From positions 1 to 64,000 of the IMG/VR virus record IMGVR_UViG_3300044996_000325: 64,000 nucleotides of DNA. One strand, given 5' to 3'. This document shows positions 1-64,000 of the stretch, one piece after another. A program made the position numbers and the translations under genes. The notes under the pieces are model-generated. The model was not told where the DNA came from and ran no database searches. It saw only the letters and a program-made list of their open reading frames with translations. How positions within the stretch are numbered: the first letter of the stretch is position 1; every line of letters starts with the position of its first letter. The DNA comes from a virus.

Positions 1-60
1 CATGACAGCGCCGGGTCTCATCTCGAGATCGTCATCTTTCATCCAGTAGGGAAGTTTCAT
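1..60 (-). CDS. Partial CDS, N-terminus only, unknown
   Basis: The start codon at 60 overlaps the stop of the gene at 57..389 as ATGA, so this is the next gene of the same leftward operon. Only about 20 residues, beginning MKLPYWMKDDD, are inside the window, and no function can be read. It continues past the left edge. Confidence 0.6.
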   Translation of the reverse strand, partial: MKLPYWMKDDDLEMRPGAVM

Positions 61-389
61 TTTTGGGGTCCGAATAGATCTTTCAGGATTTCATCGATGT
101 CTTCGGGTTCGACGCCGGCAACTGCCCGGGTGTTCCTCGGGTTGGCAACCAGGGGCTCAATCGCGTCCTGGGGCTCATAGATGTACGGCTCGGAGCGCAT
201 TTCTGCTTCCCCAGAAATGTACATGGGAGTTTCAGGCGTCGGAATGTCCCGATACTGGTCGAGAACAACGATAAGAAAGACGCCGGACACGCTCAGGAAA
301 GCCGGGATCGCTCCGTATGGCACCGGGAGGAAAAAGGCCAGCACGAGCAGGAGGAGGGATACGAATGCGATCTTGGTGTTCCGTTTCAT
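57..389 (-). CDS. Small membrane protein, unknown
   Basis: This 110-residue protein starts at 389 behind a GGAGG site, and its start overlaps the upstream stop as ATGA. Residues about 5-22 and 27-43 are hydrophobic and probably form one or two membrane segments, followed by an acidic soluble tail (EPEDIDEIL). The segment IPTPETP just after the membrane region is encoded by a copy of the dispersed 16-bp palindrome (230-245). I do not recognise the family. It belongs to an operon of tightly overlapping small genes. Confidence 0.75.
   Translation of the reverse strand: MKRNTKIAFVSLLLLVLAFFLPVPYGAIPAFLSVSGVFLIVVLDQYRDIPTPETPMYISGEAEMRSEPYIYEPQDAIEPLVANPRNTRAVAGVEPEDIDEILKDLFGPQK
230..245. repeat. 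Dispersed palindrome, copy 1 (in CDS)
   Basis: TTTCAGGCGTCGGAAT, two differences from the consensus. Read on the minus strand it encodes FPTPE-type residues (here IPTPETP) in the membrane protein at 57..389. Confidence 0.8.
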
Positions 390-679
390 ATCCGTACCTC
401 CAGTTCTGCGCCCTGGCGCCGGGCGAGCTTGACGAGCCCATGTCCGACGTTGTTCTCGATCCACTTCTCGGCGTCCTTGCGCTTCATGGCAATGTGGACG
501 GTATCCTTTCTTACCGGGACCTCTCCTTCGGGCATGACCGTCATGACGGTTGTGGTAACGGCGAATGCCTCTACCTGCTTCTCGGCGCCGTCCTTTCCCT
601 TGATCTTCGGGTGGATTGGCAGGATGCCGATGACAAACTTTGTCTTGGTTTGCGGTTTCTTCTTGTGTCGATTGCGCAT
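386..679 (-). CDS. Small basic protein, unknown
   Basis: This 97-residue protein has a lysine/arginine-rich N-terminus (MRNRHKKKPQTKTKF), a central segment with predicted beta character and an alternating basic/acidic C-terminus. The stop overlaps the next start by ATGA, as expected for translational coupling. No family is recognised. The high basic charge at the N-terminus would suit nucleic-acid contact, but that is only an inference. Confidence 0.7.
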   Translation of the reverse strand: MRNRHKKKPQTKTKFVIGILPIHPKIKGKDGAEKQVEAFAVTTTVMTVMPEGEVPVRKDTVHIAMKRKDAEKWIENNVGHGLVKLARRQGAELEVRI

Positions 680-685
680 TTCCCA

Positions 686-1492
686 TCATCTCCTGGTGTA
701 GTCGTAGTTGTAAAGCAACGTGTCGATCAGCTCGATCTCTTCGCGATCGGCAATCTCGATATCACCGAAGCTTATTCTCTGCGCTGGATCCGTCAGGAAT
801 TCCCTGAGCTGTTTTCTTCCAACGAGGGCCTCGATACCGTGAGCGCGAACGAAGTCAACGTCAGTTCTCGATATTGCGCTCTCGTAGTCGTCGAGATGAT
901 CTTTCACCAGGTCGCCATTGTGGTGCATAAGACTGAGGGCCTGGTGGATCATCTCGACGATCTCGAAATTATCGCATCCCTCGAACACTCTTGTCTGAAA
1001 TCTGTCGATCCAGTTGGTGACGTCGCAGGTGGTATCGGTGTCGTACTTTCCCCATAAGAGATTGAGGGCTTTGGGGAGAATAAAGCGCCTGTAAAGCTCG
1101 GCCTTCATCCGATAGCAGTCGAAGTACATCGACAATTCTTCAAGATCTTTGAGGTCGTACTCGGAAACTTTTTCGACGCCGCACTCGCACTCGAACTCGA
1201 AGCACTCCGGGCACATCTCGAGTTCGCCGTGTGTTTCGGTGATGATCTCGCGCATTGTTTCCATCAGTCGTTCCCGCGCGTCATTACAATCCGGGAACCT
1301 CTCTAGGAGACATTGGTAAAAGTCACATGAATATTCTTCGTCTTCTTCGATTGCCGCCGAGGGCGAGTAGTGTATTTTCCACCATTCGACTATGGTACAG
1401 GATACTCTGTACACAAATTCTGCCGGCGAAAATTTTGGCTTGAAGTCTTCTTCGCCGAAGGCGAGCTGCTGGATCAGAACGCTAGTAAGCAT
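686..1492 (-). CDS. Conserved-looking phage protein, unknown
   Basis: The protein has 268 residues from the ATG at 1492, chosen because AGGAGG stands four bases upstream. An earlier in-frame start has no such site. It is rich in acidic and aromatic residues and holds a cysteine cluster near the middle (CPECFEFECECG) that could bind a metal. I do not recognise the family. It sits between two other unknown genes of the leftward operon. Confidence 0.75.
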   Translation of the reverse strand: MLTSVLIQQLAFGEEDFKPKFSPAEFVYRVSCTIVEWWKIHYSPSAAIEEDEEYSCDFYQCLLERFPDCNDARERLMETMREIITETHGELEMCPECFEFECECGVEKVSEYDLKDLEELSMYFDCYRMKAELYRRFILPKALNLLWGKYDTDTTCDVTNWIDRFQTRVFEGCDNFEIVEMIHQALSLMHHNGDLVKDHLDDYESAISRTDVDFVRAHGIEALVGRKQLREFLTDPAQRISFGDIEIADREEIELIDTLLYNYDYTRR

Positions 1493-1500
1493 GGATCCTC

Positions 1501-1908
1501 CTATGCAATGCGCTTGAAGAACGCGCAATCGTTCTCTGCGGTTCGTTTCGTCCTCGCCCTCATGGTCTTTCCGTTCCTGACGAAGGTGAGCGTCTTTACC
1601 TTGAACCCGGTCACATTAGCCACTCCAACCAGGTCTCCGTTCCATGTCTTGATGTCGACCCTTTTGTTGGGACGAACGATCTCTCGGCGGTTGAAGTAAA
1701 AGTAGCCGCCCTGGTTGACCTCACAGAGCCTGTCCAGGCCGTCGATCTCTGCCCGGGAGAGCAGGCGATTGTGCTCGTCGACGTCCTCTTTTGTGTATCC
1801 CTCGACCTTCCCATTCGGCGAAAAGACGGCATTGGTCAGAAAACCGCCCCCTTGAACAGGAAGGCGGTCGAAGAACATCAGGTAACCTAGAGAAGGATTG
1901 AAGTCCAT
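1501..1908 (-). CDS. Unknown protein, 135 residues
   Basis: The start at 1908 has GGAGG five bases upstream and lies one base from the upstream stop. The second half looks like a small beta domain (VDIKTWNGDLVGVANVTGF), and the tail is basic. No family is recognised. Confidence 0.7.
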   Translation of the reverse strand: MDFNPSLGYLMFFDRLPVQGGGFLTNAVFSPNGKVEGYTKEDVDEHNRLLSRAEIDGLDRLCEVNQGGYFYFNRREIVRPNKRVDIKTWNGDLVGVANVTGFKVKTLTFVRNGKTMRARTKRTAENDCAFFKRIA

Positions 1909-1909
1909 G

Positions 1910-2386
1910 TCAGCCTCCGCACTGAATGCTGTATGTGGGCCTGCAGGTTTCCCGGCGCCACTTCTTTTCCGGCTCTCTCTTCACGATCGTGCACCCTTCC
2001 GGAAACCACGGAACAAGCAGGTCCAGAATGTATTCGATGCCATCGATCTGTCCGTGAGCTCTGTAGCAGCCGCTATAGGCATGCGGGGAGGAAAATTTGG
2101 TGCAGTACGAGGTAGTAATGTCCTCGAAGATGACCCTGAACACACTCATGATCCTGGCAAGGTCCGTACGAGCATCTTCTTCGCTCTCGGCTTCGCCGCG
2201 ATAAATAAGCTCGATCTTATTATTTCTCATTGAGCTCACTATCCATGCAATATCAGGCTCAATGATGTCGAGAAGCACCTCGATCTTGCCGTACAGTAAT
2301 TCGACGAGGTTCCTGTATTCGACTGCATAGTTGAGATACTCCATGTCTGTCTCGAGGAGTTCTTTCCTGGTTTCAATTTTTGACAT
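1910..2386 (-). CDS. Unknown protein, 158 residues
   Basis: The start at 2386 follows GGAGGAAAT, a good ribosome-binding site. The protein is mainly helical in appearance with many acidic residues, and it ends with a cysteine-containing tail (CRPTYSIQCGG). No known family is recognised. Its start lies 11 bases from a perfect copy of the dispersed palindrome (2397-2412), which separates it from a terminator. Confidence 0.7.
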   Translation of the reverse strand: MSKIETRKELLETDMEYLNYAVEYRNLVELLYGKIEVLLDIIEPDIAWIVSSMRNNKIELIYRGEAESEEDARTDLARIMSVFRVIFEDITTSYCTKFSSPHAYSGCYRAHGQIDGIEYILDLLVPWFPEGCTIVKREPEKKWRRETCRPTYSIQCGG

Positions 2387-2396
2387 ATTTCCTCCG

Positions 2397-2412
2397 TTTC
2401 AGGCGTCTGAAA
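2397..2412. repeat. Dispersed palindrome, copy 2 (intergenic, perfect)
   Basis: TTTCAGGCGTCTGAAA, a full consensus match. It lies between the terminator of the gene at 2444 and the ribosome-binding site of the gene starting at 2386. Its last A bases are the T-run of that terminator on the minus strand. Confidence 0.9.
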
Positions 2413-2436
2413 ATCCCCCGACGGCGCTCGGGGGAT
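2410..2436 (-). terminator. Rho-independent terminator
   Basis: On the minus strand a 9-bp stem (2413-2421 with 2428-2436, ATCCCCCGA/TCGGGGGAT) with a 6-base loop is followed by a short T-run. It stands just after the stop at 2444. The T-run overlaps the dispersed palindrome. Confidence 0.75.
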
Positions 2437-2443
2437 CTCTAGT

Positions 2444-2999
2444 TTAGGCGTGCGTCCAGCCGGCCACCTGCAGTGCGTCATGGATGGCGGTGACGTCATC
2501 CAGGGTCGCGATGTTGGCCGCGACATATGCCTGGATGGCGGCAAGGATGCCGGCGTCGACAGCAAGGGTATTGAAATTGGTGGCAAAGTATGCCTTGGCA
2601 TCATCGAGGACGTCTTCTGCCTCGATGATGTCGTCGAGATTGGCTTCGACGAGCTCCAGCAGGGCCTCTTCGCCGTTTTCGTCTGCGTAGACTGTGTCGA
2701 GGTTGGCCGCCGCCCACGCAACGAGCTTGGCAGTTCCTTCCTCTTCGACGAAGACTTCTTCGGGGGCCTGCTCCGCCGCATACTCAATGGCTTCTGCGGC
2801 GTTGTAGATACTGGCTTCGTCACCGACGAAATCGGTGATCGCAGCCGAGGTGAACACCTGACCGGGGTTCAGGACAGCCGAGAGGTTCTTCGCGATGCTC
2901 TGGGCGTCACCCGTCGGACAGGTGATTTTCGATGACCGTGGGCGACTGCCCGGTCACCAGGCCAATGACCTGAGCGATGGTGCTTTTTGAAATTGCCAT
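2444..2999 (-). CDS. Acidic alanine-rich protein, apparent +1 frameshift
   Basis: A good start (ATG at 2999, GAGGAG upstream) opens a 30-codon frame (MAISKSTIAQVIGLVTGQS...) that ends at a TGA at 2907-2909. Skipping one base at GGG TGA C puts translation into a frame that stays open for about 155 more codons to 2444, giving roughly 184 residues. The long frame has no comparable start of its own; the first candidate is a GTG at 2857. The product would be acidic and Ala-rich with repeated helices (YVAANIATL, WAAANLDTVY). The TGA-C context recalls RF2-type programmed +1 shifting, but an assembly error or a broken gene is equally possible. No family is recognised. Confidence 0.6.
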
Positions 3000-3060
3000 T
3001 ACTTGCTCCTCGAGGATGATTTATCTTGCGGTGCGCCGCCGCAAAATCTGTCGCTCAAGG

Positions 3061-4230
3061 TCAGTCCTTGTAGGGGTCCTCTTCGCCTTTCCCGGCCATC
3101 ATGACGACGATCGGCCACAGGCGGGTGCGGATGCGAAGGTTTTCGTGGTATCCGAGGACGGTGCTGAGCCCCCGGTAGGCATTCGGTGCTTCGTCGGCGC
3201 CGCCGCCGTAGAGGTGAACGCCCATCTTTTCGAGATAGACATTCACGTCCTGCATATTGATCAATTTCTTGGCTTGGCTGCGCGACATGGTTCGTCCAGC
3301 TCCGTGCGGAGCGGAATTGAGAGATGCGTACATCTCCGTTGTTCCGGGAATGGGCTCGACAATGGCGGATATGTCTCCCATGGAACCGCCGATGAAGATC
3401 GGCTTGTCCCACAGTGGGGTCGCTCCCTTGCGGATCACCCAGTAGTGCTCGCCCTGGATGATCTCGGACCAGGCGAAGTTATGATGGTTCGAGATCATCT
3501 CTACCGGCTTGGCGCCGAGAATGTCGAGGATGTATTCCACGACCATCTTGCGTCCCAGGGTGGCGTACATGCCAGCGAAACACATTGCCTCAAGGTAGTC
3601 ATCGAACAGCGGCGTGTTCTCTTCGAGCAGCGCTGGCGGCCCATCCATGGTGTCTTTGAAGCCAAGGATCTCCATCGTCTTCCTGGCGATTTTGTGTCCG
3701 AAACCGCGCGATCCGAAGTGGCAAGCCACCCAGACATTCTGGTCCTTGTCGTTCATGATGTCGACGTAGTGGTTTCCGCCGCCAATGGTACCTAGCTGTG
3801 AGGCTGCGAGCTGTTTCAGGTCCTTCATCAGCGGGTTCTTCCAGTCGATGCCCAGGATTTCTATCTCTCCTTTGTGGAGCGGAGACGTAGTCCCGATGCC
3901 GAAGACGATCTTCTCGCGGATCTTGGTGACCAGATTGTCGATATCGCCGAGGTCTCGTGGGCGCAGGCTGGTGCGCACCGCATAGTTTCCACAGCCAATG
4001 TCGTAGCCGACACCAGTCGGGGAGATGTGACGAGGATAGGCCACGACGCCGCCGATAGGCATGCGGTAACCTTTGTGCTTGTCGGCCATGAGGGCTCCAA
4101 ATGAGCCATCGACGGCATCAAGGCAGGCCCGGATCTGCTGATATACCGGGCTGTTCTTGTAGAAGTTCCCGTCCTCGATGTCATCCATCGGGCCAAAAAC
4201 TGTTAGGTTGGCTTCCTGCACTCGGATCAT
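3061..4230 (-). CDS. rtcB: RtcB-type RNA ligase
   Basis: RtcB joins 2',3'-cyclic-phosphate RNA ends to 5'-OH ends using GTP and Mn2+, and is known for tRNA splicing and repair. At 389 residues it is close to the E. coli length (408). Family motifs appear in order: PIGGVVAY and the metal cysteine in YDIGCG (C80), GGGNHYVDI, HFGSRGFGH, SNHHNF, and HGAGR, whose His corresponds by spacing to the guanylylated nucleophile. The start at 4230 overlaps the stop of a 51-residue gene as ATGA. Three tRNA genes lie 0.8-1.3 kb upstream in the same direction. A role in repairing tRNAs cut by host anticodon nucleases is an inference. Confidence 0.95.
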   Translation of the reverse strand: MIRVQEANLTVFGPMDDIEDGNFYKNSPVYQQIRACLDAVDGSFGALMADKHKGYRMPIGGVVAYPRHISPTGVGYDIGCGNYAVRTSLRPRDLGDIDNLVTKIREKIVFGIGTTSPLHKGEIEILGIDWKNPLMKDLKQLAASQLGTIGGGNHYVDIMNDKDQNVWVACHFGSRGFGHKIARKTMEILGFKDTMDGPPALLEENTPLFDDYLEAMCFAGMYATLGRKMVVEYILDILGAKPVEMISNHHNFAWSEIIQGEHYWVIRKGATPLWDKPIFIGGSMGDISAIVEPIPGTTEMYASLNSAPHGAGRTMSRSQAKKLINMQDVNVYLEKMGVHLYGGGADEAPNAYRGLSTVLGYHENLRIRTRLWPIVVMMAGKGEEDPYKD

Positions 4231-4382
4231 GAGAACCCCAATTTCTTGTGATCCACGTCACCGTTGCGCTTGAAGATGGTCTTGAAGATCACGCTGAAGA
4301 TGCGGAAGATCTTCAATTTCTTGTACCAGATACGAACTTTCGGGTCATACTCGCAGTAGGTAATACGGTCGATGAGCCTCAT
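4227..4382 (-). CDS. Small basic protein upstream of rtcB
   Basis: This 51-residue gene starts at 4382, overlaps the upstream stop by ATGA and overlaps the rtcB start by ATGA. It is rich in Lys, Arg, Ile and Phe (WYKKLKIFRIFSVIFKTIF), so it may form an amphipathic or membrane-associated helix. Its C-terminus LGFS and the following bases match the end of radC at 8426 and the junction there. No family is recognised. Confidence 0.7.
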   Translation of the reverse strand: MRLIDRITYCEYDPKVRIWYKKLKIFRIFSVIFKTIFKRNGDVDHKKLGFS

Positions 4383-4603
4383 AGGTTCTCCAGGTATCCG
4401 ACGACCAGTCCGGGCACTGATCCGTCCAGGGCGGTGATAATGTCCTGCAGGCGGGCTTCGATGGTATTGGCGAGCTCGACTTCATTGAAGCCGGCGTTGC
4501 GCAGGAATGGAAGGTTTTTCTCGTCGATCTTGATCGTGACGGTGACCGAACCAACCTGCATGCCGTCGATCTCGAACGGGAATTTCTTGGATCCGGTAGC
4601 CAT
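4379..4603 (-). CDS. Unknown protein, 74 residues
   Basis: The start at 4603 overlaps the upstream TAA as TAATG, with AAAGG about nine bases before it. The sequence looks like a small alpha/beta domain (GSVTVTIKIDEKNLPF followed by acidic helices). No family is recognised. Overlaps at both ends show it belongs to the rtcB operon. Confidence 0.7.
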   Translation of the reverse strand: MATGSKKFPFEIDGMQVGSVTVTIKIDEKNLPFLRNAGFNEVELANTIEARLQDIITALDGSVPGLVVGYLENL

Positions 4604-5025
4604 TAGAAGCATCCTTTTGGGAAGAAGTCGACGCAGCGCTCGATCGCTCCCGGGAGAAGCGGAGCGATGATAAAGTACAGCGCGATGAATGGGATAGCCA
4701 GTACTACGAGAAGTACAGGGATCCAGAGACATCCGGTTCCGCTGTATGATCGGATGTAGTCCGGCGGATCGGACGGCTTCCATCCGCTCGCGGCTCTCTC
4801 TGCGCGGTAGCGCTCCATGTCTTTTTCTTTCCACTCTTCGACTTTTTCGCCGAGAATGAATGCAGGAAGAGCGGCAGGCGTCATAATTGCACCGAATGCG
4901 GCTCTTGCGAGATCTTCGCTGACACACTGGCTCTGCTCGCTGAACGTTGCATCGTCTGGCAAATCTGGAGACGACGGCTCGAACCACATATCCCACCAGT
5001 CATGGACGATATCTTTTGTTGACAT
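4603..5025 (-). CDS. Membrane protein, unknown
   Basis: This 140-residue protein begins at 5025 behind AAAGGAG. Residues 1-90 are polar and helical. A strongly hydrophobic stretch near the C-terminus (WIPVLLVVLAIPFIALYF) is a clear membrane segment, followed by a short Cys-containing tail. The tRNA-Tyr gene ends 42 bases upstream with a dispersed palindrome between them. Confidence 0.75.
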   Translation of the reverse strand: MSTKDIVHDWWDMWFEPSSPDLPDDATFSEQSQCVSEDLARAAFGAIMTPAALPAFILGEKVEEWKEKDMERYRAERAASGWKPSDPPDYIRSYSGTGCLWIPVLLVVLAIPFIALYFIIAPLLPGAIERCVDFFPKGCF

Positions 5026-5050
5026 ATGCAAATCTCCTTTTCTTGTTGAG

Positions 5051-5066
5051 TTTCATACGTCTGAAA
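5051..5066. repeat. Dispersed palindrome, copy 3 (intergenic)
   Basis: TTTCATACGTCTGAAA, one difference from the consensus. It touches the 3' end of tRNA-Tyr (5068) and precedes the ribosome-binding site of the gene starting at 5025. Confidence 0.85.
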
Positions 5067-5067
5067 G

Positions 5068-5159
5068 TGACCGCGGCAGGAGTTGAACCTGCATGCTTTC
5101 TTTCAAGCCATCCGGAGTTACAGTCCGGTGTGTCTAAAGCCGATATACACCTCGCGGCC
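5068..5159 (-). tRNA. tRNA-Tyr (GUA)
   Basis: On the minus strand the sequence folds as a class II tRNA: acceptor GGCCGCG/CGCGGTC, anticodon stem CCGGA/TCCGG around the loop CTGTAAC (anticodon GTA), a long variable arm typical of bacterial tRNA-Tyr, and T arm GCAGG/CCTGC with loop TTCAACT. The discriminator is A, and CCA is not encoded. Confidence 0.9.
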
Positions 5160-5163
5160 AGGG

Positions 5164-5184
5164 GCGGTATACGATCCGCCAACG
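5164..5184 (-). repeat. tRNA-cluster spacer repeat, copy 1
   Basis: GCGGTATACGATCCGCCAACG differs by one inserted base from 5427-5446. It lies just 5' of tRNA-Tyr and can form a small GCGG/CCGC hairpin. It may be a relic of tRNA gene duplication or a processing signal. Confidence 0.6.
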
Positions 5185-5286
5185 GCCTGTGCTATAGCAT
5201 TTCAGGCTAGGTTTAGTTAGCGTCTTTCCTACGTCGCAGGCCCAGTGGCTCCTTCGTCAAGGATAAATCTGCGCGTTACGGGCTCC

Positions 5287-5362
5287 TGGCGGAGAAGGCA
5301 TGGTTCGAACATGCGACCTTCCGGGTAACAGCCGGGCGCTCTTCCAGCTGAGCTACTTCTCC
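5287..5362 (-). tRNA. tRNA-Asn (GUU)
   Basis: Minus-strand cloverleaf with acceptor GGAGAAG/CTTCTCC, D arm GCTC/GAGC, anticodon loop CTGTTAC (anticodon GTT), T arm GCATG/CATGC with loop TTCGAAC, discriminator G and an encoded CCA (5287-5289). One anticodon-stem pair (C-A) is mismatched. Confidence 0.92.
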
Positions 5363-5426
5363 GAATGTGCGTCTTGGTCGCCTAGTCAACGCACGTGGGC
5401 CTCTTACCGCACTGGGCTCGGCCTTT

Positions 5427-5446
5427 GCGGTTACGATCCGCCAACG
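5427..5446 (-). repeat. tRNA-cluster spacer repeat, copy 2
   Basis: GCGGTTACGATCCGCCAACG, nearly identical to 5164-5184. It follows the 3' end of tRNA-Met by two bases. Confidence 0.6.
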
Positions 5447-5448
5447 AG

Positions 5449-5520
5449 TTGCGGGGGACGGGATCGAACCGTCGACCTGCTGGTTATGAGCCAACCGTGC
5501 TACCACTGCACTACCCCGCA
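5449..5520 (-). tRNA. tRNA-Met (CAU)
   Basis: Minus-strand cloverleaf with acceptor TGCGGGG/CCCCGCA, D arm GTGC/GCAC, anticodon stem GTTGG/CCAGC around CTCATAA (anticodon CAT), and T arm GACGG/CCGTC with loop TTCGATC. The first pair is T-A, so it is not a standard initiator. CCA is not encoded. A CAU anticodon could also be modified to read Ile AUA; this cannot be told from sequence. Confidence 0.9.
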
Positions 5521-5619
5521 AGGGTCCCCGCCGCCGGGTGCGGATCCTTTCTGCACGCTTCGGTTCGTCTGCCTTTACCGTCGTGCGACCATCCTGCGTT
5601 TCGGCGGGGTGTCGTCCGG

Positions 5620-5991
5620 TTACGTGATACATCTTCCGGCGTCGCATTCTACGACCGATGAGGCTGGCCCCTTCTCACCACTGGGCAGGTGACGCCTATG
5701 GCGTTGTCCGTTCTTCAGTAATGTCGCTAGTACCGAAGTACCGACCTCAAGACCATTGGCCGGGCGTGAACGATGATCGCCATGTTCTCCCCGCTGCTCG
5801 GCCACTTTCCCGCTGGAAGGTTTCTTGCTAGGCCGACTTGCGTCATTTCTCACACGGCGGGGTTTTCTGCGGGCGGAACGTCTTTGTTTGCCAGTCCGGG
5901 GTGCTCTTTTCTTCTCAGTTGGCCCCGTGACATTCCCGACTTGTTCAGAGATGTCAACCCTGGTCCCTGCGGCTTTCGCCGCCGCCCGCAT
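5620..5991 (-). CDS. Possible very basic protein, unknown
   Basis: An open frame of 123 codons follows the gene at 5998 by six bases. The product would be extremely basic and probably disordered (KKRAPRTGKQRRSARRKPRR), which could suit nucleic-acid binding. The ribosome-binding site is poor: GGAGAG lies about 14 bases from the start. The composition may instead reflect a non-coding stretch, so the gene call is weak. If it is not a gene, 5521-5997 holds nothing else I can identify. Confidence 0.4.
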   Translation of the reverse strand: MRAAAKAAGTRVDISEQVGNVTGPTEKKRAPRTGKQRRSARRKPRRVRNDASRPSKKPSSGKVAEQRGEHGDHRSRPANGLEVGTSVLATLLKNGQRHRRHLPSGEKGPASSVVECDAGRCIT

Positions 5992-5997
5992 AGTGCT

Positions 5998-6312
5998 TCA
6001 CTTCGCTCTCCGTTCTTGCTGCGGGATCGGGCGATAGGTATCCAGCGGCGATCCGCGAAGTTCCCTTCCGAAGACGATCGTCACGGTCTCGGTAAGCGGT
6101 CCTGACCAGGAAGAGCGCCGGTGTATCGTCCAGCTCTTACTCTGAAGCCAGTCCAGTCCCTTGTCCAGGTGCGCTTCTCCGAAGTCCCCTAGGGGGAACC
6201 CTGCTCTCATGAGCGACGGGGAGACGGAGATGATCTTTCTTGACAAAATGTTCCCCCGGCAGTGCGGCTTCCGAGACAGCCTCACTTCGAATTTCAGTTC
6301 CAGATCGTCCAT
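5998..6312 (-). CDS. Unknown protein, 104 residues
   Basis: The start at 6312 has AAGGAG eight bases upstream. The N-terminus (MDDLELKFEVRLSRK) and C-terminus (TETVTIVFGRELRG) look like strands of a small domain. It overlaps the upstream reading frame (6137..6541) by 176 bases, which is unusual here. Either both are translated or the upstream frame shifts into this one. No family is recognised. Confidence 0.6.
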   Translation of the reverse strand: MDDLELKFEVRLSRKPHCRGNILSRKIISVSPSLMRAGFPLGDFGEAHLDKGLDWLQSKSWTIHRRSSWSGPLTETVTIVFGRELRGSPLDTYRPIPQQERRAK

Positions 6313-6541
6313 TGTCCTGCTCCTTGAGCTCTACGAATGTGTACGAATTCTCGGACAGCCATTCATTGATCCACGAGATTTCTGGATCTTCCAGGGCCGC
6401 CAATGCCCGTCGGCATGCCTGGCATTCAGGTTCGCATTCGTCCACTTCGAAGAAATGACGAAGGTCCTTTTCGAGATCGAGCCGGATACGCTCCGGTGTT
6501 ACAGCCTGGGGGGTCCAGCCGTGATAGAGATGGGTATCCAT
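6137..6541 (-). CDS. Unknown acidic protein with long overlap
   Basis: The start at 6541 has AGGAGAACATCCC upstream. Residues 1-70 (TPERIRLDLEKDLRHFFEVD, then a cysteine pair CEPECQAC) look like a real domain. The last 60 residues, which overlap the gene at 5998..6312 in another frame, look unconstrained. A frameshift joining the first part to the 5998 frame is possible. No family is recognised. Confidence 0.55.
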   Translation of the reverse strand: MDTHLYHGWTPQAVTPERIRLDLEKDLRHFFEVDECEPECQACRRALAALEDPEISWINEWLSENSYTFVELKEQDNGRSGTEIRSEAVSEAALPGEHFVKKDHLRLPVAHESRVPPRGLRRSAPGQGTGLASE

Positions 6542-6768
6542 GGGATGTTCTCCTGCGGAAGATCGCGATTGTCTGTCTCCCATACGACACGCGACCCTTC
6601 CGTAATGACGATCCGCGTTGCCGTGTCTTCTGCAATGCGCTGGGCGGTCAATGCTGCGCGTCCCAGGTTGCTGAAGCGCGCTCTGAGACCACGTGCCCTA
6701 TCCTGGAACTTGAACGTGCCATCGATCTGATCGAGCTGCTCTTGCGTCAGTCCACTGTACTTTGCCAT
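6499..6768 (-). CDS. Unknown protein, first gene of an operon
   Basis: This 89-residue protein starts at 6768 with GGAGAACATT upstream and overlaps the next gene by 42 bases. It begins MAKYSGLTQEQLDQIDG and is otherwise helical and basic. It is the first gene after the promoter at 6924-6952 and a structured leader. Confidence 0.7.
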   Translation of the reverse strand: MAKYSGLTQEQLDQIDGTFKFQDRARGLRARFSNLGRAALTAQRIAEDTATRIVITEGSRVVWETDNRDLPQENIPWIPISITAGPPRL

Positions 6769-6833
6769 AATGTTCTCCGATAGAAGGTTTGGTTTGCAAA
6801 TCCTTTCGGCTGTAAAGGTTCTGGACTACTATG

Positions 6834-6880
6834 GGGGCCGCCGGGTGATGCTCCCGGTACTCGCTGTTTGCGACGGCCCC
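6834..6880 (-). promoter_or_regulatory. Structured 5' leader: three-way junction
   Basis: Within the leader of the transcript from 6924-6952, an outer 7-bp stem (6834-6840 with 6874-6880, GGGGCCG/CGGCCCC) encloses two hairpins: 6841-6845 with 6853-6857 (CCGGG/CCCGG) and 6861-6864 with 6870-6873 (TCGC/GCGA). All stems are perfect. This could be an attenuator, a protein-binding leader or an undescribed structured RNA. No known riboswitch consensus is recognised. Confidence 0.55.
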
Positions 6881-6923
6881 AGGAGGAGAAGAAACGCTGC
6901 TGACCAGGCAAGCGTACGTTCCA

Positions 6924-6952
6924 AGTGTAATTCATCTGTGACAGACTGTCAA
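6924..6952 (-). promoter_or_regulatory. Sigma70-type promoter, leftward
   Basis: On the minus strand: TTGACA (6947-6952), a 17-base spacer and TACACT (6924-6929). The spacer holds an operator-like CTGTSACAG motif. It would drive the genes from 6768 leftward. Confidence 0.8.
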
Positions 6953-6976
6953 TATCAAGGAACGTCTGTCACAGAT
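6934..6976. promoter_or_regulatory. Paired inverted operators CTGTSACAG
   Basis: ATCTGTGACAGAC (6934-6946) and its exact reverse complement GTCTGTCACAGAT (6964-6976) flank 17 bases. The first is in the promoter spacer, the second just upstream of the -35 box. The same core occurs at 13720, 23374 and 59134. The binding protein is unknown. Confidence 0.65.
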
Positions 6977-6988
6977 AATGAACGATAG

Positions 6989-7096
6989 TTATCCGGGTCC
7001 GATCAGGATGCCGAGAAAGCAGGGGACGAAGAAGATCAGGATGACGGCGATGACGCCCAGGACGATTTCACGCCTTTGGTTTCCAGATGTCGCCAT
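6989..7096 (-). CDS. Tiny membrane protein
   Basis: This 35-residue protein starts MATSGNQRREIVLG and is otherwise one hydrophobic helix (VIAVILIFFVPCFLGILIG). AAAGGA lies upstream of the start at 7096. Its ribosome-binding site and start codon are inside a 37-bp tandem duplication (7075-7149), so a second copy of the start exists upstream that leads into a different frame. It overlaps the end of the gene at 7036..7755. Confidence 0.6.
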   Translation of the reverse strand: MATSGNQRREIVLGVIAVILIFFVPCFLGILIGPG

Positions 7097-7755
7097 CTTG
7101 GTGCCATCCTTTTTGGTTTCCAGATGTCGCCATCTTGGTGCCATCCTTTCTTGTACATCATTTTCTCGAGAGAGATGACATCGAGATTGACCTTCTCGCG
7201 TGTGGCAACGACGATCATATCTGCGGGAGCTCCCCGGAGAACCCTGCTGATGAGGTCCCAGAACGGCTTGTCCTTGTTCACAACTGCCCAGAAGTCATCG
7301 TCCGTGAGCTGGTAGCAGAATGGGCAACACAGCCGTTCATCCATACATCCGCCGTTGTCACGCCAGTCATGCCGCTGGCCGATGAAGTGCCGGCAGCACT
7401 CGCATTTTCGTGCGGTGCGGTTTGCTTCTTCCAGGAAATACTCCTGTACGGGCTCTTCGTCCGGGATCTCTTCCGGCCACTCGTGCTTGAGCTCGATGAT
7501 GTTTTCTTCGAGCTGGATAAGGGCGTCTTCAGGAAGGTCGTCCAGGAGCTTGATGATCCGACCAGTGACAGGGTAGGTTTCAGGCGTCGGAAACTTGAAC
7601 GACCGCAGATCGTCATAGATGCGATTGAGGAGCCGCTGGCATTCCAGGAGCTGTATGGTCTCGTTCAGCGCCGCTGACCTTTCCCTTGCTGTCGGAAGAA
7701 GGCCTTTATCCAGCTTGTCAATGAGGGCATGAACCTTCGAGATCGGTTTCTTCAT
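7036..7755 (-). CDS. Cys-rich protein, C-terminus altered by duplication
   Basis: This 239-residue protein starts at 7755. Residues 1-100 are helical and acidic. The middle holds a likely zinc-binding cluster (CECCRHFIG, then CCPFCYQLT). A copy of the dispersed palindrome encodes FPTPETY (7578-7593). The last 25 codons are read through a 37-bp tandem duplication. Without it the frame would end as DIWKPKA, so the tail after KKGWHQDGDIWKPK is probably new. No family is recognised. Confidence 0.7.
   Translation of the reverse strand: MKKPISKVHALIDKLDKGLLPTARERSAALNETIQLLECQRLLNRIYDDLRSFKFPTPETYPVTGRIIKLLDDLPEDALIQLEENIIELKHEWPEEIPDEEPVQEYFLEEANRTARKCECCRHFIGQRHDWRDNGGCMDERLCCPFCYQLTDDDFWAVVNKDKPFWDLISRVLRGAPADMIVVATREKVNLDVISLEKMMYKKGWHQDGDIWKPKRMAPRWRHLETKGVKSSWASSPSS
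7075..7149. repeat. 37-bp tandem duplication
   Basis: The unit TTTGGTTTCCAGATGTCGCC... occurs twice without a mismatch at a period of 37 bases (7075-7111 and 7112-7149). Since 37 is not a multiple of three, it shifts the frame of the host gene. It also duplicates the start signal of the tiny membrane gene. Confidence 0.9.
7578..7593. repeat. Dispersed palindrome, copy 4 (in CDS)
   Basis: TTTCAGGCGTCGGAAA, one difference from the consensus. It encodes FPTPE on the minus strand in the gene at 7036..7755. Confidence 0.85.
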
Positions 7756-8144
7756 GGCATCTCGTCTCCTTGTGGATCGATGGTGATGATTTCGGCGCCG
7801 GCATCAATTGCTTTCTTTGCGCAGGAAGCGCAGACCGGGAAGGTCGTCCTTTTCGGAGATCCTTCCGGATCCGTTTTCCTGGCAAACAGGGTCGCCGGTT
7901 TCTTGCACTGTACCCATTTCGGCTCACCAAGATTGAATGCTCCGAGCTCGAGCATGTACCCGCAACACGGGATCAACTCAGGCTGGATTGTCCTTGCCAT
8001 GAATGAATTCAGGATCATGCCAATCATCGTGTTCATGCGGTTTTCGTCGTAGATTGGCAGTCCATATTCCACGTCGATATTCCTGGCATATTCATTGAGG
8101 TCAATAATTACTTGCCGGGCAATCTCTCTCTCGGTATCTGCCAT
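7752..8144 (-). CDS. Putative zinc-binding protein
   Basis: The protein has 130 residues and its start at 8144 has AGGAGACCACT upstream. Cysteines occur as PCCGY, CKKP and CASCAKK, a spacing that could bind zinc. The first half is helical (REIARQVIIDLNEYARNID). The stop overlaps the next start by ATGA. No named family is recognised. Confidence 0.72.
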   Translation of the reverse strand: MADTEREIARQVIIDLNEYARNIDVEYGLPIYDENRMNTMIGMILNSFMARTIQPELIPCCGYMLELGAFNLGEPKWVQCKKPATLFARKTDPEGSPKRTTFPVCASCAKKAIDAGAEIITIDPQGDEMP

Positions 8145-8153
8145 AGTGGTCTC

Positions 8154-8429
8154 CTATTCTTTTCTCGTCATGCGCACGCGAGTGGGGCGTCCGCCGCAGG
8201 CCAGTGCATTCATGTGCGACAGCGCCGCTTCTTTGTGGAAGTGGTCGGCAATGTGTTCCAGCTGGCCCTTCTCGGTTCGTCCGTAGATGGACCAGCAGAT
8301 CAGATCGTAGTCATCTTCTTCGCACTTGACAAAGTCTACGCCGAGAGGGCTGAAGTAGTTTTTGACTGGCTCCCCATCCTTGTCCAGGAGTTTGCAGGGG
8401 TGCATTTCGTAGGATTGGTATGTGATCAT
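8154..8429 (-). CDS. Unknown protein, 91 residues
   Basis: The start at 8429 overlaps the radC stop by ATGA. The junction ATTGGGGTTCTCATGATC is identical to the one in front of rtcB. The sequence is a mixed alpha/beta domain with HIADHFHKEAALSHMNALAC near the C-terminus. No family is recognised. Confidence 0.7.
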   Translation of the reverse strand: MITYQSYEMHPCKLLDKDGEPVKNYFSPLGVDFVKCEEDDYDLICWSIYGRTEKGQLEHIADHFHKEAALSHMNALACGGRPTRVRMTRKE

Positions 8430-9088
8430 GAGAACCCCAATCCGCGCTCTTTGAGCGAAACATGTCTTCCGTTACAGATGATCAGGTGGTCGAGGACGTC
8501 GATATCCATCAGTTTTCCAGCTGATACGATGGCCCTTGTTACTGCGACATCGTCCGGGCTTGGAGTTGGGTCTCCGCTTGGGTGGTTGTGAACGACGATG
8601 ATCGCTGAAGCGAGATACTGAAGCGCCGGACGGATTACTTCGCCGATCTTGACCTGGGAAGAGTTCACAGTTCCGGTGCAAATCGTCACAATATCGATGA
8701 CGACGTTTCTCGTGTTCAAGAGGATCGTTCGGAGCTGTTCTTTTTCCAGTGTGCTCATATCGTATGTCACCAGCGCCGCTGCATCAGCCGGGCTATTGAT
8801 GGTGACGCGTTCAGTTGCCTGGTTGATGCGAGAGCCGAGAGCCATGGACGCCTTGATGCGTGTTGCGGTGGCTATCCCGATGCCTGGCGTCATGGTGAGT
8901 TGGGGAACTGCGGCGTTGCAGATCCTGGCGATGCTGCCGCCAAAGCGTTCGAGAAGATTGTTGGCGATCTCGAGCTGATCGTCGCCGCCAATCACTGCCG
9001 CGAGCAGCTCGGGCGTTGTGCACATGGACGGATCGTGAGATATCCGGGTGTCCGGGCGATCGTGGATTGCGATTGTTTTCAGGCTCAT
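8426..9088 (-). CDS. radC: RadC/JAB-domain protein
   Basis: This 220-residue protein starts at 9088, where AAAGGAG precedes the ATG. It has a helix-hairpin-helix-like region (TMTPGIGIATATRIKA) followed by a JAB/MPN-type domain with HNHPSGDPTPSPDD, the metal-binding signature of the RadC family (DUF2466), and LDHLIICNG near the end. Phages and mobile elements often carry RadC proteins near recombination genes. The biochemical role is unsettled. It overlaps its neighbours by ATGA at both ends. Confidence 0.92.
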   Translation of the reverse strand: MSLKTIAIHDRPDTRISHDPSMCTTPELLAAVIGGDDQLEIANNLLERFGGSIARICNAAVPQLTMTPGIGIATATRIKASMALGSRINQATERVTINSPADAAALVTYDMSTLEKEQLRTILLNTRNVVIDIVTICTGTVNSSQVKIGEVIRPALQYLASAIIVVHNHPSGDPTPSPDDVAVTRAIVSAGKLMDIDVLDHLIICNGRHVSLKERGLGFS

Positions 9089-9435
9089 ACGGTCTCCTTT
9101 TTCGATCTCGGATATGAATGATTGCACCCATTACAGATCAGGTATTCCCTGTCACTTGCGTCGATGTACGGGTTGGTGCAACCGCACTTTGGACACGGCG
9201 AGCCATCGATGTCTTGAATATTGTCGTACTCGTTACCGTCAAGGATCCATTGTGTTACTTCGGGCTTGTACTTTCCGCCGCGCCACGCTTCTTCGACATC
9301 GCCGGCAACTTCGGCGCTCTTACGATCGGACCATGCTCCAAGCACATAGCTATGGCTCTCGCGATTTCCGTGTCTGTACATAGTGACAACATAAACTTTG
9401 ATCTTGATCTTTTCCAAGAGATGAATGGTCGTCAT
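9085..9435 (-). CDS. Zinc-ribbon protein, unknown
   Basis: The protein has 116 residues, with AAGGAGAGATCC upstream of 9435. The N-terminal half is a small beta domain (KIKVYVVTMYRHGNRESHSY). The C-terminus holds a zinc ribbon: CPKCGC, then CNGC. It overlaps radC by ATGA. Confidence 0.75.
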   Translation of the reverse strand: MTTIHLLEKIKIKVYVVTMYRHGNRESHSYVLGAWSDRKSAEVAGDVEEAWRGGKYKPEVTQWILDGNEYDNIQDIDGSPCPKCGCTNPYIDASDREYLICNGCNHSYPRSKKETV

Positions 9436-9446
9436 GGATCTCTCCT

Positions 9447-9462
9447 TTTCCGGCGTCTGAAA
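9447..9462. repeat. Dispersed palindrome, copy 5 (intergenic)
   Basis: TTTCCGGCGTCTGAAA, one difference from the consensus. It occupies the gap between the stop at 9463 and the start at 9435, next to the ribosome-binding site. Confidence 0.9.
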
Positions 9463-9807
9463 CTACTCAACGGATCGTGTTCTCAATTCGAACAATGACC
9501 CGGAATATTTGCATGCCGGGTATGACTTGCACCCCAGGAAGATGGCGCCTGTCTGCCGGTTGGCGCGTTCGACGAGCTCTGATCCACATTTCGGGCAAAC
9601 GGCGCCGCCCACCTGCTCACTCTCCCGGGGTTGATCATTCTTGTACAGGGGTTCGACAGGTTCCTGTGGACCACCGAAGTGAGAGTTCAAGCAGCTCAGT
9701 GCCGTCCAGGCTTTATCCTGGTCTCTTGCAAATTCTTCCATGTGCTTGATGAAGATCTCGGTGAGATCGGACACAGCTTCAAGAGGGGTGATAGCGGTCT
9801 TGCTCAT
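9463..9807 (-). CDS. Topoisomerase-type zinc-finger protein
   Basis: The protein has 114 residues. The C-terminal half has the C4 zinc finger seen at the end of bacterial topoisomerase I (CPKCGSELVER, then GCKSYPACKYS). The N-terminal half is helical and unrelated. It probably contacts single-stranded DNA, but nothing else of a topoisomerase is present. The start at 9807 overlaps the upstream gene by 29 bases. Confidence 0.8.
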   Translation of the reverse strand: MSKTAITPLEAVSDLTEIFIKHMEEFARDQDKAWTALSCLNSHFGGPQEPVEPLYKNDQPRESEQVGGAVCPKCGSELVERANRQTGAIFLGCKSYPACKYSGSLFELRTRSVE

Positions 9808-10030
9808 TGGCTTCTCCGTTCTTGACTTTGGTGAGATTGGTCATCATGGCCTGCAGTTCTTCGTTGGACGCATGCGCCCAGTTGTCCAGGACTGTCTGCA
9901 CAGCTCCTTCCAGGTTTGCGATCTGCTCCTGAAGGGTGTGCAGGCGGTTGCGAAGGAACAGGAGTTCCGTCAAAGCAAGCTTTGACTGCGATCCAATCAC
10001 GACGTCGTCCAGGTCAAGTTGGGAGCCCAT
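9779..10030 (-). CDS. Small helical protein, unknown
   Basis: This 83-residue protein with AGGAG upstream of 10030 is almost entirely helical (FLRNRLHTLQEQIANLEGAV, coiled-coil-like). No family is recognised. Confidence 0.68.
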   Translation of the reverse strand: MGSQLDLDDVVIGSQSKLALTELLFLRNRLHTLQEQIANLEGAVQTVLDNWAHASNEELQAMMTNLTKVKNGEANEQDRYHPS

Positions 10031-10031
10031 G

Positions 10032-10199
10032 TCAGCGTACTCCTATGAGGGCGACCAGGCCGATCAGGGCGATCAGCGCCGCTCCCCCGAGCTGGCTCAG
10101 ATCGTTCCCGGCGATGGCGAAGAATGCGTCTGTGGTGGCAAGGAAGATGGCGCACAGGAAGACAATTGTTCCTTTGCTGATCGATCGGATGGCTCTCAT
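10032..10199 (-). CDS. Small membrane protein, 55 residues
   Basis: The start at 10199 follows CAGGAGATAAACC. Two hydrophobic stretches (GTIVFLCAIFLATTDAFFAI and GGAALIALIGLVALIG) suggest a two-pass membrane protein. The stop abuts the next start. Confidence 0.72.
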   Translation of the reverse strand: MRAIRSISKGTIVFLCAIFLATTDAFFAIAGNDLSQLGGAALIALIGLVALIGVR

Positions 10200-10202
10200 G
10201 GT

Positions 10203-10376
10203 TTATCTCCTGTATCCGTGGATGACATCGGCGACTTCACCGATGACGACGACGGCGAGCGTGATCCTGGCGGTCAGCGCCGCACATTCGCTCCCGTTCT
10301 GCACGATCAGATAGGTGATCACGGTGACGATGGAGATGATCAGGATATCTCCGATGAGGCAGTAGATGCGCTTCAT
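10203..10376 (-). CDS. Small membrane protein, 57 residues
   Basis: The start at 10376 overlaps the upstream stop by ATGA. Two hydrophobic segments (YCLIGDILIISIVTVITYL and ALTARITLAVVVIG) are seen. It lies in a run of tiny membrane and basic proteins. Confidence 0.7.
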   Translation of the reverse strand: MKRIYCLIGDILIISIVTVITYLIVQNGSECAALTARITLAVVVIGEVADVIHGYRR

Positions 10377-10558
10377 TCGTTCTCGCTTTCTGCTGGCTTG
10401 GTGAGTTCCACCAATTGTTTTGCGCGTTCGTGTGCTTCCTGTTTGGTGGTGCCGATGACCTTGGCGACGACGTTTCCTTCGGCGTCGCGCAGGTAGACGT
10501 TCCATCCCATTGATCCCTGGGATGCAAGTCCTGCCTTGAGGGGTAGCTTGAGCTTCAT
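10373..10558 (-). CDS. Small protein, possible paralogue of neighbour
   Basis: This 61-residue protein starts at 10558 behind AAGGAGACC. It begins MKLKLPLKAGLAS and carries a strand-like segment (GWNVYLRDAEGNVVAKV) before an acidic helix. The adjacent 37-residue protein begins MKPMKLPIRAE and has VDLYDGDDN at the matching place, so the two may descend from one gene. Confidence 0.68.
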   Translation of the reverse strand: MKLKLPLKAGLASQGSMGWNVYLRDAEGNVVAKVIGTTKQEAHERAKQLVELTKPAESENE

Positions 10559-10668
10559 AGCTGGTCTCCTTCGATGTTGTCGTCTCCGTCGTAGAGGTCG
10601 ACACAAAACCTGCCTTCTTCGGTCCTGGCGGGTCTTTCTGCTCTGATCGGTAGCTTCATGGGTTTCAT
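10555..10668 (-). CDS. Very small protein, possible paralogue of neighbour
   Basis: 37 residues from the ATG at 10668 (CTGGAG upstream), ending in CTATGA overlapped with the next start. KLPIRA near the start and DLYDGDDN resemble the following protein. It is the first gene after a palindrome copy (10682). Confidence 0.6.
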   Translation of the reverse strand: MKPMKLPIRAERPARTEEGRFCVDLYDGDDNIEGDQL

Positions 10669-10681
10669 GGTTCATCTCCAG

Positions 10682-10697
10682 TTTCTGGCGTCTGAAA
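10682..10697. repeat. Dispersed palindrome, copy 6 (intergenic)
   Basis: TTTCTGGCGTCTGAAA, one difference from the consensus. It sits seven bases upstream of the ribosome-binding site of the gene starting at 10668. The gap 10698-10769 holds nothing else I recognise. Confidence 0.9.
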
Positions 10698-10769
10698 CAG
10701 CGCCGCCCAAATCAGCGCCGCCTTCCCCCACTCCCATAAGCGAAAACGCCTATATATAGAGAGGGGGGA

Positions 10770-11039
10770 TCATGTGGAGAGGATCTCGATCTCCTTGCGC
10801 AGTTCCCGCACCTGGTCTTCGAGATCCCGTATCTGGGGGAGCAGATCCTTCTCGGCCCGCTCGTACCCGTCCCGATCTGCAGAGTTCTCGGCCCTGGCAA
10901 TACAAGATGGGCACGCTTCCACGGTGACGACATTCCCGTGTCCCATGCGGTTCGAGTGGTCGGTCTCACTGCGATTGCACATGGGTTCCCCACAGGAACA
11001 GAAGACTTCGAATTCAATGTCAACAGCAAATGACGGCAT
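10770..11039 (-). CDS. Cys-containing protein with coiled coil
   Basis: The protein has 89 residues and AGGAGAGGCCC stands before 11039. Cysteines CSCGEPMC and CPSC could bind zinc. The C-terminal 30 residues are a charged coiled coil (QIRDLEDQVRELRKEIEIL). No family is recognised. Confidence 0.72.
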   Translation of the reverse strand: MPSFAVDIEFEVFCSCGEPMCNRSETDHSNRMGHGNVVTVEACPSCIARAENSADRDGYERAEKDLLPQIRDLEDQVRELRKEIEILST

Positions 11040-11061
11040 GGGCCTCTCCTATCGTGAGATA

Positions 11062-11202
11062 TCAGGCTTTCCTGATACGGATGTGGCAGAAGTCGACGTA
11101 GGATTGTCCTGCGTACCACTTCAGCTTGTCGTAGACGACGACCTTGAGGCCGAAGATGCGAAATTCCAGCAGTACTCTCGGTGGTAGGTAGATGCGGGTC
11201 AT
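11062..11202 (-). CDS. Small protein, 46 residues, unknown
   Basis: The start at 11202 has GGAGAAAACC upstream. Basic and hydrophobic residues alternate as in a small beta sheet (LLEFRIFGLKVVVYDKLKWY). The 128 bases upstream contain a purine-rich, repetitive stretch (GAGAGGTGGAGAGGTGAGAG on the plus strand) and no gene. Confidence 0.65.
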   Translation of the reverse strand: MTRIYLPPRVLLEFRIFGLKVVVYDKLKWYAGQSYVDFCHIRIRKA

Positions 11203-11330
11203 GGTTTTCTCCGGGACATTTCCCCTGCTCTGCGAGACAGAGTGGTCTGCGGTGAGGGGAGAGGTGAGAGGTGGAGAGGTGAGAGGGGGGTGCGGGGAGG
11301 TAATGCCCCCGCGCTCTCTCTCGCCGAAAA

Positions 11331-11576
11331 TCACGAAATCCGGCGGAATTTGCGGAAAAAGCGCAGGATCGCCAACCAGGCGTTTCGCGCCGGGACGCGG
11401 AACCAGTAGTAGAACAGGGGCAGGCCCAGGATGTAGTACCCGATGCCTATCGACGGCCAGACTTCGAGGTCGATGAAGTTTTCGGGCTGATCGGCGCGGT
11501 AGAGGTAGATGGTGTTGCTGATGTCGATGAGGTATTTGTCGAGCAGCATGGGGAACATGGTTTGACGCTTAGGCAT
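11331..11576 (-). CDS. Small membrane protein, 81 residues
   Basis: The start at 11576 has AGGAGACCAAT upstream. A hydrophobic aromatic stretch (IGIGYYILGLPLFYYWF) is a likely membrane segment, followed by a basic tail (LRFFRKFRRIS) that would stay in the cytoplasm. No family is recognised. Confidence 0.68.
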   Translation of the reverse strand: MPKRQTMFPMLLDKYLIDISNTIYLYRADQPENFIDLEVWPSIGIGYYILGLPLFYYWFRVPARNAWLAILRFFRKFRRIS

Positions 11577-11704
11577 ATTGGTCTCCTGGCGCGGTATGGA
11601 ATGGGTCTTGATACGGGGAAGCAAGACTACTCCCCGGGAAGGTTGAAGGATGGGGGGTGCGCCGGCAAAAGGAGGAGGAAAATCCGGCGCGATCCCCCCG
11701 AATG

Positions 11705-11732
11705 GGACGTGCGGCTGTGACACCGCACGTCC
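11705..11732 (-). terminator. Hairpin downstream of the 447-residue gene
   Basis: A perfect 10-bp stem (11705-11714 with 11723-11732, GGACGTGCGG/CCGCACGTCC) follows the stop at 11740. There is no T-run, so it may slow or process the transcript and not end it. The loop contains CTGTGACA, similar to the operator motif elsewhere. Confidence 0.55.
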
Positions 11733-11739
11733 GCAGTGA

Positions 11740-13083
11740 CTAGAGTGCCTGGACGAACTTATTGTTGATGTTGAGTTCGGTCAGCTTGGCCTTGAGGGCC
11801 TGGCGCCGACCTTCGGCGAAGTCGATCTCGTTGTTCTTCACCTTGAGGTAGGCGATCGACCAGTCGATCTTGCGACCGTCGGACAGGGTGACGCCGACAG
11901 GGATACCCTTCACCTGGCGGATGCCCGAGATCTGAACCTTGCGACCGCGCCATTTCTTCCAGGCGATGTCCTGCGCTTCCTTGAGGGTGGCGCCGCCTGC
12001 GACTGCCATCACATAGGCGGTGTTGAACGCCGCAGTCTCGATCGGATTGCGGGCGTTGCTGGGGCATGTGGCGGCCAGCTCATCCATGAAGCCGGGGTCG
12101 ATCATGTTCGGATCGGGTTCTTCCTGCGAGCGAGGCTCGTCGTACTCGACCTGCTCGATCTCGTCGCGTGCGTCCAGTTTGAGGCCGCGCATGCACTTGG
12201 CCAGCATGTCGGTCTGCCACTCTTCGTCGTCGTCGATCAGTTCGAGGCGGCGGAGGATGGGGGATGTGTGCGGCTGGAGGCGCAACTTCCACTCGTTGCT
12301 CCACTCGCTGGCCGGAACGCCGTCCTTCTTCATGCGGGCGATCAGGCGGGCGCGGAGCTGGTTGTACCAGGTGATGAAGCGGCGCAGTTCGTACTCGTCG
12401 TCATCCATGTAGTCCGTCTTGTCCATGAAGATCGGCGGGGTGTAGCCGCGATCGTCGTCGGTAATGGCGATGTTGTCTGCGTCAGCGTTGAAGCCCAGCT
12501 GTGCGGCGATGAACTGCTTGCGGGTTTCTTCGTTCCACCCGAGGTCGGCGGCGGCGATGTTGGAGGACTGCTCCAGCTCCTTGACGCTGTCCAGGAGGTT
12601 TCCGACGCCGGAAACTTCGTACTCATCTTCCGGAATTTCTTCGCCGGTGTAGCCGTCGACGTAGTCGGGCGTCTCCAGCTCATTGCTGGGCAGGGTCTGC
12701 TCGAGGTAGAGATCTGCAAGGACCTGGCGTGCGTTGTCCGCATCGGCGCCGCCTTCCGCAACGATCATGCGGAGAACGGGGGCGTACTTGCGGTAGATCA
12801 TCGCCGGCTTCTCGGCCTTGCTCTGCAGTGCAGAGTAAGCCTGGTCGACGATGCGGGCGTTGATGTTCTCGATCAGTACCATGGCGTCGGTCTTATAGAC
12901 CGTGGTCGCCAGAGCCCGCAGTGCGTCGATGATGCCGTTGGCGTAGAAGCCAACCATCGGGGTGTCGGACGCCAGAAGGCGCCGCACCTGCTCGCAGGTC
13001 TGATGCGAGAGGACGGGGGAGACATCTTCGATTGCTCCCATGAGCGTGCCAGTTTCCTGTAACGTAGCAGTGTCACCGTACAT
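11740..13083 (-). CDS. Large acidic protein, unknown
   Basis: This 447-residue protein starts at 13083 behind AAAAGGAGAAGAAA, a strong site suggesting high expression. It is acidic and mostly helical. The C-terminal 70 residues look like a compact domain (KVQISGIRQVKGIPVGVTL). A dispersed palindrome copy (12599-12614) encodes VSGVGN between two helical regions. It is bordered by hairpins at both ends, 88 bases downstream of ssb. No family is recognised; a role linked to single-stranded DNA is only suggested by the neighbour. Confidence 0.75.
   Translation of the reverse strand: MYGDTATLQETGTLMGAIEDVSPVLSHQTCEQVRRLLASDTPMVGFYANGIIDALRALATTVYKTDAMVLIENINARIVDQAYSALQSKAEKPAMIYRKYAPVLRMIVAEGGADADNARQVLADLYLEQTLPSNELETPDYVDGYTGEEIPEDEYEVSGVGNLLDSVKELEQSSNIAAADLGWNEETRKQFIAAQLGFNADADNIAITDDDRGYTPPIFMDKTDYMDDDEYELRRFITWYNQLRARLIARMKKDGVPASEWSNEWKLRLQPHTSPILRRLELIDDDEEWQTDMLAKCMRGLKLDARDEIEQVEYDEPRSQEEPDPNMIDPGFMDELAATCPSNARNPIETAAFNTAYVMAVAGGATLKEAQDIAWKKWRGRKVQISGIRQVKGIPVGVTLSDGRKIDWSIAYLKVKNNEIDFAEGRRQALKAKLTELNINNKFVQAL
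12599..12614. repeat. Dispersed palindrome, copy 7 (in CDS)
   Basis: TTTCCGACGCCGGAAA, a perfect palindrome with symmetrical changes in both arms. It encodes VSGVGN in the gene at 11740..13083. Confidence 0.85.
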
Positions 13084-13121
13084 TTTCTTCTCCTTTTGTA
13101 AGATGGTCACAGGGACATGAA

Positions 13122-13158
13122 AACCCCCACTGACCCAGTATCTCGGCCAGTGGGGGTT
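13122..13158 (-). terminator. Terminator-like hairpin after ssb
   Basis: A stem of about 11-13 bp (13122-13135 with 13145-13158, AACCCCCACTG paired with CAGTGGGGGTT) follows the ssb stop on the minus strand, with a short T-run. It may reduce read-through into the next gene. Confidence 0.7.
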
Positions 13159-13170
13159 CGCGTTGCCGTG

Positions 13171-13602
13171 CTAGAAGTTCACGATCTCTTCGGCGGGTTC
13201 TTCAACCGGAGCGTCTTCGTGGACTTCAGCCGGGGCGTCGCCGTTCTCGGTGTGGCGCGTGCCGCCGAGGAAGCGGACGGTCTGGGCGGTGACTTCGAAG
13301 TTCGCGCGAGCGGAGCCGTCCTGCCCCGTCCAGATGCGCGGTCCACCGGTGGCGGCGTCGGAGGTCAGGCGGCCTTCCACCAGGACCTTCGAGCCTTTCT
13401 GCAGGTACTTGTTGCAGACTTCCGCCATCTTGCCCCAGACGCTGATGCGGAACCAGGTGGTCTCTTTCACGGTCTCGCCGGCGTTGTTGGTGTACTGCCG
13501 GTTGGTGGCGACCGAGAAGTTGGTCACCGGCTGGCCGCCCGGGGTGTAGCGCATTTCCGGATCACGACCGAGGTTACCAGCGAGGATCAAGGTTTGAAAC
13601 AT
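13171..13602 (-). CDS. ssb: Single-stranded DNA-binding protein
   Basis: This 143-residue SSB starts at 13602 behind AAAGGAGAACAAC. The OB-fold core is complete: LILAGNLGRDPEMRYTPGGQ, FSVATNR, TTWFRISVWGKMAE, KGSKVLVEGRL. A short acidic tail ends EEPAEEIVNF, a variant of the usual DDDIPF-like tip that recruits partner proteins. The core closely resembles SSBs of Anaerolineae (Chloroflexota), which is the best host hint in the window, though it rests on memory and not on a search. It has its own promoter (13707-13735). Confidence 0.95.
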   Translation of the reverse strand: MFQTLILAGNLGRDPEMRYTPGGQPVTNFSVATNRQYTNNAGETVKETTWFRISVWGKMAEVCNKYLQKGSKVLVEGRLTSDAATGGPRIWTGQDGSARANFEVTAQTVRFLGGTRHTENGDAPAEVHEDAPVEEPAEEIVNF

Positions 13603-13706
13603 GTTGTTCTCCTTTGGGCTCTGCGCCCTGAATGTGGGTTTACTCACGGCTTTGAACTCCGTGAGCTCTCTTATCACCAGACGTCAGTCATCTGGTGGGC
13701 GTACCA

Positions 13707-13735
13707 ATTGTAGCACAAGTGTCACAGATGCGCAA
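13707..13735 (-). promoter_or_regulatory. Promoter upstream of ssb
   Basis: On the minus strand: TTGCGC (13730-13735), a 17-base spacer, TACAAT (13707-13712). The spacer contains the operator-like ATCTGTGACA (13720-13729), in the same position relative to the -10 as at 6934. It would fire towards ssb. Confidence 0.7.
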
Positions 13736-13738
13736 CAC

Positions 13739-14023
13739 TCACTGTCCTTTGATGCTGTGGGCGCAGTGTGTCTGGTTGATCAGGAACTCTGCGGCCATGT
13801 CCGCGTCTGTGCAGTCGACCAGATGCTGGAGTGTGATAGGGCGCTCGATGCCGTGTGTTGTACGGATGCCAAGCGTCTCGAACCCCATGTCGTCCTGCGT
13901 CTTGACCAGGACACCCTTGCGGATCTTGTGACGTACTGACCCGACGGCGCCAGCCATCAGTTCTGACAGCTCCTTATTGTCCCGGAGCGTCTGCGGATGA
14001 TCGAAGAGGTCTAAGATTTTCAT
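13739..14023 (-). CDS. Unknown protein, 94 residues
   Basis: The start at 14023 has AAGGAGTTGACC upstream. The sequence (DLFDHPQTLRDNKELSELMA, then VLVKTQDDMGFETLGIRT) suggests a small alpha/beta domain. No family is recognised. The gap upstream (14024-14170) holds three hairpins. Confidence 0.72.
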   Translation of the reverse strand: MKILDLFDHPQTLRDNKELSELMAGAVGSVRHKIRKGVLVKTQDDMGFETLGIRTTHGIERPITLQHLVDCTDADMAAEFLINQTHCAHSIKGQ

Positions 14024-14043
14024 GGTCAACTCCTTGTCTCGTC

Positions 14044-14156
14044 CATGCCGGGAGGCATGGGGGAATGGGGCGGCCACAACAGGCAGATGCCTGCGTGGAT
14101 CGCACAGAAGCGACGCAGCGCACGGCTCCGTGTGGGAGACACGTGCGCTGCGTCGC
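14044..14156 (-). ncRNA. Hairpin-rich intergenic region, possible structured RNA
   Basis: Three perfect inverted repeats occupy the gap: 14044-14059 (CATGCC/GGCATG, loop 4), 14080-14093 (CAGGCA/TGCCTG) and a long one, 14110-14124 with 14142-14156 (15 bp, GCGACGCAGCGCACG), with an inner CTCC/GGAG pair. The last alone could act as a terminator without T-run. The set could be a small RNA or an mRNA-stabilising element. Confidence 0.5.
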
Positions 14157-14170
14157 GGTGCCGGCAGCGG

Positions 14171-14821
14171 CTACCAGGGACCGTAGAGCATCTGCTCGTT
14201 GCGGAGCTCTGCCTTGCGCTCCTGCTCGGCCTGCCACTGCTCGGAGGCTTCCTTGTCTGCGATGCACTGGACGCACTCGGCATGTGGCTGATGGGTGCTG
14301 TCCAGCTGGATCGGGCACTGCGTCTGGCAGATGTAGTGATAGTCGCAGTACACACTGTCGTTGTGTGCCTTGGTGGCTGTGGCGCCGCACCAGCAGTTGA
14401 GCAGGCGAGTTCGCTTGCTCATCAGAATGCAACCAAGGATATTCTTACCAACCCAGGTGTCATTCTCCCAGACTGCGCCCCAGAACTTGTCTCCCCACGT
14501 ATTGCCTTCGATCAACGCGTCCGGGAAGGTGCTCTTGAGCATCTCGCCAAGTTGCGGGTCATCGAACTTGGCCCAGACGAGCTGGGTCATGATGCCGATG
14601 CGCAGCATGTTCCAGCGCGGCCTCATGGTCACGCCGCGACCAAGGCGCTTGGCCTTGCCTGGCGTGGTCGCGAGGCGGATGAGTTCACGCTCTACTATGT
14701 TGAGCGTCTTGGCTGCCTGGTAGGCGTGCTCAACAGATGGGTAGGTGACGCCGTCGTACTTGATCGCGCATGGGTAGAAGTTGGACAGGAAGTCATATTG
14801 ACCTCCGAAGTTGACGATCAT
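14171..14821 (-). CDS. NADAR-family N-glycosidase with Cys-rich tail
   Basis: This 216-residue protein starts at 14821 behind AAGGAG. Residues 1-140 form a NADAR/YbiA-like domain: YDFLSNFYPCAIKYDGVTYP, SVEHAYQAAKT, WNMLRIGIMTQLVWAKF. Known members remove ADP-ribose from guanine bases in DarT/NADAR modules or cleave riboflavin intermediates. The last 75 residues add a separate Cys/His-rich segment (CWCGATATKAH, CDYHYICQTQC, CVQCIADKEA) not typical of the family. In a phage a role in reversing host ADP-ribosylation is a plausible inference. Confidence 0.85.
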   Translation of the reverse strand: MIVNFGGQYDFLSNFYPCAIKYDGVTYPSVEHAYQAAKTLNIVERELIRLATTPGKAKRLGRGVTMRPRWNMLRIGIMTQLVWAKFDDPQLGEMLKSTFPDALIEGNTWGDKFWGAVWENDTWVGKNILGCILMSKRTRLLNCWCGATATKAHNDSVYCDYHYICQTQCPIQLDSTHQPHAECVQCIADKEASEQWQAEQERKAELRNEQMLYGPW

Positions 14822-14822
14822 G

Positions 14823-15056
14823 TCAGTTCTCCTTTTTCTCGAATGTGAGGCGAGCGACGCCGCAGGCCTTGGTGCGGCTGACGAGCTCGAGGTTCTTCTG
14901 GCATGCAGCCCAGGCGAGGGCTCGGGTGGGCTCAGTGGGGCAGCCCATTGCGACAAGCTCGGGAGAGATGCTCTCGAGCTTGATCGGTTCCTGCCCGTGG
15001 AACGGCATTCCACGGACAGCGTACGGACGAGCTTCCTTGATGACGATGGTGTACAT
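14823..15056 (-). CDS. Unknown protein, 77 residues
   Basis: The start at 15056 has AAAAGGAGAAGATC upstream, and the stop is one base from the NADAR start. It begins MYTIVIKEARPYAVRG and looks like a small alpha/beta domain. It is probably co-translated with the NADAR gene. No family is recognised. Confidence 0.7.
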   Translation of the reverse strand: MYTIVIKEARPYAVRGMPFHGQEPIKLESISPELVAMGCPTEPTRALAWAACQKNLELVSRTKACGVARLTFEKKEN

Positions 15057-15067
15057 GATCTTCTCCT

Positions 15068-15083
15068 TTTCTGACGTCTGAAA
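15068..15083. repeat. Dispersed palindrome, copy 8 (intergenic)
   Basis: TTTCTGACGTCTGAAA, one difference from the consensus. It fills the gap between the stop at 15084 and the ribosome-binding site of the gene starting at 15056. Confidence 0.9.
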
Positions 15084-15581
15084 CTAATGGCCGAGGATCT
15101 CAACGATCTTCTCTCTCGGCGCATGAGAGAAGGCGATGAATGGATACTCGGTGTCGACATCGTTCAGGCCATTGAAGAGCCCGACGTTCTCTTCCACGAT
15201 GCGCTTGTTTTTCTTTGGCACGTATGCGCCAGTGACAACCCCGATCGCATACTCGCTATCTGACACGATCTCGAAGCGAACGTGCTCATGGAGCTTTGAT
15301 TGGGCCAGCTCGTAGCGCCGAACAAGTCCCTTGATGTAGAACAGCGCCGCATGAACAGCAAGCAGCTCAGCGATGTTATTCGTATTGTGTCCATCAAGCA
15401 GGGTCTTGTCGTCAAAGAAGGACCGATCGAACTTGAATGGATTTGGCAACCTCTTGCCGTCGAATGTGAATTCTTTGACCTCGCCGCTATTCCGCTTGAT
15501 ACCCAGGGACCAGTACATCTGAGCCCCTTCCTTGCCGTTGGCAAGGCAACCTCCGTCCACGTACAGATAGATCGTTTCCAT
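15084..15581 (-). CDS. RNase H-like protein
   Basis: The protein has 165 residues and its start at 15581 follows AAAAGGAGAATTGTC. The RNase H fold signatures are visible: YVDGGCLANG (first catalytic Asp), NTNNIAELLAVHAALFYI (catalytic Glu) and VSDSEYAIGV (second Asp). The C-terminus ends PFIAFSHAPREKIVEILGH, so the usual final motif with its last Asp is absent or replaced. It may remove RNA primers during phage replication, or have lost activity. Confidence 0.8.
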   Translation of the reverse strand: METIYLYVDGGCLANGKEGAQMYWSLGIKRNSGEVKEFTFDGKRLPNPFKFDRSFFDDKTLLDGHNTNNIAELLAVHAALFYIKGLVRRYELAQSKLHEHVRFEIVSDSEYAIGVVTGAYVPKKNKRIVEENVGLFNGLNDVDTEYPFIAFSHAPREKIVEILGH

Positions 15582-15642
15582 GACAATTCTCCTTTTGTGC
15601 GGACGTGAATTTGACTGGGCTTAGGACCAGTCCGCCGCATTA

Positions 15643-15659
15643 CGGCGCCCCCTGCGCCG
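15643..15659 (-). terminator. Short GC hairpin, weak terminator candidate
   Basis: CGGCGC/GCGCCG with a 5-base loop, 62 bases upstream of the RNase H-like start and 12 bases after the stop of the gene at 15671. No T-run follows. Confidence 0.35.
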
Positions 15660-15670
15660 CCTTCTGCGAT

Positions 15671-15985
15671 CTACTTGATGATGGCCCAGTCGTTGGGGTT
15701 GAAGCTGCCCAGGAAGACAGCCAGGCCGATGTAGATGATCAGGCCCATGAAGATCAGGCCAACGAGCATGCCTTGCCCAGCCTCCTGGTTGCGCACTGGG
15801 TACTGCTTGAAGATCATGCGCAGCTCGTCATCCGCATCGCGCAGTTCCTTCTGCGAAGGACCGGTGGGGGTGAGGCTGTTGACCCCGGCCATGAGCGTCA
15901 TCTCAAGGGCATGCGAGATGTTGGCCAAGCCGTGAGCCAGGACGGCGAGGACGTACAGAACAGCGGCGATCAAAGTCTTGAACAT
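15671..15985 (-). CDS. Two-pass membrane protein, unknown
   Basis: This 104-residue protein starts at 15985 behind AAAAGGAGAGCACC. Hydrophobic stretches near residues 4-25 (TLIAAVLYVLAVLAHGLANI) and 75-97 (GMLVGLIFMGLIIYIGLAVF) flank a polar helical middle. No family is recognised. The upstream gap contains an imperfect inverted repeat (TTGACAAGT/ACTTGCCAA near 16021) of unknown role. Confidence 0.72.
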   Translation of the reverse strand: MFKTLIAAVLYVLAVLAHGLANISHALEMTLMAGVNSLTPTGPSQKELRDADDELRMIFKQYPVRNQEAGQGMLVGLIFMGLIIYIGLAVFLGSFNPNDWAIIK

Positions 15986-16149
15986 GGTGCTCTCCTTTTG
16001 CCCCGGTTGGGTGAGGGATTTTGACAAGTACCGGGGTGTTCACTTGCCAAAATACTAAGAAAGAACATAGTGTCCCTCACACAACCGCAAACAAAAACCA
16101 ATCCGGACAAAACCAGTCCACTTCACCGCCTCAGGCAGTACACGGGAAC

Positions 16150-16174
16150 AAAAAGGCCACCATCTCTGGTGGCC
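16150..16174 (-). terminator. Rho-independent terminator
   Basis: On the minus strand the stem GGCCACC/GGTGGCC (16155-16161 with 16168-16174) with a 6-base loop is followed by TTTTT. It ends the transcript of the gene at 16195 and lies just past a palindrome copy. Confidence 0.85.
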
Positions 16175-16178
16175 TCTG

Positions 16179-16194
16179 TTTCCTACGCCTGAAA
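16179..16194. repeat. Dispersed palindrome, copy 9 (intergenic)
   Basis: TTTCCTACGCCTGAAA, two differences from the consensus. It lies exactly between the stop codon at 16195 and the terminator. Confidence 0.85.
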
Positions 16195-16479
16195 CTACAC
16201 GGGCGCTTCCCCCTCTGGCATATCGGCTTCAGTGATCAGGTGCTCGGGATGCCTCATCCGCACCATCGCGATGTGAGCGTTGCCAATCACCTTCGCCCAC
16301 GGGATCGGTGTCCCGTTCTCGCGGAAGTCCGCCAGGTACTCATTGAAACGCTCGAAGATGCGCTCCTCCTGTCCCTCGATGGGAAGTTTCCGCCAGGTGT
16401 CGCCGTATCGTTCGTCGTCCTCTTTCAGCTGGACTTCAACGGCCTGCACGGTGTCTTGGAGTTCGTCTACGAGGATCAT
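16195..16479 (-). CDS. Unknown acidic protein, 94 residues
   Basis: The start at 16479 has AAAGGACAAT upstream. The sequence (YGDTWRKLPIEGQEERIFER, then GTPIPWAKVIGNAHIAMVR) resembles short proteins common in phage genomes, but I cannot name a function. It is the last gene before a terminator. Confidence 0.75.
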   Translation of the reverse strand: MILVDELQDTVQAVEVQLKEDDERYGDTWRKLPIEGQEERIFERFNEYLADFRENGTPIPWAKVIGNAHIAMVRMRHPEHLITEADMPEGEAPV

Positions 16480-16494
16480 ATTGTCCTTTCCGGG

Positions 16495-16653
16495 TCATTG
16501 CCCGACGATAAAATTTGAGATCGTGTGGATCGCGCCAGTTGATACGAGGATCCTCTCGAGGCACAATCCAACGCACAAGATGATGAAGCAGATCACGACG
16601 AAGTCGAATGCCATCGACAGGCATCCTTGCGCGTCATCGCCCCATCCGTTCAT
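16495..16653 (-). CDS. Small membrane protein, 52 residues
   Basis: The start at 16653 overlaps the upstream stop by ATGA, with GAAGGTGG before it. A central hydrophobic stretch (FDFVVICFIILCVGLCL) is a membrane helix. No family is recognised. Confidence 0.68.
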   Translation of the reverse strand: MNGWGDDAQGCLSMAFDFVVICFIILCVGLCLERILVSTGAIHTISNFIVGQ

Positions 16654-17066
16654 TCGCCACCTTCGTCCGGATCGCACGATAGAACGCGATCGTATTTCAC
16701 AACCTGTTTTTCCGGATCGTCGCCAGGGGAGCTGGTCAGGAAGCGTCCGTCGCTCGGAACAATAACGGACAGCATGTTCCCTGTATCTGGCACGCTGCTA
16801 TCAACGGCCCAGTCGGGTATCGGTCCATCCAGAACGAGCGTCATCCCCTTCATCTCGCCGACCTCGTACTTCATGACCGGCTTTACCCATCCCTTGCCCC
16901 CGCATTCGGGGCACATGCTCACGAGGGACGGGTGGATACCGAGGCCCATACAGGTTTTGCACTCCCGGTACCCACGGAACCTGCGGATGATGCCGGGAAG
17001 GACGACGGCGATCGCGCCGATGGACAGGATGATGGCGACAACGCCAAGAGCGGTCACCTGGTTCAT
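16650..17066 (-). CDS. Membrane-anchored zinc-ribbon protein
   Basis: This 138-residue protein has an N-terminal membrane anchor (LGVVAIILSIGAIAVVLPGI) followed by two CxxC pairs of the DnaJ type (CKTCMGLG and CPECGGKG) that should bind zinc. The rest is a soluble acidic domain. It overlaps both neighbours by ATGA-type junctions. Function unknown. Confidence 0.75.
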   Translation of the reverse strand: MNQVTALGVVAIILSIGAIAVVLPGIIRRFRGYRECKTCMGLGIHPSLVSMCPECGGKGWVKPVMKYEVGEMKGMTLVLDGPIPDWAVDSSVPDTGNMLSVIVPSDGRFLTSSPGDDPEKQVVKYDRVLSCDPDEGGE

Positions 17067-17551
17067 CGAACACCTGCCACGAGCTGCTCGACCAGGATGC
17101 GCGTTCTGGTGTGAAGCCGCATCTTGACCGCGTTCTCGCCGTACCAGCGCCGGACGTTGCTGTGCCCTTGAGCCTTCCCGGCCCCGATCCAGTCCGCGAT
17201 CATCTCGCGAACGTACTTCTCCGGCATCAGTGTGGAGACGGATCCAGAGCTTACCGATACGTTGGTCCAGTACTGCCAGTGGTGCTTGTTGCGCCTGGTG
17301 TGAAGGAACCAGGCGTACTCGAACTGCTGATCGCCGGTGTCGTCGGGCTTGTAGTAGCCGTGGCGGGTCTTCTCGTACGGTTTGCCATTCTTGTCGTAGA
17401 AATGGCGCGCATAAGGGACGAGCTCATCCAAACGATATTTGGAAATGTCGTGGAGGAGCAGGAGCGTGATGGGTACACGCATTTTTAAGCCAGCGAGGAA
17501 GACGAACCAGCGGTGTCTGGTAACGTACCAGAGGTAGGCGATGTATCTCAC
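17063..17551 (-). CDS. DUF5662 family protein
   Basis: The protein has 162 residues and starts with GTG at 17551 behind GGAGGTCAA. The family signature is clear: HDISKYRLDELVPYARHFY, then HTRRNKHHWQYW and YVREMIADWIGAG. The conserved His/Asp residues recall HD-type metal sites, but the activity of the family is not established. It is common in phages and in Firmicutes. Confidence 0.82.
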   Translation of the reverse strand: MRYIAYLWYVTRHRWFVFLAGLKMRVPITLLLLHDISKYRLDELVPYARHFYDKNGKPYEKTRHGYYKPDDTGDQQFEYAWFLHTRRNKHHWQYWTNVSVSSGSVSTLMPEKYVREMIADWIGAGKAQGHSNVRRWYGENAVKMRLHTRTRILVEQLVAGVR

Positions 17552-17895
17552 TTGACCTCCAGCAGCTTCTTGAGATATTCTTCGGGATGCCTTTCCGCGA
17601 TCGCCGCCCTCAGGATGATGGCGTAGTTGATCATGTCGAGGATGGTGTCGTCGACGGTCTCGTCCTTGACGGAGGGACCGCCGGGAGTTGTGACCAGCTT
17701 CCCGATCCTGGCCAGCTTGTCAGCCATTCGCGTGAGAATGCCGACCTCCATGGGGACATTCATCTGCTCGACCAGGCGGAAGTTCCGCAAGGCGTCTTCG
17801 CTGGCGCCGTAGTCGGCGTTCTTCGCCTTGATGATCTCGTACGCCTGGGCGCACGACAGCTGATGAATGCGACTGAGCTGTTCCCGCTTGATCAT
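17548..17895 (-). CDS. DUF1599 (Nmad1-like) protein
   Basis: The protein has 115 residues and starts at 17895 behind GGAGCAGATGAA. The pattern AKNADYGASEDALRNFRLVE, EVGILTRMADKLARI and SVKDETVDDTILDMINYAII marks the nucleotide-modification-associated DUF1599 family, which is distantly MazG-like. It may act on nucleotides or help modified-base synthesis. It overlaps bfr by ATGA. Confidence 0.85.
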   Translation of the reverse strand: MIKREQLSRIHQLSCAQAYEIIKAKNADYGASEDALRNFRLVEQMNVPMEVGILTRMADKLARIGKLVTTPGGPSVKDETVDDTILDMINYAIILRAAIAERHPEEYLKKLLEVK

Positions 17896-18359
17896 TTCAT
17901 CTGCTCCGCCAGGAACATGTTGATGCCCATATGAGAGATCTGGTCGAGGCTTTCCTCGAGGTCGTTGACATGCCGCTCTTCATCGTGGAGGATGGTCTCC
18001 ATGATCTCCCTGGTGCCGTTGTCGCGCTCGGAGACGCAGATGGCGATGGCAGCGTTGTAGTCGATGACTGCCTTGACCTCGGAAGCCCTGTCGTTCGTGA
18101 GCATACCCTCGACCTGAAAGCCGATATTGATCGGGTCGAGACTGGAAACGATGGGCTGTCCCTCGAGAAACAGGATGCGGTCGATCTCCGTTTCGGCGTG
18201 CCCCATCTCCTCGATGGCGCGCTTCTCGAAGTACTCCATCAGCCGCTTGTATCCCCAGTTCTCGCACATCTTGGCGTGCACCATGTACTGGTTGACGGCT
18301 GCAAGCTCTCCAGCGAGGAGAGTGTTCAAAACTGTGATTACTTTCGGTGATCCCTTCAT
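17892..18359 (-). CDS. bfr: Bacterioferritin
   Basis: This 155-residue protein matches bacterioferritin along its length. All ferroxidase-centre ligands fall at the E. coli numbers: E18, E51, H54, E94, E127 and H130, and the haem ligand M52 is present. It starts MKGSPKVITVLNTLLAGELA and keeps RILFLEGQP. Bacterioferritin stores iron as a 24-mer and protects against peroxide. A phage-borne copy is unusual. It starts at 18359 with AAAGGATAGTC upstream and overlaps the DUF1599 gene, so it belongs to the leftward operon and is not a stray insertion. Confidence 0.94.
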   Translation of the reverse strand: MKGSPKVITVLNTLLAGELAAVNQYMVHAKMCENWGYKRLMEYFEKRAIEEMGHAETEIDRILFLEGQPIVSSLDPINIGFQVEGMLTNDRASEVKAVIDYNAAIAICVSERDNGTREIMETILHDEERHVNDLEESLDQISHMGINMFLAEQMK

Positions 18360-18392
18360 GACTATCCTTTCACTTCTGAATATTCGACTTGT

Positions 18393-18524
18393 CTATTGCC
18401 TCACCCCAACAAAGATGCCGAACGCTTTCGCAACACTGGCGATCGCCCAGATGACCCCTCCGACCATGCCGAGAACGATGACCAGGCCGAGCATGCTGTA
18501 CAGGTAGTCGACGAATTTCTTCAT
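18393..18524 (-). CDS. Small membrane protein, 43 residues
   Basis: The start at 18524 follows CTGGAGGCATC and overlaps the upstream stop by ATGA. It has one long hydrophobic segment (LGLVIVLGMVGGVIWAIASV). No family is recognised. Confidence 0.7.
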   Translation of the reverse strand: MKKFVDYLYSMLGLVIVLGMVGGVIWAIASVAKAFGIFVGVRQ

Positions 18525-18868
18525 GATGCCTCCAGGAATAGCTTGAGGGTGTCCATGTCGTAGAAGACCCTCATGCCGGTGTCGATTGCCATCTGGCGCT
18601 CCTTACGGGCTCCTCCACTTCGTTCCCATCCCTCAATCATCAGAATAGCGTCGCAGCGCTGCAGGAGCTCGAGATCTCCTTCGAGCCATACTTCATCCGG
18701 GGCCGCTCCACCGAGACCAGATGTGTTCTTGTGGGGGCACAGGGCAACCCCTCCGTTCTGCCACACGAACAGCGCCGCATCCTCTGCTGAGCGAATATTC
18801 TGCCTGACGAAGTACTCTCCTTTGTCACTGCGATATGGTCCTGCGATGTAGACGACCTTTTTGCCCAT
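18521..18868 (-). CDS. DUF4406 protein (deoxyribosyltransferase-like)
   Basis: The protein has 115 residues and starts at 18868 behind GGAGGACT. It shows VVYIAGPYRS, VRQNIRSAEDAALFVWQNGG, ALCPHKNT, PDEVWLEGDLELLQRCDAIL and GWERSGGARKE, the pattern of DUF4406 and related nucleoside 2-deoxyribosyltransferase folds. A nucleotide-related role is likely but the substrate is unknown. It is the first gene of the large leftward operon from the 18907-18935 promoter. Confidence 0.88.
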   Translation of the reverse strand: MGKKVVYIAGPYRSDKGEYFVRQNIRSAEDAALFVWQNGGVALCPHKNTSGLGGAAPDEVWLEGDLELLQRCDAILMIEGWERSGGARKERQMAIDTGMRVFYDMDTLKLFLEAS

Positions 18869-18906
18869 AGTCCTCCAAAGATCAAGTAAAGTGCCTTCGA
18901 ACAAAA

Positions 18907-18935
18907 ATTCTAACACCCTTGACAGATTGTGTCAA
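18907..18935 (-). promoter_or_regulatory. Leftward promoter of divergent pair
   Basis: Minus strand: TTGACA (18930-18935), a 17-base spacer, TAGAAT (18907-18912). It drives the left arm (DUF4406, bfr and beyond). Its -35 box is one half of the palindrome TTGACAGATTGTGTCAA. Confidence 0.88.
18919..18935. promoter_or_regulatory. Shared operator-like palindrome between divergent promoters
   Basis: TTGACAGATTGTGTCAA has 6-bp arms around 5 bases. The left arm is the -35 box of the rightward promoter and the right arm is the -35 box of the leftward promoter, so one bound protein could shut both. Confidence 0.7.
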
Positions 18936-18947
18936 TACCGATACAAT
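18919..18947 (+). promoter_or_regulatory. Rightward (late gene) promoter of divergent pair
   Basis: TTGACA (18919-18924), a 17-base spacer, TACAAT (18942-18947). It should transcribe the packaging and virion genes from 19024. The 70-base leader is AT-rich and contains two near copies of ATATCCTCTA. Confidence 0.88.
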
Positions 18948-19023
18948 CGGAATGTTCGTGCAACGGGAGGATAGATAGTCTTATATCCTCTAGTAGATAT
19001 ATATATCCTCTAAGGAGAAAAAA

Positions 19024-19443
19024 ATGTTCGAAAATCAGCTGGTCCAGATCGCAATTGTCACAGTCGCAATGATGGTGCTCGTGGGCATGGCCGGTTACGG
19101 CCTGAAGGTGTTCGATAGCTATATCAAGTCGACCTCCCTCGCCCCGAAGTACACCATCCTGAAGGATAAGGCCCGCTCAGTCGTCCGTTTCCTGGAACAG
19201 GCTCCCGGCTTTCAGGGTGAGCCCGGCGCTCTCAAGAAAGAGTACGCCATGGGATACCTGATCCAGGCGGCACGCAATGCCGGCATCGAGGTCCTCGAGA
19301 ATGCCGCCGCTGGTGTGCTCGACAAGATGGGCTTCTCCATCTCCCGGGACGAGATCGATCATATGGTCGAAGAGGCCGTGCTCGACATGAATGCCGAATT
19401 CGGCAAGTTCCTCAACGACTACGCAACTCCCGCCGAGGGCTGA
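19024..19443 (+). CDS. Holin-like membrane protein
   Basis: The protein has 139 residues with AAGGAG upstream of 19024. It has an N-terminal membrane segment (LVQIAIVTVAMMVLVGMAGY), then a soluble helical part with ALKKEYAMGYLIQAARNAGI, which resembles phage holins of the LLH type. Holins form membrane lesions that let the endolysin reach the wall. A place at the head of the late operon, far from the endolysin at 46019, is unusual, so another membrane function is possible. Confidence 0.6.
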   Translation: MFENQLVQIAIVTVAMMVLVGMAGYGLKVFDSYIKSTSLAPKYTILKDKARSVVRFLEQAPGFQGEPGALKKEYAMGYLIQAARNAGIEVLENAAAGVLDKMGFSISRDEIDHMVEEAVLDMNAEFGKFLNDYATPAEG

Positions 19444-20189
19444 TGATCTACCTTTCCCGCGAATGGCCCTACATCGAGGGCGTCGCCAAGGAGAGGCTGA
19501 AGAACAACATCACCTCGCGTCACGTATCGGTATACGGAGAGAGCATTGAAACACTCGGGGCCGCCGGAGAGCTGGCGGCCCGAAGATTTTTCGGGATACC
19601 GACCGAACTTGGCACGCACTTCGATGGGGGTACGGATATTATCTACTGCGGTGTGCGGATCGACGTCAAGGCGACCGTCTGGACAAGGAAGCTGCAGTTT
19701 CGCTCCCTCCAGTGGCCCTTGTGGAAGCCGATCAAGGCGGATTGCATCCTGCTTGTCGCCGTCGACACCGACCGCCGGGCTGCCATCTTGCTCGGATACG
19801 CGACCAGGAACGAGGTCGCAATGGCTCCTGTGAACAGGGAGCGCTACGATCCGTGCCACGAGATCCCCATTCAAAACCTTCACTCGGTTTCGGAGCTTAT
19901 GCCATCAGCACCCAAAAGCAAGCGCATACAGGACCCAGGGTTCCGCAATAAGATCATTGGTCGGGACGGCGTCTGTCTGTACGGTCTCCATGAGCGCGCA
20001 GAATGCTCTGGAGGATTGGACCCCCATCACATCAAGACGCGTGGATCGGGTGGCGACGACACTTACGACAATGGCATCACCCTCTGTCGTAAGCACCACA
20101 GCCAGGCCCATTCAGGGCATATATCCGCCGATTATCTGAGGCTCATCCTGAATAACTACTACAAGTACGAATACCCGGAGGTCATGTGA
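19443..20189 (+). CDS. Dual-nuclease protein: PD-(D/E)XK-like plus HNH
   Basis: This 248-residue protein overlaps the previous stop by one base. Residues 38-80 hold a restriction-endonuclease-like site (E43, D65 and DVK at 74-76). Residues 180-225 hold an HNH domain (DPHHIKTRGSGGDD, N210, LCRKHHSQAH). HNH proteins next to a large terminase often help cut DNA during packaging. A fusion with a second nuclease domain is uncommon. It is followed by a GTG start overlapping its stop. Confidence 0.8.
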   Translation: MIYLSREWPYIEGVAKERLKNNITSRHVSVYGESIETLGAAGELAARRFFGIPTELGTHFDGGTDIIYCGVRIDVKATVWTRKLQFRSLQWPLWKPIKADCILLVAVDTDRRAAILLGYATRNEVAMAPVNRERYDPCHEIPIQNLHSVSELMPSAPKSKRIQDPGFRNKIIGRDGVCLYGLHERAECSGGLDPHHIKTRGSGGDDTYDNGITLCRKHHSQAHSGHISADYLRLILNNYYKYEYPEVM

Positions 20190-21157
20190 ACGAGACGGAG
20201 TTACTGCATCAGTCTACCCAGGCAGAGATCGATGCCTGGGAAGATTTTCGGAAGAAATATGAGCGTATGTTTCCGGCGCCTGAAAAGCCATCCATTACGC
20301 TCAGGGATGTGATCGGCTGGCAGTTCTGGATGGCAATCCTGCAGGGCATCTTCGCAATTGCCCTCGCCGCTTTCCGTACTGCCGATATGTTCTACAAGAT
20401 CGCCCTGTCATCGAGCCAGATGTTGGCCGTGCTCGAGGCGTTCTTTGCCGTCGGAGCTGTCGAGGGCGGCATTGTTGTATTCGCCGCTCTGCGGGCGGAA
20501 ATGCAGAACCGCAGAACTACTGGAGACGAAAACAGTGACCTCAAACTTGAAGTGCGCGCATCCGTTTGGCGCCTGGCTGCCGGTGAAATCCTCGGTCTCG
20601 CCATCTCGATCGTCGCCGGCCTTGGTCTCTCCTTTGCCGGTCTCGGCATCGATGCAGCCCAGTTCTCTTTCTGGCTGGCTGTTATCGTCGGCGCAGGAGC
20701 ATCGATCATCGCCGCCATCTCCGGAGATGTCATCGGGGCAACCCTCGCCCGCCTTTCCAATGCTCGTGATCGCGTTGGCATACAATATCGAGCCGCGATG
20801 AAAGACTGGGAAGCGACGCTGTACTCTCGCTGGGCGAAGTCCGACGAACGAGCGATCGCACGCGGAGAGCTGAAGGCAGCTGTTCGTTCGGGTCGTTCGA
20901 TACCGAACAGTCGACCGAACAAATACGGCCAAAATCCTGCCGCCGAACGAACCGCCGAACGGCCACCGAACGAACAGAGGGAGCGTATTATCGCTTATCT
21001 TGAGCAATACATGGCTGAACATCCAGAGGCCGAAAGTATTCCTGGGCCATCACAGGTCTCTCGTGATCTTGGAGTGAGCAAGAGCTACTCTCACCAGGTC
21101 CTGAACGACTGGATGGAAGAAAAAGGTTTCGTCGGACAGGAAGGAACCGCTCAGTAG
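20186..21157 (+). CDS. Membrane protein with C-terminal HTH, in the small-terminase position
   Basis: The protein has 323 residues from a GTG at 20186 behind GGAGGTCAT. Residues about 45-190 contain several hydrophobic segments (FWMAILQGIFAIALAAF, LGLAISIVAGLGLSFAG, WLAVIVGAGASIIAAISG). A basic linker leads to a C-terminal winged-helix-like domain (GPSQVSRDLGVSKSYSHQVL). A palindrome copy encodes MFPAPEK near the N-terminus. No separate small terminase is seen, and this gene abuts terL, so the HTH could recognise packaging DNA, but the membrane part does not fit a classic TerS. Confidence 0.65.
   Translation: MNETELLHQSTQAEIDAWEDFRKKYERMFPAPEKPSITLRDVIGWQFWMAILQGIFAIALAAFRTADMFYKIALSSSQMLAVLEAFFAVGAVEGGIVVFAALRAEMQNRRTTGDENSDLKLEVRASVWRLAAGEILGLAISIVAGLGLSFAGLGIDAAQFSFWLAVIVGAGASIIAAISGDVIGATLARLSNARDRVGIQYRAAMKDWEATLYSRWAKSDERAIARGELKAAVRSGRSIPNSRPNKYGQNPAAERTAERPPNEQRERIIAYLEQYMAEHPEAESIPGPSQVSRDLGVSKSYSHQVLNDWMEEKGFVGQEGTAQ
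20270..20285. repeat. Dispersed palindrome, copy 10 (in CDS)
   Basis: TTTCCGGCGCCTGAAA, one difference from the consensus. It encodes FPAPEK in the gene at 20186..21157. Confidence 0.88.
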
Positions 21158-22663
21158 ATGGCTAAACTTTCCTACGCGGACGAGCAAATGCTTACCCTGG
21201 CCAGGCGGGAGAATGGGGGCTTCCACCTGGCTGCCAAATGGTATCTTCGTGGATGGGAGCCGCTTTCGTACCAATACGTCTGGCATATGGCTCCCTTCTA
21301 CAACACGACCGCTGTCTGGGGCATTGGCTCTGGAAAGACGTCCATCGTGACAGCGTCGAATATCATAGATTGCATTACTCTTCCTGGCTTCAAGGCTCTC
21401 AATGCTTCGATAACCGCAAAGCAGGCAGAGCTCGCTTTCGAGATGCTCGATAGCTGGCGCGAGGGCAATTCGCGCCTCGACCGCTTGATCACGAATATTA
21501 CACTTCGACCGTGGCCTATTGTCGACTTCTACAATGGCTCCCAGTATGAATTTCGTACTGCTGGACAGGGAGCAAAATTCATCCGTGGCCATGAATACGA
21601 TCGAGCAAACTACGACGAGGCCGGTCTCGACATGGATGGAGAGGCGATCAAGGTTATTCGCGGTCGTCTCCGCGGGCGCCGCCCTGATGGCTCCCCGCGC
21701 ATGGCTCGCCTTGATTGCACAGGAACGCCGTCCCCGTCCGTGTGGTTCAAGCACCGCTTCGATATCGGCTTTCGTGGAACTCCAGAAGCAACAGAGGAGA
21801 CGCTCAAGGACTATTTCTCGATGCGCGTCTCCACGTACGACAATACGATGCTGACAGCCGATCAGATCCGGATGATGGAGAAAGAATATCCTCCGGAAAT
21901 GATCGACATCGAGCTCGGCGGCATATTCCCCGATTACGGCATGGGGTTCTTCCCCCTGAACCATATCAATGCCTGCGCCGACAGTTCGATCCTGGACGAG
22001 ATCTACACCGCACTTCGCCCGGATCACGGTTCTCCGAAGCCCGGGTACACCATTGTCGAATGGCCAAGGATCGGCATCGTTGAGTTCGAGCTCCCGGCAT
22101 CCCCGTCCGGTCTGTATATCATCGCCGGCGATCCTGGCACAGGAGCTCCTCCTTCGCGGAATGCGCCGGTTGTCATGGTCTACGATCTCTCCGTTCATCC
22201 GAAGAAGATGGTCGCCTTCTGGTGGGGATCCGCGAAGGGGTCGTACCGTCCATTCCTCGAGAAGTACCAGTACTTCTGCCAGAAGTATTTCCCAGTGGCG
22301 CGCGGCGTCGACACAACATCGACACAGAAGGCGATCGATGAGCTGGGTTTCGAAGAGATGGGTATCAATATCGACCCGATCTCGTTCCAGAACCTCAAGG
22401 ACGCCATGCTGAACGCCCTGTCCCTTGATATCACTGGCCACAACATCTGCTATCCCCCGATCCACGGGCTGATCAATCAACTCGCGATCTATCGGAAGGA
22501 AGACGACAAGAAGCTCGACCAGGACCTCGTCATGACCATGGCGCAGATCTCGCACCTATCCAGGTTTGTTCGAGAAGGCTACAAGACACCAGCTGGAGGT
22601 CATATCGCCAAGCCGAGAAGTAGATCTGCTCGAACGCGCCACGTCCCATCGAGGGCAAGATGA
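21158..22663 (+). CDS. terL: Terminase large subunit
   Basis: This 501-residue protein has an ATPase with Walker A WGIGSGKT (54-61) and Walker B NYDEAG (151-156). A C-terminal nuclease region contains IIAGDPGTG and VDTTSTQKAIDELG. TerL drives ATP-dependent DNA packaging and cuts the concatemer. It follows the HTH/membrane gene without a gap and overlaps the next start by ATGA. Confidence 0.95.
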   Translation: MAKLSYADEQMLTLARRENGGFHLAAKWYLRGWEPLSYQYVWHMAPFYNTTAVWGIGSGKTSIVTASNIIDCITLPGFKALNASITAKQAELAFEMLDSWREGNSRLDRLITNITLRPWPIVDFYNGSQYEFRTAGQGAKFIRGHEYDRANYDEAGLDMDGEAIKVIRGRLRGRRPDGSPRMARLDCTGTPSPSVWFKHRFDIGFRGTPEATEETLKDYFSMRVSTYDNTMLTADQIRMMEKEYPPEMIDIELGGIFPDYGMGFFPLNHINACADSSILDEIYTALRPDHGSPKPGYTIVEWPRIGIVEFELPASPSGLYIIAGDPGTGAPPSRNAPVVMVYDLSVHPKKMVAFWWGSAKGSYRPFLEKYQYFCQKYFPVARGVDTTSTQKAIDELGFEEMGINIDPISFQNLKDAMLNALSLDITGHNICYPPIHGLINQLAIYRKEDDKKLDQDLVMTMAQISHLSRFVREGYKTPAGGHIAKPRSRSARTRHVPSRAR

Positions 22664-23118
22664 ACGGAGTAGCGCACGCATCCATCACAGCTGGAGCAAC
22701 TGGAGCGATCATTGCCGCCGGATACTTCTCCGGTCTTCCAGCCGGAGACATCGTTGCCGCCGCCGGAGGATGCGCCGCCGGGATCATCCTGACGCCAGAT
22801 CTCGACGGGACCGGAACATATCATGGGCGCAAACTGCTCAAGGAGTATGGCGGATCCGTTCTTGCTTTGGCCTGGAGGATCCTCTGGTTTCCGTACACCG
22901 AGGTGATCAAGCACAGATCTCCAGTCTCTCACTGGCCCATTTTTGGTACACTTGTCCGTATCCTGTACCTTTATGGTATCTATGGTCTGATCTGTTTCGT
23001 GATCGGCCTGAGACCAACCACAGTACCATTGCCCGTGTTCATTCCGTTCTTCGCGGGCCTCGCAATCAGCGATCTTCTCCACTTTCTCGCAGATCTCGTT
23101 CCCGGGAGGACCAGATGA
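22660..23118 (+). CDS. DUF2227-like membrane protein
   Basis: The protein has 152 residues. HRSPVSHWPIFGTLVRILYL and the early GIILTPDLDG segment fit the DUF2227/YdjM-like family of putative membrane metal-dependent hydrolases. Hydrophobic segments occur around residues 8-50 and 95-140. Such genes recur beside phage terminases. The role is unknown. Both ends overlap neighbours. Confidence 0.75.
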   Translation: MNGVAHASITAGATGAIIAAGYFSGLPAGDIVAAAGGCAAGIILTPDLDGTGTYHGRKLLKEYGGSVLALAWRILWFPYTEVIKHRSPVSHWPIFGTLVRILYLYGIYGLICFVIGLRPTTVPLPVFIPFFAGLAISDLLHFLADLVPGRTR

Positions 23119-23336
23119 AGTACACTTTCAGATGCCTGAAATGCTCAGAGAGGATTGAGGTCGAGCATCGTGTCGATGAGCCTCATCCGATAAATCATTC
23201 GTGCGGCGGGCGCCTGATCCGCACGTTCGAGCCAGTTGGCATCGTGTTCAGCGGCCCAGGCTTTTATACAACCGATAAACGGGAGCCGCCGCATGAGATC
23301 AATCTACCCCCCATTCCCGCAGACGAAATGGAGTAA
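23115..23336 (+). CDS. FmdB-type zinc-ribbon protein
   Basis: The protein has 73 residues from 23115, with GGGAGGACCAG upstream and ATGA overlap. It begins YTFRCLKCSERIEVEH and has SCGGRLIRTFEPVGIVFSGP, the single zinc ribbon of the FmdB family. A dispersed palindrome encodes FRCLK within the ribbon itself (23126-23141), including a zinc cysteine. Confidence 0.82.
   Translation: MKYTFRCLKCSERIEVEHRVDEPHPINHSCGGRLIRTFEPVGIVFSGPGFYTTDKREPPHEINLPPIPADEME
23126..23141. repeat. Dispersed palindrome, copy 11 (in CDS)
   Basis: TTTCAGATGCCTGAAA, one difference from the consensus. It encodes TFRCLK four codons into the FmdB-type gene. Confidence 0.88.
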
Positions 23337-23423
23337 TTTCTGAAACTCTAATACAAGTCCCGCCTGCGTCGCTTGTCACAGATAAAAAACAGTAGTAACG
23401 CTATTGACACACTGGAGGTATTG
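23337..23423 (+). promoter_or_regulatory. Short intergenic region with operator-like motif
   Basis: It contains TGTCACAGAT (23374-23383), the same motif as in the 6934 and 13720 promoters. Just after the upstream stop it also has TTTCTGAAA (23338-23346), which looks like the dispersed palindrome with its centre deleted. TTGACA occurs at 23404 but its best -10 lies inside the next gene, so no promoter is called. Confidence 0.45.
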
Positions 23424-23708
23424 ATGCTAAAATCTAAATCGCCATGCTTGACATCGCACACTGAAGCAGAACTGATAGGCGCGATCAGCGACCTGATGTA
23501 TGGCGAGATTACTGGTGTGCATGTCCCTGATGACGAAAGGATCTCCACGGAGGTCCTGGTCACCGAAAAGCAGAAGGCTTTGATCGATGCCATCCGGGAT
23601 GGCATAAGTACGATCGAGAAGATCGTTGTCCATGAAGGGGAGCCGATGCAGATCGAGTACATACAATCGATCAACGGCTTCCGCTGTATCCGGAAATTCA
23701 GGCTGTAG
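23424..23708 (+). CDS. Unknown protein, 94 residues
   Basis: The ATG at 23424 follows GGAGGTATTG and is preferred to an earlier in-frame start without such a site. The product looks like a small, mainly helical protein (VTEKQKALIDAIRDGISTIE). It is closed by a strong terminator, so it seems to be its own short unit between terL and the portal gene. Confidence 0.7.
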   Translation: MLKSKSPCLTSHTEAELIGAISDLMYGEITGVHVPDDERISTEVLVTEKQKALIDAIRDGISTIEKIVVHEGEPMQIEYIQSINGFRCIRKFRL

Positions 23709-23718
23709 CCGACCGCAT

Positions 23719-23754
23719 GAGCGGAGGACAGTAAATGTCCTCCGCTCTTTTTTT
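23719..23754 (+). terminator. Strong rho-independent terminator before the portal gene
   Basis: An 11-bp stem (23719-23729 with 23737-23747, GAGCGGAGGAC/GTCCTCCGCTC) is followed by seven T. It stands inside the late operon directly upstream of the portal ribosome-binding site, so late transcription must read through or start again. Confidence 0.9.
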
Positions 23755-23765
23755 ATAAGGTGACG

Positions 23766-25286
23766 ATGCTTCCTTATCCAGAAGTTCCCAACATTGCGAA
23801 CTCCTTTACCGATCTCGGCTTCGTTGGCGTCAGCCCGAATGTGATCGAGACCTGGTCTGCCCTCCGTATGCAGCACCAGAAGTCCACTGATTACTTCAAC
23901 GGCTCGATTTTCGAAAAGCGAGTTGATGGTGAGATTGGTGATGCTCCCCAGGTTCCGCTGCTTTATCCGTTGTCTCTGAACCTGGTCAAAATGATGACCC
24001 TGGCTTTGACTGACAGCTTCGTTGGAGAAGTGGATGACAACGACGCTGCTGTTGTGTTTACTCCGGCATCCTATATCGAGGTGACGGAAAAGGCCAAGAA
24101 GGTGACCGAGTTCTGCAACGGCATCCTTCGTCAGAGCAAGAACGCTTCCCTGGTCTGGGAGCTCGATTTCGACCGCAACCTGTACGGCGGAACTGTCCTG
24201 CGCGTAATGCCGGACTTCTCGTCCCCGTACTTCATCACGTGGCGCAAGGTTGTTATGGATGCCTTCTATCCGATCTTCGATCCCGAGGATCCGGATGTCA
24301 TTCTTGAGTGCTGGCTTGCGAACTATCTCTATCCCGAGCAGGCTCGTGAGAAATACGGATACGATGAGCACGTTGCCATGGGATACGTCCTTCGTACGGA
24401 GCACTGGACCAGAACGAAGCACGAGATCCGCATCAACGGCACTCTTGTTGTCGACGAGCGCAATCCGTGGGGCATTGTCCCATTCGTTTACATTCCGCGT
24501 ATCCGCACGACCACTCCATTTGGAGACAGCCTCGTCAAGGACATCTTTGGCACCCAGGACGAGATCAACATGCGCCTCGCCGATGCCGGGGAGGCCCTCA
24601 ACTACAATCTGCACCCGACACGCTGGGGGCTGAACCTGCCATCGACGTTCTCCGATAAGAACTATCCCGTCGCAGCCGATGCGATGTGGGATCTCGGGCG
24701 CGCGATGAACAAGGACATGAAGCCCGAAGTTGGCATTCTCTCTGTTGATAACCCCATTCCCGAGGGGCTCTTCAAGTACGTTCAGTTCGTGTACGACTGG
24801 GCAAGGACATCTGTCGCCGCCCCTCCGATTGCATTTGGAGAAGACAATGGCGGCGGTCAGCGCTCGGGCATCACACTCGAGATCCGTCTGTGGCCGATGC
24901 TGAAGGCCATGCGCACCTCCCGGTCATTCATGGCCACTGGCCTTGCTCGCGCCCTGAAGATCTCCGGAATGATCCTGAAGCAGAAGAAGCTCACTGACGT
25001 TCCGGCGTATATCTACGACGCCATGATCAATGGTGAGATATCTGCACGCTTCCATCGTGTCATGCCGAGAGACCAGGCCGCAGCCGTCGACGAAGTTGTC
25101 AAGTTGCTTTCGACCAAGACTGGTCCTGCCATCTCTCTCGAGACGGCTCAGGAAGTCCTTGGACGCGGCCCAGCCGAACTGAAGCGCATCCTGTCCTTTA
25201 TGGGAGATCTTGAAAGCCAGGAACTCTGGCCATTCACCCCCGAGCCCGAGACGCCGTTTGGAAACTCGAGTACCCCGGAGGCGTAA
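23766..25286 (+). CDS. Portal protein
   Basis: This 506-residue protein begins at 23766, where AAGG precedes the ATG. Its size, position after terL, and content (RTEHWTRTKHEIRINGTLVV, FGDSLVKDIFGTQDEINMRL, then helical stalk) fit phage portal proteins. The portal forms the dodecameric ring through which DNA enters the capsid. It is followed without a gap by the phosphoesterase. Confidence 0.85.
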   Translation: MLPYPEVPNIANSFTDLGFVGVSPNVIETWSALRMQHQKSTDYFNGSIFEKRVDGEIGDAPQVPLLYPLSLNLVKMMTLALTDSFVGEVDDNDAAVVFTPASYIEVTEKAKKVTEFCNGILRQSKNASLVWELDFDRNLYGGTVLRVMPDFSSPYFITWRKVVMDAFYPIFDPEDPDVILECWLANYLYPEQAREKYGYDEHVAMGYVLRTEHWTRTKHEIRINGTLVVDERNPWGIVPFVYIPRIRTTTPFGDSLVKDIFGTQDEINMRLADAGEALNYNLHPTRWGLNLPSTFSDKNYPVAADAMWDLGRAMNKDMKPEVGILSVDNPIPEGLFKYVQFVYDWARTSVAAPPIAFGEDNGGGQRSGITLEIRLWPMLKAMRTSRSFMATGLARALKISGMILKQKKLTDVPAYIYDAMINGEISARFHRVMPRDQAAAVDEVVKLLSTKTGPAISLETAQEVLGRGPAELKRILSFMGDLESQELWPFTPEPETPFGNSSTPEA

Positions 25287-26048
25287 TTGGACTTTCCAAC
25301 ACTGAAGATTGCGTTCCCGACAGATCAGCATGTACCTTACGAAGATAGAGAAGCAGTAGAGCTCGCAATGAAGGTGATCGCCGACTTCGATCCGGACGAG
25401 ATCATCGTTGGATCTGACGGCCTGGACTTCTATGCGGTTTCGAAGTTTGACAAGGACCCTCTTCGTGGAGACACGACCAAGATCCAGTACGAGATCGATC
25501 GATGGGAAGAGAACCAGAGGGCGTGGATGTCAGCTGCGCCAAGAGCACGCCGGCGCTTCCTGATCGGAAACCACGAAGAGCGATTGCAGCGATATCTATG
25601 GAGAAATCCAGAGATCGCAGATCTCCGCAGCCTGAAGTTGAGCAAGGTGCTCGAATTCTCCGATCTCGAGATCGACGGAGAGCCAGAGCAGGAGATCGTG
25701 TACTTTGACAAGGTGATGTTCCGACACGGGTCGGTTGTTCGCAAGGGTTCGGCAATGTCCGCGAAAGCGGAACTTGAGCAGGCGAAATTTGCCATGAGCG
25801 TGAACACTGGGCACACGCACAGAGGCGGAACGCACTACTCGCGAACCAGGGCTGGGATCATTCAGGCGAACGAATGCTTTTGTCTGTGTGGCCTGCAGCC
25901 GCACTATGATCCAGGTTTTGTCGATTGGCAGCAGGGCACTGTGCTGACCACGGTCGGGTACAACTTCCTCTTCATTGAACCCATCCCGTTCACCCGTCGT
26001 TTTGGGAAACTGGAGGCAGTCTGGAGAGGAAAACTATACCAGGCGTAA
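25287..26048 (+). CDS. Calcineurin-like metallophosphoesterase
   Basis: The protein has 253 residues from a TTG at 25287 behind GGAGGCGTAA. The metal motifs are in order: FPTDQH, GSDGLD, IGNHEER, RHGS and GHTHRGG. The substrate is unknown. Such enzymes occasionally lie inside phage head operons, where they may process nucleotides or DNA ends. Confidence 0.88.
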   Translation: MDFPTLKIAFPTDQHVPYEDREAVELAMKVIADFDPDEIIVGSDGLDFYAVSKFDKDPLRGDTTKIQYEIDRWEENQRAWMSAAPRARRRFLIGNHEERLQRYLWRNPEIADLRSLKLSKVLEFSDLEIDGEPEQEIVYFDKVMFRHGSVVRKGSAMSAKAELEQAKFAMSVNTGHTHRGGTHYSRTRAGIIQANECFCLCGLQPHYDPGFVDWQQGTVLTTVGYNFLFIEPIPFTRRFGKLEAVWRGKLYQA

Positions 26049-26064
26049 TTTCAGACGCCGGAAA
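26049..26064. repeat. Dispersed palindrome, copy 12 (intergenic)
   Basis: TTTCAGACGCCGGAAA, one difference from the consensus. It begins one base after the phosphoesterase stop and precedes the scaffold ribosome-binding site. Confidence 0.9.
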
Positions 26065-26078
26065 GAAGGAAATCAGAA

Positions 26079-26750
26079 ATGGCAGGAACCAAAGAAACGA
26101 CTGATCAGTCGCGCTTTGACAATCAGCCGTCCTCGCAGGTCCCACCCCAGTCAGTCGAAGGGGAAGAAAGTGCGGAGCTCGTCGAAAAGAAACGTCTTGA
26201 CGGCGCTCTCCAGAAAATTCAGGAACTTACGCTGGCCAACAAGGCCCTCGCTGAGCAGCTCGCGACCAAGGATGTAGCTCTTGGTCAGACGAGCGCCCAG
26301 ATTGCTCAGAAGGAAGCCGAGTTCCAGCAGAAGACTGGTGAGTTCCAATCAACGCTCCAGAACCTTCAAAGGGAACGCGAAGAGCTCGCCCGCAAAGCAG
26401 CTGAAGCCGAGGCAGTGAACCGTAAGCTGACCGCCATCAAGGCGGCTGGCCGCCCGGAGCTTGTTGCGATCATCGATACGATCCCCGTTGCCCAGAGCGA
26501 CGAGGAGCAGATCCAGGTCGTGAACAAGCTCGCTGGCTTTGCCGACGATATCGTCAAACGGCGTGAAAAGGAACTGATCGCCGGCCTTGGCGATGGGTCT
26601 CACTCGATCGCTGCTGGCGGAGCAGCTCCCGCGAAGCCGACCACGCACGATGGTTGGATGAACTACATCAATTCCTTGAAGCCAGGTTCCCTGGAGCATC
26701 AGAAGGCGTGGGACGAATATTTCGTCGCCGCCCAAAAACTTCAAAACTAA
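26079..26750 (+). CDS. Capsid scaffolding protein
   Basis: The protein has 223 residues. A polar N-terminus leads into a long coiled coil (residues about 35-115, KKRLDGALQKIQELTLANKA) and a C-terminal helical part. Its position directly before the major capsid gene supports a scaffold that shapes the procapsid and leaves or is removed on maturation. Confidence 0.8.
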   Translation: MAGTKETTDQSRFDNQPSSQVPPQSVEGEESAELVEKKRLDGALQKIQELTLANKALAEQLATKDVALGQTSAQIAQKEAEFQQKTGEFQSTLQNLQREREELARKAAEAEAVNRKLTAIKAAGRPELVAIIDTIPVAQSDEEQIQVVNKLAGFADDIVKRREKELIAGLGDGSHSIAAGGAAPAKPTTHDGWMNYINSLKPGSLEHQKAWDEYFVAAQKLQN

Positions 26751-26762
26751 GAGGAACCAACC

Positions 26763-28043
26763 ATGACTGACGCTTATGAAACCGGCGCCCTTTTCAGTGG
26801 TGCCCTTCCCGCTGGGCAGCGTACGTTCTACGAGCAGCTCCTGCTCCAGAACCTGCGCGTCAAGTCCCTGCTCCTGCCCTATTTGGCCGTGAAGGAAGAC
26901 TTCCGCGGTCGTGATACCGGGCGCATCACCTATACCGAAGTCCTGGATACCGAACCGAACTGGAACGGTTACTCCGAGGACACCATCTGGCTCCCGGGTG
27001 CCCACCTGGACAGCCGCTCGGTGACGATCGACCTCGAGATCCACGGCGACGTCATCAAGGTCTCGGATTACTCCGAGCTGGTGAACTTCTGGAACAACGG
27101 TGATCTGCGCGGCCTGGTCAATGGCAAGCTCGGCCAGAACATGGTCGACTACATCGACATCATGGCCCGCAATGCCTTCCTGAACGCCGCGTACAAGTCC
27201 TACGGCGGCGATGCCTCGTCCCGCGCCACCCTGGCCGACGGCGACGTCTTCGATGTCGACATTGTCGAAGATGTCCGCACCGAGCTGGAAGAACGGAATG
27301 TCCCCGGCGTGGTCGCTCCGACCGATGCCGACGTGCAGACCATCGTCTGCGTCACCTCTCCGCGCGTGATCAATCAGCTGCGCACCGCTGCCAACAGCAA
27401 GTGGGTGGAAGTCAACCAGTACCGTCACGCCGAGAAGATCTTCCGCGGCGAAATCGGCACCTGGAACGGCGTCCGCTTCGTCAAGACCAACCGCATGTGG
27501 ATGCGCAACTACGGCACGCCCGTCGCCCAGATCGCCATCGACGGCGCGACCGTTGCCGGTCAGGGCGCCTACTCGACCGTGGACAAGGTCTACACTCCCG
27601 GCCAGAGCACCTCGACCCGCTACATCACCCTGGCCACCGATCCGACCGCGAAGTTCAAGGTCGGCGAATGGGTGACCATCCATGACAGCGCCCAGGCTGG
27701 TGTCGCTCCCGTTGAAAGCGACGGCACGCAGGAAACCCGCCGGATCGCCTGGATGGACGCTGGTACCAAGCGCATCGCCTTCGACAAGCCACTGATGAAG
27801 CCGCATGCCTCTGGCGACCTGGTGACCTACGGCCTGGATGTCCATGCCTCGATCTTCATGGGCGGCCCCGGCGTCGTCTACGGTGTCGGTGAGCGTCCGC
27901 ACGTGCTCAACCTGCCCACCATCGACGACATGGCCATGATCCGCCGCTTCGGCTGGCGGGCCTTCATCAAGATGCAGCTGTTCCGCCCGGAGATGTTCCA
28001 GGTCGTCGAGACCGCCGGCGTCACTCCGCAGGCGCTGCCCTAG
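26763..28043 (+). CDS. Major capsid protein (N4 gp56-like)
   Basis: The protein has 426 residues and looks like an HK97-fold coat protein of the N4 gp56 type (ARNAFLNAAYKSYGGDAS, CVTSPRVINQLRTAANSKWV, FGWRAFIKMQLFRPEMFQVV). Residues about 275-350 look like an inserted beta domain. Codons end overwhelmingly in C or G, more so than in the neighbours, as expected for the most abundant virion protein. Confidence 0.88.
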   Translation: MTDAYETGALFSGALPAGQRTFYEQLLLQNLRVKSLLLPYLAVKEDFRGRDTGRITYTEVLDTEPNWNGYSEDTIWLPGAHLDSRSVTIDLEIHGDVIKVSDYSELVNFWNNGDLRGLVNGKLGQNMVDYIDIMARNAFLNAAYKSYGGDASSRATLADGDVFDVDIVEDVRTELEERNVPGVVAPTDADVQTIVCVTSPRVINQLRTAANSKWVEVNQYRHAEKIFRGEIGTWNGVRFVKTNRMWMRNYGTPVAQIAIDGATVAGQGAYSTVDKVYTPGQSTSTRYITLATDPTAKFKVGEWVTIHDSAQAGVAPVESDGTQETRRIAWMDAGTKRIAFDKPLMKPHASGDLVTYGLDVHASIFMGGPGVVYGVGERPHVLNLPTIDDMAMIRRFGWRAFIKMQLFRPEMFQVVETAGVTPQALP

Positions 28044-28059
28044 TAGCTAGGAATACGCA

Positions 28060-28788
28060 ATGACCACCTGGGCGCAATTTCTTTCCGAAATCCGAGCAGA
28101 GCTTGACGATACGGGGACAACCCCCCGCTATTCTGACGCTCTCCTACTCATCTATGCAAAGGACGCGGTACGGGATTACTCCCAATACTTTCCGCTCCAT
28201 GTCGTGGATGAGGAGCTGGAGACCGTAGACGGCGAAACCCGTCAGTTCTCACTCCCTACCGATATGATGGCCATTGACGACGTTCAATGCCCGGAGGGTT
28301 CTCGGCTTCAGGAACGGACTGAGCGCCCAGGTGCTTTGCGGACATCAACAACCAAGCCGATGTTTTACTGGATCGACGGAAGTTCGTTGGTCCTGAACGC
28401 TGACCCTGGAGAGGGCGAGGCAGTGCTGCTTTCCTACTTCGCCCTTCATCCGCTTCCGTTCGCCACCGAAGAAGTAGATGGCGGTGGCGTTGTTCCCGAG
28501 GAGGAACCAGAGGTATACACCTTCACGATCCCCGAAGGTGACATGGAGCTCATCAAGAACTACGTTCTTGGCAAGGTCCAAATGCGTGTCCGCAACAACC
28601 AGTCCCGTCTCGACCGCTTCAAGGTAACCTCCGGCGCTCGTGACGACAATCCGATGATCGTCGAGGTCGAGGACTATATGGACCGCTACCTGAAGGGTAT
28701 CGCTCTCCGTCTCCGCGGCGGTGTTGTTCAACTTTATCGCCCACGCAGGTTCCTGCGCTCCACGATGATCCGAAGGTATCCGAACTAA
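28060..28788 (+). CDS. Head-tail connector/adaptor protein
   Basis: The protein has 242 residues. The N-terminal helices (TWAQFLSEIRAELDD, ALLLIYAKDAVRDYSQYFP) are typical of adaptor proteins that dock on the portal. The C-terminus is basic. Position after the capsid gene supports this. Confidence 0.72.
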   Translation: MTTWAQFLSEIRAELDDTGTTPRYSDALLLIYAKDAVRDYSQYFPLHVVDEELETVDGETRQFSLPTDMMAIDDVQCPEGSRLQERTERPGALRTSTTKPMFYWIDGSSLVLNADPGEGEAVLLSYFALHPLPFATEEVDGGGVVPEEEPEVYTFTIPEGDMELIKNYVLGKVQMRVRNNQSRLDRFKVTSGARDDNPMIVEVEDYMDRYLKGIALRLRGGVVQLYRPRRFLRSTMIRRYPN

Positions 28789-29384
28789 TGGGCATTCATT
28801 CCGAAATCCTGTCCTATATCCTCGAAGAGATGCAAAACGCAATGATCGACGAGGTGCTGGACATCCAGCCCGAGGACGAAAATGGCGATCCGGTCGGAGA
28901 TCCGATCACCGATCCGACGAAAGCCGGGATAGTCCTTATCGGAAACCTCCAGGGCGAACCTGGCCCAGACGGCGCCCGCATTTCCGTCATGCTGTACGCC
29001 AACGATCCTGACGTTATTGTCGCTGGCTCCCCTTCGGGAATGGAGCGTGGTTGGTCCGACGAGATCTATCACATCGAAAGCAATGGGACCGCCACGTACG
29101 TTCGAAGGTTTTCCTGCAAGATCCGCTGTCTGTTCGCAGACAGCCGCGAGGATCACCCCACATCTCTTGAGTATGCCAGCACGGTGCGCGACCGTGCAGA
29201 GACTTTGCTGCTTTCCCTACCGTTTACCGGCGTGGTGTCTGGAAACGAACGCGTATCCCGCCCGATCTTCGCAGAGGATCTGAAGAGCGAGATGCTCCAG
29301 GCTGGAGGCCCCCCGGATCAGTACGACTATCTGATCAAAATCCGTTTTAGCGTTCTCACAACGAGAACAGGAGCTCTCACATGA
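28788..29384 (+). CDS. Neck or tail-completion protein
   Basis: The protein has 198 residues and starts on the stop of the connector gene (ATG overlapping TAATG). It is a mixed alpha/beta protein (EIYHIESNGTATYVRRFSCK) located between connector and tail tube, where head-closure and tail-completion proteins lie in siphoviruses. The precise role is inferred from order only. Confidence 0.65.
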   Translation: MGIHSEILSYILEEMQNAMIDEVLDIQPEDENGDPVGDPITDPTKAGIVLIGNLQGEPGPDGARISVMLYANDPDVIVAGSPSGMERGWSDEIYHIESNGTATYVRRFSCKIRCLFADSREDHPTSLEYASTVRDRAETLLLSLPFTGVVSGNERVSRPIFAEDLKSEMLQAGGPPDQYDYLIKIRFSVLTTRTGALT

Positions 29385-30445
29385 CTGCTGCAGAAAAGAC
29401 CGTAATTGGTCTCGCTCTCCAGACCGAGAAGGATACCCCGAACACCACCGACGCGGACTTCAGCTACGTCCTCTTCCGTGATGGAGGCCTCGCCCCGACC
29501 CCTATCAACCTGCCCCTCGACCCCGAAGTTGGTGGCGGCCCGTTGCTTCGCAACGTGGTCAAGGCCGGTGTGATGACCGGTGGTTCCTTGTCTATCATCC
29601 CGCGTCCGCATACCCTTGGATGGTTCCTGTATGGCATCCTCGGAAAGGATGCCGTTACCGCCGGCGGCTTGGGCAAGGACGACTACACCCACAAGTTCAC
29701 GCACAACACCGATCCCTATGAACTGCCGTGGTTCACGGGACGTCAGGCCCCGGGCCGTTTGTGGGGCGAAGTCTATCCCAATCTCCGTGTCGCATCCCTG
29801 GTCCTGTCCTGGCGCGCCGCCCGCTTCCTCGAAGGCGAAGTCTCCTTTATGGGCGCCGCCGCCCCGGGCGACATCGTCGACGCCGCAGATGTCGAAGCGA
29901 ACTGGGATTATGACACCCAGGTCGACAATGGCCCGCAGTTCCTCGCCCCTCTCGGCGATATCGAACTTCCGACCGCCACGGATATCCAGGTTCTCTCTGG
30001 CGCTTTCGCGGCTCAGCTGGCATATCCGGTCGATGAGCAGATGATCGTTGGGTCCTACGCCCCGTACGACCTGAGTGTTGTTCAGCGTTCGTACTCGATC
30101 TCCATGGCCGTGCGCGTCGAAGACGATGTCTTCTACAACAAGATGATGATCGATCCCGCTGGCGGAGCGACCTGGCTTGCTGACCTGATGAAGGAAGGCA
30201 GTTTCAAGCTGGCATTCAACTCCAACGTCGAGGCCGAGGATGGCAAGCCATACTCCCTGACCATCGCCGCGAATGGCGGTTCTGGATCTTCCGGGAACGT
30301 GATCTGGACTGCCCGCCCCCTGAACTTCCGCGCTGGTCGCCAGATCATCATGGCTCTTACCGGTACGTTCCTCGCCGACGCCACCAAGCCGATCGAGGTC
30401 ACCTTGGTCAATCAGACCGCCGCTTACGCTCCGGTCGGCCCGTAA
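29381..30445 (+). CDS. Major tail tube protein
   Basis: The protein has 354 residues and overlaps the previous gene by ATGA. It is beta-rich, with strong codon bias and position before the tail chaperones, as expected for the tail tube subunit (TVIGLALQTEKDTPNTTDAD, then FRAGRQIIMALTGTFLADAT). Confidence 0.82.
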   Translation: MTAAEKTVIGLALQTEKDTPNTTDADFSYVLFRDGGLAPTPINLPLDPEVGGGPLLRNVVKAGVMTGGSLSIIPRPHTLGWFLYGILGKDAVTAGGLGKDDYTHKFTHNTDPYELPWFTGRQAPGRLWGEVYPNLRVASLVLSWRAARFLEGEVSFMGAAAPGDIVDAADVEANWDYDTQVDNGPQFLAPLGDIELPTATDIQVLSGAFAAQLAYPVDEQMIVGSYAPYDLSVVQRSYSISMAVRVEDDVFYNKMMIDPAGGATWLADLMKEGSFKLAFNSNVEAEDGKPYSLTIAANGGSGSSGNVIWTARPLNFRAGRQIIMALTGTFLADATKPIEVTLVNQTAAYAPVGP

Positions 30446-30457
30446 CCTTTCAACCAG

Positions 30458-30473
30458 TTTCCGGCGTCTGAAA
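30458..30473. repeat. Dispersed palindrome, copy 13 (intergenic, within hairpin)
   Basis: TTTCCGGCGTCTGAAA, one difference from the consensus. A second half-site, GACGCCGGAAA (30475-30485), follows. Confidence 0.88.
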
Positions 30474-30485
30474 GGACGCCGGAAA
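30458..30485 (+). terminator. Hairpin made from a palindrome and a half-site
   Basis: TTTCCGGCGTC (30458-30468) pairs perfectly with GACGCCGGAAA (30475-30485) around a 6-base loop. It sits between the abundant tail tube gene and the tail chaperone and could lower transcription of what follows. There is no T-run. Confidence 0.6.
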
Positions 30486-30509
30486 CACCTTGAATTCTGG
30501 AGGATAAAC

Positions 30510-30905
30510 ATGTTCGAAAAGTACGCCATCGTTTCTCCCGTCACTCACACCTTTGAGAAAGACCCTGACTACTGGTGGAAGATCCGGCCCGCTCTGCTCG
30601 CTGACGAGATCGAGCTGGCGCGCTTCCTGCAGGAAGGGCGCGTCGTTATCGACGAGAAGGGCGAAAAGATCACGTTCCCGTGGTCGATCGTTGAGAGTGC
30701 CGTCTTCCAGCTGTCGACGCTCTTCGCTGGCACCAACCTGGTCGACGAAAAAGGAAAAGAGCTCCTGCCTGAGAATGCCAAGCGTGAAAAAGTCGCCGAT
30801 GTCCTCAAGACATTCCCGACCGCTGTCGTTCTCGAGCTGTGGAGTGCCCTTGGCGAAGCGGTCCCGGGCTGGGGGAACGCCTCCAACAGGTCCTCAAAAA
30901 ACTAA
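30510..30905 (+). CDS. Tail assembly chaperone, short form
   Basis: The protein has 131 residues. It precedes the tape measure gene and ends in the -1 slippery site AAAAAAC (30896-30902) immediately before its TAA. This is the lambda gpG-type chaperone that coats the tape measure during tail assembly. A fraction of ribosomes should continue in the -1 frame (see 30510..31174). Confidence 0.9.
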   Translation: MFEKYAIVSPVTHTFEKDPDYWWKIRPALLADEIELARFLQEGRVVIDEKGEKITFPWSIVESAVFQLSTLFAGTNLVDEKGKELLPENAKREKVADVLKTFPTAVVLELWSALGEAVPGWGNASNRSSKN

Positions 30906-31174
30906 AGAAGTTCTTCGACGCCGCGGGAACGAGACCTTCTGATCTCGAGGAGGTCGTCAGAGATGCAGTTGCGAATGATACAAACGATCTTGCTCTAGCG
31001 CAACTCATCGAGGCGACGGTGGCCTCCATAATCGGGCAAAGACCGATGTTTCCATCGGTGATCGAAGAACCAATCTTCTACCGCCGGTATTTCGAGAAAT
31101 GGGTGCGTGAGGCTGCCCTGGAGCAGAAGGCGATCAACAAGTTCATCCACGACGCCACCCATCCACAGGAATAG
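30510..31174 (+). CDS. Tail assembly chaperone, -1 frameshifted long form
   Basis: After slipping on A AAA AAC the ribosome resumes at 30902 (CTA AAG AAG) and reads to 31174, giving about 221 residues. The added part (KLKKFFDAAGTRPSDLEEVV...) is a second helical domain, as in the lambda gpGT product. The downstream frame has no good start of its own, which supports frameshifting. Confidence 0.88.
30896..30902 (+). promoter_or_regulatory. -1 programmed frameshift site
   Basis: AAAAAAC in the phase A AAA AAC, one of the most efficient bacterial slippery heptamers, directly followed by the zero-frame stop TAA. Confidence 0.9.
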
Positions 31175-31176
31175 AA

Positions 31177-31221
31177 AACAGCCGGCTGAAGGGATAGCCT
31201 CCGTCCCTGAAGCCGGCTGTT
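31177..31221 (+). promoter_or_regulatory. Stem-loop between chaperone and tape measure genes
   Basis: A perfect 11-bp stem (31177-31187 with 31211-31221, AACAGCCGGCT/AGCCGGCTGTT) encloses a smaller GGGA/TCCC stem. There is no T-run. It may partly terminate transcription or protect the mRNA, setting the tape measure level below that of upstream genes. Confidence 0.65.
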
Positions 31222-31236
31222 GAACAACGGGATCTC

Positions 31237-34200
31237 ATGGACTTCATTGACGAAGTAGAACACCAGCGAGATTACATGAAAGACCTCGCGGCCAGCTCTG
31301 TCAGGCTGCCGAAAGAGGTCTCTGAATTCCTCTTCGATAAGCTGCAGGGTCGTGCAGCAGATGGCCTTCTCCATCTCGAAGAGGCTTTGCCGCGTCACCC
31401 GGGAATGAATATTCCCGAGAGTGTCAAGACATACGGCGACGCTCGCGACATTCTGCTTCGTTCTGCGATCCCGCAGATCCACGATTTTGCCCTCAAAGAG
31501 ATCTCCAGGGCTGATGATCCGCGCATCTATGGCGACGCGTTCAATACGGCATTTCAGCATCTGACGGAGATTGTATCCTCGAGGAACGAGGAAGGGCTTA
31601 CGTTTTCTGGTGCCCTTGATCGGTCGTTCAATCAGTCGTCCATTGAGAACCGCAAGAGTTCTAGGCTTGCTTCGCGCGAACGCCCTCTCACCGAGGATAT
31701 GTCGTACTTCCCGCCGAGCATGTTCTCCGATCCTCGCGTTCAGGACATTGCCGCTCGAAACCGCGAAACCGTAGGCATTGTCGCCTCCAATATGTGGATG
31801 GGGACTGGTGAGGGTAAGACGCACGTTCGCGACATGTCATTCCCGGAGCTTGTCGAGAGCTATCTCACGACCGAGAACGGGTCTACCAGGCCGACGAACA
31901 TCTACACTCCCACTGGCGATCTGTACGTGAATGGTGAGCGCCAGCCATATGTGCTCGGTCCCCGTGATGGTTGGAAGCAGGTGTCGATCGGCGCCGAGAA
32001 CGTCACTGACGTTATCAATTATTGGAGCGCATCCAGAGGAAAGCCTCGCGCCGTTTTCCAGGAAGAGATATTCCAGCAGTACTCCAACGAGAAATTTGGT
32101 GGTCGCCTCGGTGTCATGTCGCGATCTCTCGAAGGAGTGAATGCTGCCGAGCTCGAGGTTCAGTACGATCAGAAGCGCGATCTGTTCATGGAGCGCGCTG
32201 GCATGGCTACTCCTGGGAAAGTAGGTCCCCGCCCGCAGGTTGGATGGGGTGCCAGCCCGTACTCCAACAACGACCCGGAGCGCTTCTGGGGACGCAAAGC
32301 AGGGGACAGCGACAGCGCCTTCTCTCCCGGCATTGAGCTTGAGTGGGGCGAGCGTGACATCAAGGCGACGATCAACTCCATCCGCAGCGGGAAATACTCG
32401 GACTGGATCATTGGTCGTACTGACAAGGGAAAGCTACGCGCCGAGCCTGGCTCTCTCAACTCTTCTGAGTTGCTGACCGATGACCAGGTCGACGCCTTCG
32501 AGCGCTTCCTCTACCACAAGCTCGAAACGACCGGTGGCTCCGGTAGCATGCCGCGCTTGTTCTATGGCGCGTACGGCGACATCGCGAATATGTCCGATGC
32601 TGGAGACGAAGTCACTGTCAATGCTTCCGTCCTTGGCAAAGGCAAGGTAAAGGTTGCCTACGGGGCATTCACGGGTGCCGGCGTCCAGAGCGAAGTATTT
32701 GCACAAGCTCAGGCGATCGAGGAATTTCGCCGCGACACCAAGACGATCACTCAGGCCATGAACGCATCTGAGCCTGATCCTCTTGCCGCATTTGATCAGC
32801 CATCTCCTGCCGGCAAAGTTGCTGCGCTGAAAGCGAGGATGGCCGCCGATCAGGTGAAGGCCGCCGAGGCGTTTGACAAGGCTCCAGAAGCAGGAGACCC
32901 TGCTACTGCGCAGGAACTCGCCGAGACCGATGGGCGCGTAATGCACCTATTCACAGCCGAGGGCAATATGGCAAAAAAGAAGCTGTCGATAAATATCGAT
33001 AACGAGAAGGCTGCCGCTGACGCGTCTGCCATCACGAACTCTGACGCATTTGCTCAGCTGCGCGCCCAGGCTGCCGCTATTCGCGAGGATAAAAGTCGCG
33101 GTATTTTTGACGACAGTATTCCTTCTGCTTCGAAAGTTATCGAGGCCAGTGGATCAAGTGCCTCTACCGGAGATGCTGTTTCTGGTATCAGTCGCGATGC
33201 CGTTGACAACAACGTCAAGCAATGGGTTGATGCCGGAAAACGCCAGGGGCCCCCGTCTACTGGGCAGGCCGCTGGTCCTGTTGCCGACGCTGTTGCCAAT
33301 TCTCGCGAACAGTACCGCAGAGGGATGTCTGGCTGGGACAGCACCTCGATCGAGAGCATGGGCCGCGATATGGCCCACGACATCGGTCCTCACGACTTCT
33401 TTGAGGAAAACCCCCTTGGGTCGCGGCGGTTTGTCCGCGGCAAGAACGGGGCTCTTGGCGTTCAGTACGCCGACAAGGATGGTAACGTCACCATCTCGGA
33501 AGGCGTTACAAAGCAGGCTCTCGAGGGCGCGAAGACCGCAATCCAGTATGCCTTCGACAAGGGCGCCGCAAATCTCAGCGCCGAAGAGCTCCCGGCGACG
33601 CTGATCAAGTATGCCGGTGAATATCTCCGGAAGGTATTCAGCTCGACCTCTCATGAAGGCGCTCAGATGCAGTCGCTGGCGACTGGTCTTGTGCGCGAGT
33701 ATAGCGCCAAGCTCTCCGATAAACTTGGCAACGGAGACAGTTCCGCCGGGTCGAGATCTTCCCTGTATGCGAGTGGCGTCGCTCGCGATCTCAAATCCCC
33801 GGAGGATGTCGCTTCGGCGATGTCCGAGGATCCTGGTCTGGCTGCGCGTGCCGAAGCTCTCGGCATGACGCCCGAGGCTATGTTCCAGTCTGGCGCCGTC
33901 TTCCGTGGCGATGGCGGCTATTACGACATGGGTGGTGGCGGGTTCGGCTCAGGCGGAATGAGTGGCCGTGGTGTCGGTGGTTACCGTGGTGGCCAGCGTG
34001 GTCGCGATGGCCTTCGTTCTCCGTACCAGGAAGATATCGGTCGTGTCATGCAGTCGCTCTTCATGGCCGGCCTTGTTTGGAATTCAACTGGCGGACAGTA
34101 CGTCGAGGCAGCCAATGCGTACGCTGGCGGCCAGGCAGATGCCATGTCCGCATATACGTTTGGCGGCGGCGGCCCTGGTGGTTCCGCTGCGGCTTATCCG

Positions 34201-36645
34201 TCGATGGCGTCTTTCTCTGCCGATCGGCTCGGACGCGTTGCCTGGGATCAGTGGGGCAGCATTCTTCAGGCCGGAACGAGGCTGACAAATAACGAAGGCC
34301 TCCTGAATGCTGGTATGGCCGGAGTTTCGGGTATTGGCGCCGGATTGATCGCTGGCTTTGGAACCTCTCAGCTTGGAGGGTGGATCACCGGGATCGGTGC
34401 GTCCGGAATATTTGGAAGTTCGTCGATTGGCATCGCTGGCGCTGGTGCAACAATTGCTGGTGCCGCCCTTCCAGTTGGCCTTGGCGTTGGTGTCGTAACT
34501 GCCGGCTATCTTGGATACCAGGGCAATCGCAGCGCGGCTCTTGAACACGCCGCCATGGGCGAGGACGTCAGTCCTCTGTCTTATACGATGGCGAGCCTTT
34601 TCAACGGCGGAGTAAACGACTTTGTTTCCGGGACGCCGACGCAAGAGCAGATGCGAGCCTCTCTCCTTGCTGGGAAGAGCGAAGTCGAAATTGCAGCCCT
34701 GAGGACGCAGGGACTGATCGACAGGACTGCCGACAGTGTAAGTGACCTCGGATATAACGCCAACGAAGCAAAGGCAATGATCGGACAGCTTTCGCAGTTC
34801 ATCGGCGGCGATAGTTCCGACACTACAGCGTATGCCGGCTTGATCATGCGCGGTGCCGCAAAACAGGGCCAGGGCGTAATGCAGCTCGCCCAGGACATTT
34901 CCGGCGTTGCTTCCGGTCGTGGTTACCTGCGCGGCACGTCTGAGTGGCGATATCTCGCCGCACAGATGTCCGACCTCTCCCTGACCGATCTGCAGGAGTT
35001 CAGTGTCGCCGAGGGCCAGCAGGCTCAACTGAACAGCTCTTGGGCGCGCAATCTGAACACCGAGAACTGGACCCGCACTGCGTACGATATCAACCAGACC
35101 GTCTTCGGCGGCCATATGACTGCGGGTCAGTCGTCAGCAATGAGCTCTCTCCTCGGGAGAGCAAGCGTGGCTGGCGTCAACGTCGACGGAAACATGGGCA
35201 TGTCATATGCCGGCATGGTCGCCTCTCTCGGAAGTATTGGGGCGATGGGTGCTGGCGATGCAGGCATGGCTCTCGCTGGATACGGAACGACATCTGCTCA
35301 GCAGGGATCGTTCTTCAACCAGGGCGCAAGTTTCTACAACTCCGCCCAGCTCGCTGGACTTCCCCCGGCGATGCTCAATCAGATGCTTGGCGGAAACCAG
35401 ATGGCACTGTCGAACCTGTCCGCATTTACCGGGACCGGTTATCAATTCTTTGACCAGAGTGGCGTCCGGGCTGGCGTCCTAACCGGTGGCAATGCGATCA
35501 TGAACTACGCTCAGGCCATTGGCATGCCATCCAATTCAAACTACAACCAGGTCCTCGACCAGGCTGGCTTTTCTGCCAATCCCGAAGCGAGAAAGGCCTA
35601 TATCGAAGGTGGCTCGATGGGCCTGAGCCAGTACTATTCTGATAAGTTGTACCAGAACCAGCTTGCTTCCATTGGCATCGGCTTCGCTCGCATCAATCAG
35701 CAGCAAAACTACCTGTGGGGCGCCGACCAGGGCGGGACGTGGGAAAACCCGACTGCCGGGTCGTCCTGGGGCATCCAGAACAGGCAGATTGCTGTTCAGT
35801 GGGAAGGTACGCAGGCACAGCAGCAGCACTCGCTTGCTTCCGAGGCCGCCCAGATCTCGTATACCCGGCAAAGCCAGGGTATTCAGTATCAGCAGTACCA
35901 GACGAACCTCTCTCAGCAGTACTGGAGCGCAGGCTTTGGCTACCAGACCAGCCTGATGCAGCGCGAGCAGTCTCGCGAAAATTACGCATTTGGAATGCAG
36001 ATGGACCAGATGCAGTTCGGCTGGGGCATCCAGGATATCGATGAGCAGATCCGCCGCTCGTCCGGTTATCAGCGCGCTCTGCTTGAGCGCCAGCGTGGCC
36101 GCATGACTACCGCTCAGAACCTGGAAGTGCAGCACAAGGAAGAGGTGCAAGACACTCAGGAGAAGCTCTGGTCGCGCCAGGACGAGGAATATCGCAAGCA
36201 GATCTCTCACATGCAGGAGATCCAGAAACTTGAGGAAAAGAACTACACCCTCATGCGTTCTCACACCGAGGAGATGTATGACCTCGGCCACAAGGAGCTT
36301 CTGCGTCAGATCGCCGAGACCAAGGAGCTTCATGAGCTTCAGATGGAGCAGCTTCGCCTCGACAGGGAGAACCAGCAGAAAAACATCGAGTTCCAGAAGG
36401 CCAGCCTTGGTATTCAGGCTGAGAGTGCACGTATCCAGAAGGAACAGTCGGATAACCAGCGCGCCACCCAGAAGATGCAGGAAACGAGCCAGGGAGCGTG
36501 GAGCAAGATTGTCAGCGACGCCGGCGCCACTGCGAAATACGTTCAGACAATGGTCAACGCGCTGAATGGTCTTCGCGTCAGTGTCTCCGTCGGCCCAAAA
36601 GGCATCACGATCAGCGGCTCTGGAACCAACAATACGATCAAGTAG
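31237..36645 (+). CDS. Tape measure protein
   Basis: The protein has 1802 residues. The N-terminal third is helical, followed by a glycine-rich stretch (residues about 895-930, GGGGFGSGGMSGRG), several hydrophobic segments near the middle (about 1020-1100), and a long charged coiled coil in the last 300 residues (QEKLWSRQDEEYRKQISHMQ). Tape measure proteins set tail length; this size predicts a tail well over 200 nm. No copy of the dispersed palindrome occurs in its 5.4 kb. Confidence 0.93.
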   Translation: MDFIDEVEHQRDYMKDLAASSVRLPKEVSEFLFDKLQGRAADGLLHLEEALPRHPGMNIPESVKTYGDARDILLRSAIPQIHDFALKEISRADDPRIYGDAFNTAFQHLTEIVSSRNEEGLTFSGALDRSFNQSSIENRKSSRLASRERPLTEDMSYFPPSMFSDPRVQDIAARNRETVGIVASNMWMGTGEGKTHVRDMSFPELVESYLTTENGSTRPTNIYTPTGDLYVNGERQPYVLGPRDGWKQVSIGAENVTDVINYWSASRGKPRAVFQEEIFQQYSNEKFGGRLGVMSRSLEGVNAAELEVQYDQKRDLFMERAGMATPGKVGPRPQVGWGASPYSNNDPERFWGRKAGDSDSAFSPGIELEWGERDIKATINSIRSGKYSDWIIGRTDKGKLRAEPGSLNSSELLTDDQVDAFERFLYHKLETTGGSGSMPRLFYGAYGDIANMSDAGDEVTVNASVLGKGKVKVAYGAFTGAGVQSEVFAQAQAIEEFRRDTKTITQAMNASEPDPLAAFDQPSPAGKVAALKARMAADQVKAAEAFDKAPEAGDPATAQELAETDGRVMHLFTAEGNMAKKKLSINIDNEKAAADASAITNSDAFAQLRAQAAAIREDKSRGIFDDSIPSASKVIEASGSSASTGDAVSGISRDAVDNNVKQWVDAGKRQGPPSTGQAAGPVADAVANSREQYRRGMSGWDSTSIESMGRDMAHDIGPHDFFEENPLGSRRFVRGKNGALGVQYADKDGNVTISEGVTKQALEGAKTAIQYAFDKGAANLSAEELPATLIKYAGEYLRKVFSSTSHEGAQMQSLATGLVREYSAKLSDKLGNGDSSAGSRSSLYASGVARDLKSPEDVASAMSEDPGLAARAEALGMTPEAMFQSGAVFRGDGGYYDMGGGGFGSGGMSGRGVGGYRGGQRGRDGLRSPYQEDIGRVMQSLFMAGLVWNSTGGQYVEAANAYAGGQADAMSAYTFGGGGPGGSAAAYPSMASFSADRLGRVAWDQWGSILQAGTRLTNNEGLLNAGMAGVSGIGAGLIAGFGTSQLGGWITGIGASGIFGSSSIGIAGAGATIAGAALPVGLGVGVVTAGYLGYQGNRSAALEHAAMGEDVSPLSYTMASLFNGGVNDFVSGTPTQEQMRASLLAGKSEVEIAALRTQGLIDRTADSVSDLGYNANEAKAMIGQLSQFIGGDSSDTTAYAGLIMRGAAKQGQGVMQLAQDISGVASGRGYLRGTSEWRYLAAQMSDLSLTDLQEFSVAEGQQAQLNSSWARNLNTENWTRTAYDINQTVFGGHMTAGQSSAMSSLLGRASVAGVNVDGNMGMSYAGMVASLGSIGAMGAGDAGMALAGYGTTSAQQGSFFNQGASFYNSAQLAGLPPAMLNQMLGGNQMALSNLSAFTGTGYQFFDQSGVRAGVLTGGNAIMNYAQAIGMPSNSNYNQVLDQAGFSANPEARKAYIEGGSMGLSQYYSDKLYQNQLASIGIGFARINQQQNYLWGADQGGTWENPTAGSSWGIQNRQIAVQWEGTQAQQQHSLASEAAQISYTRQSQGIQYQQYQTNLSQQYWSAGFGYQTSLMQREQSRENYAFGMQMDQMQFGWGIQDIDEQIRRSSGYQRALLERQRGRMTTAQNLEVQHKEEVQDTQEKLWSRQDEEYRKQISHMQEIQKLEEKNYTLMRSHTEEMYDLGHKELLRQIAETKELHELQMEQLRLDRENQQKNIEFQKASLGIQAESARIQKEQSDNQRATQKMQETSQGAWSKIVSDAGATAKYVQTMVNALNGLRVSVSVGPKGITISGSGTNNTIK

Positions 36646-36651
36646 GCAGAC

Positions 36652-37032
36652 ATGACAATGAACAATTATGTCTCGATCAATAGCAAAAATTACGCCGCAC
36701 TCAGCGCGGATTGGACCCCGCGCAGTATGGTCGCGGCGCAGATCAAACCGACGATCGGCGGGCGCCTGGATGTGATCCATGGTCCTGTTGCCCTGCGCTG
36801 CTTCGTCGGCACATTGATCGTTCCAGCGGTTGCCCCAGACACCGGCTGGGGGATCATCGATGACTTCCGGGAAACGTATGGAGCCAACCAGTCCTTCACA
36901 TTCGTCGATCACTACGGCACCGAGTTCACGGCGATCTTCAGTGGAAACATCGATGAAAAAAGCCTGACAAGCCAGTGGGACGCGAACAGCAATGAGTTCT
37001 ATGTCCCAGTCACCATCTATCTCGTATCCTAG
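36652..37032 (+). CDS. Minor tail protein
   Basis: This 126-residue beta-rich protein (HGPVALRCFVGTLIVPAVAP, FTFVDHYGTEFTAIF) follows the tape measure gene, where distal tail or tail-tip connector proteins lie. No sequence family is recognised, so the role is positional. Confidence 0.65.
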   Translation: MTMNNYVSINSKNYAALSADWTPRSMVAAQIKPTIGGRLDVIHGPVALRCFVGTLIVPAVAPDTGWGIIDDFRETYGANQSFTFVDHYGTEFTAIFSGNIDEKSLTSQWDANSNEFYVPVTIYLVS

Positions 37033-37052
37033 AACGAAGAGCCCGAAGCATA

Positions 37053-40000
37053 ATGCGCACGCTCAGCGAAGCTCTCACCAGCTCTCTCACCCTTCCGAAG
37101 AAGGTCAATGCCCGGCTCACTTTCAGACGCCGGAAACTTACCTATTCTCACCAGACAGTCTACGACAGCCTGGGTCTTTCTGACCCGGCTGCCGTGGATG
37201 TGTCCGCATACGATGGCGGCGCCCTGCGTGTTGTCAACTCTGGGAATAAGCTGTACACGCAGTTTATCTCAGACCTGTCTGATGCCGATCTCTATCCCGC
37301 CTGGACTGACACGAGCATCACGCTCTACGCCGGATCTCGCCCGGGCGTCCATGGGGAGCGCGTCTGGTATCAGAAGGTAAACGGAAAGGTGTACTACCGT
37401 GACTACTCCGCGTGGTCGACCGAAGTTGAGGTCACTCCAGCGATCGGCTACGCCGCCACCGTCGCACCTGTCGACGCCGGCGCCTATGTCTATTACCTGT
37501 CCCCAAACTGGGGAACGATCGACTTCTACACTCCCGGCGGGGTTGCCACTTCCTGGCCCGGGCGGATCTACGGCGACATTCAGACCGCACGCTACATCGA
37601 TGCCGTCACCCTGAACGGCACGGATTACATCTACGTCATGGACCGCAACGCTGGTCGCGTTGTGGAGCTGCGCCGCATCGGGTCCTCGTGGTCCTATACC
37701 AGGTATGTTGTCCCGATCGATGCGATCGACAACATCACGGGTATCACGCTTGCGTATGCCACCGTACTCGATGGGAAGGTCTTCCTGACCTGCCGGCTCT
37801 CGCATAACAGCGACAACAACGTCCCGGTCGTCATGGATGTGTTCATCAAGGGCCCGTCGAACTACACCCTCGGGCGCTGGTCGTTCATCACGACCGAGAG
37901 CGTTGGTGGCAAACTGCTCGTTCCGGGCGATGGCTCCGTGTACTATCTCGGGGTCAACTCTGTTCTCGTCTCTGACGCCACCATCGAAGTCGGCGTCGAC
38001 AACGAGGATCTCAAGTTTCAGACGTCTGATATCATCTCCCTGTCGTTTTCCGAGCGCGAGGGTGGCGGAGATGAATTTGGCGGTGAGATCGCCCATGATT
38101 ACTCGCACATGAGCCTTCTTGATGAGGTCGAGTTCGAGTTCGGCTACAACGGTGAATACGTCTCGTATGGCGTGTATACGATTGAACACACCGAGGTGAC
38201 CGGAACCTACGGCGATGCGACGCTGTCGTTTACCGCTTCCTCGCGTGGCGCTGAGGCCCTTGCAAGCCACACGCCGCACCAGAGCTACTACCTTGCCTCT
38301 CAAAGCAAGGTGAACGACCGTCCTTCCGCTCTCTCGAATGTCATTATCGCGAGTGGGCACTTTGATGGCAACCCTCTCTACAATACAAAACTGAACGAGC
38401 ATGCCGTCTTCTACACCGCCGCAGATGCGTCTCGCTCTACTGTGATCTCCGCGAAATTCAAGATCCCGGCCAGTCCGATCGTCTCTGGGAAATACGGCCT
38501 GATCGTCAACTACTATCGCGAGAGTGCGTATGACGTGGCCACGCGCCTCGGTGTCTCACAATCCACTGTCACGACGGACATGGCCCAGGATCACGGGATC
38601 GTCGCCTTGTACAGCGACGTTGAGGCCGGCGGCGTTCCTGGCTTCGGTATCTATCATTGGCACGAGAACACCTTCGACCTCCTTGGGACCGTCGAGATCG
38701 CCATTCCGGACGATACCTGGCACTGGCTGAAGCTCTCATTCATCGATGGCGTCATCGAGCTTTCTTATCGCCTGGACGCAGACGCCGAATGGGATCTTCT
38801 GCTCTCCGCCACCTACAACAATGCCGACATGCCGTGGAAGAATGACAGCTTTGGGCGTGGCGCCGTCTACCTCGAAAACGTGTCAGCACACCAGGCTTCC
38901 TGGCCGTTCTATTCTGGCGATGTCGTCGTTCCCGTCCAGGATATCTCCGCTTTCTCTGGTGCATCCACTGTCATCGTTGACGACGAGCAGATCTCCATTA
39001 CTGGCACCTCGCCTGATATCGTTGCCACCGACGAGCTCACTGTCGTCGAGGCTGCTTTTCGCAACGACAGCTTTGTCTCTTCTGGTTACGCTGTCGTATT
39101 GGACACAGATGACGACGTTCGGTCTGACGGTTACTACAACAACTGTGCCCTTGTCGTCAACTCTGGCTCCGGAACGGGCAAGGCCTTCAAGATCGTCGGG
39201 TACGATGCTGTGGCGCCGCAGAACTGGGTTCCAAGTGGTTCCTACACCGATCCCGATAAGTGGCAAGATCATGTCGGCGATCCTCTTCACGGATCCTGGC
39301 AGGCATCGAACAAGAGAAGGGCCTACGTCAGTACAGATCCCTCTGGCGTACTTGCTCCCGGCGCCAAGGTCCAGATCGTCCCGGCGTTGCTGGTTGACGA
39401 GCGAGGTGCGAACAGTACGGCGGATACCACGCACAGTGGTTCCGTTGCCTCTGTCTATTCAGCCGACCACGTGCTCTGCGACTGGGTCAATGGCTTCACC
39501 GGAGATCCGGACTACGATCTCGAAGAGCTGATCCGCTATGTCCTCGAAGTCGCCGGCTCCGATGTTTCCTTCGCTGCTTATCTCAACGGCAATGTAAGCA
39601 CGACTGGAACATGGGGCACGTCCAATTGGTACTCTGGGTCCCGCTCCTTCATCTCTCGGCTGACCCTTCCGTCCTTCTCTGATGGTGACGAGGTCGGGTG
39701 GGTGTTCCGCGCTCCTGCCGCCGGGAGTGGTTCCACCGCCGATGGGCCGACGATCGCCAGCGGATACATGGTGACCATCCAGCGCGACGGAAGCGACTAT
39801 TACGCCGTCGCACGCATCAATGTTGCCGGTGTTTGGTCGATCCTCGAGAAGGCCATGATCAACTTTGTGCCGCAAGGTACATTGCGGTGCTCTGTTCAGG
39901 ACCAGGTCTTCTCTCTCTGGGTGAACAACTACCTGGTGGCCAGTTTCTATGATGGAACCGACACAGATGGCGAATACATGGCGCTCACATCAAAGACTGC

Positions 40001-40577
40001 AAAGACCTTCTCTGCCTACTACGGAGAGCTGACGGACTTCATCTCCATGTGGGCGATCGACGCCGCTTCACAGTCTGTGAATATCCTCTCTGAGGTGATC
40101 TCGGATCGGCGTGTCTTCTTCCGAACAGAGCCTGACGGATCGATCTACTTCTATCGCCGTCGCGCCTCTGCTGGAGAGATCCCTGACATCGTCTTCGGCT
40201 TCCAGCATGGCCAGCTTACGGACGTGATAACCTGGTCGCGCGCTGAGGGCGCGAAGTTTATCGAGACTTCTGACGAGGCTCTTCTGCAGGAATTCGGCAT
40301 TCGCTACTCCGTCGTAAATACGCGCTGGGCGAAGAATGTCGACGACACCGTTCGCTGGGCGAGGTGGATGCGTGCGGATCAGTATGCGCGTTCGCGCGTG
40401 ACCATCCTTGATATTGTCCCCCACCCTGGTATTCAGGTTGGCGACTGCCTGACGGTAGATCTGCCGATCGGTACGCAGACCCTCGACGTGATGGCGCTCT
40501 CCACGTCGCTGTCTGTCACCCAGGATGGCCTCACCTTCACTCAGAACCTTCAGGGTATTGCTCATGCAAGCCTATAG
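37053..40577 (+). CDS. Large tail-tip protein
   Basis: The protein has 1174 residues. It is beta-rich with several probable lectin-like or jelly-roll segments (around 440-640 and 830-1000), consistent with a tail-tip or hub protein. Two palindrome copies fall inside, at codon 23 (TFRRRKL) and around codon 322 (KFQTSDI). The stop overlaps the next gene, whose start is 14 bases before it. Confidence 0.72.
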   Translation: MRTLSEALTSSLTLPKKVNARLTFRRRKLTYSHQTVYDSLGLSDPAAVDVSAYDGGALRVVNSGNKLYTQFISDLSDADLYPAWTDTSITLYAGSRPGVHGERVWYQKVNGKVYYRDYSAWSTEVEVTPAIGYAATVAPVDAGAYVYYLSPNWGTIDFYTPGGVATSWPGRIYGDIQTARYIDAVTLNGTDYIYVMDRNAGRVVELRRIGSSWSYTRYVVPIDAIDNITGITLAYATVLDGKVFLTCRLSHNSDNNVPVVMDVFIKGPSNYTLGRWSFITTESVGGKLLVPGDGSVYYLGVNSVLVSDATIEVGVDNEDLKFQTSDIISLSFSEREGGGDEFGGEIAHDYSHMSLLDEVEFEFGYNGEYVSYGVYTIEHTEVTGTYGDATLSFTASSRGAEALASHTPHQSYYLASQSKVNDRPSALSNVIIASGHFDGNPLYNTKLNEHAVFYTAADASRSTVISAKFKIPASPIVSGKYGLIVNYYRESAYDVATRLGVSQSTVTTDMAQDHGIVALYSDVEAGGVPGFGIYHWHENTFDLLGTVEIAIPDDTWHWLKLSFIDGVIELSYRLDADAEWDLLLSATYNNADMPWKNDSFGRGAVYLENVSAHQASWPFYSGDVVVPVQDISAFSGASTVIVDDEQISITGTSPDIVATDELTVVEAAFRNDSFVSSGYAVVLDTDDDVRSDGYYNNCALVVNSGSGTGKAFKIVGYDAVAPQNWVPSGSYTDPDKWQDHVGDPLHGSWQASNKRRAYVSTDPSGVLAPGAKVQIVPALLVDERGANSTADTTHSGSVASVYSADHVLCDWVNGFTGDPDYDLEELIRYVLEVAGSDVSFAAYLNGNVSTTGTWGTSNWYSGSRSFISRLTLPSFSDGDEVGWVFRAPAAGSGSTADGPTIASGYMVTIQRDGSDYYAVARINVAGVWSILEKAMINFVPQGTLRCSVQDQVFSLWVNNYLVASFYDGTDTDGEYMALTSKTAKTFSAYYGELTDFISMWAIDAASQSVNILSEVISDRRVFFRTEPDGSIYFYRRRASAGEIPDIVFGFQHGQLTDVITWSRAEGAKFIETSDEALLQEFGIRYSVVNTRWAKNVDDTVRWARWMRADQYARSRVTILDIVPHPGIQVGDCLTVDLPIGTQTLDVMALSTSLSVTQDGLTFTQNLQGIAHASL
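37121..37136. repeat. Dispersed palindrome, copy 14 (in CDS)
   Basis: TTTCAGACGCCGGAAA, one difference from the consensus. It encodes TFRRRKL near the N-terminus of the tail-tip protein, a frame different from most other copies. Confidence 0.9.
38016..38031. repeat. Dispersed palindrome, copy 15 (in CDS)
   Basis: TTTCAGACGTCTGATA, one difference from the consensus. It encodes FQTSD in the tail-tip protein, only 895 bases from copy 14. Confidence 0.88.
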
Positions 40578-42615
40578 CATCATCGACACCATCCGCTACG
40601 TCGTCGGACAGTCGACCGGGAACCAACCCCAGTCCGGCACCATCTACGCGATCAACGGCAACACGATCGACGTCTCTGTGCGCGGCTCTGCGGTCATTAT
40701 TCGGAACCTGCCTGTTGTCGGGGATGTCAATTCCCTGTACGTGGGCCAGTATGTCGACCTTCGCTGGCAGGGAACCCAGGTCGTTGCCATCGCGGTCCCG
40801 ACAACAGGAACCGTTCCGATCTCAGTATCGATCAATCCAGACGGAAGCACTCTCGAGAACAGCCCGGTTGGCCTGCGCGTCAAGGCGAATGGTCTTCAGC
40901 TGTGGCACCTTGCCTTCACGCCCGCCCTTGCTGGTCACACGCATATGGACAGCATGCAGCGTGCCGGCTGGCACACCGACGATGACGGCGCCGTTTTCCA
41001 GAACAACGTCCATATCCATCCGTCCGGACAGATCTCTCTTGGCTCTGACCCAGACATCATCAAGCTGGATGCGTCGCACGCGACCTATCGCATGTGGGCC
41101 GGGAGTGTCGACCCCGATCAGGCTGGTTTTGCTGTCGAGAAGGACGGCTCGGTGCACATTCGCCGTGGCGACATCACTCTCGGTACTGGAGATGATGTTC
41201 TCGTCGCCAGCTCGAGCGATGATGATTGGCGCCTGTGGATCGGTGATGACGATCCCGAGGCTGCGCCTTTCCGTGTGAATAAGTATGGTCAGGCCTGGCT
41301 CGACAGCGCCAATGTGTCCGTTGAGCTGCAGAGCACCAACTATGTCGAGGGTCTCACGGGCTGGAAGCTCGACCAGACTGGTCGCCTGGAAGCGAATGAT
41401 GCCGTCATTCGCGGCAAGATCACCTCGACCGTTTTTGAGCGCGAGACGATCTCTGCTATCTCTGGCCGCCTTGTTGTCACGGAGGCTGGTGTTCTTGTTT
41501 CAGACGTCGGAAACACAGACGAGACCATCGTTGTTGATCACCAGGCGTTTGGGGCCGGCGACGTCGTTCACCTGAAGTCCACGACCCGCCAGGAGTGGAT
41601 GGCGATCCTCGACGACGGAACGCCAGTCGATGGTGGTATCGAGTACTCTGTTGAGCGCGATGTTGACGGTGACGGTGCCGAAGTCTGGTACACCGGCGAA
41701 GCTGTATTCCGCGAGGGCAACGCCGTTCTTTCTGAGCAGGATGCCAAGTTTGGAGCTCCGTCTCCGTTCGGTACGACCCGTTTTGGTGGTAGTGCCTACA
41801 AGTCCTCTGGCGGCTTCCTCAAACTCGAGGGTGCTGCTGAAGAGGGCCCTTATTTCGGCGTTTCCCGCCGCATTGGCCCGGAGTACAACCAGGTCTTCGA
41901 TGCGGTTCGTATTGGTAACCTTGCTGAATTCCTGGACGTTCAGGATGATCACTATGGGATTGGCGTTGGTGATCTGTCCAGGTTCTTTCGTTACACCTAC
42001 GAGGACGGGCTCTTGATCCGCACCTCGTCCGGCGGAACGCAGATCGACGACAATGGTATCACCACGGACAGCTTGATCGTCCTTCCATCCGACGTTCCGG
42101 AATTCCAGGATGGTCAGGCTCAGCTGTACGTGAACGGTGACGAGATCCGCGTGCACTACAAAAATGGCGCATACGAGACCGATACCCTGTTGAATAAGCT
42201 GGATGGTCAGGCCCCTGTTCTGAAATCGGACAGCTCCTCTGACCGTATCGTTCAAGTCGTCCTGAATGGCTCCGTGGCTCTGACAACTTCTGACAGCGCC
42301 ACTGTTCCTGTCCCGTCCTCGATGAATGGGATGATCCTAAAGTCCGTCAGTGCCCGGTGCGGCACCGATCAGACTTCTGGAGCGTCCACAAGCGGAACTA
42401 TCGAGATCTCCGTTCAGAATGGCACGACCAACATGCTTACGACCAACTTGACCATCGATGTTGGCGAGTATTCGAGTGCCAATGCGGCAACGCCAGCAGT
42501 CATTGACGAGAACAACGATGGCGTCATTACCGGTGACGAGATAAACGTGGAAGTTGTTCAGTCTGGAACTGGAGCCAAGAAGGTTGTCGTGACGCTTGTC
42601 TTTGGGAACCCGTAA
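40564..42615 (+). CDS. Tail protein with EF-hand-like loop
   Basis: The protein has 683 residues from the ATG at 40564. The N-terminal 90 residues resemble an OB-like module (QSGTIYAINGNTIDVSVRGS). Repeated WRLWIGDDDPEAAPF-type segments follow. Near the C-terminus DENNDGVITGDE (residues about 648-659) matches a calcium-binding EF-hand loop at all ligand positions. A palindrome copy encodes VSDVGN (41498-41513). It is probably a tail-tip or fibre-base protein. Confidence 0.7.
   Translation: MQAYSIIDTIRYVVGQSTGNQPQSGTIYAINGNTIDVSVRGSAVIIRNLPVVGDVNSLYVGQYVDLRWQGTQVVAIAVPTTGTVPISVSINPDGSTLENSPVGLRVKANGLQLWHLAFTPALAGHTHMDSMQRAGWHTDDDGAVFQNNVHIHPSGQISLGSDPDIIKLDASHATYRMWAGSVDPDQAGFAVEKDGSVHIRRGDITLGTGDDVLVASSSDDDWRLWIGDDDPEAAPFRVNKYGQAWLDSANVSVELQSTNYVEGLTGWKLDQTGRLEANDAVIRGKITSTVFERETISAISGRLVVTEAGVLVSDVGNTDETIVVDHQAFGAGDVVHLKSTTRQEWMAILDDGTPVDGGIEYSVERDVDGDGAEVWYTGEAVFREGNAVLSEQDAKFGAPSPFGTTRFGGSAYKSSGGFLKLEGAAEEGPYFGVSRRIGPEYNQVFDAVRIGNLAEFLDVQDDHYGIGVGDLSRFFRYTYEDGLLIRTSSGGTQIDDNGITTDSLIVLPSDVPEFQDGQAQLYVNGDEIRVHYKNGAYETDTLLNKLDGQAPVLKSDSSSDRIVQVVLNGSVALTTSDSATVPVPSSMNGMILKSVSARCGTDQTSGASTSGTIEISVQNGTTNMLTTNLTIDVGEYSSANAATPAVIDENNDGVITGDEINVEVVQSGTGAKKVVVTLVFGNP
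41498..41513. repeat. Dispersed palindrome, copy 16 (in CDS)
   Basis: TTTCAGACGTCGGAAA, one difference from the consensus. It encodes VSDVGNT in the tail protein at 40564..42615. Confidence 0.9.
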
Positions 42616-43524
42616 ATGGCTCTTCCTTACTTGACTGTCTATAACGGCTCTGGCAGTGGATACAAGTATCCCAATGCCTACTACCCGATCGTGGCCAATA
42701 CGATCGAGGGATATACCTTTACCAGGTGGGCCGGAACGCTCTCCGTTCTTTCTCCAACCTCAAGAAGTACGAGTGTCTGGATTGGATCAGTCTCTGGATA
42801 TGTGCAGGCGTACTTTGCAATCAACTACTACTCCTACACTTATTCTGCTGGTCCGGGTGGCCAGATTGTGGGCCCTTCCAGCCAGTCTGTCGCCTATCAT
42901 CACGATGGCGAGTTGGTCGAGGCGGTTCCCAATGCAGGGTATCACTTCACGGCCTGGTCAGACGGTGATACCAATCCGCATAAGCAGCCAATCAACGTCG
43001 AAAGCAGCAAAAGTTACACGGCCTACTTTGAAGCCGACGAAGATCCTGGAGACCCGCATTACACCCTGACCGTAAACAGCGGCTCTGGTGATGGTTCGTA
43101 TGTTGCCGGCATCGCCGTCGAGATTGTTGCTGATGCGCCGGCTGTTGGGTATCACTTCACTCACTGGTCTGGTGATATTGCTGGCATCTCTGATGTCTAC
43201 GCTTCCTCGACCACGATCTTCACGCAGGCAGCCAATGCGGCAATCACGGCGAATTATGCCGAGGATAATCCAGGACCGTTTACTCTAACTTACACTGCCG
43301 GTTCTCATGGATCTATTTCTGGTGATACGCCGCAAACTGTTGCCAAGAATAATAACGGGTCCATTGTGACCGCTGTTCCAGATGATAGTTATGCCTTCCA
43401 GGCATGGTCCGATGGAGTACTCACTGCTTCCCGGCAGGAACTTGATGTGATTGCTGACATATCCGTTACTGCCAACTTTGTAATGCTTGAAAATACGAAC
43501 TTTCCTCAGATAAGGATATTTTAG
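42616..43524 (+). CDS. Tail fibre with InlB B-type repeats
   Basis: This 302-residue protein consists of about four copies of a beta-grasp-like repeat of roughly 70-75 residues. Each has a glycine-rich strand, GYxFxxW(S/A) and a closing VTANF-like strand (YHFTAWSDGDTNPH, YHFTHWSGDIAG, YAFQAWSDGV). This matches the divergent InlB B-repeat family of bacterial surface proteins. It is probably involved in host attachment. It lies between the tail protein and two further fibre genes. Confidence 0.8.
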   Translation: MALPYLTVYNGSGSGYKYPNAYYPIVANTIEGYTFTRWAGTLSVLSPTSRSTSVWIGSVSGYVQAYFAINYYSYTYSAGPGGQIVGPSSQSVAYHHDGELVEAVPNAGYHFTAWSDGDTNPHKQPINVESSKSYTAYFEADEDPGDPHYTLTVNSGSGDGSYVAGIAVEIVADAPAVGYHFTHWSGDIAGISDVYASSTTIFTQAANAAITANYAEDNPGPFTLTYTAGSHGSISGDTPQTVAKNNNGSIVTAVPDDSYAFQAWSDGVLTASRQELDVIADISVTANFVMLENTNFPQIRIF

Positions 43525-43532
43525 GAGGTGCC

Positions 43533-44669
43533 ATGGCCATTCCAACAGCTGTAAACTACCCGACATCCTTGGACGATGCTACTACTCTGTTTGGCGATCC
43601 CGTCAATCAGATTGAGCTCACGCTCGCCACTGGCATTGATGCTGATGATACCTCGATGGTTGTCTCCGAGGACATATCGTCAGTCAATGTACCGACGTTT
43701 CTGGCGTTTGAAACTGGCGAAATCGTTTATGCTGCGGCGATGAACTCGCTCTCAAAAACCTTCAGCTCCCTGACCCGCGGTGACATTCCTGCTCCGCACA
43801 ACGCGGGCGAGAAGGTAAGCCTGATCATGGTTGGGCAGTACATCTCCCAGCTCAAGAAGGCGATCATCGCCATCGAGACTATTCTGGCCATAAACCCGAA
43901 TGGTGCATCTGCCAGCGTGTCTGCCCGTATCAAAGCGATCGAGGACCAGAAGGCCGCCGCATCTGGTCTGGCCAGCCTGAATAGTTCAAGTAAAGTTGTT
44001 CAGGAGCCTGCCTCCAAGGCCACTGCAAATGGCATCGCATCACTGAACGCATCCTCGAAGGTCGTCCAGGACCCCGAGAATGCCACCGCCACTCCAACCG
44101 CATCCAAGATCCCGATCGCAGATGGAAGCGGAAAGCTGGATGGGTGGGTGACGCAAAGCAAGGCCGTCGCAGCGCAGCTCTTCCTCTCGGCTGCTGGCGC
44201 AACCCCTGCTACAACATCTGGCTGTGCCAATCCGAACACGAACGAAATGTCGACCAACAAGCAGACGATCAAGACTGCTGACTTCGACGCCTCCACTGAA
44301 GAGTACGCCGACTTCGTTGTATTGATGCCGTCCGACTGGGATGGTGGAACATTGACGGCGAAATTCGCCTGGATGCACGCAGCGACCACGACGAACTTTG
44401 GCGTTGTCTGGGGTATCAAAGCCAGGTCTTACGCCGATGATGAAGCGCTCGACCAGGCCTTTGGGACTGCCGTCACTGTCTCGGATACGGGTGGCACAAC
44501 GAACGATCTCTATGTGACTTCCGCGACCGGAGCAATGACCATTGGTGGAACTCCGGCTGCCGGAGGGCTTGTCGTGTTCCGTGTCTATCGAAAGGCTGCC
44601 GATGCTTCCGATACGATGACTATCGACGCCAAGCTGATCGGCGTTCAGCTTACCTACACGAGGTCATAA
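43533..44669 (+). CDS. Tail fibre or receptor-binding protein
   Basis: The protein has 378 residues behind a strong AGGAGGTGCC site. The N-terminal part (residues 1-115) is likely the attachment domain. Residues 140-195 contain two near repeats (GLASLNSSSKVVQ and GIASLNASSKVVQ). The C-terminus is a beta-rich head. A palindrome copy encodes FLAFETG. Target receptor unknown. Confidence 0.72.
   Translation: MAIPTAVNYPTSLDDATTLFGDPVNQIELTLATGIDADDTSMVVSEDISSVNVPTFLAFETGEIVYAAAMNSLSKTFSSLTRGDIPAPHNAGEKVSLIMVGQYISQLKKAIIAIETILAINPNGASASVSARIKAIEDQKAAASGLASLNSSSKVVQEPASKATANGIASLNASSKVVQDPENATATPTASKIPIADGSGKLDGWVTQSKAVAAQLFLSAAGATPATTSGCANPNTNEMSTNKQTIKTADFDASTEEYADFVVLMPSDWDGGTLTAKFAWMHAATTTNFGVVWGIKARSYADDEALDQAFGTAVTVSDTGGTTNDLYVTSATGAMTIGGTPAAGGLVVFRVYRKAADASDTMTIDAKLIGVQLTYTRS
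43698..43713. repeat. Dispersed palindrome, copy 17 (in CDS)
   Basis: TTTCTGGCGTTTGAAA, two differences from the consensus. It encodes FLAFE in the fibre protein at 43533..44669. Confidence 0.78.
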
Positions 44670-46006
44670 TGGCCGTCATTGCTCCTGAATGTTACTCAAC
44701 CGGAAGTACATACGGCACTTCCCTGACGTACAACAGCGGCGTTTTGGCCAGTGGCGTCAATCGGTTCATGTTGATCGGCTTTACTCTCGACAGTGTTGCG
44801 TCGGAGGGGCGCATCACTGTCACTGTTGGCGGCAAGAATGCTTTTTATATCAACGGTGGCACCAATAGCGGCGGTTCCTGCTACAACTTCCTCTTCGGCT
44901 TTTGGGTTCCAAACGGATGGAGCGGAGCAAAGTCGATCGTCATCACTCCAAGAACGTCGAACGCGACTATTCAGTCTGCCAATGCAACTTTCCCGGGCGT
45001 GAAAAGGCTTCGCTACTCTGGGGATGGCGGAAACACAAACAGCTTGTCTGTAACGTGGTGCCGGAATGGTGACACAGTGGTCGACTTCCTGGCCGGAAGT
45101 GGGGGTGGGTCATATACATCCCTCACTCCAGGAGCAAGCCAGACAAAGATCTGTGAAGATAAGGCTCGCCCTGGCATTGCAATGTCCTATGCTCTTTCGA
45201 GCGGAACGAGCATTACGATGTCGTGGACGCTGAACCCGTCGACAATTTCTACGATCAACGCCGTTGCCCTGGAGCCAGACGATCTTTTGCACCCAACGGC
45301 TCCCGTTCTTCGGTCTACCGCCTTTCCACAGGCAGTAGCAAATGGTGGTCGCGATATTACCGGGACCTCCTACACCGTGAATAGTGTATCGACACTTGGG
45401 TGCCGATCTTCGAAAAGCAAACTTGTTGCGTGCATTGGTATTCATGGATCGTCTGGCGACTTCTCTGGTTTTGCGTGCACTGCGACCATCGAGGGTGTCG
45501 GATACTCCATGACAAAGGTTGTTGAGGCAATCAAGTCTTCGTCCTCTCGGACTGCCGTTGTTATGTTCACTCTCAACAATCCTCCTGCTGGCGACGCAAC
45601 GCTTGCATTTTCGTGGACTGGATCTGCGGATGACGGCATCATTGAATGGTCGCTGTGGGACTATGCCGACACCCTTATTCGAGACAACGACAACTCTTCC
45701 GGAGACACGAGCAATGCTATTGCCTTGACGTCGACCACCATTGCATCCGATGTCTGCATTGACTTCTTCCACGGTTACGGTGCTTTACGAAACCCCGCAA
45801 GCGGGCAAACGCAGGTCGATAGTGGGGCCGCGGCCTGGTCGGAATACCATCGTCATACGTGGAAAGTAGCCACCACAACAAGCACAACGATGCAGATGGA
45901 CGCCGGAAGTTCAACTGCGTACGCATACACGTCGCTGGTTCTAACGCTGGCTCCACCCGACATCGGTGCCAACCCCGTTTCGATCAGCCCATACATGATG
46001 GTGTAA
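44669..46006 (+). CDS. Tail fibre protein with duplicated domain
   Basis: The protein has 445 residues. Two similar beta domains follow each other. The first has GTSLTYNSGVLASGVNRFML and VVDFLAGSGG; the second has GTSYTVNSVSTLGC, KLVACIGIHG and VCIDFFHGYG at matching places. It starts on the stop of the previous fibre gene. It probably forms part of the receptor-binding apparatus. A capsid decoration role cannot be excluded. Confidence 0.68.
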   Translation: MAVIAPECYSTGSTYGTSLTYNSGVLASGVNRFMLIGFTLDSVASEGRITVTVGGKNAFYINGGTNSGGSCYNFLFGFWVPNGWSGAKSIVITPRTSNATIQSANATFPGVKRLRYSGDGGNTNSLSVTWCRNGDTVVDFLAGSGGGSYTSLTPGASQTKICEDKARPGIAMSYALSSGTSITMSWTLNPSTISTINAVALEPDDLLHPTAPVLRSTAFPQAVANGGRDITGTSYTVNSVSTLGCRSSKSKLVACIGIHGSSGDFSGFACTATIEGVGYSMTKVVEAIKSSSSRTAVVMFTLNNPPAGDATLAFSWTGSADDGIIEWSLWDYADTLIRDNDNSSGDTSNAIALTSTTIASDVCIDFFHGYGALRNPASGQTQVDSGAAAWSEYHRHTWKVATTTSTTMQMDAGSSTAYAYTSLVLTLAPPDIGANPVSISPYMMV

Positions 46007-46018
46007 AGGAGACAAAAG

Positions 46019-47131
46019 ATGACAGGTATTGGTCTATACCCGAAACCCAACGGGGTGTGGGGAGCAGACATCAGCAAGTGGCAAGACGCTGACGACACCC
46101 CACAAATGGTCGACTTCGACAAGATGGTCGCTGCCGGGATGAAGTTCATTATCATCAAAGCATCCCAGCAAACCGCTGACCCGGACTTCGTTGAGAACTG
46201 GAAGCGCTCAAGGGCTGCCGGCCTGATCCGTGGCGCCTATCACTACCTCGACTGGCGCAAGAGCGAGATGGAGCAGGCAAAACTGTTCGTGGATCTTCTA
46301 CGGGCAGATCCTGGCGAGCTTCCGCCGTCCTGCGACTTCGAGATGGACCTGAACAATCCAGGCAGGGCTGTTGCGTCGGGAAAGCTGCACAACTTCCTAA
46401 CCTATGTCGAGCAGGAGCTCGGGGTCGTCCCGATGATCTACTGCGGCCCGTACTTCTGGATGGACTACGGCGGCTCAAATAAAGAATGGGCTCGATACGC
46501 GCTGTGGCTCGCTCACTACCGCCCGATTGCGTACGGAAAGCCGGCTGGTCCGATCGTCCCGCTGCCGTGGAAGACATACACTTTCTGGCAGTACGACGAT
46601 CTTGGGGACGGACTGAGGCTCGGCGCCGAGAGCAAAGAGCTCGATGTCAACGTCTTCAATGGCGACGAAGCTGCCTTCGAGGCGTTCGTCAAATCGGTTC
46701 GCTCCGGGTCTGGCTATCAGACGCCTGAAACTCCGGCGGAGCCGAAGCCGGAGGAGCCGAAGGGATTGGCCTACGTGGTTGACATTCCCGGCCTGAATGT
46801 CCGCAGCGGTCCCTCCACCAACTCTTCGGTCGTGAAGGTTATTCGCTACGGCGCTCCAGTTTCTGTCCTGGAGACGAAGGGCGACTGGGCTCGCATCGGC
46901 GCCGGCATGTGGGTGTACAAGCCCTACCTGAAGGCGGCGCTGCCTTCGTACGCCCCGATCTACGAGGTCAACGTCGGTGGCCTCAATGTGCGCAAGGGGC
47001 CAGGGACGAACTACGCAATCGTGAAGGTGATCTACAAGGGGACGCGGGTCGAGATCCTTGAGATCAATGGCGAGTGGGCCTGCATCTCTCCCGGCCAGTG
47101 GGTCTACATGCCTTATTTGAGGCAGGTGTAA
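46019..47131 (+). CDS. Endolysin: GH25 muramidase with two SH3 domains
   Basis: The protein has 370 residues. Residues 14-235 are a glycoside hydrolase family 25 lysozyme (GADISKWQ with D17, IIIKASQ, CDFEMD with D106, E108 and D110). A proline-rich linker (YQTPETPAEPKPEEPK) follows and is encoded in part by a palindrome copy. Two bacterial SH3 domains (GLNVRSGPSTNSSVVKVIRY and GLNVRKGPGTNYAIVKVIYK) end the protein and should bind the wall. It cleaves peptidoglycan at the end of infection. Confidence 0.95.
   Translation: MTGIGLYPKPNGVWGADISKWQDADDTPQMVDFDKMVAAGMKFIIIKASQQTADPDFVENWKRSRAAGLIRGAYHYLDWRKSEMEQAKLFVDLLRADPGELPPSCDFEMDLNNPGRAVASGKLHNFLTYVEQELGVVPMIYCGPYFWMDYGGSNKEWARYALWLAHYRPIAYGKPAGPIVPLPWKTYTFWQYDDLGDGLRLGAESKELDVNVFNGDEAAFEAFVKSVRSGSGYQTPETPAEPKPEEPKGLAYVVDIPGLNVRSGPSTNSSVVKVIRYGAPVSVLETKGDWARIGAGMWVYKPYLKAALPSYAPIYEVNVGGLNVRKGPGTNYAIVKVIYKGTRVEILEINGEWACISPGQWVYMPYLRQV
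46715..46730. repeat. Dispersed palindrome, copy 18 (in CDS)
   Basis: TATCAGACGCCTGAAA, one difference from the consensus. It encodes YQTPE at the boundary between the catalytic and wall-binding parts of the endolysin. Confidence 0.88.
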
Positions 47132-47132
47132 C

Positions 47133-47453
47133 ATGATCCTTCGTACCCCCCAGCTCATTGCGTTTGTCTTCTCGATCATTACCTGTGTCATGCTCGGGAT
47201 CTTTTCGTGGATGTTCCCACGGCACAGAAGGTTCACGCTTCCTTTGATGTCCTGGGTCCTTCACATGGTTATCGCGTATGCGGCCCTGGCGATCTGCAGA
47301 ACGAGGCCCGACTTCGATGCCGCTTTCTTCAACAACTGGTTTACCGCGATCACTCTCCACGCTCTCCTATTGATCGGAGTGATCGGTTCCGTGGAAATGT
47401 TCGACCATATCATCGAGACAAGAAAGGCACTCCGCTATGGACGTAACCGCTAA
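47133..47453 (+). CDS. Membrane protein, possible holin
   Basis: The protein has 106 residues with three hydrophobic segments (LIAFVFSIITCVMLGIFSWM, LMSWVLHMVIAYAALAI, TAITLHALLLIGVIGSVEMF). It lies directly after the endolysin, the usual place of a holin. No named holin family is recognised. Confidence 0.72.
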   Translation: MILRTPQLIAFVFSIITCVMLGIFSWMFPRHRRFTLPLMSWVLHMVIAYAALAICRTRPDFDAAFFNNWFTAITLHALLLIGVIGSVEMFDHIIETRKALRYGRNR

Positions 47454-47850
47454 AGACATCATCATCCCGCTGTCCGTGGCGTTGGTTCCTTCGGTCCTGA
47501 CCTACTTCGCGTCCAGGAACAAGACGAAGGCCGAAGCGCAGAAGACAATCGGGGAAGCCTGGGAGAAATACTGCGATCAAGTCGAGGAGCAGAACGCAAA
47601 GCTCAATGCTCGCATTTCCGCCCTCGAAGGCATGGTCTCTTCTTTGCAGTCTACGATCGCTACGCAGAACGACACCATTGCAAAGCAGAACCAGCGCATT
47701 GCAGATCAAGACAAGATCATCGCGGAGCAGGCTAGTAAGATCGCAGAGCAGGACAAGATCATCGCCGACCTCACCGCGCAGAACGAAGCCATGACGGCTC
47801 AGTTGGATCAGCTGGGGCATCCCCAGAGAAAGACGAAGAAGAATGAGTAA
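47437..47850 (+). CDS. Membrane-anchored coiled-coil protein
   Basis: The protein has 137 residues. A short N-terminal hydrophobic segment (IIIPLSVALVPSVLTYF) is followed by a long coiled coil with repeated QNxxIAxQD units (TIAKQNQRIADQDKIIAEQA). The design resembles i-spanins or lysis accessory proteins. It overlaps the previous gene by 17 bases. Confidence 0.7.
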   Translation: MDVTAKDIIIPLSVALVPSVLTYFASRNKTKAEAQKTIGEAWEKYCDQVEEQNAKLNARISALEGMVSSLQSTIATQNDTIAKQNQRIADQDKIIAEQASKIAEQDKIIADLTAQNEAMTAQLDQLGHPQRKTKKNE

Positions 47851-48088
47851 CCTGATCGAGATGCTCGGATGCAAAACCGAGGAGGAGGCCATCTTGAAGG
47901 TGCAGCAGCTGGCTGCCGTGCCTGTATCGGTCACCCTGGTTGGTACTGCTGATGGAAGCCTGTTTATTTCCACTACGGGCGATCCTCCGGTTGCTCTTGT
48001 TGAACAACTCCTTCTGAGAGGGCTTCAGCACTGTATTGAGCAAAAGGTCCATGCAAGTCTTCAGAAAACAAAAACAGCCCCCAATTAG
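47843..48088 (+). CDS. Unknown protein at the end of the lysis cluster
   Basis: The protein has 81 residues and overlaps the upstream gene by 8 bases. It has a strand-rich middle (VPVSVTLVGTADGSLFIST). Its stop lies inside the stem of the terminator at 48071-48102. No family is recognised. Confidence 0.68.
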   Translation: MSNLIEMLGCKTEEEAILKVQQLAAVPVSVTLVGTADGSLFISTTGDPPVALVEQLLLRGLQHCIEQKVHASLQKTKTAPN

Positions 48089-48102
48089 GGGGCTGTTTTT
48101 TT
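48071..48102. terminator. Bidirectional terminator between converging operons
   Basis: A perfect 12-bp stem AAAACAGCCCCC/GGGGGCTGTTTT (48071-48082 with 48088-48099) has T-runs on both strands. It ends the late operon and the leftward replication operon. Confidence 0.95.
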
Positions 48103-48103
48103 C

Positions 48104-48583
48104 TTATGATACCCTGATTGCCGTGAAATCATGGATCACGACACTGTTGATGGTGTGGTCCAGGGGGAGGACGCCGCTGAACTTGTACTTGTCTCTCTCG
48201 GGTTCGACCAGGGCGACGAAGACAGCGGCGGTTCTTACCTGGTCTTTCGACGCCGTGAGCTGGGATGCGATCTTCATGATCGGATCGATGGCCGGCCCCA
48301 GGACGTCGAAGATGGTGCGGGTGGTGAGCTGGAAATCCAGGTCGCCGTCGAAGATCCCGTCGTACTCGACGCCGATCGGCTTGACCCGCAGGAAGTAGGC
48401 CAGGTCCATGAAGTGGATCTTGTCCGGGAAGATGGCCAGGGTCTCGTTCAGTGGTTTCTCGTGGACCCAGCCGCACCGCGCCGCAGGATCTGCAGCGTTG
48501 TGAGTGGCAACGAGGCCGCGCCCCGAAATGGCGGCGCCGGCCTCGAAGCGTTCGACTTCAATGCGTAAAAGTTGATAAGACAT
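48104..48583 (-). CDS. Unknown protein, last gene of the replication operon
   Basis: The protein has 159 residues and starts at 48583 behind CTGGAGGCTC. It is an alpha/beta protein (SYQLLRIEVERFEAGAAISG, then DQVRTAAVFVALVEPER). No family is recognised. It is separated from the upstream gene by a palindrome copy. Confidence 0.75.
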   Translation of the reverse strand: MSYQLLRIEVERFEAGAAISGRGLVATHNAADPAARCGWVHEKPLNETLAIFPDKIHFMDLAYFLRVKPIGVEYDGIFDGDLDFQLTTRTIFDVLGPAIDPIMKIASQLTASKDQVRTAAVFVALVEPERDKYKFSGVLPLDHTINSVVIHDFTAIRVS

Positions 48584-48593
48584 GAGCCTCCAG

Positions 48594-48609
48594 TTTCAGA
48601 CGTTGGAAA
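48594..48609. repeat. Dispersed palindrome, copy 19 (intergenic)
   Basis: TTTCAGACGTTGGAAA, two differences from the consensus. It fills the gap between the stop at 48610 and the ribosome-binding site before 48583. Confidence 0.82.
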
Positions 48610-48894
48610 CTACTCAGACTTGCGCCGGCGGATCTTGATCTGCGGAGGATAGTCTTCCGAGACATCGACGAACTTTTTGTCCGGATCTAGCACTTCGACA
48701 GCCGCTTCTTCTACCGGGCTCTCGAACTCAGCCATCTCTTCGAGCAGCTTGTTGCTCCCGCTGTCTGGGGTGATTACGGCCACGACGCCGCCCATCTTCT
48801 CGACCGAGCAGATCAGCTTCTCGTCGTCGTAAACCTCGATGGCCGTGTAGTGCTTTCCGGCGCGCTGCCCGCTAACCATTTGAGATCTCAGCAT
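48610..48894 (-). CDS. Unknown acidic protein, 94 residues
   Basis: The start at 48894 overlaps the upstream stop as TAATG, with GAGGAG before it. The N-terminal half looks like a beta domain (HYTAIEVYDDEKLICSVEKM). The C-terminal half is acidic and ends in a basic tail. No family is recognised. Confidence 0.7.
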   Translation of the reverse strand: MLRSQMVSGQRAGKHYTAIEVYDDEKLICSVEKMGGVVAVITPDSGSNKLLEEMAEFESPVEEAAVEVLDPDKKFVDVSEDYPPQIKIRRRKSE

Positions 48895-49055
48895 TATACA
48901 CTCTCCTCTACGATTTGATTGCCCTCCCAGTGGACCGTTTTGCCCACGAAGGGTTCGTACTTTTCTCGGAGATCTTCTGGAAGTTTTTCGATGTTCACCG
49001 GGATCCGAGATATGCCTCCGTTTTCCCATACCACTACGTTTACGATTTGTGCCAT
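48894..49055 (-). CDS. Small protein, 53 residues, unknown
   Basis: The start at 49055 has AGGACGCAT upstream, and the stop overlaps the next start (TAATG). It begins MAQIVNVVVWENGG and may be a small beta-hairpin domain. It lies right after the hairpin that follows the Sak4-like gene. Confidence 0.65.
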   Translation of the reverse strand: MAQIVNVVVWENGGISRIPVNIEKLPEDLREKYEPFVGKTVHWEGNQIVEESV

Positions 49056-49081
49056 ATGCGTCCTATAATATGAAGAATTGC

Positions 49082-49107
49082 AAGAGGGCGGATCGCTCCG
49101 CCCTCTT
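49082..49107. terminator. Hairpin after the Sak4-like gene
   Basis: An 11-bp stem AAGAGGGCGGA/TCCGCCCTCTT (49082-49092 with 49097-49107) with a 4-base loop lies next to the stop at 49111. The T-run is short, so termination on the minus strand may be partial. Confidence 0.7.
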
Positions 49108-49110
49108 TTC

Positions 49111-50079
49111 TTACTGGGGCTGTTCGGCCTGGGGCTGCTCGGAGATCTTGGGCTCTGCCTGGAAGGCCGCGACGTATTTGTCGTAGTCCTCCGAGTTGAA
49201 CTGGGAGAAGCCCTTCTTCTTCAAGAAGCCGAAGACCTCGTTCTGATCTTCGTAACCGTATTGGGAGGCTTCCTTGACGAGCATGGCGACGGTCTTCTGC
49301 GCCACCGGGGCCTTCTTCTCCGCCGGCTTGTCGTCGATCGTCTTTTCAAAGACGACCTTCGGCATCAGATCTTCGGCCTTTACGCCGGCGAGCCACTTGA
49401 CGAACGGCTCGAAGAACGCGGCGCCGGGCTCGATCATGCGCTTGTCCGACATCGAGGTGCAGCGGGACTTGGTGACACGGGCCTGGTGATCGGTGTCCAT
49501 GTCGATCCAGAGGGTGAACTCGTACTCGCCACCCTCCCGAGTGATCGCCTGCAGGCCGATGCGGTCGTAGCCGCCCTTATCGTTCTTCTCATACTCCATC
49601 TTGGAGCGGAAGGTGGCGATGACGTGCGACTTGGAGCGGATGATTTTCTCCATGAAGCGACGATGTTCAGGCGTGACCTTGTTCCAGGCGTTGTACTTGT
49701 TGTTCGCCTTCGTCGCAGCCGCGGCGTTGTCGACCATTTCCAGGGCGCCTTTTTCGCCCATCCATTCGTGCGACGCGCTGTCGATGATGATCGCGTCGGC
49801 GCCGGCTTCTTCGGCTGCCTCGATGGCGGCGATGTAGTTCTTCGGGGCGTACCCGAATTCCGGCGTCATGTTGAAGGTGACAAACGGGGGGAACTCGTCA
49901 GCGTAGAGGGAAGCCGAGTTGTTCTCGGTGTCGATGACAAACACCTTGCCCTTCGGGCCAACGAGAGCGAATGCGGCGATCAGGGCGGTCTTCGTCTTCC
50001 CTGATCCAGCAGGTCCCGCAATGCCCACTCGGGCCTTCGCTTCGGTTCGGGTTGCTTGCTGGAATACGATCTGGGACAT
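49111..50079 (-). CDS. Sak4-like RecA-fold ATPase
   Basis: The protein has 322 residues. It has Walker A AGPAGSGKT (21-29), Walker B ADAIIIDSAS (about 93-102) and the layout of phage Sak4 single-strand annealing/RAD51-like proteins (AAA_24 type). The C-terminus is variable and ends in a Gln/Glu/Pro-rich tail. It probably works with the Cas4-like nuclease next door in phage recombination. Confidence 0.85.
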   Translation of the reverse strand: MSQIVFQQATRTEAKARVGIAGPAGSGKTKTALIAAFALVGPKGKVFVIDTENNSASLYADEFPPFVTFNMTPEFGYAPKNYIAAIEAAEEAGADAIIIDSASHEWMGEKGALEMVDNAAAATKANNKYNAWNKVTPEHRRFMEKIIRSKSHVIATFRSKMEYEKNDKGGYDRIGLQAITREGGEYEFTLWIDMDTDHQARVTKSRCTSMSDKRMIEPGAAFFEPFVKWLAGVKAEDLMPKVVFEKTIDDKPAEKKAPVAQKTVAMLVKEASQYGYEDQNEVFGFLKKKGFSQFNSEDYDKYVAAFQAEPKISEQPQAEQPQ

Positions 50080-50862
50080 TTATTTCTCCTGTGAACAGAT
50101 TTCGGTGAACGGACAGTAATTGCAGAGGAAACCTTCCTCTGCGAGCGGGGTGTTGCCACTCTCCAGAGCTGTACTAAGTGCGTCCCTCCTTTCGATGATC
50201 TTATTGACGACTTCATCATGCGGGTAGAGCTGGATTTCGAAGATCACCGCACCAAGGTGAGCTTCGCCGGATGAGGCGCCGCACTTCGGGCATGCAAGGA
50301 TGCCGTCCACCGGCATGTAGGCCCGGTTGCAGCGCTTGCACTTGGTCGGGCCGGACAGATCGATGTACTGAATGGCCGCAGAAGTGACCGGCATCCCCAT
50401 CTCGCGCAGGAGTGCCGCATAGATATTGACCTGTTCGATATGGCTGCCGTATGGCAATTTCGACGGCGTCAGCCATCTGGTTGTCTTGTAGTCCAGGATC
50501 CGCCCGTTGTCATAGTAGACGTCAGCACGACCGACGATGCCGAGAGCATCAAGCTCCAGCTCGGCGACGAAGTTCGGGTCCTGGCGCTCAAGCTTGGAAT
50601 GAACGGCGGTTCCGAGTTTTCGGACCAGCATCTCGTGGATGAACTCAACCTGCTCCCGGGTGCGGTGGTAGAACGCCTTTCGGATGCACCCCGTCAGATC
50701 GGTGACGTGAATGCCGGTGCGTTCCGGATCATTCAGGAGGTAGACGAGGAGCGAGTAGTCGTAGCCACACGTGTTGGCTCCCGCAAGAGCGCAGTTGAGA
50801 CAGTCGGTTTTTGGCATTACGCCGCGTCCGGCAGAGCAGTTGATCTGTACTATTTCAGGCAT
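50080..50862 (-). CDS. Cas4-like PD-(D/E)XK nuclease
   Basis: The protein has 260 residues. Nuclease motifs are GRADVYYDNGRILDYKTTRW (D, then D-x-K) and HIEQVNIYAALL. Cysteines at CIRKAFY and CNYCPFTEIC fit the Fe-S cluster of Cas4/AddB-like enzymes, and there is an extra zinc ribbon (CKRCN, CPKCG). The ATG (50860-50862) lies inside a dispersed palindrome, with GGAG six bases before it. It likely processes DNA ends for the Sak4-like protein. Confidence 0.88.
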   Translation of the reverse strand: MPEIVQINCSAGRGVMPKTDCLNCALAGANTCGYDYSLLVYLLNDPERTGIHVTDLTGCIRKAFYHRTREQVEFIHEMLVRKLGTAVHSKLERQDPNFVAELELDALGIVGRADVYYDNGRILDYKTTRWLTPSKLPYGSHIEQVNIYAALLREMGMPVTSAAIQYIDLSGPTKCKRCNRAYMPVDGILACPKCGASSGEAHLGAVIFEIQLYPHDEVVNKIIERRDALSTALESGNTPLAEEGFLCNYCPFTEICSQEK

Positions 50863-50868
50863 CTGAAA
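50853..50868. repeat. Dispersed palindrome, copy 20 (spans a start codon)
   Basis: TTTCAGGCATCTGAAA, one difference from the consensus. The changed base creates the ATG start of the Cas4-like gene. Anything bound here would cover the translation start region of its DNA. Confidence 0.88.
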
Positions 50869-51013
50869 CTCCAATCTTTAGGGGGCGCAAGGTAACCGTG
50901 ATCACCTTGCGCCTCCCGAATATGATCAGGCCGCGTGGTTTCTTCGTGACCTGGACGAGTGATCGGTAGAACGGCGTCACACGGTAGTTGTTGATATTGA
51001 TCTCTTCCAGCAC
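50855..51013 (-). CDS. Small basic protein, start uncertain
   Basis: The frame from about 51080 to the stop at 50855 is open and looks coding (ININNYRVTPFYRSLVQVTK, then RRKVITVTLRPLK). The start is unclear. A GTG at 51013 is offered, but a site overlapping the end of dnaB is possible. It overlaps the Cas4-like start by eight bases. No family is recognised. Confidence 0.45.
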   Translation of the reverse strand: MLEEININNYRVTPFYRSLVQVTKKPRGLIIFGRRKVITVTLRPLKIGVSDA

Positions 51014-51080
51014 CAGTAAAAGCGCGCCGTTCTCCTCGAGCTTGAGTACCGGTAAGCTACAGAGCCTGAAGGAGCCCTGG

Positions 51081-52454
51081 CTAATCGTCAGCGAGAGGAG
51101 TGTACGTATTGGTCGCTTTGTCCCACTTGATCGGCTTGCTTTCTCCGACGGGTCCATTGCGGTTTTTGAGGACATAGAGAAGCACTCCTACTGCGCGGAT
51201 ATCCCAGTCCTGGGCAAGCACGCGTCGTCCGTTCCGTTCAACCAGGTTCTCGGGGAACTGTGCCAATTGGTTCTGCTCCATCTCAATGAGGCGGAGAGCC
51301 ATGGCCACAGTTGCGTCCTGCTCGAGCGACCCCGATCCCTTGAAGTCGGACAGCGTCGGCTTCGAGTTGTTCCCACGCTGGGTGATGTCGCGATTGAATT
51401 GGGACGCCACCAGTACCGGCACCTTCCACTTCATGTTGAAACCGCGCAGCTGAGACGATGTGTAGCTGATGTTTTGTACCGGATCGGTCGACAGGCCCGG
51501 GTTCTGGATTTGCTGGACGTAGTCGACGAAGAAAGTCTTGGCTCCGTCGTTGTACGCCTTTTTCATCGCCGCAACGACCTGCTCGACAGACGGATTACCC
51601 ATCGTGACAACGCGGATCGGAAGCGACTTGAGGTCCTTGATCGCGTCCTTGGCCTGTACTCTTTCTTCTTCGGTCATCATCGTCGGCATGCGAAGTTTCT
51701 TCGAGTTGATGCCAGTCATAAAGGCGACCAGGTAACGCGGGTAATCGATGTCGCCGTTATCCATATTGATGATCGTGACCGGGGTTCTTCCACGTGCCGT
51801 GAGGAACGCCTCAGCCCGCAGGAACGAGCTCTTACCTTCTCCCGGCCTGGCTCCCAGGATCAGATAGTCCTGATCTTCAAGGTGGCCAACGATGCGCCGG
51901 AAGTCCGGGTTCTTGGGGATGTAGGCTGGCTTGCGTTTTCCAGAGACATAATCGTCGATCGTTGTGTCCAGGATCTCAAGCAGCTCGGCCATTTCGACGC
52001 CCTTGTTGGACTTGGCGCGCCGCATCTCCCACAGGCGCTCTTCTGCCTTATCGAGAACTTCGTCTGCGGGGAGATCTTCCTCGAGGTCCTTGCTCGTGAG
52101 CGCGATGGACATTCGCATGCTTCTGCGGATAGAGGCGTCCACGACCTGGTTGGCATAGTACGACACAGACGACGGGCTTGCTTTCGAGCACACCATCTCG
52201 ATGTAGTCGACGCCGACGATCGATCCCAGGTCCTGCCCGAGCGAACTCAGCAGGCCGACGGAGCGGAGCGTTTCCGTCACGGCGACCTGGCTGAGTTGCC
52301 CGGAAGCTGATAAGGAGGCAACCTTATCCCAGAGGACTTGATTGGAGATGGCACTGAAGTCGGACGGCATCAGGGTTACGTCGATATCGCCGATACTTTC
52401 AGGCGTCTGAATTACCGACCCGATCAATGCCTGCTCAAAACCAATGGTATCCAT
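51081..52454 (-). CDS. dnaB: Replicative DNA helicase, DnaB type
   Basis: The protein has 457 residues. An N-terminal helical domain begins MDTIGFEQALIGSVIQTPES, a linker follows, and the RecA-like domain has Walker A GARPGEGKSS (about 197-206), FVDYVQQIQNP (Walker B) and SQFNRD. DnaB forms the hexamer that unwinds the fork. A palindrome copy encodes IQTPES at its N-terminus. It is followed by nuclease and recombination genes. Confidence 0.93.
   Translation of the reverse strand: MDTIGFEQALIGSVIQTPESIGDIDVTLMPSDFSAISNQVLWDKVASLSASGQLSQVAVTETLRSVGLLSSLGQDLGSIVGVDYIEMVCSKASPSSVSYYANQVVDASIRRSMRMSIALTSKDLEEDLPADEVLDKAEERLWEMRRAKSNKGVEMAELLEILDTTIDDYVSGKRKPAYIPKNPDFRRIVGHLEDQDYLILGARPGEGKSSFLRAEAFLTARGRTPVTIINMDNGDIDYPRYLVAFMTGINSKKLRMPTMMTEEERVQAKDAIKDLKSLPIRVVTMGNPSVEQVVAAMKKAYNDGAKTFFVDYVQQIQNPGLSTDPVQNISYTSSQLRGFNMKWKVPVLVASQFNRDITQRGNNSKPTLSDFKGSGSLEQDATVAMALRLIEMEQNQLAQFPENLVERNGRRVLAQDWDIRAVGVLLYVLKNRNGPVGESKPIKWDKATNTYTPLADD
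52397..52412. repeat. Dispersed palindrome, copy 21 (in CDS)
   Basis: TTTCAGGCGTCTGAAT, one difference from the consensus. It encodes IQTPES at codons 15-20 of dnaB. Confidence 0.9.
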
Positions 52455-53312
52455 CTAGGCCCCCAGGAGGCGGCGGATCGACCCAACGTGCGGCTCGATC
52501 TCCGGACGGATATCGGAGATGGTGATATTGGTGTGGCGGTTCGTCAGGCGCTCGAACATCAGGCGCTGGTCTTCGTCCATGCGGAGGACGGCGAAATACT
52601 GATCTCCCTGGCGGATCATGACGCCTTCGAGGTCGGGGGTGTGCGAGGGACGCACCTGGCGCCGCATCTCGCGAACGGGCAATGTCGTGCCGATCTCGAT
52701 GAGCCGATCGACGGCATGCTCGACGATCTGATCGCTCGTCGGGCTTTCGATCCCGTCCGCCCGCAGGGCGTTTGTCGACCCCTCGAGGATTGCCTGGACA
52801 GCATCCAGTGTGCTTCCGCGTCCCGGCATCTGTCCAGTGATGATAGCGCTCATGATCGGGACAAGTTCGAACAGTTTGGCCTTGCCGACGCTGGAGAAGA
52901 TCTCGGCGACGCTCATGCCGTGCGTTTCAAGATACGGGAAGATGACCGTGCAGAGCGTCTCGATATTGGACAGTTCCGCTGCAGAGATACCCTGCTCCTG
53001 CGCCATCTGGGCAAGCGTCTGGTATCCGCCCGGGTGGACATTCAGGAGGTTCTGGTTGCGGATCTTGGCCAGGATGCGACCGCGCAAAAGAATGGCAGTC
53101 AGGTCGAGAGAGCCGACCAGCTTCAGGGCCTCGACTTCGATGAGTGCGGTGCGCTCAAGCTGCGTCAGGCTGGCGCCGGCAGTCGGATCTCCTGCGAGAC
53201 TTGCGTTCAAGTTGCGCTCTGCCGCAGCGTAAATGCTGTTCTGCAGGCCGTTCAGTTCAACCGATAACCCCGCTTCGTAACTCGGCTGGATCGTGATCTG
53301 GTTGTTTGTCAT
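52455..53312 (-). CDS. Unknown protein upstream of dnaB
   Basis: The protein has 285 residues and starts at 53312 behind GGAGGCAAACC. The middle contains a possible helix-turn-helix (YQTLAQMAQEQGISAAELSN), and the C-terminal part is alpha/beta (DDL-like HTPDLEGVMIRQGDQYFAVL). The stop abuts the dnaB start. Candidates are a helicase loader, an origin-binding or a ParB-like protein; none is established. Confidence 0.7.
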   Translation of the reverse strand: MTNNQITIQPSYEAGLSVELNGLQNSIYAAAERNLNASLAGDPTAGASLTQLERTALIEVEALKLVGSLDLTAILLRGRILAKIRNQNLLNVHPGGYQTLAQMAQEQGISAAELSNIETLCTVIFPYLETHGMSVAEIFSSVGKAKLFELVPIMSAIITGQMPGRGSTLDAVQAILEGSTNALRADGIESPTSDQIVEHAVDRLIEIGTTLPVREMRRQVRPSHTPDLEGVMIRQGDQYFAVLRMDEDQRLMFERLTNRHTNITISDIRPEIEPHVGSIRRLLGA

Positions 53313-53326
53313 GGTTTGCCTCCGTG

Positions 53327-53791
53327 TCAAAATGGGAATTGGATAACGAACGCCGAGTGGCCGATAGGCATCCGGGGTTTGTGCAGGATGAGTGACGTCG
53401 TTCCGTCTGGCCTGTTCTCTTTTGTCCACTCGTCCATGTGAAAGAAGTAATCTGCCACCATGTCCGAGCCTTCTTCTAGCTCCCGGTATCGGAATTCTTC
53501 TCCGAAGCCGAACTCACTCAGGTGGTCTTTCAGATGGCATAGGCGAAACGCCACCAATCTTATGTCTCTTGCCGGGAGAATGAGGAGCTCGTACTGCTGC
53601 GGAAAAGCCATCTTCGGAACCTGCTTTCTCGACTTGACATCGATGACGTATCCGAGCTCGTTGATCTCGATGTCTGGTCCCGTTCTGCCGAGCACCGGGA
53701 TGCGCTTGACGGGGGAGTATCCGGCGTCTGAAAATGTATTGCTGAGGAATTCTGCTACTGATCTCTCTACGGACCTGGGTCGTGCTTTCAT
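53327..53791 (-). CDS. PD-(D/E)XK resolvase-like nuclease
   Basis: The protein has 154 residues. GRTGPDIEINELGYVIDVKS and the following RKQ give the D...DxK pattern of small phage endonucleases that act as junction resolvases or DNA-end nucleases. A palindrome copy encodes FSDAGYS near the N-terminus. It overlaps the upstream stop by ATGA. Confidence 0.75.
   Translation of the reverse strand: MKARPRSVERSVAEFLSNTFSDAGYSPVKRIPVLGRTGPDIEINELGYVIDVKSRKQVPKMAFPQQYELLILPARDIRLVAFRLCHLKDHLSEFGFGEEFRYRELEEGSDMVADYFFHMDEWTKENRPDGTTSLILHKPRMPIGHSAFVIQFPF
53718..53733. repeat. Dispersed palindrome, copy 22 (in CDS)
   Basis: TATCCGGCGTCTGAAA, two differences from the consensus. It encodes FSDAGY in the resolvase-like gene. 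Confidence 0.82.
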
Positions 53792-54126
53792 AGGGTCTCC
53801 CCCAGGGCGTCCCAGATGTCGCCAGCTACTGGCGTGCTCTTTTCCTTCTCGGCAGCCGCCTCTACTGTTCTGCTCAATTGCTGGCGAAGGCGGTAGATGT
53901 ATACGGCCTCAACGCTCTTGACGGTCTGCGGATTGACATCCTTCATGGATGCGAGGATGGCTGCCTGGCAGTTTTCGCACTTCTTCGTGCATAGACCCCT
54001 GTTGGTCATCGGTTTGCACCATGTATGTCCGGTGATCCTGATGGCGTCCGTCTTGTAGATGAAACCAACCTTCTTCAATTCGTCGTCGGGAACGATCTTT
54101 GCGAAGCGGTACTTATTGATCTTCAT
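53788..54126 (-). CDS. First gene of the replication operon, unknown
   Basis: The protein has 112 residues from the ATG at 54126 (AGGAATGGAACC upstream). It has basic residues and a Cys motif (WCKPMTNRGLCTKKCENC) that could bind zinc or an Fe-S cluster. As the first leftward gene after the regulatory switch it may be an early regulator. No family is recognised. Confidence 0.72.
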   Translation of the reverse strand: MKINKYRFAKIVPDDELKKVGFIYKTDAIRITGHTWCKPMTNRGLCTKKCENCQAAILASMKDVNPQTVKSVEAVYIYRLRQQLSRTVEAAAEKEKSTPVAGDIWDALGETL

Positions 54127-54170
54127 GGTTCCATTCCTATCGGTTGTAGTTGTTTGACGGGTGGAACGCA

Positions 54171-54199
54171 AGTGTAACACGGCCCAACAAAAAGGTCAA
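54171..54199 (-). promoter_or_regulatory. Leftward promoter of the replication operon
   Basis: Minus strand: TTGACC (54194-54199), a 17-base spacer, TACACT (54171-54176). It should drive 54126 to 48104, including dnaB. Confidence 0.85.
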
Positions 54200-54220
54200 G
54201 CGCCAGATATGGCGTTTTTT
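54200..54220 (+). terminator. Terminator-like hairpin in the switch region
   Basis: CGCCA/TGGCG around a 4-base loop (54201-54214) followed by six T on the plus strand. It could stop antisense transcription before the regulator promoter. Confidence 0.6.
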
Positions 54221-54221
54221 C

Positions 54222-54249
54222 TTGACAACTGGTCAATATGTGGTACACT
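54222..54249 (+). promoter_or_regulatory. Rightward promoter of the XRE regulator
   Basis: TTGACA (54222-54227), a 16-base spacer, TACACT (54244-54249). The -35 is part of TTGACAACTGGTCAA (54222-54236), an operator-like inverted repeat similar in style to 18919-18935. Confidence 0.82.
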
Positions 54250-54289
54250 GTCGCTGTTGACAAATCCGACCCGTTCTACGGGAGGGTAT

Positions 54290-54700
54290 ATGCTAAAGGA
54301 TGTTTTGCAAGGAGCAATGCGCTCACGTGGGATGAGCACGCGTGAAGCTGCCCGAGAAATCGGTATCTCTCATACCACTGTTTTCAGAGTGATAAAGGGA
54401 GACCCGTTTGATGTCGATACGCTTATTGCAATAGCGAACTGGCTCAAGGTGCGTCCGTCAACTCTCCTTGACAGCCTGGCGCGTTCTGATACAATAGGCG
54501 ACCTATCACTTCTGATCGAGAGATATCCGGGTATTTTGGATGTGCTAAAACAGGCGTCGGTGGCTGTCAACCAGGGAGCCGCTTCTCAGGAGATCCTGGT
54601 CGACATTCTCTCCTATGCCCTGTACAAACTCTCTCTTAGAGGTGATAAAGATGGACCGTCCACTAAGTCAGGAGGAAAAGAGACTTCTGAAGCTCGTTGA
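54290..54700 (+). CDS. XRE-family regulator (candidate immunity repressor)
   Basis: The protein has 136 residues from the ATG at 54290 behind GGAGGGTAT. Residues 8-60 are a Cro/CI-type HTH (MSTREAAREIGISHTTVFRV, then VDTLIAIANWLKVRPSTLLD). The C-terminal half is helical and could dimerise. Its promoter is divergent from that of the replication operon, as in a lysogeny switch. Binding to the inverted repeat at 54222 is inferred. Confidence 0.85.
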   Translation: MLKDVLQGAMRSRGMSTREAAREIGISHTTVFRVIKGDPFDVDTLIAIANWLKVRPSTLLDSLARSDTIGDLSLLIERYPGILDVLKQASVAVNQGAASQEILVDILSYALYKLSLRGDKDGPSTKSGGKETSEAR

Positions 54701-54791
54701 AGCACTTATCTCGTTAGGAGATGCAACATCGAGCGATACGGAAACCACCACCACTGGTGGTGGATCAGACAGCGAAGCCCCCCAGATGTAG
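54651..54791 (+). CDS. Small protein after the regulator
   Basis: The 46 residues begin MDRPLSQEEKRLLKLVEALI, with AGAGGTGATAAAG upstream, in a frame overlapping the end of the regulator. The C-terminus is Thr/Gly/Ser-rich. It may be co-expressed with the regulator. No family is recognised. Confidence 0.55.
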   Translation: MDRPLSQEEKRLLKLVEALISLGDATSSDTETTTTGGGSDSEAPQM

Positions 54792-54800
54792 TGGCAAAAA

Positions 54801-54871
<71 letters not shown>

Positions 54872-54887
54872 AAAAGCCCCGAAATAA

Positions 54888-54921
54888 CGAAAACACCCCC
54901 CAGAGATGGGGGGTGTTTTCG
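54888..54921. terminator. Bidirectional terminator
   Basis: A perfect 14-bp stem CGAAAACACCCCCC/GGGGGGTGTTTTCG (54888-54901 with 54908-54921) lies between the rightward regulator unit and the leftward gene at 54924. Confidence 0.93.
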
Positions 54922-54923
54922 TC

Positions 54924-55181
54924 TCAGGAATTCTCTTGAACGTCTCCGGCTACACCTTGTATTCCTCCAAGTTTCTCGTATTCAAGGGCCGCATTGGCCT
55001 GGTCGTCGTCGGTCGGGAAGGTGACCTCGTTGGTCGAATAGATCGGCTCGTCATTCCCGGGAGCGTTGATGAATGCTTCCCATCCATTCCGGTGCAGAGA
55101 CCAGATAATGCCAACGCCGGAAAATCCCGCCTTGTCCGTGAATGCAACGTAGCCGTCATCGTCGATAAAAAGTTCAGGCAT
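54924..55181 (-). CDS. Unknown protein, 85 residues
   Basis: The start at 55181 has GGAGTAAGCC upstream. The product is a small acidic alpha/beta protein (FIDDDGYVAFTDKAGFSGVG). It is the last gene of the right leftward operon. No family is recognised. Confidence 0.72.
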   Translation of the reverse strand: MPELFIDDDGYVAFTDKAGFSGVGIIWSLHRNGWEAFINAPGNDEPIYSTNEVTFPTDDDQANAALEYEKLGGIQGVAGDVQENS

Positions 55182-55184
55182 GGC

Positions 55185-55478
55185 TTACTCCTTCTCAATT
55201 CGAACAATGACCCGGCACATAACCTCGCCTCTTTCGCTGGTGAATTGCCCAGACGGGATTGTCTTGAAGATTTCCCATCTACCAACTTTGCCGGTTACGC
55301 CACCGCTGTACCCAATGCTGGAGACGGCACGGCGATACTTATTGTAAATGGGCAGGAATTCGTTGAACATGAGGCTCTCGAGAGCTTTGCGCTCCTTGTG
55401 TTTTACTTTCATCCCGGCATATGTCTTTGGGACATTTTTTGCGAAGTGAAATTTCACAAACCTCTCATAGATAGTCAT
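55185..55478 (-). CDS. Unknown basic protein, 97 residues
   Basis: The start at 55478 follows AAAGGAGAGATGCCACA. It is rich in Lys and Arg in its first half (KNVPKTYAGMKVKHKERKAL) and ends in strands (GEVMCRVIVRIEKE). A strong hairpin (55501-55533) lies just upstream of its ribosome-binding site. No family is recognised. Confidence 0.72.
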   Translation of the reverse strand: MTIYERFVKFHFAKNVPKTYAGMKVKHKERKALESLMFNEFLPIYNKYRRAVSSIGYSGGVTGKVGRWEIFKTIPSGQFTSERGEVMCRVIVRIEKE

Positions 55479-55500
55479 TGTGGCATCTCTCCTTTCAATG

Positions 55501-55533
55501 CGACCAGGACCGAGAGGTATCTGGTCCTGGTCG
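55501..55533 (-). promoter_or_regulatory. Hairpin in leader of the 55478 gene
   Basis: An 11-bp perfect stem CGACCAGGACC/GGTCCTGGTCG (55501-55511 with 55523-55533) stands some 10 bases before the ribosome-binding site. It could be a partial terminator of the upstream gene or affect translation. Confidence 0.6.
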
Positions 55534-55585
55534 TGCCCTTCCTCCGTCGAGCATCCCCGGATCCCGGGTAGCAAGGGGCGGAATT

Positions 55586-55834
55586 TTACAGCTTGGCCAT
55601 CTTGATTTCAGACGCCGGAAAGTAGATCGGGTCTACTGCGCCGACGGCAACGATCTTGACACCAGTCCTCTTGCTCATCCTGACCAGCTTTCTCTTCGCG
55701 GTGTCTGGTATGACACCGAGGATCCTGGCGAGTTCACTTCTCGATCTCGGTAGGAGGGACCTGATCAGCTGGTCTTCGAAGGTTCCGGAGGCCATCGGGT
55801 TGAAGGTGAAGCTCACTTCTACCTTGTAGCTCAT
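55586..55834 (-). CDS. Small winged-helix-like protein
   Basis: The protein has 82 residues and overlaps the upstream stop by ATGA. LLPRSRSELARILGVIPDTA looks like a helix-turn-helix, followed by KRTGVKIVAVGAVDPIYF as a wing. A palindrome copy encodes its C-terminal YFPASEIK. It is a candidate DNA-binding regulator. Confidence 0.7.
   Translation of the reverse strand: MSYKVEVSFTFNPMASGTFEDQLIRSLLPRSRSELARILGVIPDTAKRKLVRMSKRTGVKIVAVGAVDPIYFPASEIKMAKL
55606..55621. repeat. Dispersed palindrome, copy 23 (in CDS)
   Basis: TTTCAGACGCCGGAAA, one difference from the consensus. It encodes FPASE near the C-terminus of the HTH-like protein. Confidence 0.9.
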
Positions 55835-56508
55835 TCTTCCTCCAACTCGGCGCGCTCCTCTTCGCTGAGTTCCGAGTTGTCTCCCCAGGTGTCTTCGTCG
55901 ACGATGTAGAACTTATCCGGGGCTGCAGGGAGTTCTGTGACAAAATAGCCCATCCGGTTGACCAGGTGCATGCCGTCTTGGATCGCAGAGTACTCGCCTT
56001 CGCAGTAGAGTGTCCAGACGCATCCCTGTTTCTCGGCGCATACAGACCGTACGTATTCGAGTTCTTTTCCGTAGGTCTCGAACATGTATCCATCGTAGGA
56101 TGCGTTCTCGTCGATGTGGTTCTTGATCGGCTTGAAGGCAGCCTCGAATTCCTCCCAGGTGAGCCTGATCACATTGTTGTCGCGATCTATTTCCTTGCAA
56201 TGCAAGACCCAGTCGGAGTAGCCGAGAACAGTGTCGCCGTTTTGGACCTCGTGACGCCAGTTCTCCATCGGGTAGCTTGGATCTTCAATGCCGGCATAGA
56301 CCGGGGTGATCGTGAAGCCCATCTCATCCAGGAACGCGGAGATGCGATCAAAAAAGTGATCGCGGTTGACGCGCATGCCGGCGTTCAGGAGCTTTCCGCT
56401 TTTTCCCGAGCATTCGATCTGAACGTCTTGCTGATCGTTTCTGAGATGGAAGTCGTAGATATCAAAGTAGCCATTGCGCCCTGTTGCGCTTCCGATGCAA
56501 GTGTTCAT
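55831..56508 (-). CDS. Unknown acidic protein, 225 residues
   Basis: The start at 56508 has GGGAAGGCGCAATC upstream. It appears to contain two related halves, each with a strand-helix pattern (DRISAFLDEMGFTITPVYAG and DGMHLVNRMGYFVTELPAAP), suggesting an internal duplication. It ends in a Glu-rich tail. No family is recognised. Confidence 0.72.
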   Translation of the reverse strand: MNTCIGSATGRNGYFDIYDFHLRNDQQDVQIECSGKSGKLLNAGMRVNRDHFFDRISAFLDEMGFTITPVYAGIEDPSYPMENWRHEVQNGDTVLGYSDWVLHCKEIDRDNNVIRLTWEEFEAAFKPIKNHIDENASYDGYMFETYGKELEYVRSVCAEKQGCVWTLYCEGEYSAIQDGMHLVNRMGYFVTELPAAPDKFYIVDEDTWGDNSELSEEERAELEEE

Positions 56509-56807
56509 GATTGCGCCTTCCCGGAAATTGACCCGCGTACCTTTTCCAGCATCTCCGGAGATGTGCGCTGCGAAGCGTTGTTCTCGATGCTTTGGAGTAC
56601 CCACGCGGGCGCATAGCAGCGGGCACCACCGAGGTGGACGACTTCTCTGTCGGCGACGAGCTGACGCACATGGTAGGCGATCCCGAATTGCGACATTCCA
56701 AAGATGTTCTTCAGCTCACTGAGCGTGGCTGGCCTATGGTTAGCCAGGAGGAACGCGTTCATTGCAGAGAGAACTTCGTCATTTTCGACCATTGATTGTC
56801 TTGACAT
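56505..56807 (-). CDS. Winged-helix DNA-binding protein
   Basis: The protein has 100 residues and starts at 56807 behind AAGGAGATCAT. HRPATLSELKNIFGMSQFGI followed by AYHVRQLVADREVVHLGG is a clear winged helix. It could regulate phage genes and is one candidate reader of the palindromic motifs. It overlaps the next gene by ATGA. Confidence 0.78.
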   Translation of the reverse strand: MSRQSMVENDEVLSAMNAFLLANHRPATLSELKNIFGMSQFGIAYHVRQLVADREVVHLGGARCYAPAWVLQSIENNASQRTSPEMLEKVRGSISGKAQS

Positions 56808-56816
56808 ATGATCTCC

Positions 56817-57008
56817 TTATTTTTTCTTCTTGCGCCCGTAGCGGCGGATAAAACCGGCGAAATCCCTCACCTGCCGAGAGGCATCAGGGTAATTGTTCTG
56901 CTCGAGAAGCTCGAGTGCCTTTTGTTCTTTTCCGTTCTCGATCAACCGAGCAACCTGGTTGGCCAGCGGAAGCTCCGGGAAGTCTGACGGGCTTGGATCT
57001 TTGGTCAT
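56817..57008 (-). CDS. Small helical basic protein, 63 residues
   Basis: The start at 57008 has GGGAGGCAAA upstream and overlaps the previous stop by ATGA. It is helical (LANQVARLIENGKEQKALEL) and ends RRYGRKKKK. The pattern GKEQKALELLEQ also appears in the protein at 58191 (GKDLEASQVLMERG), hinting at a shared fold. Confidence 0.7.
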   Translation of the reverse strand: MTKDPSPSDFPELPLANQVARLIENGKEQKALELLEQNNYPDASRQVRDFAGFIRRYGRKKKK

Positions 57009-57217
57009 TTTGCCTCCCATTCGATATGCCACGGATTTTGATCCGCCGGCGGCTCGCTGGAATAGTCCCTCACATACAAACGGCCTTTCTGCCAGTAGGC
57101 TGGAAGGCCGTTGTGAGTTGTGGCCACCGTTCCGTTGGAGCAGCCCGGAATAGGACACGGGGCTGGACCAGCGTCTCGATAAATGTGGCCGTTGAACCAC
57201 AGCGGTTTACGTTTCAT
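57005..57217 (-). CDS. Small protein with Cys pair, 70 residues
   Basis: The start at 57217 follows GGAGATCCAGG. It contains CPIPGCSNGTVATTHNGLPA, a possible zinc knuckle, within an aromatic-rich chain. No family is recognised. Confidence 0.7.
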   Translation of the reverse strand: MKRKPLWFNGHIYRDAGPAPCPIPGCSNGTVATTHNGLPAYWQKGRLYVRDYSSEPPADQNPWHIEWEAK

Positions 57218-57440
57218 CCTGGATCTCCGCCTGGACGCTTGGGCCGCAGGTGATCTCGATGTCGACCAGCTTGAAGACGTCAAGCCATTCGGTGCCGCAT
57301 GAATTGCATTTGACCGCGCTGTATGCACTTGCTCCATCTGCACTTACCCATCCGGCATCGATGTCTTCGCTGTCACAAAAAGGACAGGTGTCTGGACTTT
57401 CAAGATATTTCTTGACCTGATCCGCACTCAGCTGTTCCAT
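57207..57440 (-). CDS. Zinc-ribbon protein, 77 residues
   Basis: The start at 57440 has AAAGGAAGGTCGC upstream. CPFCDSEDIDAG and VKCNSCGTEW form a typical restriction-alleviation (Lar)-like zinc ribbon arrangement, although the match is short. It overlaps both neighbours. Confidence 0.72.
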   Translation of the reverse strand: MEQLSADQVKKYLESPDTCPFCDSEDIDAGWVSADGASAYSAVKCNSCGTEWLDVFKLVDIEITCGPSVQAEIQDET

Positions 57441-57723
57441 GCGACCTTCCTTTCACTCTATCGATGATCTCCTGGGCCGTACGCATGAGTACGTCCGGGT
57501 CCATGTTTCCCATGGCGACGATCTCCGCAAGGTCGAGAAGCCGCGGAGCTTCGACGATGAGCCTGGCATTTGCTACGTATTCCTCTGCGTCCGCGGACAC
57601 TTCGCAAATATCGACTGCGCCATCCTTCCCGGGAGCGCAGATCACCGGCGCCCCGCTCGATGTCTCCGGGTCGAGTTCAAGCTCCTCGCTCCAGATGAAC
57701 CATTGTCCTGGTGTATGATCCAT
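57400..57723 (-). CDS. Unknown acidic protein, 107 residues
   Basis: The start at 57723 follows AAAGGAAACCGAT. ICEVSADAEEYVANARLIVE and APRLLDLAEIV resemble short phage proteins of unknown role that share an ANARLI-type motif. The last 41 bases overlap the next gene. Confidence 0.75.
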   Translation of the reverse strand: MDHTPGQWFIWSEELELDPETSSGAPVICAPGKDGAVDICEVSADAEEYVANARLIVEAPRLLDLAEIVAMGNMDPDVLMRTAQEIIDRVKGRSHGTAECGSGQEIS

Positions 57724-57733
57724 ATCGGTTTCC

Positions 57734-57749
57734 TTTCCGGCGTCTAAAA
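57734..57749. repeat. Dispersed palindrome, copy 24 (intergenic)
   Basis: TTTCCGGCGTCTAAAA, two differences from the consensus. It lies between the stop at 57751 and the ribosome-binding site before 57723. Confidence 0.85.
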
Positions 57750-57750
57750 G

Positions 57751-57933
57751 TCAGTCCCAGTCGTACTTGTCTTCCCAACGCTGGCGCTCTTCCTCTTCCC
57801 GCAGATGCTCGAGTTCCTCTTCGAGTTCGCGGTTGCGCCGCTCAAGACGTTCGCGTTCCCGGTCTCCGAGGAACCAGTTGAGGATCAGGAAGTTGGCGAA
57901 CAGATCGCCTATTCCAAAGCGCTTGTTACCCAT
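57751..57933 (-). CDS. Membrane-associated coiled-coil protein, 60 residues
   Basis: The start at 57933 has GGAAGAAGGTGAAGA upstream. A short hydrophobic N-terminus (DLFANFLILNWFLG) precedes a highly charged coiled coil (RERLERRNRELEEELEHLRE). No family is recognised. Confidence 0.7.
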   Translation of the reverse strand: MGNKRFGIGDLFANFLILNWFLGDRERERLERRNRELEEELEHLREEEERQRWEDKYDWD

Positions 57934-58198
57934 TCTTCACCTTCTTCCTAAAGGCGGCGCCCTTTTTGGATTGCTCTTTGGCCTCAAAGTTCACGATCTC
58001 ATTGCACTTCTTTGCCACCATGAAGCCATCCTCGGTTACGCTTGCGCCCGTCGGGTCTCCCTTCAGGATCCCCTTGACGCTCAGGTGCCTGAAGATGTGG
58101 TCCGGAACAGTGAATGTTGAGCGCTGCTTCAGGAGAGCTCCTTTGTACAGCGCCGCCAGCCACTTCTTTTCATCTCTGGAAAGTTTGACGCTACCCAT
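57926..58198 (-). CDS. Unknown basic protein, 90 residues
   Basis: The start at 58198 lies within the end of the upstream gene. It contains a possible HTH (STFTVPDHIFRHLSVKGILK) and a lysine-rich C-terminus. No family is recognised. Confidence 0.68.
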   Translation of the reverse strand: MGSVKLSRDEKKWLAALYKGALLKQRSTFTVPDHIFRHLSVKGILKGDPTGASVTEDGFMVAKKCNEIVNFEAKEQSKKGAAFRKKVKNG

Positions 58199-58448
58199 CT
58201 GGATCTTCGATCTCCCTTCTGAAGGCATGGATCGCGTACATATCGATCCACGACATTTCGCGGATCGGTGGGTAGGCGACGTATCTTGGGCGCCGCCCCC
58301 ACTTCTTCGTTCGAGCGATCTCTGCGATGTACCTTTTCATCTCTTCGATCTGGATGACCGGGTCGAGGCCTCTCTCCATCAGAACCTGAGAGGCTTCCAG
58401 GTCCTTGCCCTGGTAGACCAGGTTCACAATGTCTCTGACTGCGTCCAT
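58191..58448 (-). CDS. Unknown basic protein, 85 residues
   Basis: The start at 58448 has GAGAAGCTACCAGC upstream and overlaps the upstream stop. VNLVYQGKDLEASQVLMERG is helical and similar in layout to the 56817 protein. No family is recognised. Confidence 0.68.
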   Translation of the reverse strand: MDAVRDIVNLVYQGKDLEASQVLMERGLDPVIQIEEMKRYIAEIARTKKWGRRPRYVAYPPIREMSWIDMYAIHAFRREIEDPDG

Positions 58449-58717
58449 GCTGGTAGCTTCTCGTAGGTGACGATGAACTGGTCGTTTTCCCATTTCACGG
58501 TTGCGGCCATTCCATCGTCAGATATCTGGGCGTAGATCTCGGGGGATTTGATCCCGACGATCTGGCGTACCATCGCCTCGACCATGTTCCCGAATGAAAA
58601 ACCCGTCAGCGTAGGCTGGCCATCCTTCCCGGGAAGAGAAGCGGGCTGTGTCAGAAGATGCCAGGGATCAATGGTGACAACGACCTTGCCGTTTTTGCGG
58701 GAGATCGAATTACCCAT
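58424..58717 (-). CDS. Unknown protein, 97 residues
   Basis: The start at 58717 follows GGTGGATT. The product has a central glycine-phenylalanine stretch (TLTGFSFGNMVEAMVRQIVG) and strands at the end. It overlaps both neighbours. No family is recognised. Confidence 0.7.
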   Translation of the reverse strand: MGNSISRKNGKVVVTIDPWHLLTQPASLPGKDGQPTLTGFSFGNMVEAMVRQIVGIKSPEIYAQISDDGMAATVKWENDQFIVTYEKLPAWTQSETL

Positions 58718-59120
58718 AATCCACCCACGCGACATATCGCAGGTTCTTCTTGTGCTTCTTGGCAGCCGGCGTAAACTGCTCTACGTTGTCGACGAGGAAG
58801 AAAGAGCTGTGCTCCTTCAGGACATCGTCGTCGTACCGGGATAGGCAATCATCGGATCGCCAGGTCGGCGCCAGCTTGAGGACAGACTTCCCGACCTTCG
58901 TTTCTTTCTGGAACTTCTCGTGGAAGATCCTCCAGGTTTCCGTGGCGGTCTCCGATTTCTCGAAGCTCTCGAAGTTGTCCATGTACCACTCGTAGCAGAA
59001 AGTGTCGACCGTGATGCGGCCAAGCTCCTGCTCGAACCATGCGGCGGCCTTCGGGGCCGCCTTCTTGATGTCGTCCCAGGTCATGATCCATGCTGAGACT
59101 GCATAATAATCACTGGACAT
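58710..59120 (-). CDS. Unknown protein, 136 residues
   Basis: The start at 59120 follows AAAGGAGAACAAA, a strong site. It begins MSSDYYAVSAWIMTWDDIKK, is rich in aromatic and charged residues and probably helical. CTGTCACAG lies 14 bases before its start, next to the divergent recombinase promoter region. No family is recognised. Confidence 0.75.
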   Translation of the reverse strand: MSSDYYAVSAWIMTWDDIKKAAPKAAAWFEQELGRITVDTFCYEWYMDNFESFEKSETATETWRIFHEKFQKETKVGKSVLKLAPTWRSDDCLSRYDDDVLKEHSSFFLVDNVEQFTPAAKKHKKNLRYVAWVDYG

Positions 59121-59133
59121 TTTGTTCTCCTTT

Positions 59134-59189
59134 CTGTCACAGTAGTCCTCAATGTTGAGGTGAACTGTTACGCACATGCGTGCTATGAT
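59134..59189 (+). promoter_or_regulatory. Recombinase promoter region with operators
   Basis: TGCTATGAT (59181-59189) is an extended -10 element, and the predicted transcription start falls at or next to the ATG at 59196, implying a leaderless mRNA. Nearby are CTGTCACAG (59134-59142), the perfect palindrome CCTCAATGTTGAGG (59147-59160) and ACGCACATGCGT (59170-59181). No good -35 box is seen, so an activator may be needed. Confidence 0.55.
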
Positions 59190-59195
59190 TGGCGC

Positions 59196-60086
59196 ATGAA
59201 GATCGTCGGCGCTGTCGAAAGCTATCTTTCAGCCTGCCATGCGGAAAACCACAGTCCCAGGACCGAGCGGTCCTACAAGGATGTCCTGAACGACTTTGTT
59301 TCAGGCGTCGGAAACATCAACATCGAGGACCTGACGCCGGAGACGATCAACGCTTACATGGGTGGGCTCTCTGCTCGACCAGGAAAGCGTGGCCAGTTCT
59401 CCAGCCATTCAATGGCCAAGTACTACGCCGTCATCCGTTCCTTCGTGCGCTGGCTGTACGACCGGCGGTTCATCAGGGAGCGGATCACGGACTTCACCAG
59501 TGCGCCGCGTGTCTCCGGAGATCTGCCAAAGGCGCTCACCGATGAAGAGGTGAAGAGATTGCTTGACCATGTATCGGGAGATTTCAGGGATCTCGTTATC
59601 ATGGAGCTTTTCCTGGACACGGGCCTCCGGTTGAACGAGGTCTGTGCTCTCGATCTGAAGGATGTCCATGTTCAGGGAGCGTGGTGCCGCGTGTACGGGA
59701 AAGGCCGCAAGGAAGCGATCGTTCCTCTCGGCAGGAAGCTCTGCAGGGACTTGTCGATCTACATTCATGCACATCGCAAGCCCACCTACCAGGATGAGCC
59801 GGCGCTCTTTATCAACCGGTTTGGTCACCGGCTAGAGAGAGAGGGCCTGGCCATCCTGGTCAGGCGAGCGCTTGCGAACATCGGGATCGAGGGAAAACAC
59901 GGCGCCCATACGCTGCGCCACACCTTTGCGACAAATTTCCTTCGCAACGGCGGGTCACTTGAGGCGCTGCGCCGTATCCTGCGCCACAACGATATCAAGG
60001 TGACACAGAGATACATTCACCTGGTCATGGATGATGTTATTGGGCAGCATCACCAGGCGTCCCCGTTGGATCATATGAGAAAATGA
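59196..60086 (+). CDS. Tyrosine recombinase, XerC/D-like
   Basis: The protein has 296 residues and is the only rightward gene in this part of the window. An N-terminal SAM-like DNA-binding domain (residues 1-100) is followed by the catalytic domain with all signature residues: TGLRLNEV (Arg), GKGRKEAIVPL (Lys), HTLRHTFAT (His and Arg), RHNDIKVTQRYIH (His and the nucleophilic Tyr). It could integrate the phage or resolve multimers. It lacks a ribosome-binding site. A palindrome copy encodes VSGVGN between helices of the N-terminal domain. Confidence 0.93.
   Translation: MKIVGAVESYLSACHAENHSPRTERSYKDVLNDFVSGVGNINIEDLTPETINAYMGGLSARPGKRGQFSSHSMAKYYAVIRSFVRWLYDRRFIRERITDFTSAPRVSGDLPKALTDEEVKRLLDHVSGDFRDLVIMELFLDTGLRLNEVCALDLKDVHVQGAWCRVYGKGRKEAIVPLGRKLCRDLSIYIHAHRKPTYQDEPALFINRFGHRLEREGLAILVRRALANIGIEGKHGAHTLRHTFATNFLRNGGSLEALRRILRHNDIKVTQRYIHLVMDDVIGQHHQASPLDHMRK
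59299..59314. repeat. Dispersed palindrome, copy 25 (in CDS)
   Basis: TTTCAGGCGTCGGAAA, one difference from the consensus. It encodes VSGVGN in the recombinase. Confidence 0.9.
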
Positions 60087-60890
60087 TCAGTAGGGGATCC
60101 AGATGCCGGGCTCTTCAACGTTTTTCACGTCGTAGCCTGGCAGCGTGTCCAGATACTCCATAAAGTTGCTGAAGTCTTCAGGATCGTCGTTCTCGTGGGC
60201 CTCGATATGCATATAGCGGGTGTACAGATGGTCGAGAACCTCGTTGGTAAGCATCTTGGGGTCCGGCGCTGTCACAACCCACGGGGCATACTCGCCGTCA
60301 CGGTTGTCGAAGTGAGAACGGTGAACGTAGTCCGGAACCAGGACGCGGGCGTATTCGTTGGGAAGGCCTCCCTTGAAGCCCTTCTTTTTGAACTTTTCAA
60401 GCATCGCCCGAATGGGATCGACGCCGGCCCTCTCGGCGAACTTTGTGAGCATCATCAGCACGTCGCCGATCTCGCCGGCAACGTCGTCGCTCTTATTCTC
60501 CGGGTTGTTGCGAACCCACTTGGACTGTGTATGAACGAACCTGTCAGCAAGCTCCCCAATTTCAGACGTCAGAAACAGCAGTGCCTGCGTGGCATCTGGG
60601 TCAGCATACCCCCGGAACTGAAAGTATTCATTCACTACCACTCGGAGGTCGAGGCTGGCGACTTCGCCACGGCCTGCGGGCTGTGCCATGTCCTCACGGA
60701 CGGGGACCATGAAGCTCCCTGTACTTTTGATGTGGGCTTGTAGAGCGCTCAGGATACCGCCGATGATGCGATAAGCGGCGCGATCGCCGTCGTTTTCGTT
60801 GTCGACGGTATCGTCGAGCCAGTTGAATACCTCTTCAAGATCCTTGTACGTCAGCCGCTCCGGGGGAAAGAAGGTGTTTGCGTTGCTCAT
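60087..60890 (-). CDS. MazG-like nucleotide pyrophosphohydrolase
   Basis: The protein has 267 residues. Residues about 80-165 contain TSEIGELADRFVHTQ and GEIGDVLMMLTKFAE, the metal-binding EExxE/EGD-like pattern of all-alpha NTP pyrophosphatases. The flanking parts are family-specific. It probably cleans or adjusts the nucleotide pool or lowers ppGpp during infection. A palindrome copy encodes LFLTSEIG, inside the catalytic helix. Confidence 0.82.
   Translation of the reverse strand: MSNANTFFPPERLTYKDLEEVFNWLDDTVDNENDGDRAAYRIIGGILSALQAHIKSTGSFMVPVREDMAQPAGRGEVASLDLRVVVNEYFQFRGYADPDATQALLFLTSEIGELADRFVHTQSKWVRNNPENKSDDVAGEIGDVLMMLTKFAERAGVDPIRAMLEKFKKKGFKGGLPNEYARVLVPDYVHRSHFDNRDGEYAPWVVTAPDPKMLTNEVLDHLYTRYMHIEAHENDDPEDFSNFMEYLDTLPGYDVKNVEEPGIWIPY
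60560..60575. repeat. Dispersed palindrome, copy 26 (in CDS)
   Basis: TTTCAGACGTCAGAAA, one difference from the consensus. It encodes FLTSEI of the MazG-like active-site helix. Confidence 0.88.
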
Positions 60891-61153
60891 TTTGCCTCTG
60901 TGTTATCCATGTATGTACGCCAGGCAGCGTAGATCTTCTGATAGTTTTTGTACGTGTCCTCAAACAAGAGAAGGTCGACGCCGCAATTTGGGCAGATATC
61001 ACCTTCGCCGGTATCGCAAAGACATATAGGGCACTCGCCAGACCTGACGCTGTTTGCATAGATCTTGACCAGGTCTTCATCTTCGACCCGTTTGCCGTTC
61101 ACATTGACGGCTTCTGGAAAGTCTCCGGTGTTCACGATTACGACAGTTGTCAT
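60887..61153 (-). CDS. Zinc-ribbon protein, 88 residues
   Basis: The start at 61153 has GGAGCAGATAAA upstream and overlaps the upstream stop. CPICLCDTGEGDICPNCG is a compact zinc ribbon. The N-terminus is a small beta unit (TTVVIVNTGDFPEAVNVNG). The stop overlaps the MazG-like start by ATGA. Confidence 0.72.
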   Translation of the reverse strand: MTTVVIVNTGDFPEAVNVNGKRVEDEDLVKIYANSVRSGECPICLCDTGEGDICPNCGVDLLLFEDTYKNYQKIYAAWRTYMDNTEAK

Positions 61154-61608
61154 TTTATCTGCTCCGCTTCTCCGTGATTGGCCCATCCATCGACGATATA
61201 GATGAATTCTGTCAGCGAGGTCGATACCAGCTCGTAGACCTCGTTCTCGAGATCGACGATCTCTTCCGCGGTGCAGCTCTTGAGCCTCTTCGCTCCGTAC
61301 CACGGAGACCACTCAATGTCCATTTCTTCACGGGTGTATTGGCCACGGGGAGCGCCGGGCTCGTGCGTTCCAGGGAGTTCCTGGCCATGATAGAAGACGA
61401 CGTGCCATGGAGGTCGGCAAATTGGGCAGCATCCTTCGTGGCACTCGTTCTCACAATCACATTCGACCTGGTAGTCCTCTCCGTGTACGTCGCTCTTGTA
61501 ATTTGGGCAGCTTTTGTCGTGCAGGCTGTGCCGCCGCTCCCACTCCTCGTCTGAATATGGTCCATTGCACACAAAGCAAAGCGCCCCCTGCGAGAGGTTT
61601 CCTGTCAT
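61150..61608 (-). CDS. Cysteine-rich protein, 152 residues
   Basis: The start at 61608 follows AAAGGAGCTTCC. Twelve cysteines occur in the first 85 residues (CFVCNGPYSD, CPNYKSD, CDCENECHEGCCPICRPPWH), suggesting two or more metal sites. The C-terminal half is helical. No family is recognised. Confidence 0.72.
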   Translation of the reverse strand: MTGNLSQGALCFVCNGPYSDEEWERRHSLHDKSCPNYKSDVHGEDYQVECDCENECHEGCCPICRPPWHVVFYHGQELPGTHEPGAPRGQYTREEMDIEWSPWYGAKRLKSCTAEEIVDLENEVYELVSTSLTEFIYIVDGWANHGEAEQIK

Positions 61609-61859
61609 GGAAGCTCCTTTCTCGTCAACGCTATGGAGTTGATGGCGATATTCAGCGTAAGCCACGAGACACCAATCTCGGCATCGTGATTGTGCTGAAT
61701 GTCCTCGAGGATCTGGATCGCTTCCTCGTCGGTGATCTCCACGCCCGATCTTTCAGCCTCTAACTTGACATCTTCCGGAAGCCATACGATCACACAGGCA
61801 TGCGTGTCCTTCCCGTGATAGTTGAAAAGCCTCTTGGCATGTTCTTCTAGTGTTGTCAT
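61605..61859 (-). CDS. Unknown acidic protein, 84 residues
   Basis: The start at 61859 follows GGAGTGGATGAA and overlaps the primase stop by ATGA. It is a helical acidic protein (HACVIVWLPEDVKLEAERSG). No family is recognised. Confidence 0.7.
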   Translation of the reverse strand: MTTLEEHAKRLFNYHGKDTHACVIVWLPEDVKLEAERSGVEITDEEAIQILEDIQHNHDAEIGVSWLTLNIAINSIALTRKELP

Positions 61860-62839
61860 TTCATCCACTCCTTGATTGTGGGTATGGCTGTATCGGGCTC
61901 TGCCCGCACCCAGTCATCGATGTCTTTGAACTGCTCCGGTGGAGTTCTCAGCTCAGCATGAAGCAGGTCGGCGCGGAGCTTGGCGTACTTCATGATCTTG
62001 GCACGGACATCCTCAGATGGATCGTTGTCTGCGACCAGGATGCGCTTTGGAGAAAGCGAGAGCTGCACATACCAGGTGCCGGCATCGGCCCAGATATTCT
62101 CCGAGACTGTCGGTGCGCACACCTTGATACCGTACTGATGCAGGAGCATGCAGGGGATCTCGCTCTTTACAACCAGGACCGGTTCGGTAATGTCGCGGAT
62201 CGAGTTGAGATTGAACAGCGACCCAACGGAGCCTTTCTCGTTGATAAAGCGGTGGCGGTGCGCGGCGCCGGGATCCATGTTGCGCATCTTGATCCCCATC
62301 AGCCTCTCCCGGTCAAAGGATGGCATCGTCATCCACCGGGAGTGCTCGGTCTGCTTCTCGCCGAGGCGGAAGAAGTCGACTGTCTCGCGCAACAAGCCCC
62401 TGGTGGCTGCGTATTGGTAGACGGTTTCAGACGTCTGATACTGTTTCCAGAGGTCGTTCGGGAGACCGAATGGATTGGGCTTCTCGATCTGGATGGGCGA
62501 GATCTTGTATCCGCCATTCAGGATCGACAGTGCACGTCGAATGTGGTCCGGGTCCTTGTCGTTGTATCCTGGGATCTTCATGTACCCAACCAGGTCGATG
62601 ACATCTCCCTGCTTTCCACATGCGCCGTGGCATTTCCACTCCTGCCCATCCCTTCCCTGAAAAATGGAAAAGGACGGAGTTTGGTGCTGGTGCGGGTGGA
62701 AAGGGAGGGGGCAGACGATCACCTTCTTGTTGCTTGACACCTGCAGGACGTCGCGGACATCGTAGAGCCTACGAGCATCCCTGATCGAGCCACCTGCGGT
62801 ATTTTTCGGCCATCGTCTTGATGTCGTCGTCCTCGTCAT
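61856..62839 (-). CDS. DNA primase, DnaG type
   Basis: The protein has about 327 residues. A zinc-binding domain (CPLPFHPHQHQTPSF, then CHGACGKQGDVIDLV) is followed by a Toprim-type catalytic domain (PVLVVKSEIP and ILVADNDPSED). It makes RNA primers with the DnaB helicase at 51081. A palindrome copy encodes YQTSET between the two domains. The start at 62839 is chosen for its GAGGAG site and overlaps the upstream gene by 71 bases; it is uncertain. Confidence 0.85.
   Translation of the reverse strand: MTRTTTSRRWPKNTAGGSIRDARRLYDVRDVLQVSSNKKVIVCPLPFHPHQHQTPSFSIFQGRDGQEWKCHGACGKQGDVIDLVGYMKIPGYNDKDPDHIRRALSILNGGYKISPIQIEKPNPFGLPNDLWKQYQTSETVYQYAATRGLLRETVDFFRLGEKQTEHSRWMTMPSFDRERLMGIKMRNMDPGAAHRHRFINEKGSVGSLFNLNSIRDITEPVLVVKSEIPCMLLHQYGIKVCAPTVSENIWADAGTWYVQLSLSPKRILVADNDPSEDVRAKIMKYAKLRADLLHAELRTPPEQFKDIDDWVRAEPDTAIPTIKEWMK
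62425..62440. repeat. Dispersed palindrome, copy 27 (in CDS)
   Basis: TTTCAGACGTCTGATA, one difference from the consensus. It encodes YQTSE in the interdomain region of the primase. Confidence 0.9.
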
Positions 62840-63017
62840 AGTCGCACTCCTCGCAGCTTCTTGAGCGAATTGAATGGGATGAGTTGCATACCGGGCACTC
62901 TTCAGGCCAGTTGTCCATGTCAAAAACCTTGTGGTCCAGGACGATTTCGTCAGACATGTCGGCGGCGACCAGGCCTCCGTGGACGAGGGCGTAGGTCATG
63001 ACTTTATGCTTTGCCAT
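62769..63017 (-). CDS. Zinc-ribbon protein, 82 residues
   Basis: The start at 63017 follows AGGAGGCAAG. CPVCNSSHSIRSRSCEECDY is a zinc ribbon near the C-terminus, followed by an acidic stretch. It overlaps the primase start. Confidence 0.72.
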   Translation of the reverse strand: MAKHKVMTYALVHGGLVAADMSDEIVLDHKVFDMDNWPEECPVCNSSHSIRSRSCEECDYDEDDDIKTMAEKYRRWLDQGCS

Positions 63018-63025
63018 CTTGCCTC

Positions 63026-63253
63026 CTAAAACATTTGAGCTTGCTTATTGAACTGGTTCAAGGCACGCTTGATGTACGGAACATCCAGCTCATGGGCACG
63101 CACGACCATCGTGTGATTGAAGGCGGCGTAGTATTTTCGGTGCTTGCTCGGAACATCGTTGCGGAAGCGTTCCCAGTCTGCCTTCTGCTCTGCATGGCTC
63201 CCGCTGATGATCACCTTGACTTTGTGCGGTGATACAGCAATTGCGTCGATCAT
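63026..63253 (-). CDS. Unknown basic protein, 75 residues
   Basis: The start at 63253 follows GGAGGTCTACAACCT and overlaps the ThiF-like stop by ATGA. It looks like a small alpha/beta domain (VKVIISGSHAEQKADWERFR). No family is recognised. Coupling to the ThiF-like gene suggests a shared pathway. Confidence 0.7.
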   Translation of the reverse strand: MIDAIAVSPHKVKVIISGSHAEQKADWERFRNDVPSKHRKYYAAFNHTMVVRAHELDVPYIKRALNQFNKQAQMF

Positions 63254-63912
63254 AGGTTGTAGACCTCCAGGCGGTCCATCTTGATGTTGTGGTACACAAA
63301 CTTGGAGTGCTGCTCGCCGCGCAGGATATCGCGTACTGCCTTGCCGATGTGGCCGGCAGCGATGCAGGCGGTGTAGATGGTTGCCTTCTCGGTGCAGACG
63401 ACGTCGGGAACATTTTTCTCGTCTTCCTCGGAGATCATGCGGTCGTAGCCATGAAAGCCGGTATCTTCCAGGTCCATGTTCACGATGTAGAGGTGGAAGA
63501 TCTCGGCGGACATGCGGGCATCCAGGTACCAGCCGCGGCATGTCTTCTTCACAGCTTCCCAGATCTGTTTGCGCGCCGTGATACTGTCCACTGCAGAGAT
63601 GACAATGTCATCATCGAGCAGCGTATTCTCGTCGACGCGCTCCTGAACGATCTGCGGCAGCGCTTCGTCAGAAAAGAGCATCGTCTGTCCGGCAAGCGCT
63701 TCCGCCTTGTTGGTGTGCACACTGCCGACCGTATGGAACTGGGTTGGGAGGTTGACGTTGTCGACCCTGTCATCATCGAAAATCGTCAGGAAACGAACAC
63801 CCATCTTTGCCAGGGTGATCCCGGTGATGGCGCCGATCCCACCAGCCCCAATCAACCCGATCCGCATGGTCGGTGGTACGGTAAAGATCCCCATATGTCG
63901 AGTGTGGTCCAT
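63250..63912 (-). CDS. ThiF/E1-like adenylyltransferase
   Basis: The protein has 220 residues. A Rossmann nucleotide-binding loop GLIGAGGIGAITGITLAKMG (residues 18-37) is followed by FDDDRVDNVNLPTQF and a C-terminal CTEKATIYTACIAAG, typical of ThiF/MoeB/E1 enzymes that adenylate ubiquitin-like C-termini. Short versions occur in phages and mobile elements with unknown partners. The start overlaps the preceding stop as TAATG. Confidence 0.88.
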   Translation of the reverse strand: MDHTRHMGIFTVPPTMRIGLIGAGGIGAITGITLAKMGVRFLTIFDDDRVDNVNLPTQFHTVGSVHTNKAEALAGQTMLFSDEALPQIVQERVDENTLLDDDIVISAVDSITARKQIWEAVKKTCRGWYLDARMSAEIFHLYIVNMDLEDTGFHGYDRMISEEDEKNVPDVVCTEKATIYTACIAAGHIGKAVRDILRGEQHSKFVYHNIKMDRLEVYNL

Positions 63913-64000
63913 TATTCCTCCTGTCCTTGTCTTGTCTGGATCGCCCGTTGAAGAACTTCGGCAAGCGAGTGATGGTTTATTTGTTCGAGATCCTCGAATA
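63912..64000 (-). CDS. Partial CDS, C-terminus only
   Basis: An open frame enters from the right edge and ends with TAA overlapping the ThiF-like start. The last residues are LAEVLQRAIQTRQGQEE. Too little is present to name it. Tight coupling makes it the first place to look for a partner of the ThiF-like protein. Confidence 0.6.
   Translation of the reverse strand, partial: FEDLEQINHHSLAEVLQRAIQTRQGQEE

Follow-up and report, generated by a model that had tools for sequence, protein, structure and literature searches.

Four NADAR subtypes from E. coli and phages, YbiA and T4 gp30.3 included, strip ADP-ribose from guanosine in DNA (PMC11125620). E. coli YbiA and the T4 phage NADAR hydrolyzed guanosine-ADP-ribose in vitro but failed to relieve cells of DarT1 toxicity (Cihlova et al. 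2024, PMC11125620); what determines the ADP-ribosylated substrate of a given NADAR in the cell was stated there to be an open question. Guanosine ADP-ribosylation on RNA was reversed by all NADARs tested (PMC11833690), while Aravind and colleagues argued that phage NADARs mostly target soluble ADP-ribose derivatives (PMC9503650). In the solved complex of the Phytophthora nicotianae NADAR, ADP-ribose is contacted by E43, K50, R79, D86, W89, R93, E125, D130, and W133 (PMC11543638). We found no publication on phage NADAR-zinc fusions in the open-access literature. Here, we describe a NADAR gene with a Cys/His-rich C-terminal tail from a 65,084-base viral contig (IMG/VR record IMGVR_UViG_3300044996_000325), of which the first 64,000 nucleotides (hereafter the window) were analyzed.

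The window encodes a NADAR with a C-terminal Cys/His tail

The gene and its two parts are as follows.

14171..14821, minus strand: whole gene of the NADAR, YbiA-type by sequence and model, with a C-terminal Cys/His tail (216 amino acids and a stop)
14402..14821, minus strand: NADAR domain, residues 1-140 (Pfam match, model, and residue mapping by phmmer alignment)
14174..14401, minus strand: Cys/His-rich tail, residues 141-216 (CxC-x13-CxxHxxCxxxC-x7-HxxHxxCxxC, followed by a predicted helix at residues 181-213)

The existence of this combined open reading frame was confirmed. Its ATG lies at 14821, one base past the TGA of the preceding gene (14823..15056), and a ribosome-binding-like AAGGAG is found shortly upstream. 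An alternative in-frame start at 15160 is unlikely, since homologues begin near M1 and the added part would overlap other open reading frames. The in-frame codon score of the tail was 0.29, as compared with 0.10 for the 95th percentile of off-frame windows and 0.15 for the 5th percentile of in-gene windows. Because this score falls within the range of the phage genes and above the off-frame windows, the tail is coding sequence, and the extra segment of about 75 residues described in the initial annotation is a genuine in-frame part of the protein.

The core matched PF08719 (NADAR) over residues 8-140 (E 8.8e-23; 81.8 bits against a curated cut-off of 35.1), TIGR02464 (81.2 bits against a cut-off of 73.7), and PHROG 1017 (2.2e-40). 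It was modelled by AlphaFold with a pLDDT of 94-99, and this model was similar to E. coli YbiA (Z 18.2), to the ADP-ribose-bound P. nicotianae NADAR (8BAU, Z 16.9), and to the DarT1-linked G. lovleyi NADAR (8BAT, Z 8.1). When the contact residues were mapped via the phmmer alignment to 8BAU (index offset 2), E31, K38, R62, W70, R74, E105, D111, and W114 of the window protein were found to correspond to eight of the nine ADP-ribose contacts, the equivalent of D86 falling in a gap. The catalytic or ADP-ribose-binding residues E43, K50, E125, D130, and W133 of the P. nicotianae enzyme are E31, K38, E105, D111, and W114 in the window protein. E31, K38, D111, and W114 are invariant in all 73 viral NADARs compared (window counted), and E105 and W70 are present in 72 of them. 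By its alignment with E125 of 8BAU, E105 supplies the glutamate at the last-strand catalytic position that marks the YbiA subfamily, whereas the aspartate that marks the DarT1-linked BC4488 NADARs at the catalytic position is absent. By its profile matches and modelled fold, the protein is a YbiA-type NADAR, which upholds the NADAR identity assigned at the outset; no loss of the catalytic residues was seen in the alignment. The enzyme is most likely competent, judging from these residues, and hydrolysis of guanine-linked ADP-ribose is likely by analogy with the family members.

The initial annotation had also connected the enzyme with DarT-type systems. This specific tie appears weak, as DarT (PF14487) had no match in the 65-kb record, NADAR flanks included, the fold is closer to YbiA than to the G. 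lovleyi protein (Z 18.2 vs 8.1), and YbiA and the T4 NADAR gave no DarT1 rescue (PMC11125620). Because of this failure to rescue DarT1 toxicity, we do not take the role to be specific to DarT, although an anti-defence role in general is plausible.

Properties of the tail

The tail contains seven cysteines and four histidines (C143, C145, H153, C159, H162, C165, C169, H177, H180, C183, and C186), arranged with CxC, CxxH, and CxxC pairs. The chance of finding at least seven cysteines in 75 residues was 4e-7 with the composition of 22 genes of the phage and 1.6e-5 with that of its minus-strand genes alone. In the full-length AlphaFold model, residues 181-213 form a helix and residues 144-173 are of low confidence (pLDDT <50); the tail modelled alone was likewise of low confidence (mean pLDDT 62.5). 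From the Cys/His spacing we infer metal binding; one or two zinc ions probably organize the fold of the tail. The core is basic (pI 9.4), whereas the tail is acidic (pI 4.9; 5 K/R vs 11 D/E). By analogy, the tail may bind nucleic acid, as was initially suggested, but its acidity argues against this.

The tail matched no Pfam family up to an E value of 5, PF01396 (topoisomerase C4 ribbon) and RNA-binding families included. Tail-only searches found no relative by tblastn in the phage records, in the viral contigs (a search reaching close relatives only), or among PDB sequences, and because there is no detectable relative, the function of the tail cannot be read from homologues.

Genomic neighborhood and the phage

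The following genes lie near the NADAR gene or elsewhere in the window.

14823..15056, minus strand: short gene directly upstream, ending one base before the start codon of the NADAR
15084..15581, minus strand: RNase H-like gene (PF00075, 3e-07), in the same strand run and upstream of the NADAR
13171..13677, minus strand: single-strand DNA-binding protein (SSB) gene, two genes downstream of the NADAR (PHROG 44, 4.3e-38)
3061-4230, minus strand: RtcB RNA ligase (PF01139, 7.8e-63)

The RNase H-like and SSB neighbors are weak evidence of function, because tail-less NADARs also adjoin replication genes: no enrichment of such genes was seen around tailed NADARs in comparison with 14 tail-less loci, and the tail-less controls were likewise near polymerases and helicases.

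Neither DNA nor terminase searches revealed a related phage. The terminase-like protein (21158-22660, plus strand) had no counterpart by tblastn among the 50,697 phage records, and the phage therefore seems distant from described groups. It carries four tRNA genes, and the best phage matches of its RtcB were Microcystis, Tunturiibacter, and Sinorhizobium phage proteins (41-47% identity). Several further genes were noticed, all on the minus strand. A ThiF/E1-like protein (63250-63912, 4.9e-17), to which parts of the PADLOC E1-E2 models match, occurs in the same phage as a RadC-type JAB protein (8426-9088, 1.7e-39). A ferritin-like protein is encoded at 17892-18359 (PF00210, 6e-33), small Cys-rich, zinc-ribbon-like open reading frames of the same strand run lie at 7752-8144, 9085-9435, 9463-9807, and 16650-17066, and a DUF4406/DUF1937 protein, which we take to be nucleoside deoxyribosyltransferase-like, is found at 18521-18871.

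Cys-rich tails on other phage NADARs

Phage NADARs are ordinary, with matches in 685 of the 50,697 phage records. Among 80 viral loci fetched by profile, nearly all stop within about 20 residues of the NADAR domain. Two near-identical ones (L072 and L077) bear a tail with five cysteines and a few others bear other additions; L057 looks like the published NADAR-DUF4326 architecture (PMC7824862). We also scanned 2.9 million viral contigs for NADAR cores with a CxCG or CxxC behind them, exact motifs being required, and obtained a handful of C-terminal Cys-rich tails (L088, L095, L127, L203, L196, and L135), while the pattern hits L098, L116, and L117 were not NADARs. CxxC tails are found on L088, L095, L127, L203, and L072/L077; that of L088 is DnaJ-like (CxxCxGxG, score under the cut-off), and that of L095 combines CxxC...CxxC with many histidines. 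The tail of L135 matches PF01396 (5e-15, over the cut-off), the DNA-binding C4 zinc finger of topoisomerases. In E. coli topoisomerase I, domains at the C-terminus are reported to bind single-stranded DNA (PMC4678816).

The tailed NADAR of L095 (3734-4375) is flanked by a RecJ-like gene on one side, with one small open reading frame between, and by a DNA polymerase III alpha gene on the other. A Nuc_deoxyrib_tr match was also seen among the neighbors of tailed NADARs, probably at L072:6098-6556.

Cys-rich tails thus recur on phage NADARs and are rare. In pairwise alignments judged by shuffling, the window tail resembled none of the other Cys tails. A tree built from 130 NADAR cores, few of whose forks were supported, put the seven tailed rows in seven places, with no more clustering than shuffled labels gave. 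To judge from these comparisons, the tails look separately gained, though a single origin is also possible. When 84,980 cellular genomes were searched for the CxxC-tail pattern as an exact motif, 52 stretches were recovered, and no NADAR with an in-frame Cys-rich tail was among them.

Proposed function and alternatives

The explanation that we tentatively place first, at somewhat below an even chance, is that the window protein is a competent YbiA-type NADAR N-glycosidase of a tailed phage which undoes host ADP-ribosylation and is aimed by a zinc-tail adaptor. The enzyme would remove N-linked ADP-ribose that ADP-ribosyltransferase defences of the host had attached, guanine in nucleic acid being its most likely site, and the Cys/His tail, probably zinc-folded, would take it to its target, either nucleic acid or a partner protein. 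The adaptor is favored because other phage NADARs bear Cys-rich tails at the same place, that of L135 being a DNA-binding C4 ribbon. Counting against the explanation as a whole are the acidity of the window tail and its lack of detectable relatives, the absence of protection from DarT1 by YbiA and the T4 NADAR, the replication genes that also adjoin tail-less NADARs, and the argument for soluble ADP-ribose derivatives (PMC9503650). A bolder form, which we regard as doubtful, would be that phages have repeatedly and separately fused zinc modules to the C-termini of YbiA-type NADARs so that ADP-ribose is removed at single-stranded DNA or at the replication machinery, the window tail being an undescribed zinc domain.

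The acidity of the tail would also suit protein binding, as supposed in an explanation that is unlikely but deserves weight, namely that the enzyme breaks down soluble ADP-ribose-derived immune signals or toxic metabolites (cADPR variants and others) and that the tail serves for protein binding or for packaging into the virion. This agrees with the contextual argument of PMC9503650 and with the NAD salvage, ADP-ribosylglycohydrolase, KptA, cREC, and Nudix genes near control NADARs; however, the published NADAR activities cited concern guanine-ADP-ribose and riboflavin intermediates and none of them such signals.

RtcB at 3061-4230 and the four tRNA genes, together with the reversal of guanosine ADP-ribosylation on RNA by NADARs (PMC11833690), could point to RNA repair, in which guanine-linked ADP-ribose would be cleared from tRNA or mRNA. 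We consider this quite unlikely, as RtcB is 10 kb distant from the NADAR and the Pfam search with the tail hit no RNA-binding family.

It is improbable that the phage acquired a YbiA-like N-glycosidase of riboflavin intermediates for metabolite damage control, with a tail of little consequence. The protein does score over the cut-off of TIGR02464, named riboflavin biosynthesis intermediates N-glycosidase, but this model presumably covers YbiA-type proteins generally, so its name leaves the substrate unsettled; moreover, no riboflavin gene was recognized among the phage genes examined, and the keeping of NADARs by hundreds of phages suggests a viral benefit.

An antitoxin mimic, in which the acidic tail joined to the hydrolase would bind an ADP-ribosyltransferase toxin of the host and block it, is highly improbable, since the tail has no sequence similarity to known domains (Pfam, PDB sequences), even though its acidity, the layout of DarG2 (a hydrolase with a DarT2-binding domain; PMC11543638), and AdfB, a phage antitoxin mimic that binds DarT (PMC11481870), would suit it.

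The NADAR gene of the window is a real but modest variant within the known NADAR family, for which counter-defence is plausible. The point worth following is that phage NADARs carry different Cys modules, one of them a DNA-binding ribbon, which offers natural tailed and bare versions for testing substrate choice and makes the targeting of a phage NADAR by a zinc module a testable idea.

Comparison with known NADARs

The viral-contig NADAR of L135 resembles the window protein in its core (49% identity) and in bearing a C-terminal Cys module, but its Zn_ribbon_Top1 tail is recognized as a C4 ribbon (5e-15) and shares no similarity with the window tail. T4 gp30.3 is likewise a phage-encoded NADAR and is active in vitro, whereas its group has histidine at the catalytic position (PMC11125620), where the window protein has glutamate. 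The DarT1-linked NADARs (DarG1; G. lovleyi 8BAT, E. coli C7) share the superfamily fold (Z 8.1). In contrast to them, the window protein is without the N-terminal extension that is thought to bind single-stranded DNA and has glutamate in place of aspartate, and no DarT was found in the record. The guanine-ADP-ribose hydrolase of P. nicotianae (8BAU) is similar in fold (Z 16.9, rmsd 2.3, 143 residues aligned), with eight of nine contacts kept; it differs in D86, whose equivalent lies in a gap, and no part of it matched the Cys/His tail. Finally, E. coli YbiA (2B3W) is similar in fold (Z 18.2, rmsd 3.2, 148 residues aligned, 34% identity), and the window protein agrees with its subfamily in having glutamate at the last catalytic position and no N-terminal extension; members of the YbiA family, however, are bare domains according to PMC11125620, while the window protein adds a Cys/His tail of 75 residues.
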